Source of the DNA: Pedosphaera sp.
GTDB taxonomy: Bacteria; Verrucomicrobiota; Verrucomicrobiia; Limisphaerales; AAA164-E04
Direction: 5' to 3'
Length of the DNA stretch: 64,000 nucleotides
NCBI GenBank assembly: GCA_002690655.1
Contig: NZFL01000011.1
Location: forward strand, 169,448-233,447
Below, one piece after another: positions 1 to 64,000 of the stretch. The notes beneath the pieces are model-generated. The model saw only the letters and a list, made by a program, of their open reading frames with translations. It did no database searches and was not told where the DNA came from. The translations under genes and the position numbers were made by a program. Each line of letters opens with the position of its first letter. The first letter of the stretch is position 1.

Positions 1-2
1 TG

Positions 3-1034
3 GCATTCGTTCATTCGTGCCACACTGAATCAAATAACCATAGCCCTGCTTTATTCATGATCAACACGGGTTCTACCCGAATGGGTTGGCCTTGTGTTGG
101 ATCATGGCTGACTTACGGTCTGGGGAGTGAAAGTCGTAATCTACCTTCATTTGTTGTAATGAGTGACCCACTCGATCGTGGGCTTCCCAAAGGACACGCG
201 AGCAATTGGGGGGCTGGATTTTTACCAAGCGTTCATCAAGGAACTTGGCTTCGCCCTAAAGGGAATCCCATTGATAATTTAAACCCACCTCAGGAATTAA
301 ATCCAGATAACCAACGTGCACAGCTTGATTTGCTTGCAAAACTGAATCGTTCACAAAATGTGCGCTCTGCGGCTGAGGCAGAGCTGAATGCACGTATTGA
401 AAGCTATGAGTTAGCCTTTCGCATGCAGTCGGCGGCACCTGAAGCTTTTAATATCGAGAGTGAACCAGATCATATCAAAAAACTTTATGGGCTGGATCAA
501 GATCATTGTAAGCATTTTGCGGGTCAGTGCATGATGGCTCGCCGTATGGTTGAGCGCGGCGTAAGGTGCGTTCAAATTTATTCCGGCGGTATGGAGAATC
601 AACGAAGTTGGGATGGTCACCAGGACATAGCGGGTAATCATCAAGGATTTGCCAGGGAAACCGATCAGCCCATAGCTGGTCTATTGTCGGACCTTGAACA
701 GAGAGGGGTCCTGGATGAAACACTGGTTATTTGGGGCGGGGAATTTGGCAGGTTACCCATTTCTCAAAAAGGCAATAATCCGGGGCGAGATCATAATCCC
801 CATGCTTTTACTTATTGGTTTGCAGGTGGCGGTGTCAAAGGGGGCGTCCATCATGGTTCCACGGATGAAATTGGATTTAAGGCGGTTGATGACCGAGTGA
901 GTGTCAATGATCTTCATGCCACTATCTTGCGATTAATGGGTTTTGATCACGAAAAGTTGACGTATTTCATGAATGGTCGAGATTTCAGGTTGACTGATGT
1001 AGCGGGGGAAGTTGTTCAATCAATCATTGCATAA
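3..1034 (+). CDS. DUF1501 domain-containing protein, 5' truncated by window edge
   Basis: Frame is open to the window edge (AFVHSCHTESNNHSPALFMINTGSTRMGWPCVGSWLTYGLGSE), typical of DUF1501; the ORF-track ATG at 57 is internal. Confidence 0.88.
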   Translation, partial: AFVHSCHTESNNHSPALFMINTGSTRMGWPCVGSWLTYGLGSESRNLPSFVVMSDPLDRGLPKGHASNWGAGFLPSVHQGTWLRPKGNPIDNLNPPQELNPDNQRAQLDLLAKLNRSQNVRSAAEAELNARIESYELAFRMQSAAPEAFNIESEPDHIKKLYGLDQDHCKHFAGQCMMARRMVERGVRCVQIYSGGMENQRSWDGHQDIAGNHQGFARETDQPIAGLLSDLEQRGVLDETLVIWGGEFGRLPISQKGNNPGRDHNPHAFTYWFAGGGVKGGVHHGSTDEIGFKAVDDRVSVNDLHATILRLMGFDHEKLTYFMNGRDFRLTDVAGEVVQSIIA

Positions 1035-1125
1035 TCAAAATTCACTGCATCACGATCGTGATACGTTAAATTTTTTTCACTGTCTTTATTTGGGGTAGGC
1101 ATTTGGCATAAATACTTGGTAATGT

Positions 1126-1962
1126 ATGGTGGATGCTATTAAAAATAAATCTCAACATCAGGATTTGGTGAATTCATCTTTCTGGATTTTTGGGATTTCT
1201 CTGCTTCTCATAGGATTATGGGGTTTTCCAAATATCTGGTATACACACGTGGATCAAAGTCGGGAGCGATTCTGGTTTTCATCGAAGAGTGAGGTCACTG
1301 GTTACGATTTCGTGGATCACCCTATTGGTGACGCCATGGAACGCCGTCTCGTGGCTGATGAAACATTCAATGGCCAGTTTCTGGATGCCTCCGACAATGC
1401 CATCCTGGCTTTCATAGCCAAACGCCACAGTGAATCAATCAACGAAATAGGCCTTTTTGTTCACACTCCTGATCGATGCTGGACTGAGGGAGGCTGGAAG
1501 ATTCAGCCTATCCAGCCAGACTACGTGGAGGTGGAGGTTCAAGGCGACAAGATAGGGTTTGAGCGCCGGCTGTTTATTGCAGGATCACGTTCTGAACTTG
1601 TTTATTTTACAGGCATGGTCGGAGGGCAAACCTTGCCCTATCGATTGGATCATAATCTTTCGGTTGCCATGAAATACCAGTTTGAAAAAGAACGGGAGAA
1701 CACGACGGGAACCTCAAATCGCATGGTTGATTCGAAGCTCTGGGCAAGGGTATGGGATAGCTTCAAGAGCAGACGTCCCTTGCTGGGGCCCAAGCAATTC
1801 ATCAGGGTTTCTACCACCGTTCAAGCCGGGCAATTGGAAAAAGGGGATGATCGGCTGAAAGTTTTTTTGAGTCAATGGCTTGTTCGTGATGATTACGTGC
1901 AAGCGATTGAAGCGTGGGAAAGTGCGAAAGCATCAGAAGAGGGAGACCCTGATGGCAAGTGA
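1126..1962 (+). CDS. Exosortase-associated EpsI-like protein (DUF3485-like)
   Basis: N-terminal TM, HTPDRCWTEGGW motif, directly upstream of and overlapping an exosortase gene. Confidence 0.7.
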   Translation: MVDAIKNKSQHQDLVNSSFWIFGISLLLIGLWGFPNIWYTHVDQSRERFWFSSKSEVTGYDFVDHPIGDAMERRLVADETFNGQFLDASDNAILAFIAKRHSESINEIGLFVHTPDRCWTEGGWKIQPIQPDYVEVEVQGDKIGFERRLFIAGSRSELVYFTGMVGGQTLPYRLDHNLSVAMKYQFEKERENTTGTSNRMVDSKLWARVWDSFKSRRPLLGPKQFIRVSTTVQAGQLEKGDDRLKVFLSQWLVRDDYVQAIEAWESAKASEEGDPDGK

Positions 1963-2869
1963 ATCCAAAGTTCCCATGCAGGCGCCTCCGGATTCATATT
2001 CGGAGCGGTCTCTTTGCCTGCAATTGCTACCAAGCTTCATTGCGCTGGCCTGGCTGGCAGCCAAAGCATCTTGGTTCTGGAATCACCAGCCCGATCTTTC
2101 CTTTGGCTGGATCGTGATTTTCCTCTGCGTATTTCTATTCTGGGAATCCTGGCAGGTGCGACCTTCTGCTACCCTGAAAGTGGGCTGGCCATCCGTGTCA
2201 TGCGGCATCGCAGGCATTGGATTGCTTTTTACGTTTCAAATATATCAGGCGGCCTTTGGTTTGAAACCTGCCGCACTGGTCGGTTTAGCGCTGGCGGTAA
2301 TGTTGGTTGTCACAGCCAATCTCCATTACGTCTTTGGCTGGAAGGGCATCATGAAATTTTTATTTCCATATGCTTTTATCCTCATCGCCTTGCCCATGCC
2401 TTCCGTGGTTCACGGTTTTGTGGTCAATGGACTGCAGCACCAGATTGCTTTTGCCACAGTAGAGATCCTTGAAGTCATCGGGATACCTGCGGACTTGGCC
2501 GGAAGTGTGATTCATCTTTCAAGCGGACCTGTGGGTGTGGACGAAGCGTGCAGTGGTATACGAAGCTTGCAAAGCACCGTCATGGCGACTTTGTTCATTG
2601 GTTTTCTGATGCTGAAAGAACTTGGGTTGAGGATATTGCTTTTTTTCGCTGGTATCGCTCTTGCCGTTTTCGGAAATTTGATGCGGGTGTTGTTTTTGAG
2701 TTATCAAGCACATCATCATGGTATCGAGTCGATCGATGCAAATCACGATGCCGCCGGGTGGTTCATTCTTCTGTTCACCATAGGTGGGGTTGCTTTGCTG
2801 TCTTGGCTATTAGGCAAATTGCAAAGGGCCATGGAAGCTTCACCGAGGCCAGATCCGTCAAGATACTGA
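1952..2869 (+). CDS. Exosortase/archaeosortase family protein
   Basis: Multi-TM; conserved Cys (GVDEACSGIRSLQ), Arg (GNLMRVLFLSYQAHHHG) and His (HDAAGWFILL) motifs; start at 1952 rather than 1880. Confidence 0.88.
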   Translation: MASESKVPMQAPPDSYSERSLCLQLLPSFIALAWLAAKASWFWNHQPDLSFGWIVIFLCVFLFWESWQVRPSATLKVGWPSVSCGIAGIGLLFTFQIYQAAFGLKPAALVGLALAVMLVVTANLHYVFGWKGIMKFLFPYAFILIALPMPSVVHGFVVNGLQHQIAFATVEILEVIGIPADLAGSVIHLSSGPVGVDEACSGIRSLQSTVMATLFIGFLMLKELGLRILLFFAGIALAVFGNLMRVLFLSYQAHHHGIESIDANHDAAGWFILLFTIGGVALLSWLLGKLQRAMEASPRPDPSRY

Positions 2870-2873
2870 GGTT

Positions 2874-4241
2874 TTATTTACTCATTAGGCTTTTAACTGC
2901 TTGTGATATTTGATGTTCCACATCTTGGGACCATCGAGTGGGTTGGCCGTAATAAACCATGGCTCCCCCACCTTCATAGCCTCCTTCGTTCCAGATTCGT
3001 CTTGAGGGAATATAGCCCATGATATCATGCGAGTAACCTGCGATCCACAAGTCCCTGCCGTAGGTTTGCTTGAAGGTCAGTGCAAAGTCCACAACTACCT
3101 CCCCGCCCATCGTGAGCCATTTGACCTGATTACCCAATCTCCAAAGACCTATGGGGTAAGGATAACTCGTTGGCAATGGGTGGCCTTGTTTCATATGATT
3201 CATCCATTTTTGTGCACGTGAGGCGGCATACGGATTGTCAGACTGGGCTTCGGACTCAAGATCCTCTCTTGAAGGCATAGGGGCAAAGAGCAGGGGTATT
3301 TCCGTATAATCGGTTTTCAGGGTCGGGGATACCTCGTCCATGACCCCCTTGATTCCCTGAGTCACAGCCTGGGCAAGTTCCACGCCATACTGTTCAGCAA
3401 GTGCGGCTGTGCGTCTTGGTAATGGATTGATATCTGCACCGCACCCGGCCCAGAACATGGCCTGAATTCCATCATATCGAGATTCAAGTTGTATTTGAGC
3501 GAAGCCCGGGTAATCGCCTGACCATTGGTAATCACTCAAGACTGTTGCATGACATGCATAACCAAATACGAGACCTTTCAATTGATGATCCATGTCCCTG
3601 ATTTCGAGAATGGGTACCGAATAGTCCACAGGGCCTTTTAATTTTCCTGATGCTCGCCAGGCGAGAACGTGTGATTGAGGGTTCTCTCGCCTGTTGGTGG
3701 CAAAAGTGGCTTGAGATTGACCTGCTCGTAATCTGGATGCTTCCAAATTCGAAAATGCAGCATCTGCAAGTTCGACCAGTCGCTCCTTCAAGTGACGTGT
3801 ATAGTTGAGCAATTTTTGAGATTCATTTTCTTCAAGAATATACATGGTTCTCAAGTTTTCACCGACTACAGGTCCAGTATGGGTATGGGAGCAATTGATG
3901 AGGACGTCTTTTAATCCAAGTTGATGATTGACCGCAATCTCATGTCTGACGGGATCTGTGACATCCCTTGAGACACCCACCAGATCCAGTGTGACCAAGA
4001 GCGCTCTCTTACCTTTCGCATCCTCCAGAGCCAATGCCTTTGCCCAAAGACGGGTGCGCGTTCCTTCTGAAGCATGATCGCGTGCAGCATAGCCACTCAT
4101 CCACATTGAAGAAGAAGGCGTGATGTCATCACGACTGAAACCTGTTCTCCATGCTGCGACTGGTTCTGCAAAGACAGCGTCAATGGATTGCAGCAGGAGC
4201 GCAAATGAAAGCAATGCCGGCAATGTATTCATGGGAATCAC
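2874..4241 (-). CDS. Neutral/alkaline ceramidase-like protein
   Basis: Signal peptide, AGFSRDDITPSSSMWMSGYAARDHASEG, NCSHTHTGPVVGEN. Confidence 0.75.
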   Translation of the reverse strand: MIPMNTLPALLSFALLLQSIDAVFAEPVAAWRTGFSRDDITPSSSMWMSGYAARDHASEGTRTRLWAKALALEDAKGKRALLVTLDLVGVSRDVTDPVRHEIAVNHQLGLKDVLINCSHTHTGPVVGENLRTMYILEENESQKLLNYTRHLKERLVELADAAFSNLEASRLRAGQSQATFATNRRENPQSHVLAWRASGKLKGPVDYSVPILEIRDMDHQLKGLVFGYACHATVLSDYQWSGDYPGFAQIQLESRYDGIQAMFWAGCGADINPLPRRTAALAEQYGVELAQAVTQGIKGVMDEVSPTLKTDYTEIPLLFAPMPSREDLESEAQSDNPYAASRAQKWMNHMKQGHPLPTSYPYPIGLWRLGNQVKWLTMGGEVVVDFALTFKQTYGRDLWIAGYSHDIMGYIPSRRIWNEGGYEGGGAMVYYGQPTRWSQDVEHQISQAVKSLMSK

Positions 4242-4588
4242 CGAACGACCTTACAAAGCAAGGCAGCGTTAGGGAAGAGCGTTTTCAGCGATCTGAGCTC
4301 AAGGACATCCTGCATGTTTCCAACGATGAAGAGTTCACTGAAAGGCGGAACACTCATCCTGCCTTACAAGTGAACAACACCTCTCCAAGGGAAGGAACGC
4401 AGCGCAACAAACGTCTTCCTTCAGGCTTTGCGATTGTTGTAGCGCAGGATGCTCAGCGAAGTCGAACATCCAAATGGTTCAGATGAAGATTACATTTTTG
4501 TAACGGGACGGAAAGGTTGCAGTGAATCTCATGTGGTCTTGTGTGAATGTGAGTAAAGAAGCACACAACCTGATTGAAAGATAACCAT

Positions 4589-6091
4589 ATGAAAAAACAA
4601 ATTGCAGTATTATGCAACAGCATGCGCTTTGCATTAATTGGTACGATGACTATCGCAATCCTCGCTTCTGTTGCAACGGGGTGGATGAAGGGAGATGGTC
4701 GTGCAGGTGCTCATCCTGAGCCGACATTAAAAATCGACAATCAACCGCTGAAACGCGAAGGAAGCATGACCGTGAGTTTCGCTCCGGTGATTCAAAAAGT
4801 AGCGCCTAGCGTCGTCAAGGTATTCACAAGCACTGAAGCGAAGCCGAACGCATCACGTCGTGGCCCTGGTCTGGAACAGTTCTTTGGAGAAAAGTTCCGG
4901 GGCTTTGAATTCCCTGACATGCAGGGTTCCAAACCGAAAAGCGGATTGGGTTCCGGTGTCATTGTGTCTCCCGAAGGTTATATCCTTACCAATAATCACG
5001 TCATTGAGGGTGCCAACACGGTCAAGGTCGTCTTGAGTCCCGGCAATGAAGAATATGCTGCAGCAGTAGTTGGAGTAGACCCGAAGTCGGACGTTGCGGT
5101 TTTGAAAATAGATGCCCTCGATTTACAACCCATTGAACTGGGCAACAGCGATCAGATATTAGTGGGTGATCTGGTGCTTGCCATTGGGAACCCATTTGGA
5201 GTTGGGCAGACTGTTACCATGGGAATGGTCAGCGCCAAGGGGAGGTCGAACATGGGCCTGGACTACGAAGACTTCATCCAAACCGACGCGGCCATCAACC
5301 CAGGTAATTCCGGGGGGGCTCTTGTGGATGCTGAAGGTCGTTTGATCGGTGTGAATACTGCCATTTTGAGTCAATCGGGAGGCAATCTTGGCATTGGTTT
5401 TGCCATCCCTGTCAATCTTGCCCGCAGTGTCATGGAAAGCCTGATCAATCATGGCCATGTTGTGAGGGGCTATCTGGGGGTCAATATTCAGGACGTTCAA
5501 CCTGCAATGGCATCACACTTCGGTATGGAAGGCAGCACGGGAGCACTGATTGCAGATGTGGTACCAGGCAGTCCTGCCGATGCGGCCGGTCTACAGGCTG
5601 GCGATGTCGTGGTTGAGTTTGGTGGGAAGAAAATCAAGGACAGCCGACACCTGAAACTGGTGGTGGGGCAAAGCGCACCCAATCAGGGCTACGGTTTAGA
5701 GATCAATCGGGGCGGTGAACTGACAGCGATCGAAGTTTCGCTGGATGAACTCAGTGACAAAGGTTCGCAGTGGGCAAGTCAGTCGGGTCGCAACGCTGAA
5801 TCTTACTGGCCCGGCGACATGCAACTTGAGGAATTGACACCTGAGCTTCGAAGGCAGTTTCAGATTCCTTCGCGCATCAAGGGCATTCTTGTAAGCGGTG
5901 TCAAACAGGGTGGGGCAGCCTGGCAAGCCGGTGTGCGCCCTGGAGCGGTAATCCGCGAGATCAATCAATTACCTGTCGCCTCTCTGGCTGATCTGGATGG
6001 CATGCAGCTCGGTGATGGAGAATCGCTTGTGCGAATTTGGTATAAGGGTGCCAGTAACTATCGCGTGATTCGTTCGGAACCCCTGGGATAA
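4589..6091 (+). CDS. DegQ/HtrA-type periplasmic serine protease with PDZ domains
   Basis: Triad motifs TNNHVIEGA, DPKSDVAVLKI, NPGNSGGALVD; two C-terminal PDZ-like regions. Confidence 0.92.
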   Translation: MKKQIAVLCNSMRFALIGTMTIAILASVATGWMKGDGRAGAHPEPTLKIDNQPLKREGSMTVSFAPVIQKVAPSVVKVFTSTEAKPNASRRGPGLEQFFGEKFRGFEFPDMQGSKPKSGLGSGVIVSPEGYILTNNHVIEGANTVKVVLSPGNEEYAAAVVGVDPKSDVAVLKIDALDLQPIELGNSDQILVGDLVLAIGNPFGVGQTVTMGMVSAKGRSNMGLDYEDFIQTDAAINPGNSGGALVDAEGRLIGVNTAILSQSGGNLGIGFAIPVNLARSVMESLINHGHVVRGYLGVNIQDVQPAMASHFGMEGSTGALIADVVPGSPADAAGLQAGDVVVEFGGKKIKDSRHLKLVVGQSAPNQGYGLEINRGGELTAIEVSLDELSDKGSQWASQSGRNAESYWPGDMQLEELTPELRRQFQIPSRIKGILVSGVKQGGAAWQAGVRPGAVIREINQLPVASLADLDGMQLGDGESLVRIWYKGASNYRVIRSEPLG

Positions 6092-6111
6092 AAGACTGAT
6101 CACGTTTCGGG

Positions 6112-6150
6112 AAAATGCCTCCCTCCTTCAGGAGTGGGGGCGTTTTTTTT
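6112..6150 (+). terminator. Rho-independent terminator after degQ-like gene
   Basis: aaaatgcctccctcc-ttca-ggagtgggggcgtttttttt hairpin (one bulge) followed by T run. Confidence 0.75.
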
Positions 6151-6233
6151 AGTCGTAAAGGGGATCTCGACGGACCGAGCCCAACCGATCCAAAGGATTC
6201 AATGGTTGCAAATTTGCGCTGAATTCAGTTTTC

Positions 6234-7121
6234 TTGCGGTCCCATATGGGTATGACACACATACAAACACCGCCGAAATGGCGTACATTGCTCATCCTCG
6301 GTCGCGCATCCAATGTTCCGACCGTTTGGTCCAATTGTCTGGCCGGTTGGTTGATAGGAGGTATGGCCGAATACATAGTATTGTTTTGGTTATGCCTTGG
6401 GGGCACTTTGTTGCATATTGGCGGCATGTATCTAAATGATGCTTTCGATGTTGGCTTTGATCGAAGATTCCGGCAAGAGCGGCCTATTCCCGCAGGTCAT
6501 ATTGAAGAAAAAACGGTTTGGATTTTAGGGTCAGGGGCAATCAGTGGAGGGTTTTTATGCCTCCTCTGGGGCGCAAACGTATCGTTGATGATCGGGCTTC
6601 TTCTGGTTGCTTCCATTCTGCTTTACGACGCACTGCACAAGCATGTCTCTTTCTCTCCTGTCATCATGGCGGCATGCCGTTTTTTTCTCATCCTGGCCGC
6701 TTTCGACTCATCAGGAAACCCATGGCAGGGTTCTGCTCTCTGGACAGCTTTCGCGATGGCTGCCTACATCGTGGGGCTTACCTATGTAGCCAGGAGAGAA
6801 TCTACCGGGGGGGGCATCGCTATTTGGCCATGTTTATTCATCGCGGCCCCGATAGGGCTTTCTTTTCTGTTGAACAACGGTCGCTTTTTTTGGATGGGGC
6901 TGATGGTTTCGCTTGTATTACTGGCTTGGGTTGTCTGGTGCCTTCAATTCATCCTGCGTTCTCAGAATGTTCAAATTTTCAAAACGGTCTCAGGACTGCT
7001 GGCAGGCATACCTTTGGTGGATATGATTTCGATTGTTGGAGTGGATCCCTCATGGATGGGAGTCACGCTGACGTTATTTTTTGCAGCCTTGTTTTTCCAG
7101 CGATTTATTCCCGCCACCTGA
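6234..7121 (+). CDS. UbiA-family prenyltransferase
   Basis: Multi-TM with NDAFDVGFDRRFRQERPIPAGHI (first Asp-rich motif region). Confidence 0.8.
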   Translation: MRSHMGMTHIQTPPKWRTLLILGRASNVPTVWSNCLAGWLIGGMAEYIVLFWLCLGGTLLHIGGMYLNDAFDVGFDRRFRQERPIPAGHIEEKTVWILGSGAISGGFLCLLWGANVSLMIGLLLVASILLYDALHKHVSFSPVIMAACRFFLILAAFDSSGNPWQGSALWTAFAMAAYIVGLTYVARRESTGGGIAIWPCLFIAAPIGLSFLLNNGRFFWMGLMVSLVLLAWVVWCLQFILRSQNVQIFKTVSGLLAGIPLVDMISIVGVDPSWMGVTLTLFFAALFFQRFIPAT

Positions 7122-7146
7122 TTTGCCTGACGATGCCCCTTACAGG

Positions 7147-8322
7147 TCAGTTCAGGAATTCCAGCTTTTCGGCTTTGGAATCCAACTCGGATAGTTTCAA
7201 GCGGACACTCACAATGTAGGGAGCCTCTCCTTTGTCCCAATGACCATAAGTTGTCGTGACAATGGTGCCATCTGGAAGGAGTTCAACACCAGGATAGGCG
7301 CAATCCGCATTTTTCGTGTTATCCATTAATCTCACCCGGTATTGACCTTCTCGATTGTTCAGAAGGTCATCGTAAGTGCCAACCCAGGCGACCCAATCAC
7401 CCTTGGTAGGGGATTTCAGCGTGGTATCCCGAAAGGAAATGAAGAGTCGTCCGTCTGGAGCATACACTCCAGTGTGGCGGTCACCTGTCAAAGATGCGGG
7501 AAGTTCTCGGGGCTTTGACCAGCTTTCCGCTTCATCCGAACTGAAGATGACATGTGAATTTCGTCGACGTCTATTTTCTCTGAGGAGTACCGCCATTTGC
7601 TTGCCGTCAGGTGATCTTACCATTCCCGGTTCACAAAGGTGGATCTGATCATTGCTGTAGATACGCTTAGGCTGAGACCATTTTAATCCTCCGTCATTGG
7701 AAAAAGTCTGATAGAGAGTCATGGTGGCTGCACGTTTTCCGTCTGCTTTGAAGAAACGCCCGTCATCATGGAACATGGCCACGTAGTGCCCAGGTTTTTT
7801 TTGAATCGGAGCAACACACCCCATCACTACAATACCTCCCCAGTCTCCAGCGGGTTTCAGCTCGCTCCATGTGAAGCCATCGTTTTCGGACACCGCCATG
7901 CGGGCAGGAAAAAGTCCAGACCACATGATGATTCGCTTTGTGCCGTTTGCATCAATTACCCTATGCAAAGTAGGGACTTCCTTCGAACTTGCCCATGAGG
8001 CAGGAGTTTTCAATCTTTCCGACCATGTCTTTCCTCCATCCAAACTGCGCTTGTAAACGATGGCACCTCGACCATGACCCTTGGGGTATACGCAGAGCAT
8101 GGTTTTCCCATCTTCCAGCAGGCAAGTTGTCGGATGTCCAAGATATTGTCCTTTTTCACGGTCAATGATCACCTGACGATTTATTTCCTCAGAGAGATCA
8201 ATGGTGGGTATCGAATAAGTAGCAGGCATCGCGGCATTTTGCGCTTGCGCATGGGTGAAGAGGGTCGATAGGAGGAGTAATAAGCGCGTGCTCGTTTGTT
8301 TGCGTAACTTGAAAGTGTTCAT
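7147..8322 (-). CDS. Sialidase-like (BNR/Asp-box) exo-hydrolase, secreted
   Basis: Signal peptide and repeated Asp boxes SLDGGKTWSE, SENDGFTWSE, SNDGGLKWSQ, SSDEAESWSK. Confidence 0.8.
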   Translation of the reverse strand: MNTFKLRKQTSTRLLLLLSTLFTHAQAQNAAMPATYSIPTIDLSEEINRQVIIDREKGQYLGHPTTCLLEDGKTMLCVYPKGHGRGAIVYKRSLDGGKTWSERLKTPASWASSKEVPTLHRVIDANGTKRIIMWSGLFPARMAVSENDGFTWSELKPAGDWGGIVVMGCVAPIQKKPGHYVAMFHDDGRFFKADGKRAATMTLYQTFSNDGGLKWSQPKRIYSNDQIHLCEPGMVRSPDGKQMAVLLRENRRRRNSHVIFSSDEAESWSKPRELPASLTGDRHTGVYAPDGRLFISFRDTTLKSPTKGDWVAWVGTYDDLLNNREGQYRVRLMDNTKNADCAYPGVELLPDGTIVTTTYGHWDKGEAPYIVSVRLKLSELDSKAEKLEFLN

Positions 8323-8487
8323 GGATTAAATGGGTCAGGTTTTGTCTGTGGAAATGATCTAAGGATAAGTTGAGAATCCTTTCAACACCCGATAATAGAA
8401 TAAACTTGCGATGAACAGTCCTTGCCTCCCGACGCTGAACCTTTAGTTTTATTTTTTAATCCAGAAATCATATCACCACTTAATCAA

Positions 8488-10350
8488 ATGTACTCAATGC
8501 CTCGATTGCTCACTTTCATAGGTACCGTACTACTGGTCCTTGGAATCAATGCTGCGGATTGGTCTATTCACCCTGATTTGAAAGGTTACTTTGAATCAGA
8601 AGTCGAGGATATTGAAAAGCAGTCACAAAAATGGTTGAATCCTGCAACCGCTGAATTATGGAAACAGCAAGCACCTGAATTGCGGCGACAGTTGTCCGAA
8701 ATGCTGGGGCTTTATCCCATGCCTGCGAAAACCCCGCTTTCTCCTGTGGTGACACGAACTATAGAGAAGGAGCTCTATACGGTTGAGAATATGCACTTTC
8801 AATCCATGCCCGGCTTGTATGTCACTGGTAATCTGTATATTCCTCGTGAGATTCAAAAACCACTGCCTGCCATCCTCTATGTCAGCGGGCATGCTCACGC
8901 TAAAGAAGGCGATGTGAGTTATGGCAATAAAACGGCCTACCAGCACCACGGTATCTGGTTTGCCCAACACGGTTTTGTATGCTTGACCATTGACACGATC
9001 CAATTGGGAGAAATCCAAGGAGTGCATCATGGCACTTACCGGGAAGGTCGCTGGTGGTGGAATTCACGGGGATATACTCCTGCGGGAGTTGAGGCATGGA
9101 ACGGGATGCGTGCCCTGGATTATTTACAAACGCGACCAGAGGTTGATCCCGAGAGGCTTGGCATCACTGGGCGATCTGGTGGAGGCGCTTATTCATGGTG
9201 GATTGCAGCATTGGATAAACGTGTCAAAGCAGCGGTTCCTGTAGCCGGTATCACGGACTTGCGTGATTACGTGCTGGATGGCGCAGTGGAAGGTCATTGC
9301 GATTGCATGTTCATGGTGAATACCTATCGATGGGATTTTCCTGTGGTTGCATCCCTTGTTGCTCCCAGAGCCCTTCTGATAGCCAATACGGACAAGGATT
9401 CAATTTTCCCTTTGGACGGGGTTCTCCGAACGCACCGTCAAGTTCAACACATCTACTCGTTATTTGGTCTTGAGGATCAACTTGGCTTACTGGTCACCGA
9501 AGGTCCTCACAAGGATACTCAGGATCTGCAGATACCGGCATTCCGTTGGTTTCAAAAATGGCTCAAGGGCTCAAATGTGTTGATAGAGACAGCTGCCAAG
9601 AAAGAAATTCAACCTTCAGATCTTCGCGTTTTTCAAAGATTGCCGAAAACTGAAAAAGTGACATCGGTCGATACGTTCTTTGTAAGAGCGTCCGAAAAAC
9701 GCCCAGTTCCAAAGACGATTGAAGAGTGGGATCATGAAGTGCATAAACTCAGACACGCACTGAAGCGCCATACATTTGAGGATTCCCGCCATACTCAGGA
9801 TACAAGGATTGATACGAAGCGTTACCCGTTCTGGGAGTATACCGTTCTTGAAGATTCACAAAGGAGGGTTGAAATATTTGATCGACAAGGCTGGCTGAAA
9901 GGAAATTCAGAACATAAGAAAAACCAGGTCCGGAGGCGTTACATGCTGGTTGGACAAACTCTGGATTCTACCCGTGTCATGGAACTGAAACAAACTTTGG
10001 AATCGCTGATGGGCAAATCAGATATCTCAAATCGTAATCTCAGGGTGGAAGCAAACGGAACCATGGCGGTCAATGCCATTTATGCAGGTCTTTTGATGGA
10101 GGGGAATGATGGTCCGCTTGAGACCTTGTCATTCCATTTAACCAATCTGCCAGCTTCGCATATGCAGGGCCCGGACTACTTGAACGTGATGAAAATGACA
10201 CGACTCGATGAAAGCCTGGCTGCTCTTTCACGTCGATTCAAAGTGACTGTGGAAAACAGTCCTCGGACCCTTCAGGAATTCAGTGCGGCCTTGACAGATA
10301 CATTGGGGCAGGAAGCGAGTCGATTGACTTGGATGAATCCCAATCAGTAA
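8488..10350 (+). CDS. Alpha/beta hydrolase, acetyl-xylan-esterase-like secreted protein
   Basis: Signal peptide from Met at 8488; nucleophile elbow GITGRSGGGAYSWW; DTIQLGE region. Confidence 0.75.
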   Translation: MYSMPRLLTFIGTVLLVLGINAADWSIHPDLKGYFESEVEDIEKQSQKWLNPATAELWKQQAPELRRQLSEMLGLYPMPAKTPLSPVVTRTIEKELYTVENMHFQSMPGLYVTGNLYIPREIQKPLPAILYVSGHAHAKEGDVSYGNKTAYQHHGIWFAQHGFVCLTIDTIQLGEIQGVHHGTYREGRWWWNSRGYTPAGVEAWNGMRALDYLQTRPEVDPERLGITGRSGGGAYSWWIAALDKRVKAAVPVAGITDLRDYVLDGAVEGHCDCMFMVNTYRWDFPVVASLVAPRALLIANTDKDSIFPLDGVLRTHRQVQHIYSLFGLEDQLGLLVTEGPHKDTQDLQIPAFRWFQKWLKGSNVLIETAAKKEIQPSDLRVFQRLPKTEKVTSVDTFFVRASEKRPVPKTIEEWDHEVHKLRHALKRHTFEDSRHTQDTRIDTKRYPFWEYTVLEDSQRRVEIFDRQGWLKGNSEHKKNQVRRRYMLVGQTLDSTRVMELKQTLESLMGKSDISNRNLRVEANGTMAVNAIYAGLLMEGNDGPLETLSFHLTNLPASHMQGPDYLNVMKMTRLDESLAALSRRFKVTVENSPRTLQEFSAALTDTLGQEASRLTWMNPNQ

Positions 10351-11108
10351 AATACTTTATGCAAGGTCAGACCGCAGGCGGGTGCATTCATGCCTGTAAG
10401 TGATCGTTTTTTTGTAAGCAATAACCCAGGGACTTCATCAGCCTGCCATTTACCTTTTCCGACGGCCGTCAGGGTCCCTACGATGCCCCTGCACATCTTG
10501 TATAGAAAAGCGTCTCCCTCGATGATGATCTTAAATTCATTGCCTTGCTTACGGACATCGCAGCGAGTCAATGTACGGACCGTGTTTTCATAGGCGTATT
10601 TTCTGGCGGATGCGACTGATTGAAAATCGCGCTCACCTAAAAAATGTCGGGATGCTTTCTGCATGTGTTGCAGGTTGAGTTTTACAGGCAGATGCCAAGC
10701 TAAACCGTCGAGTAATGGATTCATGGAAGGGTGATTCCAGATTCGATACTGGTATTGTTTTCCCTTGGCATCGAATTGTGCATGGAAACGTAAGGGAACT
10801 CTTACAGCTGAAATAATGCGTATATCAGATGGGAGGAGGGCGTTCATAGCCAACCGAATTTTCTTCGGTTCCATGATAAGGGAATCGGAAGGCATTTCAA
10901 GATGTGCCGTCATCCCCAAGGCATGCACTCCTGTATCTGTACGACTGGATCCGTGCAATGGTCCTGCCTTGTGAAAAAAATTTTTCAATTTCGTTTCAAT
11001 TACACTTTGCACACCTATTCCGCTTTTCTGAGTCTGCCAACCCTGATAATTACCACCATGATAGGCAATGATGAGCTTGAGTTTGATTTTTCGCTCTTTT
11101 TGATCCAT
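10344..11108 (-). CDS. truA: tRNA pseudouridine synthase A
   Basis: LIIAYHGGNYQGWQTQ, SSRTDTGVHALG catalytic Asp motif. Confidence 0.93.
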   Translation of the reverse strand: MDQKERKIKLKLIIAYHGGNYQGWQTQKSGIGVQSVIETKLKNFFHKAGPLHGSSRTDTGVHALGMTAHLEMPSDSLIMEPKKIRLAMNALLPSDIRIISAVRVPLRFHAQFDAKGKQYQYRIWNHPSMNPLLDGLAWHLPVKLNLQHMQKASRHFLGERDFQSVASARKYAYENTVRTLTRCDVRKQGNEFKIIIEGDAFLYKMCRGIVGTLTAVGKGKWQADEVPGLLLTKKRSLTGMNAPACGLTLHKVFY

Positions 11109-11154
11109 TTGTTTTCCATTTCCAAACCGTGCCCGGCAGGGTAAAACAACCATC

Positions 11155-12048
11155 ATGAAATGCCAAGCGAAGCTAGAATATATGGTGATCGTCTTTGTTG
11201 TCCTGATATCGATACTGTGCGCGCGCGGTCAGGCTCAATCCACCCAGTCATCTTTGCAAGAGGCGCTGACGTTTTACTCATCTTTCGACAGAGGCATTGA
11301 AGCGGAATTAGCTCATGGTGATCCAAGTTTATATACCATTACCTCGAAACAACCTCAGGAAACCGTTAGGCGAGGTCTTCATGCTCAAGGGCAAACCGAA
11401 TGGGTCACAGGGCTTGGGATCGATGGAGGGGCTGCGTTGAGGTTCAATCAACGGAATGCCTCATGGATATTCTATCGAGGCGAAAAGAACGTTCGATACC
11501 GCTTGAATCAATGGTCAGGGAGTGTATCCCTCTGGCTGAAACTTGATCCTGAAACAGAATTAGCACCCGGTTTTGCTGATCCACTTCAATTAACAACCCG
11601 AGCTTGGAACGACGGTTCTTTTTTTGTCGATTTCAACAAGGACGGTGACCCTCGAGATTTCAGGCTTGGCGCCTTCGCTGACTTGAAAATATGGAATCCT
11701 GAAAACAAGGAGATCTCTGAGGATCAAAGACCATTATTTCCTGTAAAAGCTCCCCCTTTCGCAAAGGATCGTTGGACTCATGTTCTATTTACCTGGTCAA
11801 ATTTTAATACAGGAAAGAAAGACGGGGTGGCCAGATTATATTTGAATGGTGCGTTCCAAGGCGAAATCGCGGGCTGGGATCAGACTTTTTCCTGGAAACC
11901 GCATGAAACAATCAAAATTTACCTCGGATTGAACTACAATGGACTACTCGACGAGGTCAGCTGTTTTAATCGGGCTTTGACTCCAAAAGAGATTAAATGG
12001 TTCTTTGAGCATCCCAAGGAGCTCGTCTTCGAGAGTGCCTCGCAATGA
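11155..12048 (+). CDS. LamG / concanavalin A-like domain secreted protein
   Basis: Signal peptide; GSVSLWLKLDPE ... WTHVLFTW ... YNGLLDEVSCFNRALTPKEI, typical LamG. Confidence 0.8.
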   Translation: MKCQAKLEYMVIVFVVLISILCARGQAQSTQSSLQEALTFYSSFDRGIEAELAHGDPSLYTITSKQPQETVRRGLHAQGQTEWVTGLGIDGGAALRFNQRNASWIFYRGEKNVRYRLNQWSGSVSLWLKLDPETELAPGFADPLQLTTRAWNDGSFFVDFNKDGDPRDFRLGAFADLKIWNPENKEISEDQRPLFPVKAPPFAKDRWTHVLFTWSNFNTGKKDGVARLYLNGAFQGEIAGWDQTFSWKPHETIKIYLGLNYNGLLDEVSCFNRALTPKEIKWFFEHPKELVFESASQ

Positions 12049-12127
12049 TTGAGTCGACTCCTAATCCTCCCGAGATTAAATTTGGACTTTCCTCTGTCAG
12101 AGGGGCTCGTTAGGTTGTTTGGATCTG

Positions 12128-12940
12128 ATGCGTATATTTTTCACAAAAATGAATGGCGCCGGGAACGATTTTATACTGATCGATAACCGAAACCTGAGCT
12201 TCACGCCAGATTCCGAGCAGGTTGCAGCGCTTTGCGATCGGCATGCAGGGGTTGGTGCAGATGGCTTGATGTTGCTGGAAGAGAGTCAAAACAGGCATGC
12301 AGATTGGGCTTGGAAATTTTACAACAGCGATGGCAGTGAAGCGGAAATGTGTGGCAATGGTGCCCGCTGTTTTGCTGCCTTTGTCAAGCAGCTTACGCAT
12401 TCAGAAGATGGCCTGAGTTTTGATACCCAGGCAGGAGTAATCAGCGCGACCTTTGAGCCAAACGGTGTGACAGTCAACCTTACTGAACCAGGCCCCATGG
12501 AGCTGGATCGAGGTATTCAAATCAAGGGCAGCGAATTAAAAGTGCATTCGGTGAACACTGGAGTTCCTCATGCCGTTGTATTTGTTGAAGATGCAGGGCA
12601 ATGCAATGTGGATGAGTTGGGTGCGGCAGTCAGATATCATGAACACTTTGGGCCTAACGGAACCAATGTGAATTTCGTGCAAATACTTGGTCCGGGTCGC
12701 GTTCGGGTTCGGACTTACGAACGTGGCGTGGAGGGAGAAACTCTGGCTTGCGGCACAGGTGTCACCGCTGCCTCACTGGTGGCCGCCAGAAAACACGGTT
12801 TTGACACACCCGTTGAAGTAAAGGTCAAAAGCGGTGATTGGCTTAAGGTATCTTTCGATCATGAGGATGGGGGATTTTCCAAGGTCCGGCTAAGTGGACC
12901 AGCGGATTTTGTGTTTACGGGTGAAATAAATTTGGATTAA
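12128..12940 (+). CDS. dapF: Diaminopimelate epimerase
   Basis: FTKMNGAGNDFILID, AEMCGNGARCFA, LACGTGVTAAS. Confidence 0.96.
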   Translation: MRIFFTKMNGAGNDFILIDNRNLSFTPDSEQVAALCDRHAGVGADGLMLLEESQNRHADWAWKFYNSDGSEAEMCGNGARCFAAFVKQLTHSEDGLSFDTQAGVISATFEPNGVTVNLTEPGPMELDRGIQIKGSELKVHSVNTGVPHAVVFVEDAGQCNVDELGAAVRYHEHFGPNGTNVNFVQILGPGRVRVRTYERGVEGETLACGTGVTAASLVAARKHGFDTPVEVKVKSGDWLKVSFDHEDGGFSKVRLSGPADFVFTGEINLD

Positions 12941-12951
12941 GAACGAACAAC

Positions 12952-13827
12952 ATGTTAACAGGCACTTTTACTGCGATTGTAACGCCTTTCAAATCGGGGA
13001 AACTGGATGAAGACTCACTCAACAAACTTCTCCATCAACAGATTGAAGGGGGAGTGGATGGGGTTGTTCCGGTTGGGACAACGGGCGAATCACCGACTCT
13101 GAATTGTGATGAGCATCTGCGAGTCATTGAATTGACGGTTGCTGCAGCTGGGGGGAAAGTCAAAGTGATTGCCGGTACTGGCGGGAATGCAACCGAAGAG
13201 GCGATTTACCTCACGAAGGAAGCAGAGAAGCGAGGCGTTGATGGTTCCTTGCAGGTCGCTCCGTATTATAATAAACCATCGCAGGAAGGCCTTTTCCAAC
13301 ATTTCAAGGCCATTGCTGAATCGACGGAGCTACCTATCATTCTTTACAGCATCCCCGGCCGGTGCGGGGTGGCCATCGAAGTCTGTACGGTGAAGAAACT
13401 TGCCGATCATTGTCCTAACATCGTGGGAATTAAAGAGGCAGGTGGTGATGCTGATCGAGTCAGTCAACTCAGGCAGGAACTGGGAAATGAATTCATCATC
13501 CTGAGTGGCGATGATGCCCTGACATTGCCCTTCATGTCAGTTGGCGCTCAGGGTGTGATAAGCGTAGCTTCTAACCTCATACCAGAGAGGATTTCAGCAA
13601 TGGTAAATTATTTTGCGAATGGACAAATTGCCGACGCGCTTTCCATTCATCAACAGTATTATCAACTTTTCAAGGCTCTTTTTATTGAGACCAATCCGGT
13701 TCCAGTCAAGGAAGCCCTTCATATGATGGGGCATATTGAAGGGGAAATTAGACTCCCTCTGGTTTCAATGACTGATTCAAATCTCCAGCAATTGCGCTCG
13801 GTCATCAATGCCTACGGCCTGATTTGA
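12952..13827 (+). CDS. dapA: 4-hydroxy-tetrahydrodipicolinate synthase
   Basis: GTTGESPTL, APYYNKPSQEGL, GIKEAGGD. Confidence 0.96.
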   Translation: MLTGTFTAIVTPFKSGKLDEDSLNKLLHQQIEGGVDGVVPVGTTGESPTLNCDEHLRVIELTVAAAGGKVKVIAGTGGNATEEAIYLTKEAEKRGVDGSLQVAPYYNKPSQEGLFQHFKAIAESTELPIILYSIPGRCGVAIEVCTVKKLADHCPNIVGIKEAGGDADRVSQLRQELGNEFIILSGDDALTLPFMSVGAQGVISVASNLIPERISAMVNYFANGQIADALSIHQQYYQLFKALFIETNPVPVKEALHMMGHIEGEIRLPLVSMTDSNLQQLRSVINAYGLI

Positions 13828-13874
13828 TTGGGACTGAATGACTCATCTCGCCTTAACTCAGCTGTATCATTGAC

Positions 13875-14897
13875 ATGTCAGATAAAGAGGACCTTTTTGT
13901 TTACGATTTGCCTGTTCGCATGCGTCGATTGCGGAAAAATAGCCGCATTCGTAATATGCTTCAGGAAACGCATCTGAGAACGGATCACCTGATTGCTCCT
14001 TTGTTCGTTAAAGAAGGCATACTCGATCCCGAACCTGTGGATTCGATGCCCGGAGTTCATCGACTGTCGGTTCCAGATTTGACCGAAGAATGTCGCAGAT
14101 TACTGGATATAGGGATCCAAGCAATTGCGCTTTTCCCGTGTAATCCCAAAGAAATAAAAGATCCGTTTGGTAGTGGTGCGCTGGACCCCAGTGGTTTAGC
14201 CCCCAGGGCGATCCATGCCATCAAGCAGAGTGTTCCTGAAATGACGGTGATTGCCGATGTTGCCCTGGATCCTTACACAAGTCATGGTCACGATGGGGTT
14301 CTCAATGCAGGGCAGACGGATGTTGATAATGATTCCACCCTTAATGTTCTTACCCAGATGGCGCGTGTTCTTGCGGAATCAGGCGCTGATTGGGTAGCCC
14401 CATCTGACATGATGGACGGCAGGATAGGTGCGATTCGGGATGTTTTGGATAATGCAGGGCATGCAGACGTTGCTATCATGGCCTACAGTGCCAAGTTCAA
14501 CTCAGCTTATTATGGACCTTTTCGAGACGCAGTGGGGAGTCAAGCCTCGGTTGGAAAGGCTTACCTTGACAAAGGGTCCTATCAGTTAAATCCAGCAAAT
14601 CCACGCGAAGCGCTGCGAGAAGCCCTTCTTGATGAGGAAGAAGGAGCTGATATCCTGATGGTGAAACCAGCTGGAGCTTATCTGGACATTGTATCCAAAC
14701 TACGTCAATCGACGGATCTGCCGGTGGCGGCATATCAAGTATCTGGTGAATATGCACAGATTCATGCCGCTGCAGAAAAAGGATGGCTTGATTTAAAACG
14801 TACGCGTAATGAGTCACTCCTGGCCATCCGGCGGGCAGGGGCAGATTTGATCCTTACCTATTTTGCGAGTGAAGTGGCGGCTGAGATCAACAGTTAA
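13875..14897 (+). CDS. hemB: Porphobilinogen synthase (delta-aminolevulinic acid dehydratase)
   Basis: VIADVALDPYTSHGHDG, MAYSAKFNSAYYGPFRDA, MVKPAGAYLDI. Confidence 0.96.
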   Translation: MSDKEDLFVYDLPVRMRRLRKNSRIRNMLQETHLRTDHLIAPLFVKEGILDPEPVDSMPGVHRLSVPDLTEECRRLLDIGIQAIALFPCNPKEIKDPFGSGALDPSGLAPRAIHAIKQSVPEMTVIADVALDPYTSHGHDGVLNAGQTDVDNDSTLNVLTQMARVLAESGADWVAPSDMMDGRIGAIRDVLDNAGHADVAIMAYSAKFNSAYYGPFRDAVGSQASVGKAYLDKGSYQLNPANPREALREALLDEEEGADILMVKPAGAYLDIVSKLRQSTDLPVAAYQVSGEYAQIHAAAEKGWLDLKRTRNESLLAIRRAGADLILTYFASEVAAEINS

Positions 14898-14996
14898 CAT
14901 ATGGAAATCAACATTTGATTATCCTGCTCAACCCGTTATGTTTTCGTCTTGATATGCAAATGCTCCGGACATCACCGGATTTGATTTTAGATAACT

Positions 14997-16439
14997 ATGG
15001 AATTGCTGAATTTTTTATTCATCTTGTTGGAGGTGATCGTTTTATTCAATCTACTGATCATCGTCCACGAACTTGGTCATTTCTTGGCTGCAAAGTGGCG
15101 AGGATTGGTCGTTGAACGGTTTGGGATATGGTTTGGTAAACCGCTGTGGGAAAAAGAGTTCAAGGGAGTAAAGTATAGCCTTGGAAGCATTCCGGCAGGC
15201 GGCTTTGTTGCGCTTCCACAGATGGCCCCCATGGAGGCTATCGAGGGAAAGGGGGATTCTGAACAAAAAGAACTGCCTCCCATCGGTGTCATCGACAAGA
15301 TCATCGTTGCTTTTGCCGGACCGTTGTTCAGTTTCGGATTGGCTTATGTTTTTGCAGTGCTGATCTGGGGCATTGGTAAACCTGTCAGTGAGAGAGACAC
15401 AACAACCCGAATCGGATATGTGTTTCCGGACTCACCTGCTGAAAAAGCAGGGCTCTTTTCTGGTGATGTCATCAAGAAGGTCAATGGTGAATTCGTAACT
15501 CGTTGGTCGGGTATTGGTGATGCGGTCACCTGGCAAATCGTCAGCAGCACTGGGGATTCCGTTCCAATTGAAATTGATCGGGCAGGACAGACTTTGATTG
15601 TAGATGCCAAGCCCGAAAAACAGGACGCAGAATGGTATAAAAGAGGGAATTTGCGACAGATACAGATTGCCCCATTTCAAACCCCTTTGATAGCCAACGT
15701 GGAGGAAAACAGTCCTGCAGCCGTGGCTGGTATTCAGTCCAATGACATTGTCAGAAAAGTGAACGATGTGGCCATTTACCATCCAAGGGCTCTGAGTCAG
15801 GCGATAGAGGAACTTTCAGAGGAAGAGCTGGTGGTAACAGTTGAGCGGGATGGCAGCATGATGGACTTCTCAGTAAGGCCTGTGATTCCCTCATACGTAG
15901 ACGATGCCCCACCGGTGGAAGATCAGCGCCCAATGGTCGGGATACAGTGGGACTTAAATGGAAACATGAAGATCAGTCACCCATCACCCAACGACCAGAT
16001 ACGTGCAAGTGTTATGGCCATGGTGAATACTTTTAAGGCGTTGTTTGCAGAGGATTCTGATATTGGTGCTCAGCATCTCAGCGGGCCCGTTGGGATCATG
16101 CGTATTTATTATATGCTGTTTCAAAGTGACTATGGCTGGCGTCTGGCTTTGTGGTTCAGTGTCATCTTGAACGTCAACCTGGCTTTGATGAACCTTTTAC
16201 CCGTTCCGGTGCTGGACGGAGGACACATCGTAATGGCGTGTATCGAAGGCGTCATCAGGCGTCCCATCCCATTCTTCATCCTGAATTACGTTCAAACGGG
16301 ATTTGCTCTGCTGGTTATTGGTTATATGCTTTATGTCAGCTTTTTTGATGTGCAGGACCTTGGGCCCGGAGCTAAAGAAAAGACTTACCAGATTAAATTC
16401 GAACCTGTCTCAATCAATGAGACGGGGAACAATCAGTAG
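14997..16439 (+). CDS. rseP: RIP zinc metalloprotease RseP (site-2 protease)
   Basis: HELGH motif (IIVHELGHFLAAK), PDZ repeats, LMNLLPVPVLDGGHI. Confidence 0.93.
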   Translation: MELLNFLFILLEVIVLFNLLIIVHELGHFLAAKWRGLVVERFGIWFGKPLWEKEFKGVKYSLGSIPAGGFVALPQMAPMEAIEGKGDSEQKELPPIGVIDKIIVAFAGPLFSFGLAYVFAVLIWGIGKPVSERDTTTRIGYVFPDSPAEKAGLFSGDVIKKVNGEFVTRWSGIGDAVTWQIVSSTGDSVPIEIDRAGQTLIVDAKPEKQDAEWYKRGNLRQIQIAPFQTPLIANVEENSPAAVAGIQSNDIVRKVNDVAIYHPRALSQAIEELSEEELVVTVERDGSMMDFSVRPVIPSYVDDAPPVEDQRPMVGIQWDLNGNMKISHPSPNDQIRASVMAMVNTFKALFAEDSDIGAQHLSGPVGIMRIYYMLFQSDYGWRLALWFSVILNVNLALMNLLPVPVLDGGHIVMACIEGVIRRPIPFFILNYVQTGFALLVIGYMLYVSFFDVQDLGPGAKEKTYQIKFEPVSINETGNNQ

Positions 16440-16444
16440 GCTGT

Positions 16445-18223
16445 ATGCAGTTTCAAGATTCTCCTTACCGTTACCAAAGAAGACGCACTCGAGAAATCGT
16501 TATTGCGAACCCTCATCAGGAGTTGAAACTGGGGGCGGATAGCGCCATTGTTTACCAGAGCATGATCACCAGTGACACGCTCGACACCGAAGCGTGTGTT
16601 AAACAAACGCTTGATCTTGCAGCTGTAGGGTGTCAATTGGTCCGTATCACTGCACAAACGGTCAGGCACGCTGCCAACCTTGAACACATAGCAAATGCAC
16701 TGAGGGAAAAAGGGTGTCATGTACCTTTGGTTGCTGACATCCATTTCAAACCCGAAGCGGCCATGGAAGCTGTCAAATGGGTAGAAGTAGTGCGCGTGAA
16801 TCCTGGGAACTATGCTGATTCAAAGAAGTTTAAAACCCGCGAATACACTGAAGGAGAATATGCATCCGAATTGGCACGTATTGAGGAAAAATTTGCACCT
16901 CTTGTTGAACAGTGCAAGTTGCTCAATCGCACTCTGAGAATAGGTACGAATCACGGTTCATTGAGTGACCGCATCATGAATCGTTATGGTGACACTCCTC
17001 TTGGTATGGTCGAGAGCGCATTGGAGTTTGCCTGTATCTCACGCAAGAAGGACTTTCATAATTTTAAATTCTCCATGAAATCCAGTAACCCCAAAGTCAT
17101 GATTGAGTGCTACCGCCTTCTGGTTGCTCGATTAAATGAGCTTGGTGAAGATTGGAATTACCCAATTCACCTTGGAGTAACTGAGGCTGGAGATGGTGAA
17201 GACGCCCGTGTAAAAAGTGCCATTGGAATTGGAGCGTTGTTATGCGACGGATTAGGAGACACTATTCGTGTCTCGCTGACGGAAGATGCTCCCAATGAAA
17301 TTCCCGTCTGTCGCGAATTGCTGGCTCAGATACCTGCTTTGACCCAAACTGAATGTGATTTCAAAGACGCTCCTCTTTCATTTGACCCGTTTGATTTTTC
17401 AAGGAGAGAATCTTTACAAGTGTCTCTGCCCACCGGGATTCATTGTGGAGGAAAGCAGACAATACGTGTCCTCGGAACTTCTCAACAGACTGCAGCTTGT
17501 CCTCCACAACCGAGTAAACCGGAAATGGTTCAAACAGAAGCTTCTTATGAACATTCCGGCATATGGGAGGTTGATCCGAGAGTGGACTTTCAACTCCCAG
17601 AAGAGCTCTGCTTGATAGCAATCAAGGATGAATTGGACTTGCCTGTTATCAGTGCATATCGCCTGCTAGCTTCCTGCTTGAAAAAGAAAGATTGTCGCTA
17701 TCCTGTTCTCCTGAAAGATACCTTTACTCCGCAGGACTCCCTCACTTCAGATATCGCGTTATTGAGATCGTCGGTTAATCTGGGATCGCTAATCTCAGAC
17801 GGGATTGGTGATGCTGTATTAATCAGAAATGAGCAGGATCCCAGCAAAGCGGTGAAGTTGGCGTATACCATTTTACAGGCTGCAGGCTGCAGATCATTTA
17901 AAACAGATTATGTCGCCTGCCCATCTTGTGGACGGACTCTGTTCAACCTTCAGTCGGTGACTGCAAGCATAAAGGAGAGAACAGGACACCTTACCGGAGT
18001 GAAGATTGCCATCATGGGATGTATCGTCAATGGCCCTGGTGAAATGGCTGATGCGGATTTCGGTTATGTTGGTGGTGCACCTGGCAAAATCAATCTCTAC
18101 GTAGGGAAACAGCCCGTTAAATTCAATATACCGGAAGCGGATGCAGTGGAGCAGCTTGTTGACTTAATTCGAGAGCATGGCAAATGGAGGGAAGTAGCTA
18201 TAATGGCTGATGCCCATGTTTGA
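16445..18223 (+). CDS. ispG: 4-hydroxy-3-methylbut-2-enyl diphosphate synthase, large three-domain type
   Basis: VRVNPGN, VACPSCGRTLF, GCIVNGPGEMADADFGYVGG; 592 aa with central insertion. Confidence 0.95.
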   Translation: MQFQDSPYRYQRRRTREIVIANPHQELKLGADSAIVYQSMITSDTLDTEACVKQTLDLAAVGCQLVRITAQTVRHAANLEHIANALREKGCHVPLVADIHFKPEAAMEAVKWVEVVRVNPGNYADSKKFKTREYTEGEYASELARIEEKFAPLVEQCKLLNRTLRIGTNHGSLSDRIMNRYGDTPLGMVESALEFACISRKKDFHNFKFSMKSSNPKVMIECYRLLVARLNELGEDWNYPIHLGVTEAGDGEDARVKSAIGIGALLCDGLGDTIRVSLTEDAPNEIPVCRELLAQIPALTQTECDFKDAPLSFDPFDFSRRESLQVSLPTGIHCGGKQTIRVLGTSQQTAACPPQPSKPEMVQTEASYEHSGIWEVDPRVDFQLPEELCLIAIKDELDLPVISAYRLLASCLKKKDCRYPVLLKDTFTPQDSLTSDIALLRSSVNLGSLISDGIGDAVLIRNEQDPSKAVKLAYTILQAAGCRSFKTDYVACPSCGRTLFNLQSVTASIKERTGHLTGVKIAIMGCIVNGPGEMADADFGYVGGAPGKINLYVGKQPVKFNIPEADAVEQLVDLIREHGKWREVAIMADAHV

Positions 18224-18243
18224 TATACCAAGTCGACTAGCGT

Positions 18244-18897
18244 TTACTGCTGAAGTTTGCTTGATATTTGTTGATTTAAATCCATTACCAATTGGTGCAG
18301 GATTTTCTTCAAACCTGTGCCTGTAGAAGCGACGTAATCCTCAACTTGATTTGACTGCAGTGAGGTTATCTCTTCATAGGTTCGGGCCCAGTTTTCTTCT
18401 GACGAATTGCCTTTCCTGGGAGATTGATAATCAATGAGCATCCACCGGATTTTCAAAACGCTTTGAAGGTGGTTTGAGTTCCTTCGATCCAGATAAGATT
18501 CAAGGAGTCTTCCCTCCAGATAATAGTCCGCTTCCATTAAACTGTCCTCACTGGTGATAGAGATAAAATTACCGGTCTGAATCAATGCGGATATACATGA
18601 ATCTGTAATCATATCTCGAGGGTAGGCAAACCATTCATTATAAAAGTCTTTTTCCCATTGATCATCAGGCAAACGGTAAACAAAAGACTTTCCTTCAAAA
18701 GGAGCTGAGACTCCTGAGTTACGCACTTTGATTCGGTATGGAAGGGGGTGGGGTTCTTTGCTTTTTTCGAAGCTCAGGTCCGGCATATAACTTATTTTTT
18801 CTGGATATGGCCTGTTCAAGGCACAACCAGATGTCCCCCCCAGACAAACAAGAGTCAGCAGGGTAAATACGATGGTATGAGTGGTGGGAGTTTTCAT
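18244..18897 (-). CDS. ABC-type transport auxiliary lipoprotein (PqiC-like) of the Mla/MCE operon
   Basis: Lipobox LGGTSGC; last gene of the MCE operon. Confidence 0.6.
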   Translation of the reverse strand: MKTPTTHTIVFTLLTLVCLGGTSGCALNRPYPEKISYMPDLSFEKSKEPHPLPYRIKVRNSGVSAPFEGKSFVYRLPDDQWEKDFYNEWFAYPRDMITDSCISALIQTGNFISITSEDSLMEADYYLEGRLLESYLDRRNSNHLQSVLKIRWMLIDYQSPRKGNSSEENWARTYEEITSLQSNQVEDYVASTGTGLKKILHQLVMDLNQQISSKLQQ

Positions 18898-18919
18898 TTT
18901 TCCAGTGACATTTATGAGT

Positions 18920-19897
18920 CTATGGCTTCCTGGTGGGAGGAGGAGCTCCGAACAGTAATTGGCTTGGGTAGTTTTTAGCGTTGTCAGTAATGGTCTTAAG
19001 GTTGTCAGTCAGTATACGAAGATTATCAAGGACCAGACCGATTCTCCCCTGATTGCCGCCGGTCATTTGATTGAGGTTTTCCAAAGCACTGTGTAATTCA
19101 TCAATCGTAGACATCAGCTTGGGATCGTTGAAAAGGGATTGCATGGAATGAAGAGCTTTTTGCGTCTCTTTTGAAATTTGTGGAAGATCAAGGTCTTTTA
19201 ACATCGTCTGGATCTCCTGATTTGTAACGCGAAGTTCCTTCAATAATTGATCCAGGTTGCCACTGAGTGAAGCCAGATCAGTTGTTTCAAGCTTATCTTT
19301 TGCTACCGTAAACAATCCGTTTACATTATCGACCAGCCCCAGAATATCTGCATTTTCAAGTTTTCGGAAAACCTCTTCCGCTGAACTCACGATACGCGTA
19401 AAAGAACTCCCTGCAGAAGGGATGTAACCGTTATCGGGTGTCCAATCAATTGCCAGGGGTGGATGCAGACCGGGATCAAGATAATCCAGTTCGATATAAG
19501 AAGTTCCAGTTAAACCAACGCTCGCCATCCGGACCCGCAGACCTCTTTCAACTTCACGCTCAAGCAGGGTTTTTTCGGGGGTTTTAGATCCTCCAAATAT
19601 ATTTTGTTCCAACGAAATGATCAACCTTACATAAGGCTTGCGCTTTTCCATAGGTTTACTCGACTCATAGCGTGTTCGAGTGAAATCGATGGATTTGATA
19701 TTTCCAATGGGAACTCCTCGAAACTTGACGGCTGTTCCCAGATCAACTCCATGGACTGATTGATTCAGATAAGTCTCAAAGACCGGTTGATCTTCAAACA
19801 TTGTTCCCACACCCATGATGAGGGTGGCAGATACGGCCAAAACGGTTGTTCCTATGACGAAAAGACCCAGTTTGAAATAATTAGATTTACTGTTCAT
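18920..19897 (-). CDS. MCE/MlaD family substrate-binding protein
   Basis: Single N-terminal TM and MCE domain (GVDLGTAVKFRGVPIGNIKSIDF). Confidence 0.9.
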   Translation of the reverse strand: MNSKSNYFKLGLFVIGTTVLAVSATLIMGVGTMFEDQPVFETYLNQSVHGVDLGTAVKFRGVPIGNIKSIDFTRTRYESSKPMEKRKPYVRLIISLEQNIFGGSKTPEKTLLEREVERGLRVRMASVGLTGTSYIELDYLDPGLHPPLAIDWTPDNGYIPSAGSSFTRIVSSAEEVFRKLENADILGLVDNVNGLFTVAKDKLETTDLASLSGNLDQLLKELRVTNQEIQTMLKDLDLPQISKETQKALHSMQSLFNDPKLMSTIDELHSALENLNQMTGGNQGRIGLVLDNLRILTDNLKTITDNAKNYPSQLLFGAPPPTRKP

Positions 19898-19914
19898 GAC
19901 AACATGATGAAAAA

Positions 19915-20697
19915 TTAATCCTTCAGCTGTGTGATATTGTTGAGCTTGCCGCGGTTAAAGAATTCACGGACCGTTGCATTGGAGTGTGATTGCTGCAGAG
20001 TAACGGGTGGTCCGTCAGCGATGATTCCTTTGGTTTCAGCATCCAGCATGATCACACGATCGGCAATGGCAAAGATGCTTGCCAATTCATGAGAAACGAT
20101 AACAAAGGTAATTCCCAGGCTCTCAGCTAATCGTCGAATAAGCGCATCGAGTTCGGATGAGGTAATGGGGTCTAGGCCGGCCGAAGGTTCATCGAGAAAT
20201 AATACTTCAGGATCGAGCGCCATGGCACGTGCTATGGCCGCTCTCTTTTGCATGCCCCCGCTTACCTCAGACGGGTAATGTTTCGTGAAATTACCGAGAC
20301 CGACCAGCGATAGTTTCATATGTGCAATAAGGTTCATGGCATGGTTACCCAAAGTCGTATGCTCTTCCAAAGGGAGTCGAACATTCTCGAGTAAACTCAT
20401 GGATCCAAACAGAGCACCACTCTGATACATGACACCGATGTTTTTGAGAATACGACGATGCTCTTGCTGGTTGGCGTGAACGAGATCTTGATCAATGATC
20501 TTGATGGAGCCTTCAGCGGGCTGGTAGAGGCCGATGAGATGTTTTAAAAGTGTGCTTTTTCCGCAACCGGAACCACCCAGTATGATGAATACTTCACCAC
20601 GCCTTACTTCGAAATTAATGTTATCTAGAATGACAGATGTCCCGTATGCACACGTGAGTGCATTTGCTTGGATCACGATGTCATTTTTAATGCTCAT
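19915..20697 (-). CDS. MlaF-like ABC transporter ATPase
   Basis: Walker A GGSGCGKST, signature VSGGMQKRAAIARA, Walker B EVLFLDEPSAGLDP; start at 20697 (MSIKNDIV). Confidence 0.9.
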   Translation of the reverse strand: MSIKNDIVIQANALTCAYGTSVILDNINFEVRRGEVFIILGGSGCGKSTLLKHLIGLYQPAEGSIKIIDQDLVHANQQEHRRILKNIGVMYQSGALFGSMSLLENVRLPLEEHTTLGNHAMNLIAHMKLSLVGLGNFTKHYPSEVSGGMQKRAAIARAMALDPEVLFLDEPSAGLDPITSSELDALIRRLAESLGITFVIVSHELASIFAIADRVIMLDAETKGIIADGPPVTLQQSHSNATVREFFNRGKLNNITQLKD

Positions 20698-21839
20698 AAA
20701 CCCAGAATATAATAAATCACAGAAAATAAACCATCTGCCATAACGATCAAAACAATTCCGCTTACGACAGCTCGAGTGGTGCTTTGGCCCACTGCACTCG
20801 CGCCCATGCTTGTTTGCATTCCTCGAAAACAACCAATGCCTGCGACCAATAATCCGAACACACCCGCTTTGAATAGGCCTCCCCAAAGATCAGTGAGTGT
20901 CACGGCGGATTTTATTTGGTTGATGTAGATGATGGTAGGGAACCCAAGACCTATGTAAACGACCCATCCTCCCACGAGTCCCATGAAATTGGCAAATAAG
21001 GCTAGTAATGGAGTGACAATAACCGAGGCAATGATTCTAGGGATAGCCAGGAAACGCACAGGATCTATTCCCATGGTCTGAAGCGCATTGACTTCTTCAT
21101 TTACTTTCATGGTCCCGATTTCAGCAGCAAATGCAGAACCCGATCTTCCCGCGAGAAGAATGGCTGTCATCAAAGGTCCAAGTTCGCGCAGCATGGCAAC
21201 ACTCACAAGATCTGCTATAAATAACTCAGCTGCGAATTGTTTGAGTGGAATGGCCGATTGAAAAGCCATGATAAGTCCCATTAAAAAACAAACAAGACAC
21301 ACAATGGGCAATGCATTGACGCCAGCGCGTTCAATCGTCAACAACATGTCTTTCCAGCGTATTGTGGATGGGTGCTTAAGCGCAATCCAAAGGGAGTAAA
21401 AGGCCTCACCCACAAAACTAGTCAATTCCTTCAGGTCCTGAAGAAATTGACTCGCGGTAAGGCCTACCTCTTCAGTGATGGGTATCGGTTTGGCTTTTGA
21501 GTTGGGCTCGGGCTTGAAGTGTTTTAAGTCGAATTGATCAAGCAGTTGTTGAAAATCCTTTTTCAGTCCCTCAAGAGTGATATCAACATTTGTTCTGCGT
21601 TGAGCCTCAAGAAGCAGGTCGGCTAGCATGGCGATTCCCGTACCGTCACAATAATTGATGTTGTGAACATCAATTATTACCGTAGAAATTAATCGAGAGC
21701 TTGTTTTTTTACGTGCTTTGTCCCAAACCTTGCTCACAGACTCGGTTCGCAATTCTCCTTTGAAAACCAGTGTTATTGAATCAGTGGTTTCATCAACAAA
21801 CTCCAGACTTGGAGGAGGTGAGTTTCGAAAGCTCGGCAC
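20694..21839 (-). CDS. MlaE-like permease with N-terminal STAS domain
   Basis: N-terminal STAS-like region (VIIDVHNINYCDGTGIAMLADLL) fused to MlaE permease (ELGPLMTAILLAGRSGSAFAAEIGTMKVNEEVNAL). Confidence 0.9.
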   Translation of the reverse strand: MPSFRNSPPPSLEFVDETTDSITLVFKGELRTESVSKVWDKARKKTSSRLISTVIIDVHNINYCDGTGIAMLADLLLEAQRRTNVDITLEGLKKDFQQLLDQFDLKHFKPEPNSKAKPIPITEEVGLTASQFLQDLKELTSFVGEAFYSLWIALKHPSTIRWKDMLLTIERAGVNALPIVCLVCFLMGLIMAFQSAIPLKQFAAELFIADLVSVAMLRELGPLMTAILLAGRSGSAFAAEIGTMKVNEEVNALQTMGIDPVRFLAIPRIIASVIVTPLLALFANFMGLVGGWVVYIGLGFPTIIYINQIKSAVTLTDLWGGLFKAGVFGLLVAGIGCFRGMQTSMGASAVGQSTTRAVVSGIVLIVMADGLFSVIYYILGL

Positions 21840-21988
21840 ATGGCAATCACAACGCCTAATTCAGAACAAGTCGAGTTAAATTCCCCGGTGCCATATTAGC
21901 TTTACTGATTGATTATTCTGTAATTAAAGATTGAGCAGGAGTGGAGTGTTTTGTTGTCCCTCTTTCGTTGATACGATATATCCTCTAC

Positions 21989-23377
21989 ATGCGCTTTTCT
22001 GAACTATTGTTAAAAACTGGTTTCCCTTTCCTGAGCCTGCTGGTTTCTTTTGTTTGCAATTCTTCGCCCACTGTGAGTGACCGGCCCAATATCATTTATG
22101 TCATGGCAGACGATTTAGGGTGGGGGGATCTCGGGTGTTACGGACAGAAGCGCATTCTTACACCTCATCTTGACCAAATGGCTTTTGATGGAATGCGTTT
22201 CACTCAAGTGTATGCAGGTTCAACTGTATGCGCTCCGTCTCGCTCAGTATTGATGACCGGTTTGCATGCGGGACACACGCAGATTCGGGGCAACGCGAGA
22301 ATTCCTTTGCGTCCTGAAGATATAACAGTGGCAGAAGTCTTAAAAAAGGAAGGCTACCAAACAGCTTTAATTGGTAAATGGGGACTTGGGGAACCTGGGA
22401 CAACTGGGATTCCCCGCAAACAGGGGTTTGATTATTTTTACGGCTATTTAAATCAACGTCATGCCCATAATTATTATCCAACTCACCTCTGGAGGAACGA
22501 AACCAAAGTAGCGCTTCGAAATACAGTTCCTGATGAAGATGGTGTTGGAGGAGGTGTTTCCGATAATAAACTGGATTACAGTCACGATTTAATCATGGAT
22601 GAAGCTCTTGGTTATATTCATGAACATGCTGAACAGCCTTTTTTTCTGTATTTGGCATTGACGATTCCGCACGCCAACAATGAAGCACGCAGTCAAGGGA
22701 TGGAAGTACCTGAACTGGAGGCTTACGCCGAATTAGATTGGCCAGAACCGCAGAAAGGGCATGGAGCCATGATCAGTCGCATGGATCGAGATATAGGTCG
22801 ACTCTTTGCTGAACTAGAATCTCTTGGAATCGACAATGATACCATTGTGTTCTTCACGTCCGATAACGGACCGCACAAAGAAGGAGGAAACAATCCCGAT
22901 TTCAATGACTCCAACGGGCCCTTGCGTGGAATTAAGCGAGCCATGTACGACGGTGGAATTCGAGTTCCGATGATTGTCAAGTGGCCAGGCCGTATTCCAT
23001 CCGGCCTTGTGAATGATACAGTTTGGTATTTCGCAGATTTCCTTCCTACTGCAGCTGATTTGGTCGGTGCTGAAACACCTGCAGGCCTGGATGGGGTCAG
23101 CATCAAACCAACCTTGTTTGGCAAATATCAAGATCTTTCCGATCGCATGCTGTATTGGGAGTTTCATGAGCGTGGATTCAAACAAGCATCACGATGGGGG
23201 AATTGGAAAGCGGTGCGTGTTGGATGGAAAGAACCTATTCAACTTTTCCATCTTATCGGGGATTCAAGTGAGCATTATAACTTGGCTTCACACTACCCTG
23301 GGGTAGTTTCCAAATTTGAGAGGTTTTTGAATCATGAGCGCACGGATTCAAAACACTGGCCGATAAAAAATAAATGA
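21989..23377 (+). CDS. Secreted arylsulfatase (sulfatase family)
   Basis: RPNIIYVMADDLGWGDLGCYGQ; formylglycine signature VCAPSRSVLMTG; GKWGLG. Confidence 0.94.
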   Translation: MRFSELLLKTGFPFLSLLVSFVCNSSPTVSDRPNIIYVMADDLGWGDLGCYGQKRILTPHLDQMAFDGMRFTQVYAGSTVCAPSRSVLMTGLHAGHTQIRGNARIPLRPEDITVAEVLKKEGYQTALIGKWGLGEPGTTGIPRKQGFDYFYGYLNQRHAHNYYPTHLWRNETKVALRNTVPDEDGVGGGVSDNKLDYSHDLIMDEALGYIHEHAEQPFFLYLALTIPHANNEARSQGMEVPELEAYAELDWPEPQKGHGAMISRMDRDIGRLFAELESLGIDNDTIVFFTSDNGPHKEGGNNPDFNDSNGPLRGIKRAMYDGGIRVPMIVKWPGRIPSGLVNDTVWYFADFLPTAADLVGAETPAGLDGVSIKPTLFGKYQDLSDRMLYWEFHERGFKQASRWGNWKAVRVGWKEPIQLFHLIGDSSEHYNLASHYPGVVSKFERFLNHERTDSKHWPIKNK

Positions 23378-24268
23378 TGATAAAGCGCTAGGATGTAATC
23401 AAGTGCGAGAGTCTGATATTGTTTCTTAGGCAATAATCATTTGGAAACATTACGGCTCTGTTTTTTTATTCTTCATCAGAAATTACTACTTTGAATAACA
23501 CTTTCACGATTCATGAATCGACAGCACCCAGCACCCAGAGACAATGGGATTGCATGATTTTGTGCCAGTTATCGCTACTTGCTCCTGAAATCATACCTTT
23601 CCATATGAGGGCGATCGCCTGCTGACAAATCAAAGCGTCTGATTCTTGAGAATGAAGACTTAATCGCAATGAACGAGTATGACACGAGCGGCCACGGTCA
23701 ATGGGCTCAATCCTCTAACTAATGACCAGTGTATCCAGACAAACCGATACGCAGGCAAGACGAAACCCAGCAAATAAAAGGAAGCTAGTGCCCGCTGGGA
23801 CAGGCAAGGGCATTTATCGATTTATCCCTCCAGACCGCAATAGCGGTAAGGGAAACTCCTGGGGCAAGAACCCGATGGTGGAAGCGCCTAAGAAACTTGC
23901 AAACAACAGGTTAGCATTTTTTCGGCCGGGATAGGTAATTTTTTTCATCCTGTACATCGAAGGCCACTTGAGGATGGCGTTAATAGCAAAAAGCATGGCG
24001 AGAGAGAAAAGAAAGGAAAGGGTTCGCTTCCCCTTAATCTAAGGGTGGAAAGTTTCCCTCATTTCGTAAGGTGTTGATTTGCATGCAACTAGAATTTTTG
24101 GGTAAGGGTTTTTTAATTTCATTTGAATAAAACCTCGAGATGTTGAGTCTCAATCGGTGTGGTTATTCATGTTCTCTCTGAGATCATAGTGACTCGTCAG
24201 GATATGCCGTTTTTTTGTATGACTGGCATCATTCTGGCGAATGTGCGTTGGTTTAGTTGCTTGGGTTA

Positions 24269-24303
24269 GAAAAGCGTCGGTTTACCGGCGCTTTTCGTTT
24301 TTT
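24269..24303 (+). terminator. Intrinsic terminator or attenuator in the leader upstream of the ThuA-domain gene
   Basis: gaaaagcgtcgg-ttta-ccggcgcttttc, 12-bp stem (one G:T), then gtttttt. Confidence 0.75.
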
Positions 24304-24420
24304 CCGGATCAGTGGATACAGCACAGACATAACCTCACTAGTGCAGACATATCATCGTTATTGAATAGAAAAGAGTTTCCAATTGCTGCGAATTCCTTAG
24401 ATTTTTTCTCATTCAATTCA

Positions 24421-26079
24421 ATGCTCATGAATACTCTCTCATCGAAATGTTTCTCAGGTGCTTTTGAGCGCTCTGCATTAAGCGTGGTGCTCATGCTTGG
24501 TGTATTGCTCGGGCAAACGCTATCAGCAGATAGCATGGTCGCCAAACCGATCCATGCTTTGATGATTTCAGGCGGCTGCTGCCATGATTATCCCAATCAA
24601 AACCTCATTCTTTCGGAGGGGATTTCCATGCGGTCCAATGTAGAGTGGACGCTTGTGAATCAAGGAGGAACATCACGTGATGTGAAAATTCCCATTTATG
24701 ATAATCCTGATTGGATAGATGGATATGATGTGGTTGTTCACAATGAATGTTTCGGGGGAGTGACAGATGTTGACTGGCTTGAATCCATCGTCGAAGCCCA
24801 CACAAATTCTGGCACACCTGCGGTTTTTATCCACTGTTCACTGCACAGTTATCGAGCAGCGGATACAGATGCCTGGCGCTCATTGATGGGAGCTAGATCA
24901 ACAAGCCATGAGGGACATCGGCCACTTGAAGTGAAAAATCTTCGCCCGAATCACCCAATCATGAAAACCTTTCCGCCGGTCTGGCAGACTCCGAATGGAG
25001 AACTTTATAAAATTGAAAAGACCTGGCCAGACGCCATACCTTTGGCTAAAGCGTTCGGTAAAGATACTCAAAAAGATCACATATGCATCTGGATAAATCA
25101 TTTAGGGAATGCTCGTGTGTTCACGACTACCCTTGGTCATCACAACGAAACCATGCAATCACCGGTTTATCTCGACATGGTCAATCGAGGGTTGCTCTGG
25201 GCGGTTGGTAAATTGGAATCAAACGGTTTACCTGCCATTGGATATCAGGCTCCATCGGAAAAAACCATTCCCAGTCGTCGCATTCTAGCAGGTGATTATT
25301 CGCGTGGCCGCATAGCGATTGTAGACGAAAAAGGGAAGGTGGAATGGGAACATGCTATTCGAGACATTCATGATCTGCATCGATTGCCGAACGGAAATAT
25401 TCTCTTTCAAACCAGTTGGACGAAAATACTGGAAATGACACCAGCCAAGGAGGTTGTATGGAGTTATGACGCGGCAATCGCAAATGGCAATCAAGCTCGC
25501 AAAGTTGAGGTCCATGCGTTTCAGCGATTGGCAAATGGATTAACCATGATCGCAGAAAGTGGGCCAGCACGCATTATTGAAGTAGATCGAAATGGGGTGA
25601 TGCACCGGGAAATCGCATTACACGTGGACAATCGATCACCACACCGGGATACACGGATGGTACGTAAATTGAAAAATGGAAACTACCTTGTTTGCCACGA
25701 AGCGGATAATGCCGTTCGCGAATACGATATGAAAGGGAAAGTGATATGGGAGTGTCATACAGGTGGCGAGGTATACGGTGCGATTCGTTTAGGCAATGGG
25801 AACACGCTAATCGGCAATGGTAGCGGCCATAATGTGCTGGAAGTCAACAAAGAAGGTCAAACTGTCTGGTCAATTGAAGAAAACGAGCTTCCGGGGATAC
25901 AATTGGCATGGGTGACAACTGTCGAAGAGTTACCCAATGGTAATTTCATGATTGGTAATTGTCATGCGGGAGCAGAAAACCCACAAATCATAGAAGTCAC
26001 ACGAAACAAAGAGGTGGTCTGGAAATTCAATAACTTTGAGGTCTTTGGGAATGCCATGCCTTGTTCCAAGGTGTTTTAA
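24421..26079 (+). CDS. ThuA-like domain fused to C-terminal PQQ/arylsulfotransferase-like beta-propeller
   Basis: IHALMISGGCCHDY and PAVFIHCSLHSYR (ThuA-like); repeats LPNGNILFQTSW, LKNGNYLVCHEADN, LGNGNTLIGNG, LPNGNFMIGNC; true start after the 24269 terminator. Confidence 0.8.
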   Translation: MLMNTLSSKCFSGAFERSALSVVLMLGVLLGQTLSADSMVAKPIHALMISGGCCHDYPNQNLILSEGISMRSNVEWTLVNQGGTSRDVKIPIYDNPDWIDGYDVVVHNECFGGVTDVDWLESIVEAHTNSGTPAVFIHCSLHSYRAADTDAWRSLMGARSTSHEGHRPLEVKNLRPNHPIMKTFPPVWQTPNGELYKIEKTWPDAIPLAKAFGKDTQKDHICIWINHLGNARVFTTTLGHHNETMQSPVYLDMVNRGLLWAVGKLESNGLPAIGYQAPSEKTIPSRRILAGDYSRGRIAIVDEKGKVEWEHAIRDIHDLHRLPNGNILFQTSWTKILEMTPAKEVVWSYDAAIANGNQARKVEVHAFQRLANGLTMIAESGPARIIEVDRNGVMHREIALHVDNRSPHRDTRMVRKLKNGNYLVCHEADNAVREYDMKGKVIWECHTGGEVYGAIRLGNGNTLIGNGSGHNVLEVNKEGQTVWSIEENELPGIQLAWVTTVEELPNGNFMIGNCHAGAENPQIIEVTRNKEVVWKFNNFEVFGNAMPCSKVF

Positions 26080-26112
26080 GTATTTCTGGAAACATAAAAG
26101 TAAGTAATTGTT

Positions 26113-26865
26113 ATGAAATTATCATTCAAAAAATGGCTCTTTAACTGCATCACCGGATTCTGCGTCCTCTTGTTGGCTGCCACTGGTTGCAAGACATCCC
26201 AAAAATCAGCTTCCAGTGAAGTGACTTTTTTTAAACTGACTGAAAGCGTGCACCAGTGGCAGCAGCCCATTGGTGATTGGAAGGAAGTGGGCGTTATTCA
26301 ATTACGCGATGGGGATAATTCGGCTTTTAAAGTTGAAAAGGGAAGGGGTATTTTCCTCAATCACCCCGATGCTCAAACTGTGAACCTTCTTTCACATGCA
26401 CAACACGGCGATGTATCTTTACATGTTGAATTCACGGTGCCAGAGGGATCGAATTCTGGCGTTTATCTGCAGGGAAGGTACGAAGTACAGGTGCTTGACA
26501 GCTGGGGGAAAACCGATATTGGTCATGGAGATTGTGGCGGAATTTATCAACGATGGATCGGCGGGCGAGGGCTCGAAGGGCATGCGCCGAAAATCAACGC
26601 ATCCCTACCTCCCGGCGAATGGCAATCGTTTGATATCGTTTTTCGAGCACCCAGGTTCAATCAATCAGGCGAAAAAATCGAAAATGCGCGTTTTCTCAAA
26701 GTCGTTCATAATGGAGTCCCAGTTCACCATAATGTTTCTTTGAATGGTCCAACACGCTCGGCAAGTTTCGATGATGAACAACCGCTAGGACCTATCATGC
26801 TGCAAGGTGACCACGGTCCAGTAGCTTATCGAAATATTATTGTCCGGCCATTGAATCTTGATTGA
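26113..26865 (+). CDS. DUF1080 (3-keto-disaccharide hydrolase-like) lipoprotein
   Basis: Lipobox LLAATGC; SNSGVYLQGRYEVQVLDSWG, GPIMLQGDHGPVAYRNI. Confidence 0.88.
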   Translation: MKLSFKKWLFNCITGFCVLLLAATGCKTSQKSASSEVTFFKLTESVHQWQQPIGDWKEVGVIQLRDGDNSAFKVEKGRGIFLNHPDAQTVNLLSHAQHGDVSLHVEFTVPEGSNSGVYLQGRYEVQVLDSWGKTDIGHGDCGGIYQRWIGGRGLEGHAPKINASLPPGEWQSFDIVFRAPRFNQSGEKIENARFLKVVHNGVPVHHNVSLNGPTRSASFDDEQPLGPIMLQGDHGPVAYRNIIVRPLNLD

Positions 26866-26877
26866 TGTTTGAGTGGA

Positions 26878-28224
26878 TCAAGAGGTCTGGAATTTCTTTT
26901 GTTTGAGTTTGTCAAGAAGTACGGCAATGAGGATCACCATGCCCAGAATTACCTTTTGAGTGTAACTTTCGATGTTCATCAAGTTCATGCCATTCTGGAT
27001 GACAGCGATGATGAAAGCTCCAATCAGTGTACCGAAGATTTTACCCTCGCCTCCTGATAGACTTGTGCCACCGACAACTACGGCGGCAATCACATACAGT
27101 TCATACATTTGGCCGTAAGTTGGGGCGCCGCTTTTCAGCTGTGAGGCCATCACGACTCCCCCGAGGCCAGCGAGCAGTCCTGAGAGAGTGTAGGCAAATA
27201 ACTGGATCCACTTTACTGGAACTCCCGAAAGACGCGCTGCTTCAGTATTGCCTCCTACTGCGTAAATATAACGTCCCAATTTTGTCCGTGACATCATGAT
27301 ATGAGCAAGGGAGTAAAGGAGCATCATCAAGAAGACGGCGTTGGGTATTCCAAACAAACTCGCCTCCCTGCCCAGCCAAACAAATGAATCAGGTACGCGA
27401 TAAACAGATTCTCCACCGGACATGAGATAAGCAGTACCACTTGCCATCATCATGACTCCCAATGTTACGATAAACGGTGGAATAGAAAATGCGGTGATCA
27501 TGCTGCCGGTAAATGATCCAACGAGTCCCGTGAGGATGATGGCGGCGACACACGCCAATATCATTCCTCCTGCATTCGCATCTAACCCTCCGGCTGTGTT
27601 TTGAATGAACAGGCAGCAAAGAACGGCGGAGAAAGCGATCAAGCTGCCCACCGACAAATCGATCCCTCCGCAGATAATAACTACGGTCATGCCAATGGCG
27701 ATAATGGCAATAACAGCGATCTGATTGGTGATATTGAGGAGGTTGTCCTTTTTAAGAAAATTGGGCCACTTGTATGGGCTTGGTCCGATTCGTGTCGGTG
27801 CCCCCAATTGAGGGAAATTCAACTTTATATCTTCAAATATCAACCAATCCACAGTCGTCTGGTTGCCGAGAATAACCTCTAGTTCGACCTTTTGGTTTTC
27901 AAGTTCATTCAATTTGGCTCGAGCATCCCTGGGGGTGCCTTGTACTGAATGTAAATGTTTGAAGCCTGCGCTTGTTAAAGACCCACTAAGCGTGTCATGA
28001 AAGTTCTGATCTATGGCCAGCTTACGTGATGTAATAAGGATGTGTGCGTTTTTGTCGAAACGTTTTTTTACGATGCTGGCAATCTGAAGCCCCGCCTTTT
28101 TCCCGCTCGGTCGCTGTTCAGTCAGAGTGACTAGGCTGAAAAATATACCAAGAAGAATCAGAACCAGAATCATTCCATATTCAGTCAGAAGGTGTGTAAG
28201 GTGTTGTTTTTTTGATTTAGGCAT
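26878..28224 (-). CDS. Ribose-type ABC transporter permease (RbsC-like) with extra N-terminal extracytoplasmic domain
   Basis: RbsC-type core (GGIDLSVGSLIAFSAV, GGNTEAARLSGVPV, SLSGGEGKIFGTLIGA) preceded by about 120 aa after TM1. Confidence 0.88.
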   Translation of the reverse strand: MPKSKKQHLTHLLTEYGMILVLILLGIFFSLVTLTEQRPSGKKAGLQIASIVKKRFDKNAHILITSRKLAIDQNFHDTLSGSLTSAGFKHLHSVQGTPRDARAKLNELENQKVELEVILGNQTTVDWLIFEDIKLNFPQLGAPTRIGPSPYKWPNFLKKDNLLNITNQIAVIAIIAIGMTVVIICGGIDLSVGSLIAFSAVLCCLFIQNTAGGLDANAGGMILACVAAIILTGLVGSFTGSMITAFSIPPFIVTLGVMMMASGTAYLMSGGESVYRVPDSFVWLGREASLFGIPNAVFLMMLLYSLAHIMMSRTKLGRYIYAVGGNTEAARLSGVPVKWIQLFAYTLSGLLAGLGGVVMASQLKSGAPTYGQMYELYVIAAVVVGGTSLSGGEGKIFGTLIGAFIIAVIQNGMNLMNIESYTQKVILGMVILIAVLLDKLKQKKFQTS

Positions 28225-28253
28225 CTGAATGCTTCTGGGAATAACGTTTCTCT

Positions 28254-29738
28254 CTAGGCGACCGCGAAATGCATGATTTCCTCTTGAGTAGTGGATGTTA
28301 CATCCTCAATTTCCCCTGTTATTTTACCTTCATGCATGACGAGGATACGGTCTGCCATTCCAAGGATTTCAGGAAGTTCAGAACTGATCATGATAATGGC
28401 TTTCCCCTTCGCAGCGAGATCATTCATCAGTTGGTAGATTTCGTATTTCGCACCGACGTCAATACCTCGAGTTGGTTCGTCGAAGATCAAAACTTCACAG
28501 TGTCTCGCCAGCCATTTGGCGATGACCAGTTTTTGCTGGTTTCCCCCGGAAAGTTGATTCGCTTTCTGGTTTTCATTTGAAATCTTGACTCGCATGGTTG
28601 TCACATAATCCTGGAACTCCCTGCGCTCAATTGAAGTTCTGACAAATCCTGCAGGAGCAAACCGATTCAAGTTCGGAAGTCCGAAATTGTCTTTGACCGA
28701 ATGGGAGAGTACAAGGCCTTGAAGTTTCCTGTCTTCAGTCAGTAATCCTATGCCTGCAGCGATCGCTTCGCGAGGACTACAAACGCTTAGCCTTTCACCA
28801 TCCAGTTGAATTTCACCAGCATCACGTGGGTCGGCTCCGAAAATCAAACGAGCCAGTTCCGTGCGCCCTGCGCCTACTAAACCAGCCAAGCCAAGTATCT
28901 CTCCGCTCCTGACTTTGAGGGATATATTCTGAACTACTTTCCCTCGAGTCATATTCCTGATTTTGAGTTTTGTTTTGCCTATACTTGGGCTTTTTAACGG
29001 GAATTCGTTTTTAAGTTCCCTGCCCACCATCATTTCGATTAACGATTGTCGTGTGCAATCGGCAAGGTCTTTGTCAGCAATACAAGCTCCATCTCTCATC
29101 ACCTGGGTGCGATCGGCAATCTCAAAAATTTCATCAAGGCGGTGGCCGATATAGATAAGGCCTAACCCTTGTTGTTTGAGCTTATGTATGATCTCAAAGA
29201 GCTTTTCTACCTCGTGAAGCGTGAGCACGGCCGAAGGTTCGTCCATTACGAGTATTTTTGAATTCAATGACAAGGCCCGTGCGATTTCAATTGACTGTTG
29301 CTGTGCAATCGTCAACTGACGACATGGTAGCTCAGGGTCAAAGTCCATTCCTAACTGAGAGAGAAGAGCAAGTGTCTGTTCTTTTTCCTCTCCATGGCGA
29401 ATGAGTCCATTTTGGGTGATCTCCTGTCCCAGAAATACATTTTCAATGGCCGACAGCGCCGGTATCAAATTAAACTCCTGATAAATCATGGAAACCCCCA
29501 GTGCGCGGGCCTTGACCGGAGATTCTATAGTCACATTTTCACCCTCCAGCCGGATGGTGCCTTGATCGGGTAAGTGCGCCCCCCCGAGGACCTTCATCAA
29601 AGTACTTTTTCCAGCTCCGTTTTCCCCCATCAATGCAAGTACTTCACCTTTCTGAAGCGTGAGGTTCACTCCTTTCAGAGCATGTACCCCAGGGAATCGT
29701 TTCTCGATTCCTGACATCTGTAATAGAGGAGGAGGCAT
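28254..29738 (-). CDS. Sugar ABC transporter ATP-binding protein (RbsA/MglA-like, two NBDs)
   Basis: GENGAGKSTLMKVLGG; LSGGNQQKLVIAKWLAR; FDEPTRGIDVGAK. Confidence 0.93.
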   Translation of the reverse strand: MPPPLLQMSGIEKRFPGVHALKGVNLTLQKGEVLALMGENGAGKSTLMKVLGGAHLPDQGTIRLEGENVTIESPVKARALGVSMIYQEFNLIPALSAIENVFLGQEITQNGLIRHGEEKEQTLALLSQLGMDFDPELPCRQLTIAQQQSIEIARALSLNSKILVMDEPSAVLTLHEVEKLFEIIHKLKQQGLGLIYIGHRLDEIFEIADRTQVMRDGACIADKDLADCTRQSLIEMMVGRELKNEFPLKSPSIGKTKLKIRNMTRGKVVQNISLKVRSGEILGLAGLVGAGRTELARLIFGADPRDAGEIQLDGERLSVCSPREAIAAGIGLLTEDRKLQGLVLSHSVKDNFGLPNLNRFAPAGFVRTSIERREFQDYVTTMRVKISNENQKANQLSGGNQQKLVIAKWLARHCEVLIFDEPTRGIDVGAKYEIYQLMNDLAAKGKAIIMISSELPEILGMADRILVMHEGKITGEIEDVTSTTQEEIMHFAVA

Positions 29739-29768
29739 ACCAATAGAGCTTTGAGTCGAATATATGAA

Positions 29769-31007
29769 TCAGTCCTTATTCTCGGGTTTGGTTTCAATAA
29801 CCGGTTGTGCTCGTCTCTGAATTTTTTGTATTTGATCGATCAATCCCCCAACGGCCTTATTGCCTTTCAATATGGTGAAATCAATCTCCGCATGGTGGCT
29901 TTGTCCTGAATCAAGTTTTGGGACCCTGCCAAATTTACGTTCGATACGCCTGTTATTAGGGAAATTCGTACCAGGTTCCAAACCCGTCACGTATCCTTCA
30001 CCCTCAGAGTTGGTGTTTTTCCAAAGCGTAATAAAGGGTAACTGTTGGATTGAAAACTTCATGGAAATACCCTTGTTTTTAGATCTGTTAACGAGTCCGA
30101 TGGTCGTCCGACCGTCGTAATCAGCCAAAGGTGTCATGCAATAGACTTGTTCCGTGAATCCAGCAGTCGGCCTCTTGTAAATGGAATAGCTGTCAATGGA
30201 TTCTGAGGCATGATCGTTGAACGGAATTACTTTTTTGACTGGGCCTACGAATTGAGCGCCTTCTTCAAGGAGAGGAGGGCCATAGTTCGCGTGATAAAGG
30301 ATTTGAAATTCCTGAGGGTCATCCCCTCGATTGGTAATGGTATCGGATATGCGAACAGATGCGCTGCCGGGGGTGGTGGACACCTCAGTTTGAATTTCCA
30401 GTTTCGGACCGTAAAACATTCTTTCGTCAACACGCCCGCGAATACGTATACGGTGCGGGGGTACACGCTCAATAATAACCTCTACTTCGCTGGCTGGGAT
30501 ATTCCCAATTTTCCCATGCAGCGTCAAATCCATGGTGGCTTCGTCCCCTACATTGTTGATGAAACTATCAGTGCCGGGATGGCCGGTGCTTTCCAATCCA
30601 CAGCGAACCATCCATTCATTGAAACCTTCCAACCAACCCAATCCACCTCGGTCCTCCAGGCGAATGTATTGTGGATGAACCACTTCCTTGACCGGAGAAT
30701 CCCAACCAAGATAGATGTCGTCCATGCGGGCATTCAATAAACTCATTCCCCGTGTGGGTATGACCGAAAAAGAGAGTTTACCGTTATCGACGGTGATTAA
30801 ATCAACCCCTTCCTGCTTTCCTCCGTGAAGCGTCTTTTTGGTGATGCTCCAATCTGGTTTTTCAGGAGTGACCGCTGATCCACTGATTTGCCAGGAATCA
30901 AGATGAATGTTCTTATCAACACTGGTCAACGTGATCACAAGGGGGGCTTTGTCCTGCGCGTGGATCAGCGAGGAAGCCATAAGCAAACTGATGAGTATGA
31001 GTTTCAT
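29769..31007 (-). CDS. DUF4432-like / aldose-1-epimerase-type secreted protein
   Basis: Signal peptide [49 protein letters not shown]. Confidence 0.75.
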
Positions 31008-31027
31008 AATGTTATTTGTTGGAGTCG

Positions 31028-31888
31028 TTATGCAAGGTTCAATGCTTTTTCTACAGCTATTCGCATCACGGAGGCATCCGGACGCAATCCTGTCCAGTAT
31101 TCGACGCTGGTAATTCCCTGGTTCACGATCATGCCCAAGCCGTCCAGGGTTTGGCACCCTCGATGTCGCGCCTTACGAATGAGCCATGTTTCGGGGGGGC
31201 TGAAAATTACATCGGCCACAACAGTCGTGTCCTTGAGTGATTCGAGGTTTATATCGATCTGCGCATTACCATCGTAAAGGCCAATGGAAGTTGCATTTAC
31301 CAATACATCGGTGTCCTTGGGTATATCCAATGTTTTGTCCCAGGAGATGCAATCGGTGGAGATGCTTAATTTGTTTGTCAAAAGCTGACTTAAATCATGG
31401 CCTCGCTGCGGACTGCGGTTGACGATGGTGATTTTCCCAGCGCGAGCCAAGCCCAGTTCCACGGCGATGGCACGGGCTGCTCCTCCGGCGCCCAATATGA
31501 CTACATGCTTGCCTTCGGGTTCGATGACTGATTGCAGCGATTTCAGAAACCCTTTTCCATCTGTGTTTTCACCGATGAACTGATTCTTGCGTTTAACTAC
31601 ACAGTTTACGGCTCCCATGATATCGGCAGATTCACCGAGTGCATCCAGATGAGGGATGACGGAAACCTTATGGGGCAGCGAGCAGTTGAATCCCTTAAAA
31701 CCCATGGCATGGGCTCCCTTCACTGCATCAGCAAGATTGTCCGGTGTGACTTCCATATTGATGTAGCGGTAGTGAAGGGAATGATGACAAAACGCAGCTT
31801 CGATCATTTCGACAGTCGGATTCCCTTTCGCCCCCTGAGACATGGATCCAACCAAACTTGGCAGAAAATCGGGTGTTTGCTTGCTCAT
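31028..31888 (-). CDS. Shikimate dehydrogenase (AroE) family protein
   Basis: [49 protein letters not shown]. Confidence 0.9.
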
Positions 31889-31919
31889 AAAAAAAGTTGC
31901 CCTAATAGATTCCCAGTGG

Positions 31920-32939
31920 TCATTGGAGGCTGCTGTCCTTGAGTCCGTCTTCCTGCCGGTAAAGGCTGGTAGGAATCAACTGTTCGGGCTCGACATCTTC
32001 ACCTTTGGAATGAGCCACGATGGATTTGACCACCTCGATCCCCATTTTATCAGGAAACTGAATCGGATCGGCAAAAATTTTGCCATCCTTGATCGCTTGT
32101 TTGCCCTCCGGTTGCCCGTCGAACCCAACGATCAGCACCTGATCCTGTTTGCCTGCTTTTTCGAGGGCTGCGCGAGCGCCTAACGCAGCAGGATCATTGA
32201 TGGCAAAAACACCCCTGAGATCACCATGTGCCTGAAGTGCATCCTCGGCAGCCTTGTAACCCAAATCTTTGGCAGCACCGCTTTCCAGTTCCATGACCAT
32301 ATCAATTTTTGCACTTGCAGACACATTGTGTGCTTCAATGACTTCTTTGAATCCCTTGACACGTAATCGGCAAGATTCTGCTTGTCGGTAATGCAGAATG
32401 GCTACTTTCCCCCCGGCTTCACCGAGGGCTTCGATCATGGCTTTGCCCGCTTCTTTTCCTCCACCGTAATTATCGGTCGCCACCTGAGTAAGGATATCAA
32501 CACCGGGTTCGTTGCAGGGGATATCTACCGTAATCACTGGAATCCCAGCCGCATTTGCTTCCTGGATCACTGGAACGATAGATCTGGATTCGCAAGGGCT
32601 AAGGACGATCGCGGAAACCTTGCTTACGATAAAGTCCGTCACCTGATTGGATTGCTTGGCAACATCCTCATCTGCGCTGAGCACTATTGTTTTGTAGCCT
32701 TGCTTTGCAGCCTCCGCCGTGATGTTGTCTCCGATGACTTTGAAAAACGGGTTTTTGAGAGTAAGCAATGAGACGCCTATCGTACCCTTGCTTTTCGAGG
32801 GGGCAGTTGTTTCGGCGTTATTTGATCCGGCAGTTTGTGATGTATTGTCACAGCCACTTGTCATTAGCAGAAGTATTGAGCAGCTTATAATTACTGCGCT
32901 TGCTTGCGTCATTGATTTGAAAATCTTCATTGTCTTCAA
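31920..32939 (-). CDS. Ribose-type periplasmic sugar-binding lipoprotein (RbsB-like)
   Basis: Lipobox LLMTSGC; GTIGVSLLTLKNPFFKVIGDNI. Confidence 0.9.
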   Translation of the reverse strand: MKTMKIFKSMTQASAVIISCSILLLMTSGCDNTSQTAGSNNAETTAPSKSKGTIGVSLLTLKNPFFKVIGDNITAEAAKQGYKTIVLSADEDVAKQSNQVTDFIVSKVSAIVLSPCESRSIVPVIQEANAAGIPVITVDIPCNEPGVDILTQVATDNYGGGKEAGKAMIEALGEAGGKVAILHYRQAESCRLRVKGFKEVIEAHNVSASAKIDMVMELESGAAKDLGYKAAEDALQAHGDLRGVFAINDPAALGARAALEKAGKQDQVLIVGFDGQPEGKQAIKDGKIFADPIQFPDKMGIEVVKSIVAHSKGEDVEPEQLIPTSLYRQEDGLKDSSLQ

Positions 32940-33299
32940 CTTGTTGTTAAACGTTACCCAACATTGGGTAGCCTATGAAATCCACAGTGTCAGGGTAATT
33001 CCAAAAGACTTTGAATGAATTCAACGGTTTCTGCAAGAATGTTAGATTGAATCTCGAATGAAACCCAAAGATCAAGGCTCGCAAAGGTGAGTGATCTGAT
33101 TTGAGTGAAACCTCGGGCGTATTGGACTTGGATTCCAATCAAAGATCATTTTATTCATCGCAGGCCAACACCAGATACGGAGTATTCACTGTCAAAGCGC
33201 AGCATTTGCAGATGTGGTTTTATTGTTACCGGACATCGTATGAATTTAGATGCAGCGAATCATCTGACGTCTCATTTTGGAATACGCGAACCTTCTTTT

Positions 33300-34043
33300 T
33301 CTTTTCATGGCTATGCGTTTGCCTGCTGTCAGTTCAGAGTTCATCTGATCCGCTTAATGTCATTTTGATCAACTCCACAATGATTTCTTTCCGTACTCTT
33401 ACACGGGCAGCCTCAATGACGGGTCGTTACCCCTGACTTACGGAGACTTATCTTACGATTTCAGAGCGGAATATGATGCACACTGATGAGCGGACGATTG
33501 CTGATGTGTTTTCAGAAAACGGCCATACCGCAGGGATAATTGGTAAATGACACCTCGGGGATTGTGTCAAGCATCGGCCGCAGGACCGTGGATTTCAAGG
33601 TGTTGTCTGGCACCGTTGCGGCGGTTTGGGGCAGGCTTCGGATGATTGGGGTAATGATTTTTTTTATGATACCTGCGAAAGGTAAGGATCCCATGAAAAG
33701 CTTGAAGGTCATTCCACGGATGTTTGGTTTGGTGGATCTAGAAAATTCATTGAACGAAACAAGGAACATCCGTTCTTTTTCTATCTGCCCCACCAAAGCT
33801 CCTCATGGCCACTATCGATTGTCCTTACGACAATGGCCCAAGGAAGCCCGTAAAAAATTAGAAGCCGTTCGTGTGAAAATTCAAATCGCCGGTCAGGCGC
33901 ATGAAGCGATGGTCAGCAATGGATCGGAGAGGATCGTTTTTGATCTTCAATTACCGAAAGGAAAAACAATATGCATCGCATGGTTATACGACGAACAGGG
34001 AAAAGCCGGTGGAGCCTGTTTCATGGGAGTGGAGTTACTCTAG
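33300..34043 (+). pseudogene. Decayed arylsulfatase
   Basis: Fragments in several frames: [99 protein letters not shown]; then sulfatase-like C-terminus WPKEARKKLEAVRVKIQIAGQAHEAMVSNGSERIVFDLQLPKGK; sulfatase core missing. Confidence 0.85.
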
Positions 34044-35737
34044 ATGAGCGATTTAATTTCTTCCACCGTGGACGCTTGTTTTATTCCGATTCCTGTTAAT
34101 CGTTTGCATAAACGGGCATTATTGAGCCTTATGCCGGATTTTGATCGTGATGATTCGTAAATGTCTTCAAAACTGATCTCATAAATTAATTCTGGTTTGA
34201 CCTGACAATTGTTACCTTGCTTTTGAAGGGGGTTTTCCAAAACAAATTCGCCAAGCGATTCGAAATCTTTTTTTGAATGCTGGTTGTCAATAACTGCAAC
34301 TGAAACCAAAGAATCATTGAGCCATGCTCCAAAGGTAAATCGAATGAAGTGAGTTTGATTTCCAGGCAGGCGTTCAGCACTTAATAATACTAGTCGCGCC
34401 CTGCATGATGCGGGTTTGAGTAGTCTCCATCTGTTTTCATCTGAATGAGTGTAACCCTTTGGATCCACCGGCATGCACAGAAGGCCAGTGGCATGTTTGT
34501 CACGGCAAATATTTAACCTGCCTTCAAGACTTGCCCAATTATTGCATTTGAAAAACCTGGAAAGGCTCATGGGCGGGGGTGAAATCGACTTTTCCGGCTC
34601 AGTCTTCAGAACGGTGGACATGTCGAACATTTCCTGCTGAAAGAAATCTGGGTTAACACCCTCTATCTCTGACTTGTTACCGTGGATGCTCCATTGATGG
34701 GACCATTCATCCATTACCTCCTTCATCTCAACCCTGCGCTGAGCAAAAGGGCAATTACTTAAATTGATGCCATGACGTTCAATGATGTCGAATACAATAA
34801 ACTGCACGGGAGTCGATTGAATTGTTTTCTGAGTAGCGGTTTTGACTTTTAATCGCTTTTGGACGTTTTCACGCGGGGGCGGAAGATCATCATCCCAAGC
34901 AACGATGAGCCCTTCCAATACCGTTCCGGATGGCAAAAGTGAAATGCCACGAATTAGCTCAGGAAAGCAGAGGTTCAAAGGGATCAGTTCCTCTGACCAA
35001 ATAGTTGAAACTTCCCGTCGCCTGATGCCCTGTGCGCGTATCCCATCAAAAGCGAAAGCAGCTTCCAGCCCAGGAGTGAAATCCGATTTGCCAGGCGGCT
35101 TCTCTGAAACGACGAACGGCTCAAAGTGACATGGCGTCATGGCCGTATCTATTTCAGGATCGGGTTCAATTAAGCTTTGAAACCATGTCGCACTGGGTTG
35201 CCAATCTTCAATGAGGCGTCTGGATATGACACTCCTGGGAATTCCTGAAATCTTAGAAAGTGCTTCATGGATAAGCGATTTTTGCGCGCCTAATTGGAAT
35301 CCGCCAAGAACCATTTTATTGAAAAGGACACGTTGTGTAGTGCTGAGCATTTCCCAAGCGCAGCGAATTGTTTCTTTTTTAGAAAGCCGGGTAAATCCGG
35401 AGAGTGGCTGTAGAAACTGGATTACCAGTGTGGAAAGACTTATTTCGCATCTGCCACCCTTACTTTCAAAGAGTAAGGCCAACGTTTCCGGAGTGTCTTT
35501 AACTCGCTCATTACAAGCTTTGATGACCCAATCGGGAAAGCAAGTTTGTGATTCAATGATCTCTTTCAACAATTTGAGGCCTGTCTTGGTTTTTAGCCTT
35601 CTGTTTTCAAAAAAGAACAAGGCCCAAGCAGCATCCTCGGGGGGGATTGAACTTAAATAGGATTTCAACTCTTGAACCTTGAAAGCGTCATTCGCGGCGG
35701 TATCAAGGTTTTCAATCAATTGTTGTAAACGTTGCAT
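34040..35737 (-). CDS. ATP-dependent DNA ligase family protein (Lhr-Lig-Exo-MPE type), predicted catalytically inactive
   Basis: Ligase architecture around FAFDGIRAQ, GTVLEGLIVAW, FIVFDII, but the KxDG lysine is Ala and DGEI is EGLI. Confidence 0.8.
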   Translation of the reverse strand: MQRLQQLIENLDTAANDAFKVQELKSYLSSIPPEDAAWALFFFENRRLKTKTGLKLLKEIIESQTCFPDWVIKACNERVKDTPETLALLFESKGGRCEISLSTLVIQFLQPLSGFTRLSKKETIRCAWEMLSTTQRVLFNKMVLGGFQLGAQKSLIHEALSKISGIPRSVISRRLIEDWQPSATWFQSLIEPDPEIDTAMTPCHFEPFVVSEKPPGKSDFTPGLEAAFAFDGIRAQGIRRREVSTIWSEELIPLNLCFPELIRGISLLPSGTVLEGLIVAWDDDLPPPRENVQKRLKVKTATQKTIQSTPVQFIVFDIIERHGINLSNCPFAQRRVEMKEVMDEWSHQWSIHGNKSEIEGVNPDFFQQEMFDMSTVLKTEPEKSISPPPMSLSRFFKCNNWASLEGRLNICRDKHATGLLCMPVDPKGYTHSDENRWRLLKPASCRARLVLLSAERLPGNQTHFIRFTFGAWLNDSLVSVAVIDNQHSKKDFESLGEFVLENPLQKQGNNCQVKPELIYEISFEDIYESSRSKSGIRLNNARLCKRLTGIGIKQASTVEEIKSLI

Positions 35738-35755
35738 GCGTGATCTTCCTCTAAG

Positions 35756-36760
35756 TTAATGGATTTGAGACGCATGCAAGGAGGCGGTAGATATGTTTTC
35801 AGGCAGTTGAGATACAGATAAACCTTTTTCAGTTAGCCATCGGGATAGAACAGAGCCATCCCCATGGGTCAGGAAGGTTTGTTCCGCTTCTGTTGCTTGA
35901 ATAGCCTGACAAAGACCTTCCCAGTCAGCATGATCTGAAACAATCAATCCATTGGGTAAGTTTTTTTTTCTTTTTTGACTGCGAATCTGGTTCCACCCGG
36001 AAACATCCAAGGATTGCCAGGAGCATGAATCTCCCAGACTTTTTTCCATCCTGCTTGATGGGGGACTGATGATCAGGGCCTGGTCCCGGTAGCGGATGAT
36101 GTTCTCGGGAGTAGCTTCCATTACTTTAGGAAACAGGACGCCTTCGGATATGTAAAATGGTAAAAAACTCAGGATGGCTGAATGAACCAAAACAGTCTGC
36201 TCGGAATCTTTCAGTGCATTTAATATACGTTGGGCTTTTCCAAGGGAATAAGCATTGATGACGCTGCTTAACCCTGCCTCACGGTTTGTTTTCCACCAGT
36301 TTTCCAGGCGATTCCATTCGTGATTGGGATCTGGCCATCGATAAATGGGATACCCAAAAGTGCATTCTGAAATGAATGTATGGCAACTCAAGGGTTCAAA
36401 TGGAGCGCAGGTCGGATCTGGATATGTTTTGTAGTCTCCGCTCACCACCCAAACTTCCCCTTTGTACGCTATCCTTACTTGCGCAGATCCCAAAATATGT
36501 CCAGCTGGATGGAATGATATAATGACACCACAAATGGATGTGGAAATTCCATATTCCAGTGCCTGTATGGAAATACTTTTACCAAGCCTCAATCTGAGGA
36601 GCGGCTCAGATGATTTGCTGCAGAGATACTTTTCGGAACCTCGACGCGCGTGATCAGAATGAGCGTGGGTGATGACAGCTCGATTGACCTTTCGCTTTGG
36701 ATCAATGTAAAAATCACCCTGTTCACAATACAATCCAGATGGAGTGGGGCGGATCAACAT
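35756..36760 (-). CDS. Ligase-associated DNA exonuclease (SNM1-like metallo-beta-lactamase fold)
   Basis: VITHAHSDHARRG, HPAGHILGSAQVRI, VVSGDYKTYPDPTCAPFEPL, VSDHADW. Confidence 0.87.
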   Translation of the reverse strand: MLIRPTPSGLYCEQGDFYIDPKRKVNRAVITHAHSDHARRGSEKYLCSKSSEPLLRLRLGKSISIQALEYGISTSICGVIISFHPAGHILGSAQVRIAYKGEVWVVSGDYKTYPDPTCAPFEPLSCHTFISECTFGYPIYRWPDPNHEWNRLENWWKTNREAGLSSVINAYSLGKAQRILNALKDSEQTVLVHSAILSFLPFYISEGVLFPKVMEATPENIIRYRDQALIISPPSSRMEKSLGDSCSWQSLDVSGWNQIRSQKRKKNLPNGLIVSDHADWEGLCQAIQATEAEQTFLTHGDGSVLSRWLTEKGLSVSQLPENISTASLHASQIH

Positions 36761-37332
36761 CTATTTGGTATGGTTGTCATCAAGAAATGATTGAGCTGAT
36801 TGAGCACAAATATGAAGAGCAAAAACTGATTGTCAATGAATCGATGTCATCATGTTGGCTTTACCTGAGAGTCGCATGCCATTAATAGAGCCGACAGGGC
36901 ATTATCAATGCATCTTGCTGTGTTGGCCAACCCAGATGTACATTTCCCTAAGGTATTTCGACATTGTGAAATTCCTGGCGACGGGGTTGTTTTTTCGTTC
37001 TTGCGAGAAGCGTATGGCAAGTTTTGAGATGATGGCAGCCAGGTAACCTGGGTCTGCTGATATACCCTTTAATCAGCATGGGGCTGTGGTGGTCAAGTTA
37101 TAGCCTTCACTGCGATTGTGTAAAGCGTCAAGAGATGATTTGATTAGACCTGATACATCACGCAGGATCATCGCAATTTTTGCTGCTGTTTTCAGCAGTA
37201 ATAAACCAGTAACCTCGAGTGAAAGTCATTATATCTAGATGTTGAAGGCCAAGAATGTTTTGTACATTACCGTAAGATTTGAATCTGGTTTTTGTCCCTG
37301 TATATGCAATGGTGGGTTTGAATTAAGTAATT

Positions 37333-39129
37333 TTGAGAACGTATAATCGATTCATGAAAGCACAATGGTCAGCATGTCCAACATGCGTATATCCATTTCA
37401 AACTGGTGACCAACGAGACAAGTCAACCATCCACTCTCTCATTGGGTTAATCTCCTCATTCAGAAACCTTTTTTATTGTTTTGTTATATTCTTGGTAAGC
37501 CTGCCATCCAATGGTTTTGCAGAAAAGCGAGGAGTCGTCGCAGCTGGCCATGAACTTGCCGCTCAAGCTGGAATAAATGCACTTGATCGAGGGGGGAATG
37601 CAGTCGATGCCGCAGTGGCGATCGGTTTAACATTAGGGGTAGTCGATGGTTTCAATTCCGGTATTGGAGGTGGTTGTTTCATGCTGATTCGTACTCCACG
37701 AGGAGAATTAGTAGCATTGGACGGCCGAGAGACTGCGCCTGAAAAAGCTCATCGCGACATGTATCTCAGAGATGGGCAAGCTGTTTCCGGTTTGTCGCAG
37801 AAAGGGGCGCTTGCTGTTGGGGTTCCCGGAGCATTAGCCACATTCGACACCGCCCTGAGGCGTTATGGAAAGCTCGAACTAGCTGATTTGTTACTGCCAG
37901 CAGCGGAAATTGCTGAGTCTGGTTTCCCTGTGAATCAGACTTTCTACGGACGGGTAGCATCTGTCGTGCAGACTCTCAGGGAATTTCCAGAAATTCAATC
38001 TGTTTACCTTGATGCTGAACTTAACCCTTTTCAGGTGGGTGATACTTTCGTTCAACCGCAGTTGGCAGAATCCTATCGGCTCATTGCCAGCGATGGCATC
38101 TCAGCATTCTACAACGGGCCTATTGCTGTTTCTTTGGCGGAATGGATGCGCGATCATGGAGGGATTCTTACCCAATCGGACATGGCTCGTTATCAAACCA
38201 AGTTTCGCCCCCCTGTAAGATCGATGTATCGAGAATTTGAGATTGCAGGTTTCCCTCCTCCTAGCTCAGGGGGCATACACGTCGCTCAGATCCTGAAGAT
38301 ATTGGAATTCTTTGATATTCCATCCATGGATTGTCATTCTGCAGAGTGGATTCATTTGGTCATTGAGGCCATGAAACGAGCCTTTGCTGATCGAGCATTT
38401 TGGCTGGGTGATAGTGACTACGCAAACGTGCCCTTAGGCTTGATAAGTGACAGATATGCCAAGTCATTAGCTGAAGATATTGACGCAACCCAAGCCTCAC
38501 AGGTGCCCCGACATGGAACTCCCCCGCATGCGGATAAAGCTTTGTTTGGAAGTCACACCACACATTACAGTGCTGCGGATCAAGAAGGTTACTGGGTCGC
38601 ATGCACAGCGACGGTCAACACAACCCTGGGTTCCAAGGTGATCATCCCTGGAAGAGGGATTGTGCTTAACAATGAAATGGATGATTTTTCAGCTCAGCCT
38701 GGTAAAGCAAATTTTTTCGGTTTGCTGGGAAGTGAAGCAAATGCTGTCCAAGCGGGGAAACGCCCATTGAGCAGCATGAGTCCAACTCTGGTCTTAAAGA
38801 ATGGGGAGCCTGTTCTTTCACTCGGTGCCGCCGGAGGGCCCACCATCATAAGTCAAACACTGGTTCATCTCCTGCTCATATTGGATTTTGGATTGGGGGT
38901 CGAAGAAGCTTTGGCACATCCAAGATTCCATCACCAATGGAAGCCTGATCGAGTCGTTCTGGAAGCATCCTGGCCATCATCAGTGATTCGGGCATTGAAA
39001 AATAAGGGGCATAAGGTACATGTTGTGAATCAAATAGGTGCAGCTCAGGCGGTGCAGCGTATAAGTCAGAGCCAAACCTTCAGGGGAGCGTCAGATCCCC
39101 GCATTAATGGAAGTTCGATGCAATGGTAG
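37333..39129 (+). CDS. ggt: Gamma-glutamyltransferase
   Basis: GGNAVDAAVAIGLTLGVVDGFNSGIGGGCFML; nucleophile region GSHTTHYS; RPLSSMSPTLV. Confidence 0.93.
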   Translation: MRTYNRFMKAQWSACPTCVYPFQTGDQRDKSTIHSLIGLISSFRNLFYCFVIFLVSLPSNGFAEKRGVVAAGHELAAQAGINALDRGGNAVDAAVAIGLTLGVVDGFNSGIGGGCFMLIRTPRGELVALDGRETAPEKAHRDMYLRDGQAVSGLSQKGALAVGVPGALATFDTALRRYGKLELADLLLPAAEIAESGFPVNQTFYGRVASVVQTLREFPEIQSVYLDAELNPFQVGDTFVQPQLAESYRLIASDGISAFYNGPIAVSLAEWMRDHGGILTQSDMARYQTKFRPPVRSMYREFEIAGFPPPSSGGIHVAQILKILEFFDIPSMDCHSAEWIHLVIEAMKRAFADRAFWLGDSDYANVPLGLISDRYAKSLAEDIDATQASQVPRHGTPPHADKALFGSHTTHYSAADQEGYWVACTATVNTTLGSKVIIPGRGIVLNNEMDDFSAQPGKANFFGLLGSEANAVQAGKRPLSSMSPTLVLKNGEPVLSLGAAGGPTIISQTLVHLLLILDFGLGVEEALAHPRFHHQWKPDRVVLEASWPSSVIRALKNKGHKVHVVNQIGAAQAVQRISQSQTFRGASDPRINGSSMQW

Positions 39130-39162
39130 AAAAATTCAGCTTGATCAACTGGCAATCCAAGA

Positions 39163-40125
39163 ATGAACGAACTCACACTTAAGGACATACAGCAAGCAGC
39201 CGAACGAATTCGAACGCACGCGCACTACACGCCTGTGTTGAGGTGCGAATCCATTAACCAACTTGCAGGTAATGACTTGTTTTGCAAAGGAGAGCATTTG
39301 CAGAAGGTCGGAGCATTCAAATTTAGAGGCGCTTTCAATGCTGTGTCTCAGCTAAGTCGAGAACAACTAGATCAAGGATTGATCACCGTAAGTTCCGGTA
39401 ATCATGCACAAGCGCTGGCCTTGGCAGGGCAATTGTTTCGCTCCAAAGTATACATTATCATGCCAGAAACAGCCTCTCACATCAAAAAGGAGGCTGTAAA
39501 ATCATACGGGGCAACCATTTATTCTTGCGGTAATGTTCAACATCAGCGCGAAAAAGCTTTGATTGATTTTCAAATTAAAACCGGAGCTTACTACATTCAC
39601 TCCTTTGACCATCCGCATATTATCGAAGGGCAGGGAACCGTCGCTTTGGAATTATTAAATCAAGTTGCTGATTTGGACGTGCTGGTAGCACCGGTTGGTG
39701 GTGGTGGGTTGCTCGCCGGAATCGCACTCTGCGCTAAATCCATGAGTCCGGGGATACAGGTGTATGGTGCCGAGCCCCTTGGAGCAGATGATGCAGCTCG
39801 ATCCTTGGCTTCCGGTGAACGTCAACCACAACTAGATCCACAAACCATTGCAGATGGATTGCAAACGGGTCTTGGGGAATTGAATTGGTCAATTATCAAG
39901 CAATCAGTGGACAGGATTGTAACGGTTCGGGAAGATGAAATTTTACATGCAACCCGGTTTGTATGGGAACGGATGAAACAGTTGGTAGAACCCAGCGGAG
40001 CTGTTGCTCTCGCAGCGGTATTCAGTGACGAATTTCGGGCATTGCACCAAGGACAGCGTGTTGGCCTTGTTTTCAGCGGAGGCAACGTCAATTCCGATTT
40101 TTTCCAAAACCAGAACCAATCTTGA
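39163..40125 (+). CDS. Threonine/serine dehydratase (PLP-dependent, IlvA/TdcB-like or serine racemase-like)
   Basis: [14 protein letters not shown] (PLP lysine), [22 protein letters not shown]. Confidence 0.9.
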
Positions 40126-40160
40126 CGCAGTGCACGTGCTTGGGTAGGTTGCCATTAAGA

Positions 40161-40805
40161 ATGGAAGTTCAAAAAAACATGTTTAATTACTTGGTGCCAT
40201 ATGTGGTGGAAGAAACGGGGCGCGGTGAACGTGGTTATGACATATACTCACGGCTGCTCAAGGATCGTATCATTTTTCTGGGTACTCCCGTGGATGATCA
40301 GGTAGCCAATGTCATTATAGCACAGCTATTGTTCCTTCAAAACGCAGACCCCAAGAAGGACATTCACCTTTATATCAATTCGCCGGGGGGTAGCGTCACC
40401 GCAGGTTTGGCCATTTATGACACGATGCAGTTCATGACCTGTGACGTGAATACCTACTGCATAGGACAAGCGGCCAGTATGGGAGCTGTGTTGCTTTGCG
40501 GAGGGACCAAGGGGAAAAGATTTGCCCTCCCCAACGCCAACATCATGATTCATCAAGTGCTTGGCGGAGCTCAGGGACAGGCTTCCGATGTAGAAATCCG
40601 AGTCAATTACATGCTGAGTTTAAAATCCAGATTAAATGACATTATTTCCTTCCACACAGGGCAAGAGCGAGATCAGGTTGAAAAAGATTGTGACCGTGAT
40701 AATTACATGAGTGCAGAGGAAGCCAAGAAATATGGATTGGTAGATGAGGTTGTCAAATCACAAAAAGAAGTGGCTGATTCCAAATCGGAAACTAGCAAAC
40801 CCTGA
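40161..40805 (+). CDS. clpP: ATP-dependent Clp protease proteolytic subunit
   Basis: [21 protein letters not shown]-type motif, [11 protein letters not shown] (Ser), [15 protein letters not shown] (His). Confidence 0.96.
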
Positions 40806-40810
40806 TCGTC

Positions 40811-42100
40811 ATGGCGCGCCCAACACAACTAACAATGTGCAGTTTCTGCGGGAAATCCCACTCAGAAGTTCGTAAACTAATTGCCGGACCACAAGTGTAC
40901 ATATGCGATGCGTGCGTACTTGTTTGCAAGAGCGTCCTAGATAAAGAGTTTAGTAGTGATACAAAATCCTCTTCGGCTAAGCTCAATTTACTGCGTCCTA
41001 AGGAACTGAAAGAAATTCTGGACGAGTACTGTGTTGGGCAGGACGAAGCCAAGAAAACTTTGGCAGTGGCTGTTCATAACCACTACAAGCGCATACAAGC
41101 TGAGGTGGAAGGTGATTCTGATCAACTGGATCCAGAAAGCATGCTCCAGGATGTTACCATTGAAAAAAGTAATATCCTCATGGTAGGCCCCACTGGATCG
41201 GGGAAAACGCTTCTTGCAAGTACACTAGCAAAGGCACTGGATGTCCCTTATGCTATGGTAGATGCAACAAGTCTAACAGAAGCTGGCTATGTTGGGGAGG
41301 ATGTGGAAAACATCATCCTGCGCTTGTTGCAAAGTGCGGAGTTTGATGTCAAGAGTGCTGAAATGGGAATTATTTATGTTGATGAAATCGACAAAATAGC
41401 CAGAAAAACAGAAAATGTTTCCATCACCCGTGATGTTTCAGGCGAGGGGGTGCAGCAGGCTCTTTTGAAAATTATGGAAGGAACGACCTGCAATGTTCCA
41501 CCACAGGGTGGGCGCAAGCATCCTCAACAAGAATATATTCAGGTCAATACAAAGAATGTCCTCTTTATTTGCGGAGGGGCTTTTGTTGGGTTGGATAAAA
41601 TTGTAGAACGCCGTGTAGGCAGCGGCAAAATGGGTTTTCACCGTGAGCCCAATCAGGATGCAACCAAGGATGGTGCAAAGAAAAATGCAATATTTCATGC
41701 CATGGAGCCGGAAGATCTGGTTTCCTACGGTTTTATTCCTGAATTCATTGGACGTGTTCCCATGAACACGGTCCTTGAAGAGCTGTCCGAGGATCAGTTG
41801 GTGGCCATTCTCACAAAAACACGCAACGCCTTGACCAAACAGTATGCCAAGTTACTTGCTCTCGAGAATGTGAATCTAGACTTCACCCCAGATGCCTTGA
41901 AAGCACTTGCTCGCCAGGCTATCAAGAAGGGAACAGGCGCACGTGCCTTGCGTGGCATGCTGGAGAAATTAATGCTGGATATCATGTATGAAGCCCCTAG
42001 CCGTGATGACATTGAGGGAGTGAAAATTACTCGTGCGGCGGTAGAGGGCAAAAGCAAACCCAGGTTCCGGCTTAAGCCAAAGAGCGCCGAAGCCGCTTGA
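40811..42100 (+). CDS. clpX: ATP-dependent Clp protease ATP-binding subunit
   Basis: Zinc finger [11 protein letters not shown]...ICDACV, Walker [18 protein letters not shown]. Confidence 0.97.
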
Positions 42101-42165
42101 TTAGCACGTAATTACATTTCGCGACACCCTGTCCTTTAAAACGCTTTGGGAAGTTTATCCTTGGT

Positions 42166-43341
42166 ATGGATGATCAATCAAAAAAAACTTCACCCGTGGC
42201 CCGGCAGGTCGAGAATATTCCTCGCTCAGGGATCCGCGATTTCTTTGAATTAGTGCAGGGTGTGCCCGATATCATTTCTCTGGGAGTTGGTGAACCTGAT
42301 TTTGTGACTCCCTGGAAAATCAGAGAAGCGGCTATTTATTCGTTGGAGAGAGGGCATACCTCCTATACTTCCAATTCTGGATTGATCAAGCTCAGGCAAT
42401 CCATTGCACGTTACGTCAATGAACATTTTCAAGTATCCTATGATCCGAATGATGAAATTCTGGTCACTGTAGGAGTCAGTGAAGGGTTGGACATTGCTTT
42501 GCGTGCATTGATTGATCCAGGTGATGAGATCATTTATCATGAACCCTGTTATGTGAGTTATGCTCCTTCCATTGTCATGGCCCATGGGGTGGCTGTTCCT
42601 GTAAAATGCGAGTCTTCGAATGCCTTTGCCCTTGATCCCGAAGCATTGAGAAAAGTCATTACTCCCAAAACCAAGGCAGTGATTCTTAATTTTCCAACAA
42701 ACCCGACCGGAGGAACTCTGTCTGCCGACCAGGTAAAGCGTATTGCTGAAATTGCAGTTGATCATGACTTGGTCGTAATCAGCGACGAAATTTATTCCGA
42801 ATTGACGTATGAAGGCAGCCATGTCTCGATTGCTTCGATGCCAGGAATGCGAGAGCGCACCATTTTCCTGCACGGGTTCTCCAAGGCTTTTGCAATGACT
42901 GGGTTTAGGGTTGGATATGCCTGTGCCCCCAAATACCTTTTGGATGCCATGTTGAGGATTCATCAATATTGCATGCTTTGTGCTGGGATCACCAGTCAGG
43001 AAGCAGCTATCGAGGCACTTGATCACGGTTTTGATGAGGCAATGGCGATGCGGGAGCATTATTTGGCAAGGCGCAATTTTATCGTGCATGCCTTGAATGA
43101 CATGGGTTTGACTTGCCATTTGCCGCGCGGGAGTTTCTATGCATTTCCATCGATTCAAAACACAGGAATGTCTTCCTCAGAATTTGCAGTTGAGTTGTTG
43201 AAAGAAACCAAAGTGGCTTGCGTTCCCGGTACAGCGTTTGGGGAAAGTGGGGAGGGGTTTCTGAGGTGCTGTTTTGCAACATCCATGGCTCAGATCGAGA
43301 TGGCTATGGATCGCTTAGCGAAATTCCTTCAAAAGGTTTAA
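42166..43341 (+). CDS. Class I/II pyridoxal phosphate-dependent aminotransferase
   Basis: LNFPTNPTGG, SDEIYSELTYEG, HGFSKAFAMTGFRVGY. Confidence 0.93.
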   Translation: MDDQSKKTSPVARQVENIPRSGIRDFFELVQGVPDIISLGVGEPDFVTPWKIREAAIYSLERGHTSYTSNSGLIKLRQSIARYVNEHFQVSYDPNDEILVTVGVSEGLDIALRALIDPGDEIIYHEPCYVSYAPSIVMAHGVAVPVKCESSNAFALDPEALRKVITPKTKAVILNFPTNPTGGTLSADQVKRIAEIAVDHDLVVISDEIYSELTYEGSHVSIASMPGMRERTIFLHGFSKAFAMTGFRVGYACAPKYLLDAMLRIHQYCMLCAGITSQEAAIEALDHGFDEAMAMREHYLARRNFIVHALNDMGLTCHLPRGSFYAFPSIQNTGMSSSEFAVELLKETKVACVPGTAFGESGEGFLRCCFATSMAQIEMAMDRLAKFLQKV

Positions 43342-43347
43342 CTTATA

Positions 43348-44331
43348 TTATACAGAATTACTTTCTGCATAGATTTTGCGGATGATTTCCTCGATGGGAA
43401 CTTCTTCGATATTCAAATCGGCAACAGGAAGCATGTCCAACAAATCTTTGGAAGCTTGAACAACAGCCTTTCTATTGACTCTGATCTGTAATTTCCCATC
43501 GGCAAAGCTTTCGATTGATCCAATCGACTTACATTTTTCCGGGAGCGGCATGGATGGATCTTCAAAGAGAACATTGATGCGTTTTTCATCAGCAAACTGA
43601 TCGAGGATTCCTTGCAGTTCTCCGTCGTAGAACAATTTTCCATGATCTATGATGAGGACGCGTTTGCACAATTCCTGAATATCAGCCATGTAATGGCTTG
43701 TCAGTATGATCGTTGTTTTCTTTGTTTTATTGAGATCTTTAAGGAAATCTCGGACAGTTTTTTGTGAGACGATATCAAGCCCGATGGTAGGTTCATCTAA
43801 AAACAAAATTTTGGGCTGGTGAATCAGCGATGCAATCAATTCCATTTTCATCCGCTCGCCCAGGGATAATTCACGAACCATGATATCCAACTTATCGGCG
43901 ACTTGCAGCATTTCAGACATTTCGTTGACTGTTTTTTGCGCGAGTGAATCTGCAATTCCGTAAATTTTTGCATTTAAAGCAAAGGACTCCCTTGCTGGGA
44001 GGTCCCACCAAAGTTGATTTTTCTGACCTAACAAAAGTGCGAACTGTCTCCGATAAGCGTCTTCTCTCTCGCAAGGCTTGTAGCCCAGGACATTGATTGA
44101 CCCAGAGGATGGATAGAGAAGCCCCGAAAGCATCTTGAGGGTAGTCGTTTTTCCTGCACCATTCGGGCCCATGAAGCCGACTAATTCTCCCTCTTCAATG
44201 TCAAAAGAAATTTTACGAACCGCTTCTGTCGTTTCATATTTGCGGTGGATGAGTCCTTTTATCGAACCCCAGAATCCTGATTCTTTTTTATAAGTTTGAT
44301 ATGCTTTGGAGAGCTCACGTACTTCAATCAT
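43348..44331 (-). CDS. ABC-2-type transporter ATP-binding protein
   Basis: GPNGAGKTTTLKMLSGLL, LSLGERMKMELIASLIHQPKILFLDEPTIGLD. Confidence 0.9.
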   Translation of the reverse strand: MIEVRELSKAYQTYKKESGFWGSIKGLIHRKYETTEAVRKISFDIEEGELVGFMGPNGAGKTTTLKMLSGLLYPSSGSINVLGYKPCEREDAYRRQFALLLGQKNQLWWDLPARESFALNAKIYGIADSLAQKTVNEMSEMLQVADKLDIMVRELSLGERMKMELIASLIHQPKILFLDEPTIGLDIVSQKTVRDFLKDLNKTKKTTIILTSHYMADIQELCKRVLIIDHGKLFYDGELQGILDQFADEKRINVLFEDPSMPLPEKCKSIGSIESFADGKLQIRVNRKAVVQASKDLLDMLPVADLNIEEVPIEEIIRKIYAESNSV

Positions 44332-44430
44332 GGCTACCTAATCAGTTTACTCAAATTTGGGAGGCAGGCTCATAAGAGTCGCCTGAGCTGCATGTGGGGC
44401 CGAGTAATTCCTGATAGAGAAGGTGAGAGG

Positions 44431-45819
44431 TTAGCGCAGGTGGCGTTCTAAGTATGTTACTGCCTTCCTTACACTTGCATCCATCTCTACCCGATCCTTA
44501 ACTAGCCGGCAGGCATGCATAACGGTGCCATGATCGCGACCTCCAAATGCCGTTCCAATGACATTAAGAGAGCTTTCGGTCAATTGGCGGGACAAATACA
44601 TGGCAATCTGTCTTGGGAAAGCAATGTATTCTGGTCTCCGACGACTGGTCATGTCTGCTAAACGGATATCGTAATGTTCCGCTACTTTCTTTTGAATATC
44701 GTCAATACTGACTGTTGCTCGTCCTTCCTCTTGTAAGGCATCTCGCAACAATTGCTCAGCTAGCTCAACGGTCAACTCCTGTTTCGTCAAGGAAGCAAAG
44801 GCTGCAACACGGAGTAAAGCCCCTTCAAGTCGGCGGATATTTGCCCTGATATTATTGGCAATAAATTCAACCACATCACGAGGAAGATCGACATCCAAGG
44901 ATTTTTTCTTCTTAAGAAGAATCGCAAGTCGGGTTTCAACGTCAGGTGCTTGAAGGTCCGCTGATAGCCCCCATTCGAACCTGGAACTCAGGCGTTGTTC
45001 AAGCCCATCGATTTCACAGGCCGGTCGATCACAGCTCAAAACGATTTGTTTGTGAGCTTCGTGTAACGCATTGAACGTATGAAAAAACTCCTCCTGAATC
45101 CTCTCTTTGCCTGAAAGAAACTGGATGTCATCGATTAAGAGAACATCGGTTAGCCGGTAACGCTTACGAAATTTCACCAACTGATTGTTTTGAATACCAT
45201 CGATGAATTCATTTGTGAATTTTTCGCATGAAAGGTAAGCCACGCGTGCGCTGGGTTTTTTTGATAGGACATGGTGACCAATGGCGTGTAAAAGGTGTGT
45301 TTTACCAAGTCCAACGCCGCCATAGAGAAACAATGGATTGTAAGATTTCCCAGGTGATTGTGCAACCGCAAGGGAAGCACTGTGCGCCATTCTGTTGTTT
45401 CCCCCGATGACAAAGGAATCGAATGTGTACAATGGGTTGAATCCATTCTTAGCCGGAACACCTTTGGTTTCCAGTTTCAAGGACTCGTTTAAAGATTGTG
45501 ATTTTTCAGATATCGAGGCGTTCGGTGCGGAAGGCTTGGTGCCGGCCTTCACTGAAGAGGCTTTTGCGGATCCAACTTTGTAAGCAATCCCTAGCCTTTC
45601 ATCAGAGGAACCGCTGACTACTTCTTCCAAAAGCTGGTGGTAGTTATCCTTAAGCCAAACCTCGCAGAAATCATTCGCAACCTGCAGTATTAACACGTTG
45701 TTTTCAATGTTTAGAGGAACGATAGGGGCAAACCAAAGTTTGTAAACCTCATCGTTCAGCATGGATTTGAGCCTTTTAACTGCCCTGTTCCATATGATTT
45801 CTGCAGCGTTACGCATCAT
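44431..45819 (-). CDS. dnaA: Chromosomal replication initiator protein DnaA
   Basis: LYGGVGLGKTHLLHAIG, DVLLIDDIQFLSGKE, GTAFGGRDHGTVMHACR. Confidence 0.97.
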   Translation of the reverse strand: MMRNAAEIIWNRAVKRLKSMLNDEVYKLWFAPIVPLNIENNVLILQVANDFCEVWLKDNYHQLLEEVVSGSSDERLGIAYKVGSAKASSVKAGTKPSAPNASISEKSQSLNESLKLETKGVPAKNGFNPLYTFDSFVIGGNNRMAHSASLAVAQSPGKSYNPLFLYGGVGLGKTHLLHAIGHHVLSKKPSARVAYLSCEKFTNEFIDGIQNNQLVKFRKRYRLTDVLLIDDIQFLSGKERIQEEFFHTFNALHEAHKQIVLSCDRPACEIDGLEQRLSSRFEWGLSADLQAPDVETRLAILLKKKKSLDVDLPRDVVEFIANNIRANIRRLEGALLRVAAFASLTKQELTVELAEQLLRDALQEEGRATVSIDDIQKKVAEHYDIRLADMTSRRRPEYIAFPRQIAMYLSRQLTESSLNVIGTAFGGRDHGTVMHACRLVKDRVEMDASVRKAVTYLERHLR

Positions 45820-45829
45820 AGCTTGTTGT

Positions 45830-46140
45830 TTCGAAAATACGTCGTTTTTTAAATTTATTCACTGTGTGGTTATAGTCAGTTTAAGCGCTTTGAAATCGTT
45901 ATCAAACCGTGGTTTAGCAACAAGTGACTTCATTCTACCGTATTTTTTTTTTTTATGAATGATATATTAAAAAAAACTGTAAACAATTAATAATCAGTAG
46001 TTAGCTTACTGTTACAAACATGTGTCACGTGCCTTGGTTTGCTTACTGGCTTAAACGTAGGATCAGACTAGCGACATTTGGCCTTTTTCATCGAGAATAA
46101 GATATTCACACTTATTAACGAGTTATTCACAATGTTAAAA
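45830..46140. other. Candidate chromosomal replication origin (oriC-like)
   Basis: Immediately upstream of dnaA; TTATTCACA at 46123, near-matches ATATTCACA at 46102 and TTATTCACT at 45855, AT-rich stretch around 45940-46005. Confidence 0.55.
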
Positions 46141-46326
46141 AAGCCGGAAAAGATCCGTTTAAGCGGTCAATACCTAACCACTTCTAAACCAAACATTCAT
46201 CTCGCTTCCAAAACCCTGCGTAACATCACTGAAAGGAATAAAATGATTGGCTAGTGGCAATTTTAATCCCATCTCTGGAAAGCTTGCAATGGCCAATCTG
46301 AAGAATTTTTCAAACTCTAAGGTGCT

Positions 46327-47751
46327 TTAATCATTGATTTCTTCCACAACAGCGTCCGAGGTGGAAAATCCAATGACTCGGACTTTTACTCCGGGTGCAA
46401 CCATGGTTCCATTTGTAACGACGTCGAGAATTCTGTCTCCGAAACGCGCTTTGCCCCCTGGCCTGAGTGGCGATAAAGTGACTCCTGTTAAACCTAGTAA
46501 GCCCTTTTCGCTCTTTTCTCTGCTCAAGATACCTTGATCGCCACTCGTTGTCTCTGAAATCAGCTGATCGAAAAGTTGAGTTTTGGGGAGGACTGAACTT
46601 AATATAATCATTAGTAGCGTCGATCCGGATACAGCGGTCAATAGGACCTGCAAAGGATATTTGAACTGACCATAGGATGGCAATTGCCATACAGGTAAGC
46701 TTGGGTCCATATCCACCAACCCCATCAAAACAGACCAAAACATGAGCAGGATACCCGAAAGGCCGATAAAAAAAAGGCCAGGAAGGAAAAATAACTCCAC
46801 TATCAGGAGAATAAGCCCAATAACAAAAAATGCAGCCCATTCGAGACCTGATAAACCTGCAATGTAACCACCAAGAAAGTAAATAGCGAATGCAGCTAGC
46901 CCTAAAATCCCGGGAAGTCCGAAGCCTGGAGTTTTGAATTCGAGGTAAACGCCAAGGATTCCTGCGATGAGCAGGATCGCACTGATTTTATTTATCCATG
47001 TCCCTGCTTTTTCAGCTCCAGTGGGTGTGATTCGGATTACTTCAGGGTTTGCATAACCCAAAACCTCGATAAGTTCGACTTGAGAGTTCACCGTCCCATG
47101 GCTCATTAACTTTTGTGGAGGGTTGCCATAGTTGATTTCCGCTTCCTTATTTGTCAGGGTCAAAATTTGTCCTTTTTCTGACAAGACCTTGTTTCCCTTC
47201 TTAAGTTCTTTGGATTTGTCGATCATAGCTTCCACCACAGCAGGGTCGTGTCCGTTCTCTTCCGCGGTTGCACGGATAAGCGCTGAAATCCCAGAAGTCA
47301 TTTTGACTTCCATGGTGTTGGGCATTTCACTGGCTCCACCTCCAGGGCTGACCATGATGGGGGCAGCTGCACCTATCACGCTGACAGGCGACATATAGAT
47401 TTCATTTGTAGCGACTGATATAAAAGCTCCCGCTGAAAAAGCCTTGGAGTTAATATAAGTTACCTTACGACCTTTGAATTTGGTGATGATTTGGATGATT
47501 TCCTGCGTTACATCGACTCGACCTCCATTGGTATCCATGTCCAGTATGAGGCAGTCTGCTTCTGAAGCAATGGCCTCCTTTACACCCCGGCGAACAAGAT
47601 AGGTGAGGGGCGGCATGATGTCCTCCCTGATCGGGATAATGTAGATTTTCTTCTCTAGGGTGGATTGAACTTTTGTGTCCGCTCCATGCACGACCTGTGA
47701 AAGTCCTGACAAGAGAGAAAAATAAACAAAAAGCCATTTGCTGAAGGTCAT
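46327..47751 (-). CDS. NfeD family membrane-bound serine protease (ClpP-class)
   Basis: LILDMDTNGGRVDVTQEI, KAFSAGAFISVATNEIYM, multi-TM, C-terminal OB-fold. Confidence 0.87.
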   Translation of the reverse strand: MTFSKWLFVYFSLLSGLSQVVHGADTKVQSTLEKKIYIIPIREDIMPPLTYLVRRGVKEAIASEADCLILDMDTNGGRVDVTQEIIQIITKFKGRKVTYINSKAFSAGAFISVATNEIYMSPVSVIGAAAPIMVSPGGGASEMPNTMEVKMTSGISALIRATAEENGHDPAVVEAMIDKSKELKKGNKVLSEKGQILTLTNKEAEINYGNPPQKLMSHGTVNSQVELIEVLGYANPEVIRITPTGAEKAGTWINKISAILLIAGILGVYLEFKTPGFGLPGILGLAAFAIYFLGGYIAGLSGLEWAAFFVIGLILLIVELFFLPGLFFIGLSGILLMFWSVLMGLVDMDPSLPVWQLPSYGQFKYPLQVLLTAVSGSTLLMIILSSVLPKTQLFDQLISETTSGDQGILSREKSEKGLLGLTGVTLSPLRPGGKARFGDRILDVVTNGTMVAPGVKVRVIGFSTSDAVVEEIND

Positions 47752-47861
47752 TTGTTTAAGATACATCCAGGTATCGGCTACTTCAACTTCGCTTTGGAGT
47801 ATATATGTTATTTGCCGCATGCGGCTGCAATCGCCAAACTTTCCTACTGAAGCAAAGGTTT

Positions 47862-49457
47862 TCAGGCCAAACCCGCGCTTATAAGCATATTTTTGATTTC
47901 CGCAGTAGTAGATTCTAATTTGTGGGCATGCTCAAATAATGGGGCTGTTTCTGCTCGGAAATATGGGGTTTTTGTTTTAGTGGATACCCCAATCACATTG
48001 AACTCAGATATTGCCGCATCAACACAAGACCGAAGATCGCTCCATCTTTCCTCCGCTGTCTTCTCACTTTGATGGATGCGCTTGATGTTTTCGAATGTGG
48101 AAAGAATGTGCACTGACAGGGTTGGATCTTCACTGAAAAGAAATCCAGGAGCCAATTTTTTCTTGCCGAGCCTGAGGGCTGCTTCAGTGAAACTGACAGC
48201 TGCGAAATAGATCAGAGAGGTGGCTGCAAAATGACGGAAATCACCCATGGTGGCATATAAAGTTCCGATCAACTGGTCAACCATTCTGAGGTCAGCTTTC
48301 GACGACCTAGCCAGGGAACTCAAGGCTGCGAGAGGACCAGGTTGCCTCAGTGATTGAGGTGAGAGGCAAAAAGCTAATCTTTGAATGGTTTGAAGTGTCA
48401 GGGGGAATCCTGTCGAAAGAAGCGGATCAATGAATCCAGCAGAAGAGGGAAGCATGATCCATCGGTTCCCGTATGTTCGCTCCATTTCGAAACCTACACG
48501 TTTTATTTTGCGCAAAGGGTATAGAGGAACTGCCTTTTGGAATAATCGCTTAAGTTCATCATGCTTATTAACAACGCTCGACCAGATGGATTCGGGTGAT
48601 TGATCTTGGATCGATCGATAATTTTTTTCTCTTAAGACAGCCCCCGCACTTACCTGACCATGATCAAATCTCAAAGACCAAACCCACCCGCCGTCAATGA
48701 TATGGTGAATAGCTGAGTCTTCTGGGTGGTATGGCAACGGTCCAGTCCCCAATTGACTATTTGAAGGGGGTATTGTTGCTACCCCACTGAAGTGCCCATG
48801 AACGGCAAACGTCTCAGGCGTGGAATTGAGAGTTTTTTTTCTTATACTGAGAAGCTGGCCAATGCCGGCTCGCCCTCCACAGGCATCGATGAGCAACCCA
48901 GCCTTGACTCGTCGCTGGCTTCGCTCAGTTTTGATCCAAAGTAAAACGCCATCGTCTTCTTCCCTCAAGTCAGAGATATCTGTGAGATCCGAATATTCCA
49001 CGCCCATTTTTTTACATTGATCAACAAGAAAAAGGTCCCAATCGGCACGCCACCATTGTGTGTCTGCGACAATGTTATTGGGGCTCGCTGCAACTAACAG
49101 TTCATCATCCCATTTCGTGAGTTCAGACGATTTCTCTTTTGATTGACGGTTGTAAAAACTGAATCCCCGCTTTAATCCCACCTTTAAGTCAGGATGAGCC
49201 TTTTTCCATTTACCATATTGCGTGAAATCCAGAAGAAATGCCAAGTCATGAGCTTTTGCTATTTCCTCAAGCAAAAGATTGGTCAGTGGGGTAGTGGATT
49301 CCCCGATAGCCATTCTTGGGTGCTGACTTTTTTCAACAAGCAACACACTGCAACCGTGCTTGCGGGCGATCATCGCTGTAAGCGTACCGGCAAAACCAGA
49401 ACCAAGAACGACGACATCAAAGTGTTGCTTTCGTATCATCGATGGCACATGTGACAT
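47862..49457 (-). CDS. FAD-dependent oxidoreductase, flavin-halogenase-like
   Basis: DVVVLGSGFAGTLTAMIARKHG, AIGESTTPLTNLLLEEIA, GGWVWSLRF (altered WxWxIP). Confidence 0.78.
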   Translation of the reverse strand: MSHVPSMIRKQHFDVVVLGSGFAGTLTAMIARKHGCSVLLVEKSQHPRMAIGESTTPLTNLLLEEIAKAHDLAFLLDFTQYGKWKKAHPDLKVGLKRGFSFYNRQSKEKSSELTKWDDELLVAASPNNIVADTQWWRADWDLFLVDQCKKMGVEYSDLTDISDLREEDDGVLLWIKTERSQRRVKAGLLIDACGGRAGIGQLLSIRKKTLNSTPETFAVHGHFSGVATIPPSNSQLGTGPLPYHPEDSAIHHIIDGGWVWSLRFDHGQVSAGAVLREKNYRSIQDQSPESIWSSVVNKHDELKRLFQKAVPLYPLRKIKRVGFEMERTYGNRWIMLPSSAGFIDPLLSTGFPLTLQTIQRLAFCLSPQSLRQPGPLAALSSLARSSKADLRMVDQLIGTLYATMGDFRHFAATSLIYFAAVSFTEAALRLGKKKLAPGFLFSEDPTLSVHILSTFENIKRIHQSEKTAEERWSDLRSCVDAAISEFNVIGVSTKTKTPYFRAETAPLFEHAHKLESTTAEIKNMLISAGLA

Positions 49458-50413
49458 TGGATTTCCGGTAATATTTTTTGAAATTGATTCATCTGTTGCA
49501 ATCTTGCGCGCCTGGGCTCAAAACATACCTTACATTCGCTGAACATTTCCAGGTCCCAGAGATCAACAAAGACTCGGCCCAGATTCATTTGCAGGGCATG
49601 TGAAAAACAGGATTCCAAGGTATGGATTGTTGGTTGGACAAAGTTCCCCTGATTTTTTAATGCATGCATCGCTCCGGTGGTGGCCCTTGAGGGGATCAGT
49701 GATACGCATGAGGCTTCCTGCTCAAAGGCAAAACGAACAGACCGTTGACACAGGCTCAAAGCTTCTGCCTGGCCTGTAAATGGTGGCTGAACCATTATAA
49801 ATGCGCGATGTGCAATGCGTTGTGCGTTGAGAAACTCACAGGCTGTCATGTAATCCTCAAGGGAAAACCGCTTATTTAATTTATCCAGGAGAGGATCATC
49901 AGCAACTTCCAATCCCATGGCGATTTCCAACTGCGGGTCCAGTAGTTCTTTGAAAAGCGAGATATGCTTCCCTGAAAGTTTAGGATGATTCTCAACTATG
50001 ACTCGTTCATAGCCAGAGAGAGAATCTGCAATCCGCATGTAATCGGCAGTATGGATGGCTTTTGTGTCAAAAAAGCTACCGCTGTTGTATATCTTGATCT
50101 GCTTTAGTCTTTGCTTGGAAGCCGTTTCCAATTGTCGGAGTGCAGAACTGAGTTGGGCTGGAGCATGCCCGGGCGACATAGGTTTTAAAGACGTATGTTT
50201 CCATAAATCGCACATGACACATGTCCAGGGACACTCGCGATTGATCAAGAAAATGGTTGCTGTTTCCAATAAACAACCCTTGGGCCCCATTTCTTGTTCC
50301 ACAAGTGTGTCTGGAGTGGATTGCGCCCCAGGTCGGCTCGAGGGCTCACGTAACGCCCTGATCCACTTGGTGCGTGTTGAGGCTGTTTCGGGGTATGGGG
50401 TTGATTGAAGCAT
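49436..50413 (-). CDS. Radical SAM protein
   Basis: NRECPWTCVMCDLWKHT (CxxxCxxC); VENHPKL, AMGLEVADDPLLDKLNKRFSLEDY; C-terminal CxxC...CxxC pairs. Confidence 0.85.
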   Translation of the reverse strand: MLQSTPYPETASTRTKWIRALREPSSRPGAQSTPDTLVEQEMGPKGCLLETATIFLINRECPWTCVMCDLWKHTSLKPMSPGHAPAQLSSALRQLETASKQRLKQIKIYNSGSFFDTKAIHTADYMRIADSLSGYERVIVENHPKLSGKHISLFKELLDPQLEIAMGLEVADDPLLDKLNKRFSLEDYMTACEFLNAQRIAHRAFIMVQPPFTGQAEALSLCQRSVRFAFEQEASCVSLIPSRATTGAMHALKNQGNFVQPTIHTLESCFSHALQMNLGRVFVDLWDLEMFSECKVCFEPRRARLQQMNQFQKILPEIQCHMCHR

Positions 50414-50429
50414 GTGCCTGTAAGTCCTC

Positions 50430-50831
50430 TGAACTAAGAATTTCTGATGGCCTCAAGCTCCATGCGGCAGACTTGCCATTCATCCTATATTTTTGCGCCT
50501 GTTTTTCGATAACACGCAACATTATTATTATTCCAAACAAGAACCATCCATTCAAGTCGCGCACAGTGGTGATCAAGTGCAAGTTGTGCCAGGAATTTCA
50601 GTATGACATTTCCATGCATCGGGCGATCCTTAAAATATCTAATGGACACTTTGGCTGCTGGTTTATTTCTGAAGAAACATGGTGGCTATAAGTTCTCGGT
50701 TGCTGTGATCCTATCAGCCATTCCTTCGTAACTGGCCATGGCTTTAATGAATTCAACGATTAAAGAACCATCGTCAATAGTGGCATTACGCTTTGTAAAC
50801 AGTGAAAGTCCGAAGAAGATGGTATTCATTT
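50430..50831 (-). pseudogene. Decayed GNAT-family N-acetyltransferase
   Basis: Minus-strand frame: KRNATIDDGSLIVEFIKAMASYEGMADRITATENL*PPCFFRNKPAAKVSIRYFKDRPMHGNVILKFLAQLALDHHCARLEWMVLVWNNNNVACYRKTGAKI*DEWQVCRMELEAI; two in-frame stops and loss of the acetyl-CoA-binding segment. Confidence 0.82.
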
Positions 50832-51560
50832 TTTAGACGCTTCGTCAGAATTGATATTTTCCCTGATGTTGACCAAAGCTTCGGCAGCCGCATGAAATTC
50901 CGCTTCTTTTTTGCTCTTACCACAACCACGTCCAAGCTCCTTCTCACCATGCAGAACGGCACATTCAAAAGAGCGGTCATGGTCAGGCCCACTGACATTC
51001 AATAATTCATAATGTGGAGGCTGGTTGGATTGTATCTGAAGGTATTCCTGCAATTCACCCTTAGGGTTTTCTAAGTTGGGGAGTATCTGAAGTTCACCTA
51101 AATGGTCGTTGAAAAATCTCAGGATAAATTCCTTTGTCCCTTCGTATCCAGCATCAATAAAAACAGCTCCTACAATGGCTTCAAATGCATCCGCAAGGGC
51201 ACTGGACCTTTCCCTGCCGCCGCTGAGCTCCTCTCCTCGACTCATCAGCAGACAAGAGCCAAGATCAATGATTTTCGCTAAATTAGCCAATGTGCGTCGA
51301 TTTACAAGTTGGGCTCGAGCTTTGGTCAGAGGTCCTTCATCGTGTTCAGAGTAACGTTGATAAAGTTCAAGAGTGATAATCAGTTGAAGCACCGCATCCC
51401 CCAGGAATTCCAAACGCTGGTTATTATCAAGAGATCGGGCATCTAATCCGGAAAAGGATCGGTGAGTAAGGGCCAGCTGAATTTGTTTTTTGTCCCTGAA
51501 GGTATACTGAATTCTGGATTCCAGTCGGAGGATTAATGTTTCGAAATCAGGCTTCTGCAT
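50826..51560 (-). CDS. rnc: Ribonuclease III
   Basis: NQRLEFLGDAVLQLIIT, ALADAFEAIVGAVFIDAGYEG, C-terminal dsRBD. Confidence 0.95.
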   Translation of the reverse strand: MQKPDFETLILRLESRIQYTFRDKKQIQLALTHRSFSGLDARSLDNNQRLEFLGDAVLQLIITLELYQRYSEHDEGPLTKARAQLVNRRTLANLAKIIDLGSCLLMSRGEELSGGRERSSALADAFEAIVGAVFIDAGYEGTKEFILRFFNDHLGELQILPNLENPKGELQEYLQIQSNQPPHYELLNVSGPDHDRSFECAVLHGEKELGRGCGKSKKEAEFHAAAEALVNIRENINSDEASKK

Positions 51561-52179
51561 GGATGCCCTCCTTTTCCTGATTGATTTCTCCGCTGATTAC
51601 TTGCGCATTGGAGGCGTTTGTTCCCTGTTTCAGCCTTGCTGGATCTCCATTTTCAGATTCGAGTTCAGGTGGAAGCCCATTCTCCATTAGTTCAGCTACA
51701 TCATGCTGAATGCGTTCTAGCTTCTCTACGCTTAAATCAGGTTCTGCAATGGTAAAGACATCGCCTGTCTTTGCTTGCTCGTATATGAAAATTCGCTGCC
51801 CTTTCTCACGGACTTGTCCCCTTACTTTCAGAACCCTCTTTCGTTCCAGCATGACGGCCAGGATATAAAGCGCTCCGGCATAATGCGGTAGTTTTTTCTC
51901 ATTCAATTTTCTGAGAAGAGATTCCGCTGTATCCTTCCGGATTGCTTCAGGTGGAGGCGGGGGGGGGGATTGATAGCGACCCTGCCAATGGGAAATAAAT
52001 CCTTTCGCAGCACCCGAAGTGTCCGAAAATTGACATTTCCAGCAGGTATTGCATACATCCTGCCTTTCATAAGTTCCCTTTTGGAAAAATAGAAGGCTAT
52101 GGTAGATTTGTTGGTCCTCAAAAGCATTGTCACAACCGTGACATAGTCGGGACCTGGATTGAATATTCCAGTCGTTCAT
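51547..52179 (-). CDS. Conserved hypothetical protein with Cys-rich zinc-ribbon-like N-terminus
   Basis: CHGC ... CNTCWKC; 14-bp overlap with rnc start. Confidence 0.7.
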   Translation of the reverse strand: MNDWNIQSRSRLCHGCDNAFEDQQIYHSLLFFQKGTYERQDVCNTCWKCQFSDTSGAAKGFISHWQGRYQSPPPPPPEAIRKDTAESLLRKLNEKKLPHYAGALYILAVMLERKRVLKVRGQVREKGQRIFIYEQAKTGDVFTIAEPDLSVEKLERIQHDVAELMENGLPPELESENGDPARLKQGTNASNAQVISGEINQEKEGIHAEA

Positions 52180-53420
52180 CTCAGCTTACAATTCGGTTGT
52201 CATATTTGGACAACATGCGCGTAAGCCTTTGCAGGGAAACGTCAAAACGAGGGTCCTTGTGATATGAACGGATGGACACTCGTTTTGCTGCATCTGGCCT
52301 CCAAAGACAGCGGCACTCGGAATCATGTAACATACTTATCATAGGGCAACTCTGTGTTCAATCGGGAATCTGCATATTATGCATTCTGTTCTTTTGGATA
52401 AAAGGAGGAAGCAGTGCTACCAAAAGCCCTCTAAAACCTCGCGTTCATTATCGCCCTTTCAAGAGCCTTATCTTAACAGTTATCATTACCAATCAGAGAG
52501 GGTTTTCAGCTCCTTTGGCAACTTTGGGTTCATTGAGATGTTTTTGGTTTTTGCACATCAAGAAGCTTTTACATTCACTGGAGTAGATTAATTTTGTCAT
52601 TTGTTCTACCTGAAGAATTCACATGGTGTAATCTGCCTTCTATCCCTCATCGCGACAAGTTGCAAACCGACGTTATTCTTTAGTTGCATATGGACAAGGA
52701 TCAGTTTTCGTAGCAATCCCATGATCCCGGAAAGTGGCTTATAGAAGAGATGTATATCCACTTAATTGGAAATGCATGCTTATTTGCAATGGATCAGTGC
52801 AATTGCGATTTGCAAAGAATATTCGCGCTGGGATTATCACCATAGTAATTCTGTCTCAAACGAGCTTCCAAGATGCTCAATCAGTGCGTAAAGTATTGAA
52901 CGGGGCCGGTGTAGTTCTCCTGTCCGTGGTAAGAGAAAGGTCTGCGACTGGGTGAAATATGGAGCTTCTAGCTGGCTTTTGCTTAATGGTGCTATCATAT
53001 GTTTACACCCTTTTGGCTATTAAAGCTGAAGGACGGTTTTTCCCGACGCTTGAAGTTTTTGGCTTTTTTTAAAATCCAAATCGAATGCAATCATCATGTG
53101 TGCACAGGGGGAACCGTCTGTTCAATACATGCCTGAGCTGTTCGTGGTTAGTAGAATCGTCGTGACTGTAACTGATTCCCATTTCAAAACCAGCGATTAT
53201 CAAACACCAACGCAAAGATTCACCTGCAATAGTTTCAGGGATCGGGGATGAGTGGCTTGTGAATTACACAAGCGCGGGGATCTTGCTTGTCGATTCTGGT
53301 ATCCTGAGGGGATTCCGTTGTCAGTCAAAACTCAAAAAGCTGAAATGGTCCTGATGTTGTTCACACAGACTTCCTTGATAGAAGTTTGTAACTCAAATTA
53401 AAAAATGAGTCTCAGACACC

Positions 53421-53452
53421 AAAAGCGCGAAGGAACAAGCCTTCGCGCTTTT
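53421..53452 (-). terminator. Hairpin terminator downstream of amt-glnB
   Basis: Perfect 13-bp inverted repeat AAAAGCGCGAAGG-aacaag-CCTTCGCGCTTTT just past glnB. Confidence 0.75.
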
Positions 53453-53476
53453 AAGAATAAATCGGATTGCTGTCAG

Positions 53477-53896
<420 letters not shown>

Positions 53897-53974
53897 TTAG
53901 TTAATCTCTAGGAATTTTGATCTGCGGGCAATCATTTTTGAGGTGAATTCCGCATGATAGTATTAAAGGTCAGA

Positions 53975-55330
53975 TCAAGAGTTATAACCTGATTCACCGT
54001 GGCACGCCTGATCGAGCCCCATCATTTCTTCCTCATCACTCACTCTCAAGCCCATTGTTTTGTCGATGATGAACAAAGCAATGACTGAGACAACACCGCT
54101 CCATGCTATCGTCACGATAACACTTTTAATTTGAGCAACAACCTGGAGGCCAATACTTGGGATTTCGGTGTAGGAACCTCCCAATGCAGGGGCGGCACAC
54201 ACACCTGTCAATACAGCCCCCACAACACCGCCCACTCCGTGAACACCAAAGACATCCAGACTGTCATCATAGCCTAATTTTTGTTTGAGGGAGGTTGCAG
54301 AGAAATAACATACCGCACTGGAGCATAATCCTATCAGCAAGGCTCCCATGGGACCAGCAGTCCCGGAAGCTGGCGTAATGGCTACTAATCCTGCAACGGC
54401 ACCTGTTGCGATACCAACTGCCGTAGGTCTTCCAGTTTTGATCCACTCTATGAACATCCATGTTATGGCAGCCATTGCTGTTGCGAGCTGCGTAACCAAC
54501 ATTGCCATTCCAGCTACTCCATCTGCAGCCAGTTCGCTACCAGCATTGAACCCAAACCAGCCAACCCACAGCATGCCTGCTCCTATCAAGGTTAACGGAA
54601 CACTGTGAGGCTGCAATGCTGCACTACCAAATCCACGACGTTTACCGACCATGATACAGGCCACGAGCCCTGCTATTCCGGCATTAATGTGGACAACAGT
54701 TCCACCGGCAAAATCCAAAACACCCCAATTGGCAAACAAAGCACCTTCACCGCCCCAAGCCATGTGACAAATTGGAAGGTACGAAAAAGTGACCCAAACT
54801 ATTGTGAACACTATCATGGCGCTAAATTTAATGCGCTCGGCAAAAGCTCCAACAATCAGCGCAGGGGTAATGATAATGAACGTCATCTGAAAAGTGACGA
54901 AGACTGTCTCAGGTATCGTCCCTGAAATGGAATCGACGTTTACTTTGCTGAGAAAGGCATTGCTTAAATCTCCTATAAGCCACTGCATGTTTCCTCCGTT
55001 CCCAAATGCAAGGCTGTATCCATAAGTCACCCAGATGACACTCATGATGCCGACCATTGCAAAGCATTGTACTAATACAGAAAGTATATTTTTGGACCGA
55101 ACCAAACCGCCATAAAAGAGAGCCAGGCCCGGGATAGACATGAAAAGAACAAGGGCAGTTGCGGTTATCATCCAAGCGGTATCACCGGTATCTAGTTGCG
55201 GGGTTATTTCAGCAGACTCAACGGTTTCCGCAGCTTTTTCTAGAGTGGTAGTTGCGTCCTCTGCGGCATTAAGCTGATATCCAGTCCATAAAATGAGGCC
55301 GGCAATGAGTGTGATCGTAAGAACTCTCAT
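53975..55330 (-). CDS. amt: Ammonium transporter
   Basis: Signal peptide, 11 TM-type architecture, DFAGGTVVHINAGIAGL, DVFGVHGVGGVVGAVLTG. Confidence 0.96.
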   Translation of the reverse strand: MRVLTITLIAGLILWTGYQLNAAEDATTTLEKAAETVESAEITPQLDTGDTAWMITATALVLFMSIPGLALFYGGLVRSKNILSVLVQCFAMVGIMSVIWVTYGYSLAFGNGGNMQWLIGDLSNAFLSKVNVDSISGTIPETVFVTFQMTFIIITPALIVGAFAERIKFSAMIVFTIVWVTFSYLPICHMAWGGEGALFANWGVLDFAGGTVVHINAGIAGLVACIMVGKRRGFGSAALQPHSVPLTLIGAGMLWVGWFGFNAGSELAADGVAGMAMLVTQLATAMAAITWMFIEWIKTGRPTAVGIATGAVAGLVAITPASGTAGPMGALLIGLCSSAVCYFSATSLKQKLGYDDSLDVFGVHGVGGVVGAVLTGVCAAPALGGSYTEIPSIGLQVVAQIKSVIVTIAWSGVVSVIALFIIDKTMGLRVSDEEEMMGLDQACHGESGYNS

Positions 55331-55690
55331 GATATTTTTTAATATTTATTTCGTGTCAATTGAGATTTTTCAGGGGTTGGGTCGTTTTAAAGCAACCACT
55401 GTGCCATTGAATCCGCTGAGTAATTTGGAATATGCTTAAACTGAACGAAGACAATATGTAATGGGAAAACATTTGCTTACATATAACTTTTGGATGATTA
55501 GGGGTGGTTAAAAAACCGCAATCTGATAGAACTTACTCACAGTAGAAGTGTCTAAAAAAGAACAAATAGGTGAAATTTATACAAGAGGTAATGAAGTCCA
55601 CAGAGTGCGAATTTTTACGCCAATAGTAAAGTCTGACCCCGGATCATGAGCGTTGCCAAGTTGTTACTTTACTTTTAAGAGATGAGCATG

Positions 55691-56173
55691 ATGGATATCA
55701 AAGTTGGAATTATTACCATTTCAGATCGAGCTTCGCAGGGGTTGTATGACGATTTAGGGGGACCTGCACTTAAAAAAGCCTCTCAAGACTACGAGTGGGA
55801 AGTGGTGGGCGAAACTCTAGTAGCAGATGAAAAACGTGACATTCAGCGAGCAGTTTTAGAGCAAATTCGAAGTGGAGCGAACCTGGTATTGACGACTGGA
55901 GGAACCGGCGTGGCTTTACGCGATGTCACTCCTGAGGCAGTGCGTGAAATTGCGGTGCGAGAGTTACCCGGATTCGGAGAACTAATGCGAATGGAGTCCT
56001 TGAAAATCACTCCCAATGCGATTCTTTCCAGGAGTCTTGCTGTCGTAGTCGAAAAAGGGCTTGTGATTTGTCTTCCGGGAAAACCTTCAGGAGCCGTTGA
56101 ATGCTTAGGTTTTGTGCTTGGCGCTATTCCACATTGCGTGGAGGTGATTCAGGAGGTGCCGACAAGTTGCTGA
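55691..56173 (+). CDS. MogA/MoaB family molybdenum cofactor biosynthesis protein
   Basis: VGIITISDRASQGLYDDLGGPAL, LVLTTGGTGVALRDVTPEA, LPGKPSGAVE. Confidence 0.92.
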   Translation: MDIKVGIITISDRASQGLYDDLGGPALKKASQDYEWEVVGETLVADEKRDIQRAVLEQIRSGANLVLTTGGTGVALRDVTPEAVREIAVRELPGFGELMRMESLKITPNAILSRSLAVVVEKGLVICLPGKPSGAVECLGFVLGAIPHCVEVIQEVPTSC

Positions 56174-56546
56174 CTGCATTGATAAATGGTGTCCATTCTA
56201 CCGAGATTGAGGGCCCCAATGCATTAAAATCATTAACTGGCGGAGTTTTCTTGCCTCACTTCGCCATGAAAGAGACTTCCACTGGAGATTTATGACTCAT
56301 TCAGACTTAGAACTTCGAAGAGAAACAAGGAGTTGAACTAAAGGGTTTGACTGGAGATTGCAGCTTACTTGACCGGATATGGCCTGCATTATGGAAAAGC
56401 CTGGTTTTCATCACTGCCACCTTTCAATGAGTGGCAATGACAATGGTCTGGTCAAATGAGTAGTAAGCCGCAACGGATAATCTTGAGGCGCTTAAATATT
56501 GCCATTGATTTATCACAAGGGAATTGCTTATGTCCCAAATAATTTG

Positions 56547-58196
56547 ATGAAAAAGCTCAAGGCCATCACCTATTTCCTGCTGGGGTCAGCATTACTGCTG
56601 ATTGCTGTGATGACCCCTGCCTATTTACGGTCAGTTGACTCTGGCGTCCTGCGGATAGCTGGAGGTAAAACTGAATTGATCAGCGAAGGTTTTTCCTTGC
56701 TACGCCTGGAAAAACCAGGCCCTGCGCACATCCTTTTCCAAAGCGCTCGGTTCAACGCATTGGATGGCGTAAAAGAGCTTGAAGAAGCTCTCGAAAAATA
56801 TCGAAGTAAAGATCCTAAAGGATTTCAACAGGGAAATTCCGATGCTCTGATTAAGCGGTTTCTTGACAGTAACCCATCAAATTCAAGGTTTGTGCTTGGA
56901 TGGATGGTGGCCAGTAATTTCCGCAAATCAGTTTTGAATCATCTCGAGCAATCCAATCGGCCCGGAGTTCAAACAATACTAAAAAATCGAAATTTACAGT
57001 CTTTGAATGTATTTTACCCTGTTGCCAGTGCTGGCGGACAACCTTTCGATTCGGCACTGCTGTTGATCGGTCTTTTATATCAGGAAGATCATCTCAGTTC
57101 TGAGTTTGGCCAACAGGTTGAGCTACTAGCAGCCCAAGTGAATCTAGGGAAAGACACACGGCATCTTGAAGCAATGTGTCTTGATATTTTGTCTCTTAGC
57201 AAGCGCATGAATTGGGGGCAACTGACGACATTCATGCAAAAAATAGAATCTGTTGAGACTCTTCGCACGCTTACACATCATGCGATGCGTTCCGAAGAAA
57301 TGTTGCCCAGGGTATTCTCTTCGTTGCGGTTCGCTGAGTCGGGAGGCTTGCTGGCTGATTACCTGAGAAGATTTCCTGAGACAGCTCCCAGGGATATTCA
57401 ACTCGGCATCGTCAACGGGCAGGAGGCCCTGAGACATTTGTTACAAAGACAGGAACCTGTTTTTGTTTCATCTACACGCGAATGGCTCCGCAGCCATGGA
57501 TTGTTCAATACGCCATCGGCACAATTATGCAAGCTGACCCTGCGCATGCCGATGTTTGCTCTGTTGATCAAATATCTCCTGTATTTGTTTGGAAGTTTTT
57601 TTATTCTACGATTTCTCCATCAACTCAAGCCTGAACCGGAAGATGCCAGCGGGCAAATGCAGGTGGATGGAATCGGTTTTTTGCGTCAGCAAATCCTGGC
57701 CCTCATCTTTCTGGTTTTCGTAATAGTCCTTGGAGAACCTTTTCTTGCGCAGGACTCAAAAAAGGTGGAAAATACGCCGTCATGGAGATTTCCGGTCATG
57801 CAGTCCGCTGTTACGGATGACGTTGAATCAATTATGGAAACAAAAATAACACAAATCACCATTCTTGCCCTGGTTCTGTTTTTTCTGGTTCAGGTATGCA
57901 TCTACGCATTATGCCTGGTTAAATTGAAAGAAATCAAAAAACAGGATGCACATAGCGGCTTGAAATTGCGACTTCTGGATAACGAAGAAAACTTATTCGA
58001 CTCAGGGCTCTATCTTGGACTTGGAGGTACGGTTCTGTCTCTGGTGATGCTAGCGCTCGGTATTGTGAAACCGGGGCTGATGGCAGCTTATTCCTCCACT
58101 TTATTTGGTATTATATTTGTGTCTGCACTGAAAATTTTCCATGTGCGTCCATACCGTCGTAAACTTATTGTTGAAAACGAAACTGAAAGAGCATGA
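56547..58196 (+). CDS. Uncharacterised membrane protein (multi-TM)
   Basis: N-terminal TM, large extracytoplasmic region, several C-terminal TMs; ATGA overlap with the next gene. Confidence 0.7.
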   Translation: MKKLKAITYFLLGSALLLIAVMTPAYLRSVDSGVLRIAGGKTELISEGFSLLRLEKPGPAHILFQSARFNALDGVKELEEALEKYRSKDPKGFQQGNSDALIKRFLDSNPSNSRFVLGWMVASNFRKSVLNHLEQSNRPGVQTILKNRNLQSLNVFYPVASAGGQPFDSALLLIGLLYQEDHLSSEFGQQVELLAAQVNLGKDTRHLEAMCLDILSLSKRMNWGQLTTFMQKIESVETLRTLTHHAMRSEEMLPRVFSSLRFAESGGLLADYLRRFPETAPRDIQLGIVNGQEALRHLLQRQEPVFVSSTREWLRSHGLFNTPSAQLCKLTLRMPMFALLIKYLLYLFGSFFILRFLHQLKPEPEDASGQMQVDGIGFLRQQILALIFLVFVIVLGEPFLAQDSKKVENTPSWRFPVMQSAVTDDVESIMETKITQITILALVLFFLVQVCIYALCLVKLKEIKKQDAHSGLKLRLLDNEENLFDSGLYLGLGGTVLSLVMLALGIVKPGLMAAYSSTLFGIIFVSALKIFHVRPYRRKLIVENETERA

Positions 58197-59746
58197 ACAA
58201 ACCATTGCTCATCATTATCTGTGATTTCCTCCTGATAAGTCTTCTTTCATTGGCGCGGTTTGACCAACAAGCTCCAGCCGAATCAGACGAGTCCGAACTG
58301 ACCGAAGTTGATGAAGTGCAGGGAGCTCAGGATATGATGGAAGCTCTCAAAATGGCTCTTGAAGAGGAGCGCCAATCCAAGGATGTTCTCAGTAGAGAGC
58401 TGCAATCCATGCAGGACAGTCTCCAAAATAAGGAGACCGTTCTTGCTGAAAAGGAAATTAGAATTGAGTCGATTGAAAACAACCTTGAAAAGGTAGAGCG
58501 TAAAGCCAGTCAGTTACAGCGCGACCGCACAATGCTCAAGCAGCAATACGACGACACGCAGAAAAACGTTGCTTTTCTTCAGGAGCAATACGTCAGCGTG
58601 AAGAACGAGGCAAAGCAACTGCAGCAAAATTTGAGCACTTCGACCGTTCAGGCTAACGACTCAAGAGCTCGATTGGAAACCATACAATCCGAACTGCAAG
58701 TACGTCGGCTGGAAGCAAAGCAAATGCAGGGTAAAATGGATGCTTTGGAGAAGGAAAGAAAGGCTGCTGAAGAACAGAAATTCCAGTTGGCACTGGAATT
58801 AAAACAATCTCAAACGGCTGAGGTTATCATTCGTGAATATTACGATGCAGCCAAAGATGAAATAAGAGTCGCAAGAGCCGATGTCGAATATTCAAGAGAA
58901 CAGGTTGCTGGAGCCAAGGAGGAAGTGGCTGTTGTTCGTGAAGAAAAAGAACGGATTCAAGATCATGCTGATGCCTTGGCTGTTGGAGTAGAAAATCTGA
59001 CCGCAAAATCGGAAGAGATCAGGGAAGACATTCGCAGCAATACCCCGCTAGCGGCCAATACGATATTCAATGATTTCGTTGAAAATCGTATCACAACGCG
59101 ATTTTTTGCTGCACGGAGTGGATTGTTTGGTCAGGCGATAAATAAAGAAAGTGAGACCAACAGTGTGCTCCTTAGCGATGGTGACACTATTTACGCTTTG
59201 TATCATGTCGAAGGCACACCATTCAGAATCTGGCAGGGAGAATCAAATTGGGAACAGTTGACCGGTGTTGTTAATCGCTCTCAAAAAGCCTATTCCGTAG
59301 CCCTCATGTCGTGTATTGAGGCCGACCCTCGAATCCTTGTGGTTCCTGTCGGTGCAAAACAAGCAAATGTGCTCGGCGGTAAGATTTATAATCTAGCGGA
59401 AAATCCCTTCAAATTCCAGCAAGCCGTCCTTGTTGGGGCCCAGAATGGTTACTACGGAGAAGCTGAATTCAAGTTGGATCCTCAGAATCCAGATTATGTA
59501 AAAATGGAGAAGCAAGCCTTTCGTAAACTGGTCGGTAAATTTTCTCCTTCACGTGGCGATTTGGTATTTAGCAAAACTGGCGAATTACTTGGCATCATGG
59601 TCAATGATACGCATTGTGTTGTTTTGAAATCGATTAAAACCACCACGAAGTTCAAGTTCGGGAATAATGTCCTCTCCGAGCAAACGGGCGGGATCATGGC
59701 GAGTCAGAAATTCATCATGAACAGTCTGCCGATCCACTTGCAGTAA
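58193..59746 (+). CDS. Membrane-anchored coiled-coil protein with C-terminal trypsin-like-fold domain lacking a canonical catalytic serine motif
   Basis: IIICDFLLISLLSLARFD anchor, long heptad-rich coiled coil, C-terminal SPSRGDLVFSKTGELLGIMVN resembling a degenerate GNSGGPLF block. Confidence 0.6.
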   Translation: MNKPLLIIICDFLLISLLSLARFDQQAPAESDESELTEVDEVQGAQDMMEALKMALEEERQSKDVLSRELQSMQDSLQNKETVLAEKEIRIESIENNLEKVERKASQLQRDRTMLKQQYDDTQKNVAFLQEQYVSVKNEAKQLQQNLSTSTVQANDSRARLETIQSELQVRRLEAKQMQGKMDALEKERKAAEEQKFQLALELKQSQTAEVIIREYYDAAKDEIRVARADVEYSREQVAGAKEEVAVVREEKERIQDHADALAVGVENLTAKSEEIREDIRSNTPLAANTIFNDFVENRITTRFFAARSGLFGQAINKESETNSVLLSDGDTIYALYHVEGTPFRIWQGESNWEQLTGVVNRSQKAYSVALMSCIEADPRILVVPVGAKQANVLGGKIYNLAENPFKFQQAVLVGAQNGYYGEAEFKLDPQNPDYVKMEKQAFRKLVGKFSPSRGDLVFSKTGELLGIMVNDTHCVVLKSIKTTTKFKFGNNVLSEQTGGIMASQKFIMNSLPIHLQ

Positions 59747-59849
59747 CAGCCCAAGGCCAGGAATGAGCCTTCTTGAATGAGTATTCAGGGTTGAAATTTG
59801 GTTGCAACTGACTAATTCAGTAAAGGTGGGATTGCTGGAACCATGCTTT

Positions 59850-60425
59850 GTCAGTAAATGGCAGACCATGGGCATTGTCTTTGGCTTGCTGTTAGCAACA
59901 TTTTCATCATCGCATGCTGTCATTCATAAAAGTGACTCAAGTTCAGCTGTTCTGTGGGTTGCTTTCATCTGGATTTTACCCATCGCAGGTTCCATTCTCT
60001 ATGCCTTATTTTGAATCAATCGAGTAAAAAGAAGGGATCTGTTCTTACGTGTTAACATGGAACACGTGATTTCTGAACCCATGGTTGGCAAGGTGGGCTT
60101 CATCATTCAATGGCTTGCTGTGGAAGTTCATTTGAACAATGGTATTCGCTTTTTCATACGGTGAGAGATATTTCTGACAGGCCTCTGCTCCCAGGGAATG
60201 ACATGCAGGTGCTTGTCGATGGTCATTGGGCATTGGTGGGATCTGCCAATTGGGATTCAGGCAGTCTACGTTTGAGTTTTGAGATCAATGTTGAATGCTA
60301 CCACAGATACAGTTGAAAAAATGGAGCGCTCCAGAGAGGTGACTTTGGAGTCATTGAATCGCCGGTCCATACCGATAAAACTGCGAGACGGATGCATGCG
60401 TTTTGAGACTCCATATCTTTGAAAA
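59850..60425 (+). pseudogene. Decayed cardiolipin synthase (PLD superfamily)
   Basis: PLDc_N-like SSSAVLWVAFIWILPIAGSILYALF*INRVKRRRD, then QVLVDGHWALVGSANWDSGSLRLSFEINVECY and REVTLESLNRRSIPIKLRDGCMRFETPYL in other frames; central region missing. Confidence 0.85.
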
Positions 60426-60442
60426 ACGAAACTTCCGGGAAC

Positions 60443-61300
60443 CTATTCCTCAGATACATTGAGAGACCAATCGTAGCGGGTGTAATGGATCTTGTACCTG
60501 CTCAGATCTGTTTGAAAAATATGGGCAGCATGCTTAGTGAGATAGTTCTTCACAGATCCTGAAACACGTTCAAAGTCCTCTGCATACCACTCAAAGATTG
60601 GAGACAGGTATAATATTTGCTCCAGCTTTGAAATACGATTCTTTGATGTGTTTCCCAGGAACACCTGCCCTTGATCTTCAAGTTGTGTCTTTAGCAATGA
60701 ACCAGTGTAGGCTTCAGATCGAAGTTGAGGGCATCCTTTGGCTGCGCATACGAGCGCAAAATGTACCGCTGGGAGATGCCTGGTTCCGGGAAGGATAATG
60801 TCATGTTCTAAATGATTGAGTGAAATTTTTTCTTCCCATAAATGAATCCTTTTTTGCCTCCATGCAGCATGTGGTAAAAAGCCAATATCCTTGATGCTCT
60901 TCACGGGATATGCATCCACAATTAACTGAATCGTAGCTGCGTTGTATAGATTGATTAGAAAGGCCAATTGCTCATCGCTGCTCCAAAGATCAAATTCCGA
61001 ACGAGGGGATTGAGAAATAGATTTCAGGTAAATCTCTAAATCGATACTGTTGCGCTTGAGTCCCTTGTAATCTACCAACCCATCTTTGACATGTCGTTTC
61101 AATGTTTTATTCCACAATGCGTGAGAAGAGTCGAAAGCCCAGGTTTGAGTCACAGCCAATGCCAGCATGACAAGGACCCACCTGACAATAATTGAGGTTA
61201 ACCGGTAATGAATCCGATCATGTATCATTGGGCCCTGAGCTTTCGACGGTATCCAATGACGGTAAATCCTGTCCTTATTTTTTTCAGTTTTAAGCTGCAT
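60443..61300 (-). CDS. DUF547 domain-containing protein
   Basis: AFLINLYNAATIQLIVDAYPVKSIKDIG, VHFALVCAAKGCPQLRSEAY. Confidence 0.88.
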   Translation of the reverse strand: MQLKTEKNKDRIYRHWIPSKAQGPMIHDRIHYRLTSIIVRWVLVMLALAVTQTWAFDSSHALWNKTLKRHVKDGLVDYKGLKRNSIDLEIYLKSISQSPRSEFDLWSSDEQLAFLINLYNAATIQLIVDAYPVKSIKDIGFLPHAAWRQKRIHLWEEKISLNHLEHDIILPGTRHLPAVHFALVCAAKGCPQLRSEAYTGSLLKTQLEDQGQVFLGNTSKNRISKLEQILYLSPIFEWYAEDFERVSGSVKNYLTKHAAHIFQTDLSRYKIHYTRYDWSLNVSEE

Positions 61301-61397
61301 GCCCGTGATGATGATGTCACAAGATAATTAATTTCCGCTAATCTTCGAGTATTTCTTTTCCTTGCAGCCGGTGTTGTTGTGACGGCATGATTTCACC

Positions 61398-62792
61398 ATG
61401 CACGTTCAATTTATTGGGGCTACTCGCACTACCACAGGTTCAATGTATCTGTTTCAAGTCAATGGTGAGAAAATCCTCATGGAGTGCGGCCTTTATCAGG
61501 GAAGGCGCGACGAGACTCTGGAACGCAACCGGCATTTCCCCTTTGATCCATCTGAAATTGCTGCTGTCGTGCTAAGCCATGCTCACATTGATCATTGCGG
61601 AAATCTTCCTAATCTTTGCAGACAAGGTTTTCAGGGGAATATCTACTGCACTTTTGCAACGCGTGATCTGGCGGCAATCATGTTGGCCGATTCAGCCCAT
61701 ATTCAACGATATGATGCAGAGTATGTATCTAGAAAGCGTGCCAAAAAAGGACTTGATGCCGTTCAGCCACTTTATGGGACTAAAGATGCAGAGCAAGCGG
61801 TCTCTCAATTTGTGGCTGTCAATTATGATCGACCAATCGTCATTTCCAAAGGTGTAAAAGCTACTTTTGTCGATGCTGGACACATTTTGGGGTCGGCTCA
61901 AATAGTGTTCGATGTGGAGGAAAACGGAAAGCAATTCCGTTACCTGTTCAGCGGTGATATAGGTCGAGGCGGGCATGAGATCCTTCGTGACCCGCAACCC
62001 GTTGAGAATGTGGATTTCCTCCAGATCGAAAGTACCTACGGCGGTCGCGATCATACAGATAAAATGCTTGCAAAGGAGGAAGTGGGGAACTTAGTCAATG
62101 AAACGCTCAAAAAAAACGGTAAAGTGATCATACCTGCTTTTTCAGTGGGAAGAACCCAGTTGATCGTATACACCCTGCACCAATTGACGGATGAGGGAGT
62201 TATCCCAAAAGTGCCCATTTATGTAGATAGCCCTTTGAGCGTGAATGCCACTGAAATTTTCCGGCTCCACCCCGAATGTTTCAATGAAGGTATCTATCAA
62301 TTTCTACATGAAAAAGCCAACCCTTTCGGGATGGAAAACCTTACCTACATCCGCATGGCGGAACATTCGAGAAAGCTCAATGACCTCACGTCACCCGCCA
62401 TTATCATCAGTTCATCCGGTATGTGTGAGGCAGGGCGAATCAGGCATCATCTAAAAAACAACATCGGTAATCCGCGTAACACAGTTCTATTCGTGGGGTA
62501 TTGCGCCCAAAATACATTGGGATCGAAAATCATGAACAACGATAGTCCTGTAAATATCTTCGGTGAACCGATTGAAGTAAGAGCCAGAATAGCTAGAGTG
62601 GACGCATTCTCAGGTCATGCAGACCGGGCTGAATTGTCACAGTATGTTCGGAATCTAACCGGACGCCTCGCCCGAGTCACTGTGGTTCATGGCGAGGAGA
62701 AGCAGTCGCTTGCCTTTTCCAAAACCTTGAGAGAACTATTGCCAGGAGCTCAGGTGAGCGTGCCCGAGCGGCTTGAGTCATTGGAGTTTTGA
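61398..62792 (+). CDS. Beta-CASP metallo-beta-lactamase RNase/exonuclease family protein
   Basis: VLSHAHIDHCGNLP, FVDAGHILGSAQIVF, LFSGDIGRGGHEIL, IISSSGMCEAGRIRHHL, DAFSGHADRAEL. Confidence 0.92.
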   Translation: MHVQFIGATRTTTGSMYLFQVNGEKILMECGLYQGRRDETLERNRHFPFDPSEIAAVVLSHAHIDHCGNLPNLCRQGFQGNIYCTFATRDLAAIMLADSAHIQRYDAEYVSRKRAKKGLDAVQPLYGTKDAEQAVSQFVAVNYDRPIVISKGVKATFVDAGHILGSAQIVFDVEENGKQFRYLFSGDIGRGGHEILRDPQPVENVDFLQIESTYGGRDHTDKMLAKEEVGNLVNETLKKNGKVIIPAFSVGRTQLIVYTLHQLTDEGVIPKVPIYVDSPLSVNATEIFRLHPECFNEGIYQFLHEKANPFGMENLTYIRMAEHSRKLNDLTSPAIIISSSGMCEAGRIRHHLKNNIGNPRNTVLFVGYCAQNTLGSKIMNNDSPVNIFGEPIEVRARIARVDAFSGHADRAELSQYVRNLTGRLARVTVVHGEEKQSLAFSKTLRELLPGAQVSVPERLESLEF

Positions 62793-63096
62793 AGGATAGC
62801 ATGTCAATAAACGGCTTTTGCAAGTATCTGGCGAAAGACAAGATTTTGCGGAACGTAATGAATCATTTGTGATTGTTTGAAACAAGATGGAAGGTGAATT
62901 CCGCAATGATTTGAAGATAAGCTGCTTCTCAAGTATATCCACTTCAATGAGACATAATTAGACTTAAAAGGAAGCTCTCGAGTGGCTTGATTGAAATTCT
63001 TTTGAAAAAAAAAGTTCAGATTTTTGAAACTTCTTCCGTGGATCAATGGTTATGAGGAGATAGCCACCATTACGTGAAAAAGGGGCGGTTAAAAGT

Positions 63097-63726
63097 ATGG
63101 AACAAACAGATCACAGATTTGAATCTTTCGTCATCGAGCATCAGGACATGGTGTTCAATTGCGCTGTTCGAATACTGGCTAATCGTACGGAAGCACAGGA
63201 CATCGCGCAGGAAACCTTTCTGAGAGCTTACAAGCACTTCGAATCTCTACGCGATGAACCTGCCGTTCGAGGATGGTTGAAAACAGTCACGAGGAATTTG
63301 TGTTTAAATCACATCACCCGCTACCGCTCAAAGTGGCGCTTTTTCTCGGATTGGCGCAAATCGGAGACTGAGAATAAAGGATGGGATCCGGTAGACTCCA
63401 TCCCAAGTCCTTCGCCAGATAAAACCGAAGCAGAAAGATCCGATGAACGATCTTTGCTTGAAGAGCTACTCAATGCTTTACCAGATCATCAAAGGATCCC
63501 ATTGGTGTTATTTCATTTCGATGAATTAAGTTATGAAGAAATTGCAGGATCCCTGAAGATTTCAATCGGGAAGGTCAAGACTGATATTCATCGCGCAAGA
63601 CATGCGCTGAAGAAGAAAATATCGTTGCATCAAGCTGCTAAACAAGAATGGTCCAGGCAAAGACAATCTCAAGAGACGAACTATTTCCCCCGTCAATTGT
63701 ACCCACAACATGGAGCGGCTTCATGA
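63097..63726 (+). CDS. ECF RNA polymerase sigma factor
   Basis: Region 2 EAQDIAQETFLRAYKHFESL; region 4 LPDHQRIPLVLFHFDELSYEEIAGSLKISIGKVKTDIHRARHALKKK. Confidence 0.93.
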   Translation: MEQTDHRFESFVIEHQDMVFNCAVRILANRTEAQDIAQETFLRAYKHFESLRDEPAVRGWLKTVTRNLCLNHITRYRSKWRFFSDWRKSETENKGWDPVDSIPSPSPDKTEAERSDERSLLEELLNALPDHQRIPLVLFHFDELSYEEIAGSLKISIGKVKTDIHRARHALKKKISLHQAAKQEWSRQRQSQETNYFPRQLYPQHGAAS

Positions 63727-64000
63727 GAAATAAAAAGGATTTTGGGTTGCTGGAAAATTGGGCAGACATCAACCTGAAAAAAATTTCATCAACAAAGATT
63801 CCAGAGGATTTTTTGGATAGAGTAATGGATAGAGCAAAAGGTCCTGAAGTCACTGATATTACCCCAGAAACTCCCTCTGCTCTCATAAGCTGGGTGCGGT
63901 TTTTAGTTGTGCTCAGTTCCTTGTTGCTAATAGCGATCGGATTTTTCTGGAACACAGAGGCGGCGCAAAATTGGTGGTCAAACACGCGCCCTGGAATGAC
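63723..64000 (+). CDS. Membrane protein downstream of ECF sigma factor (possible anti-sigma/regulator), 3' truncated by window edge
   Basis: ATGA overlap with the sigma factor stop; MRNKKDFGLLENWADINLKKISSTKIPEDFLDRVMDRA then one TM; open to window end. Confidence 0.6.
   Translation, partial: MRNKKDFGLLENWADINLKKISSTKIPEDFLDRVMDRAKGPEVTDITPETPSALISWVRFLVVLSSLLLIAIGFFWNTEAAQNWWSNTRPGM

Follow-up and report, generated by a model that had tools for sequence, protein, structure and literature searches.

A LigB-type DNA ligase homologue without catalytic motifs, maintained beside an MBL/beta-CASP exonuclease in Verrucomicrobia and proposed to act as its DNA- and clamp-tethering partner

Our analysis identifies a homologue of LigB-type (TIGR04120-like) ATP-dependent DNA ligases whose catalytic motifs are all lost and which is under purifying selection, as established from its dN/dS ratios and the depth of the clade that carries it. 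The gene lies at positions 34040-35737 on the minus strand of the window (the whole stretch of 64,000 nucleotides analysed here, from genome G000, Verrucomicrobia, whose near relatives include SCGC AAA164-E04), next to a gene for an MBL/beta-CASP nuclease. It can be described as a natural pseudoenzyme, its catalytic residues being gone while purifying selection and clade-wide retention persist. We propose, with a probability of about 0.6, that this pseudo-ligase is kept as a DNA- and clamp-tethering partner of the co-encoded nuclease, an adaptor role that we infer from comparative sequence analysis. One option offered in the preliminary description of this DNA was a protein that does not ligate and is retained to bind DNA or regulate a nuclease; this option gains support from the constraint on the DNA-binding domain, the pairing with the exonuclease and a clamp-like motif.

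The ORF encodes 565 amino acids from an ATG start and contains no internal stop, which bears out the intact reading frame, free of stops and frameshifts, that had been reported. In an HMM library search it matched the PRK09247 model (249 bits, 9e-74) and TIGR04120 (196.7 bits, 7.8e-58, under the curated equivalog cut-off of 400 bits), neither score reaching half of its curated cut-off, and it matched Pfam DNA_ligase_A_M over the cut-off (40 bits, 3.8e-10). Homology to the LigB-type ligase spans the DNA-binding, NTase and OB domains, and the ligase tree places the pseudo-ligase together with active LigB. The N-terminal DNA-binding domain (residues 1-190, 35168..35737, minus strand) is the best-conserved part and matched DNA_ligase_A_N at 18.6 bits, under the cut-off of 24.6. 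The AlphaFold model, made from an alignment of six sequences, was poor (mean pLDDT 54.5, pTM 0.34); Foldseek ranked archaeal and human ligases at the top with E-values of ~1e-20 but TM-scores of ~0.3, a ranking that may be taken as weak fold support for ligase homology. Homology-based annotation would name such genes ligases, which would be misleading.

The motifs were compared by alignment with canonical ligases from the same order and from other classes of the phylum. At the motif I position (residues 227-234, 35036..35059, minus strand) AFAFDGIR replaces EWKWDGIR; Ala229 aligns without gaps onto the Lys of the same-order ligases and its codon is GCT (35051-35053, minus strand), exactly as first described. 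Further along the same minus-strand gene, WSEE replaces WSRG at motif Ia (34988..34999; SRG to SEE, with Arg changed to Glu249), EGL replaces DGE at motif III (34907..34915; Glu to Leu277), TGLLCM replaces EGLMLK at motif IV (34472..34489), WRLLK replaces WWKWK at motif V (34415..34429; KWK to LLK), and the RFPR..R.R.DK of motif VI is lost from the OB domain (34088..34129). The preliminary description was right about two of these losses and mislabelled them as motifs IV and V, since DGE is motif III and EGLMLK motif IV in standard ligase nomenclature; it did not include motifs Ia, V (KWK) and VI, which are gone as well. The protein thus lacks the KxDG nucleophile and motifs III, IV, V and VI of a LigB-type ligase, and members of its family keep 42-58 of the 108 near-invariant columns of active ligases. 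The joint loss of six motifs in seven separately assembled genomes is more than chance. Judging from the alignment, all residues for self-adenylation and nick sealing have been lost. A shifted nucleophile lysine was also considered and rejected: no NTase-domain Lys is conserved among the family homologues, which makes a displaced nucleophile unlikely.

The neighbouring gene (35756..36760, minus strand) encodes a ligase-associated MBL/beta-CASP exonuclease of 334 amino acids with HAHSDH intact (TIGR04122, 3.6e-120, 400.7 bits, cut-off 325). It retains 73 of 85 near-invariant residues, and its clade 73-78 of 85 with HxHxDH intact. Between the exonuclease stop codon and the pseudo-ligase we count 18 bp (35738-35755), one fewer than the 19 bp first given; the two genes, exonuclease upstream and pseudo-ligase downstream, form a probable two-gene operon. 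Promoter and terminator scans gave no more signals than in shuffles. In the window's family (f1), a ligase homologue is found in 8/8 exonuclease-bearing genomes and an intact one in 0/3 exonuclease-free genomes.

An exonuclease with intact catalytic residues next to a ligase is the arrangement of the Lhr-Lig-Exo-MPE cluster. The LigB family and its gene pairing are already known, going by the account in PMC10140301, which cites Ejaz and Shuman 2018; according to the same paper, what the LigB/exonuclease/Lhr/MPE pathway does is unknown. The pseudo-ligase resembles the LigB of this cluster (TIGR04120/PRK09247, "cisplatin damage response ligase") in its full-length homology, its three-domain layout and its place directly downstream of a TIGR04122 exonuclease; it differs in that the catalytic motifs are all lost and that Lhr and MPE were not detected in the window's genus. 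In G000-G004, whose genomes are 75-88% complete so that absence is no proof, MPE (TIGR04123) gave no match and Lhr (TIGR04121) only weak helicase matches. G005 and G007 carry both Lhr and MPE, yet their ligase is dead. Within the window's genus, ATP-ligase domain matches are confined to the pseudo-ligase. The NAD+-dependent LigA is over its cut-off in 20/20 genomes checked and is intact in the window genome.

Between motifs IIIa and IV the pseudo-ligase has an insert (residues 351-404, 34526..34687, minus strand) that measures ~30-40 residues across homologues and is absent from most active ligases outside the order. It is mostly unconserved in the alignment save for NPDxxQQEMF, in which 7 positions are invariant in 7/7 family homologues while the rest of the insert varies; seven of the eight invariant insert positions fall within 9 residues, the only conserved block. 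The QQEMF within it (residues 367-371, 34625..34639, minus strand), invariant in 7/7 family homologues, is beta-clamp-binding-like. The published clamp consensus is Q-phi-x-[L/M]-[F/L], or QL[S/D]LF, internal loops being possible, and the clamp motif of E. coli Pol III alpha is QADMF (PMC11139829). QQEMF departs from this consensus with a Gln instead of an aliphatic residue at position 2, so that clamp binding could be weak or absent, and ~2.6% of shuffled proteins match the strict pattern Q[^P][SDE][LM]F by chance. DnaE of the window genome carries QTSLF near residue 980. At the same place as QQEMF, other dead ligases of the order have QMDLF, QGELF or QPELF and several active sister ligases have QADLF or QGELF; given these active ligases, the clamp-like motif seems to predate the loss of catalysis. 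Binding of QQEMF to the beta clamp is our hypothesis.

In the proposed mechanism, the conserved N-terminal domain would grip DNA and/or the nuclease, the QQEMF loop would dock on the beta sliding clamp, and this docking would deliver the nuclease to sites of replication or repair, with the NAD+-dependent LigA left to do the sealing. The pseudo-ligase would then have three binding partners, namely the exonuclease, the clamp and DNA. Precedents for a non-catalytic or nuclease-linked role of a ligase are found in eukaryotes. In 3W1B, human ligase IV is in contact with a peptide of Artemis, itself an MBL/beta-CASP nuclease (PMC4037875), and so offers another ligase paired with this type of nuclease; ligase IV is active, however, a contact in the bacterial pair would be hypothetical, and the resemblance is one of functional analogy only. 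Yeast ligase IV made catalytically dead (Dnl4 K466A) can still function in end joining (PMC3694833), a repair role for a non-catalytic ligase, although it is an engineered point mutant and not a natural pseudoenzyme. The lineage studied here dropped ligation and kept the nuclease, the DNA-binding domain and the clamp-like motif, a pattern suggesting that ligation can be dispensed with and that the nuclease depends on the ligase's non-catalytic function.

The closest competitor to clamp tethering is a structural or regulatory subunit that serves the exonuclease alone, stabilising or restraining the nuclease directly, with QQEMF and the clamp irrelevant. The strict gene pairing and the joint loss with the exonuclease would fit such a subunit, as would the ligase IV-Artemis contact and the fused exonuclease-ligase proteins of 900-1000 aa that are common in the class. 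It leaves unexplained why the insert's single invariant block should contain QQEMF and why QGELF, QADLF and QMDLF occupy the same place in sister ligases, and we consider it unlikely, while still taking it seriously.

Family homologues occur in four congeners and in two genomes of the sister genus, at 92, 91, 37, 37, 33 and 31% identity, and KxDG is absent in 7/7 family homologues readable over the core (AFAFDG, EWNLKG, EWALRG, VALKQG, LRLPEG among them); no close relative has a normal KxDG. The dN/dS of the pseudo-ligase is 0.215 against G002 and 0.239 against G003, near that of the exonuclease (0.242 against G002), other neighbouring genes giving 0.02-0.21. By domain, against G002, it is 0.108 for the DNA-binding, 0.28 for the NTase and 0.30 for the OB domain. 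The relatives compared are one single-cell genome and separate MAGs. With the motif missing down to 31% identity, dN/dS at 0.22-0.24 and relatives assembled independently, we reject an assembly error and also the very recent inactivation that had been raised as an option in the preliminary description.

The reading frame is open in 6/7 homologues, and the seventh is open apart from one base: in G003 (L089 near position 5130) the frame is lost near codon 45 through a single additional A in a short homopolymer, possibly a MAG error. In a third genus of the family (G006, one of the three exonuclease-free genomes), the exonuclease is gone and a broken remnant of the ligase OB domain is left (L135:4315-4681, G006:C67), with shifted frames, stops and frameshifts; its motif VI letters are still canonical, RFPRIAQRRRDK. 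We read this remnant as genuine decay; it suggests an active ligase in the ancestor of the family.

A gene that decays slowly while hitch-hiking in the exonuclease operon might show just such a remnant and such a 1-bp insertion, and might diverge faster than its neighbour, as the ligase does within the clade (mean identity 0.355 vs 0.547 for the exonuclease). Frames that stay open, or one base from open, across divergence to 31% are difficult to reconcile with this, and so is a dN/dS of 0.22, equal to that of the exonuclease. Moreover, the pseudo-ligase lies downstream, so exonuclease translation does not need it, and the constraint on its DNA-binding domain matches that in active enzymes. At matched exonuclease divergence (mean identity 0.547 for dead and 0.538 for active pairs), the identity of this domain is 0.500 in the dead clade vs 0.479 in active ligases, while the NTase domain falls to 0.357 vs 0.527 and the OB domain to 0.270 vs 0.651. 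Slow decay is in our view quite improbable. With the DNA-binding domain conserved and the NTase and OB domains relaxed, full constraint is kept only on the non-catalytic domain, and the selected trait would be DNA binding or protein contacts of this domain, not chemistry.

The same comparison weighs on the idea of a residual enzyme that performs step 3, sealing 5'-adenylated nicks, or that uses another nucleophile or cofactor. The NTase and OB homology to solved ligases agrees with it, as does the retention, in most members, of the KxDG Gly, the Asp of motif IIIa and an Arg in motif I. Against it stand the loss of motifs Ia, III, IV, V and VI, the lack of a conserved NTase-domain Lys in the clade, and a motif IV-V region that is conserved least of all (0.175 identity in the dead clade vs 0.600 in active ligases); we consider residual catalysis very improbable. 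The DNA-binding domain could also owe its conservation to some other contact. A protein neofunctionalised to bind a different partner or substrate (RNA or a further repair protein, for instance), linked to the exonuclease by co-transcription only, would suit a domain that is conserved in the clade and diverged from that of active ligases (0.33 identity), but there is no sign of another partner and the joint loss with the exonuclease points to the exonuclease, which leaves this reading hardly probable.

The tethering partner proposed for the window may have counterparts elsewhere. Homologues were searched in 320 genomes of the order, 384 of the class and 388 of the phylum, sets that overlap. 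Stand-alone homologues in the order comprise ~12 active and ~12 dead ligases, and dead ligases beside intact exonucleases also occur in three other families of the order. Outside the window's family, the dead ligases read EWLLDG in G042, EWDWIG in G105 and EWLWDP in G200; that of G203 retains the Lys (EWKWPG), its other motifs being gone, and G201 has a dead second copy (EWVPYG) in addition to an active pair. Each of these five adjoins an exonuclease with intact HxHxDH. The two exonuclease-ligase pairs of G201 lie at L075:2415-5107 and L085:3835-6572; the ligase looks active in one pair and is dead in the other. Within the window's family, the G010 homologue, truncated by the end of its contig, shows EWKWEG and no Glu at motif III. 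Outside the order, 20 stand-alone homologues were read, and a single one is dead: G639, from another class of the phylum, has EWIWDG, DGV, TGLMLK and KWT, and its exonuclease is elsewhere in the genome. The G639 ligase (L113:3432-5054) retains 91/108 near-invariant residues, and its loss is independent of the others and apparently younger.

In the ligase tree, 12/13 dead ligases are grouped (95/95), including two very long branches (3.5 and 3.7) that meet, and G639 has the active G734 as its sister (100/100). In the exonuclease tree, the dead pairs of the order are scattered (4 changes; AU p 0.03 against one clade). Together, the position of G639 and the scattered exonuclease tree rule out a single origin of all dead ligases, which we therefore reject. 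On these trees, ligase inactivation happened at least twice, in the family's lineage and in G639, and probably more often. A broader proposal, which we put forward tentatively and hold to be somewhat doubtful, is that Verrucomicrobia repeatedly turned the ligase of the pair into a catalytically dead subunit that, tethered to the clamp, targets an Artemis-like MBL/beta-CASP nuclease, giving a natural class of DNA pseudo-ligases with at least those two origins and probably several more. A natural DNA pseudo-ligase was not found in the open-access literature searched, most subscription journals being outside its coverage. Viral contigs yielded no relatives either.

Fused exonuclease-LigB proteins have been reported in Opitutus terrae and in Antarctic metagenomes (PMC10140301). 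They join the same nuclease and ligase families physically. The fused forms read in our analysis keep KYDGIRCQ and the other motifs, whereas the window has two separate genes and a dead ligase. ORFs of 930-985 aa are the commonest form in the class; L036, L040 and L044 are single ORFs of this size in which an MBL/beta-CASP nuclease is fused to an active-looking LigB. In G287, a 942-aa ORF (L116:4906-7731) joins a stand-alone-type exonuclease to an active stand-alone-type ligase and is apparently a second, separate fusion.
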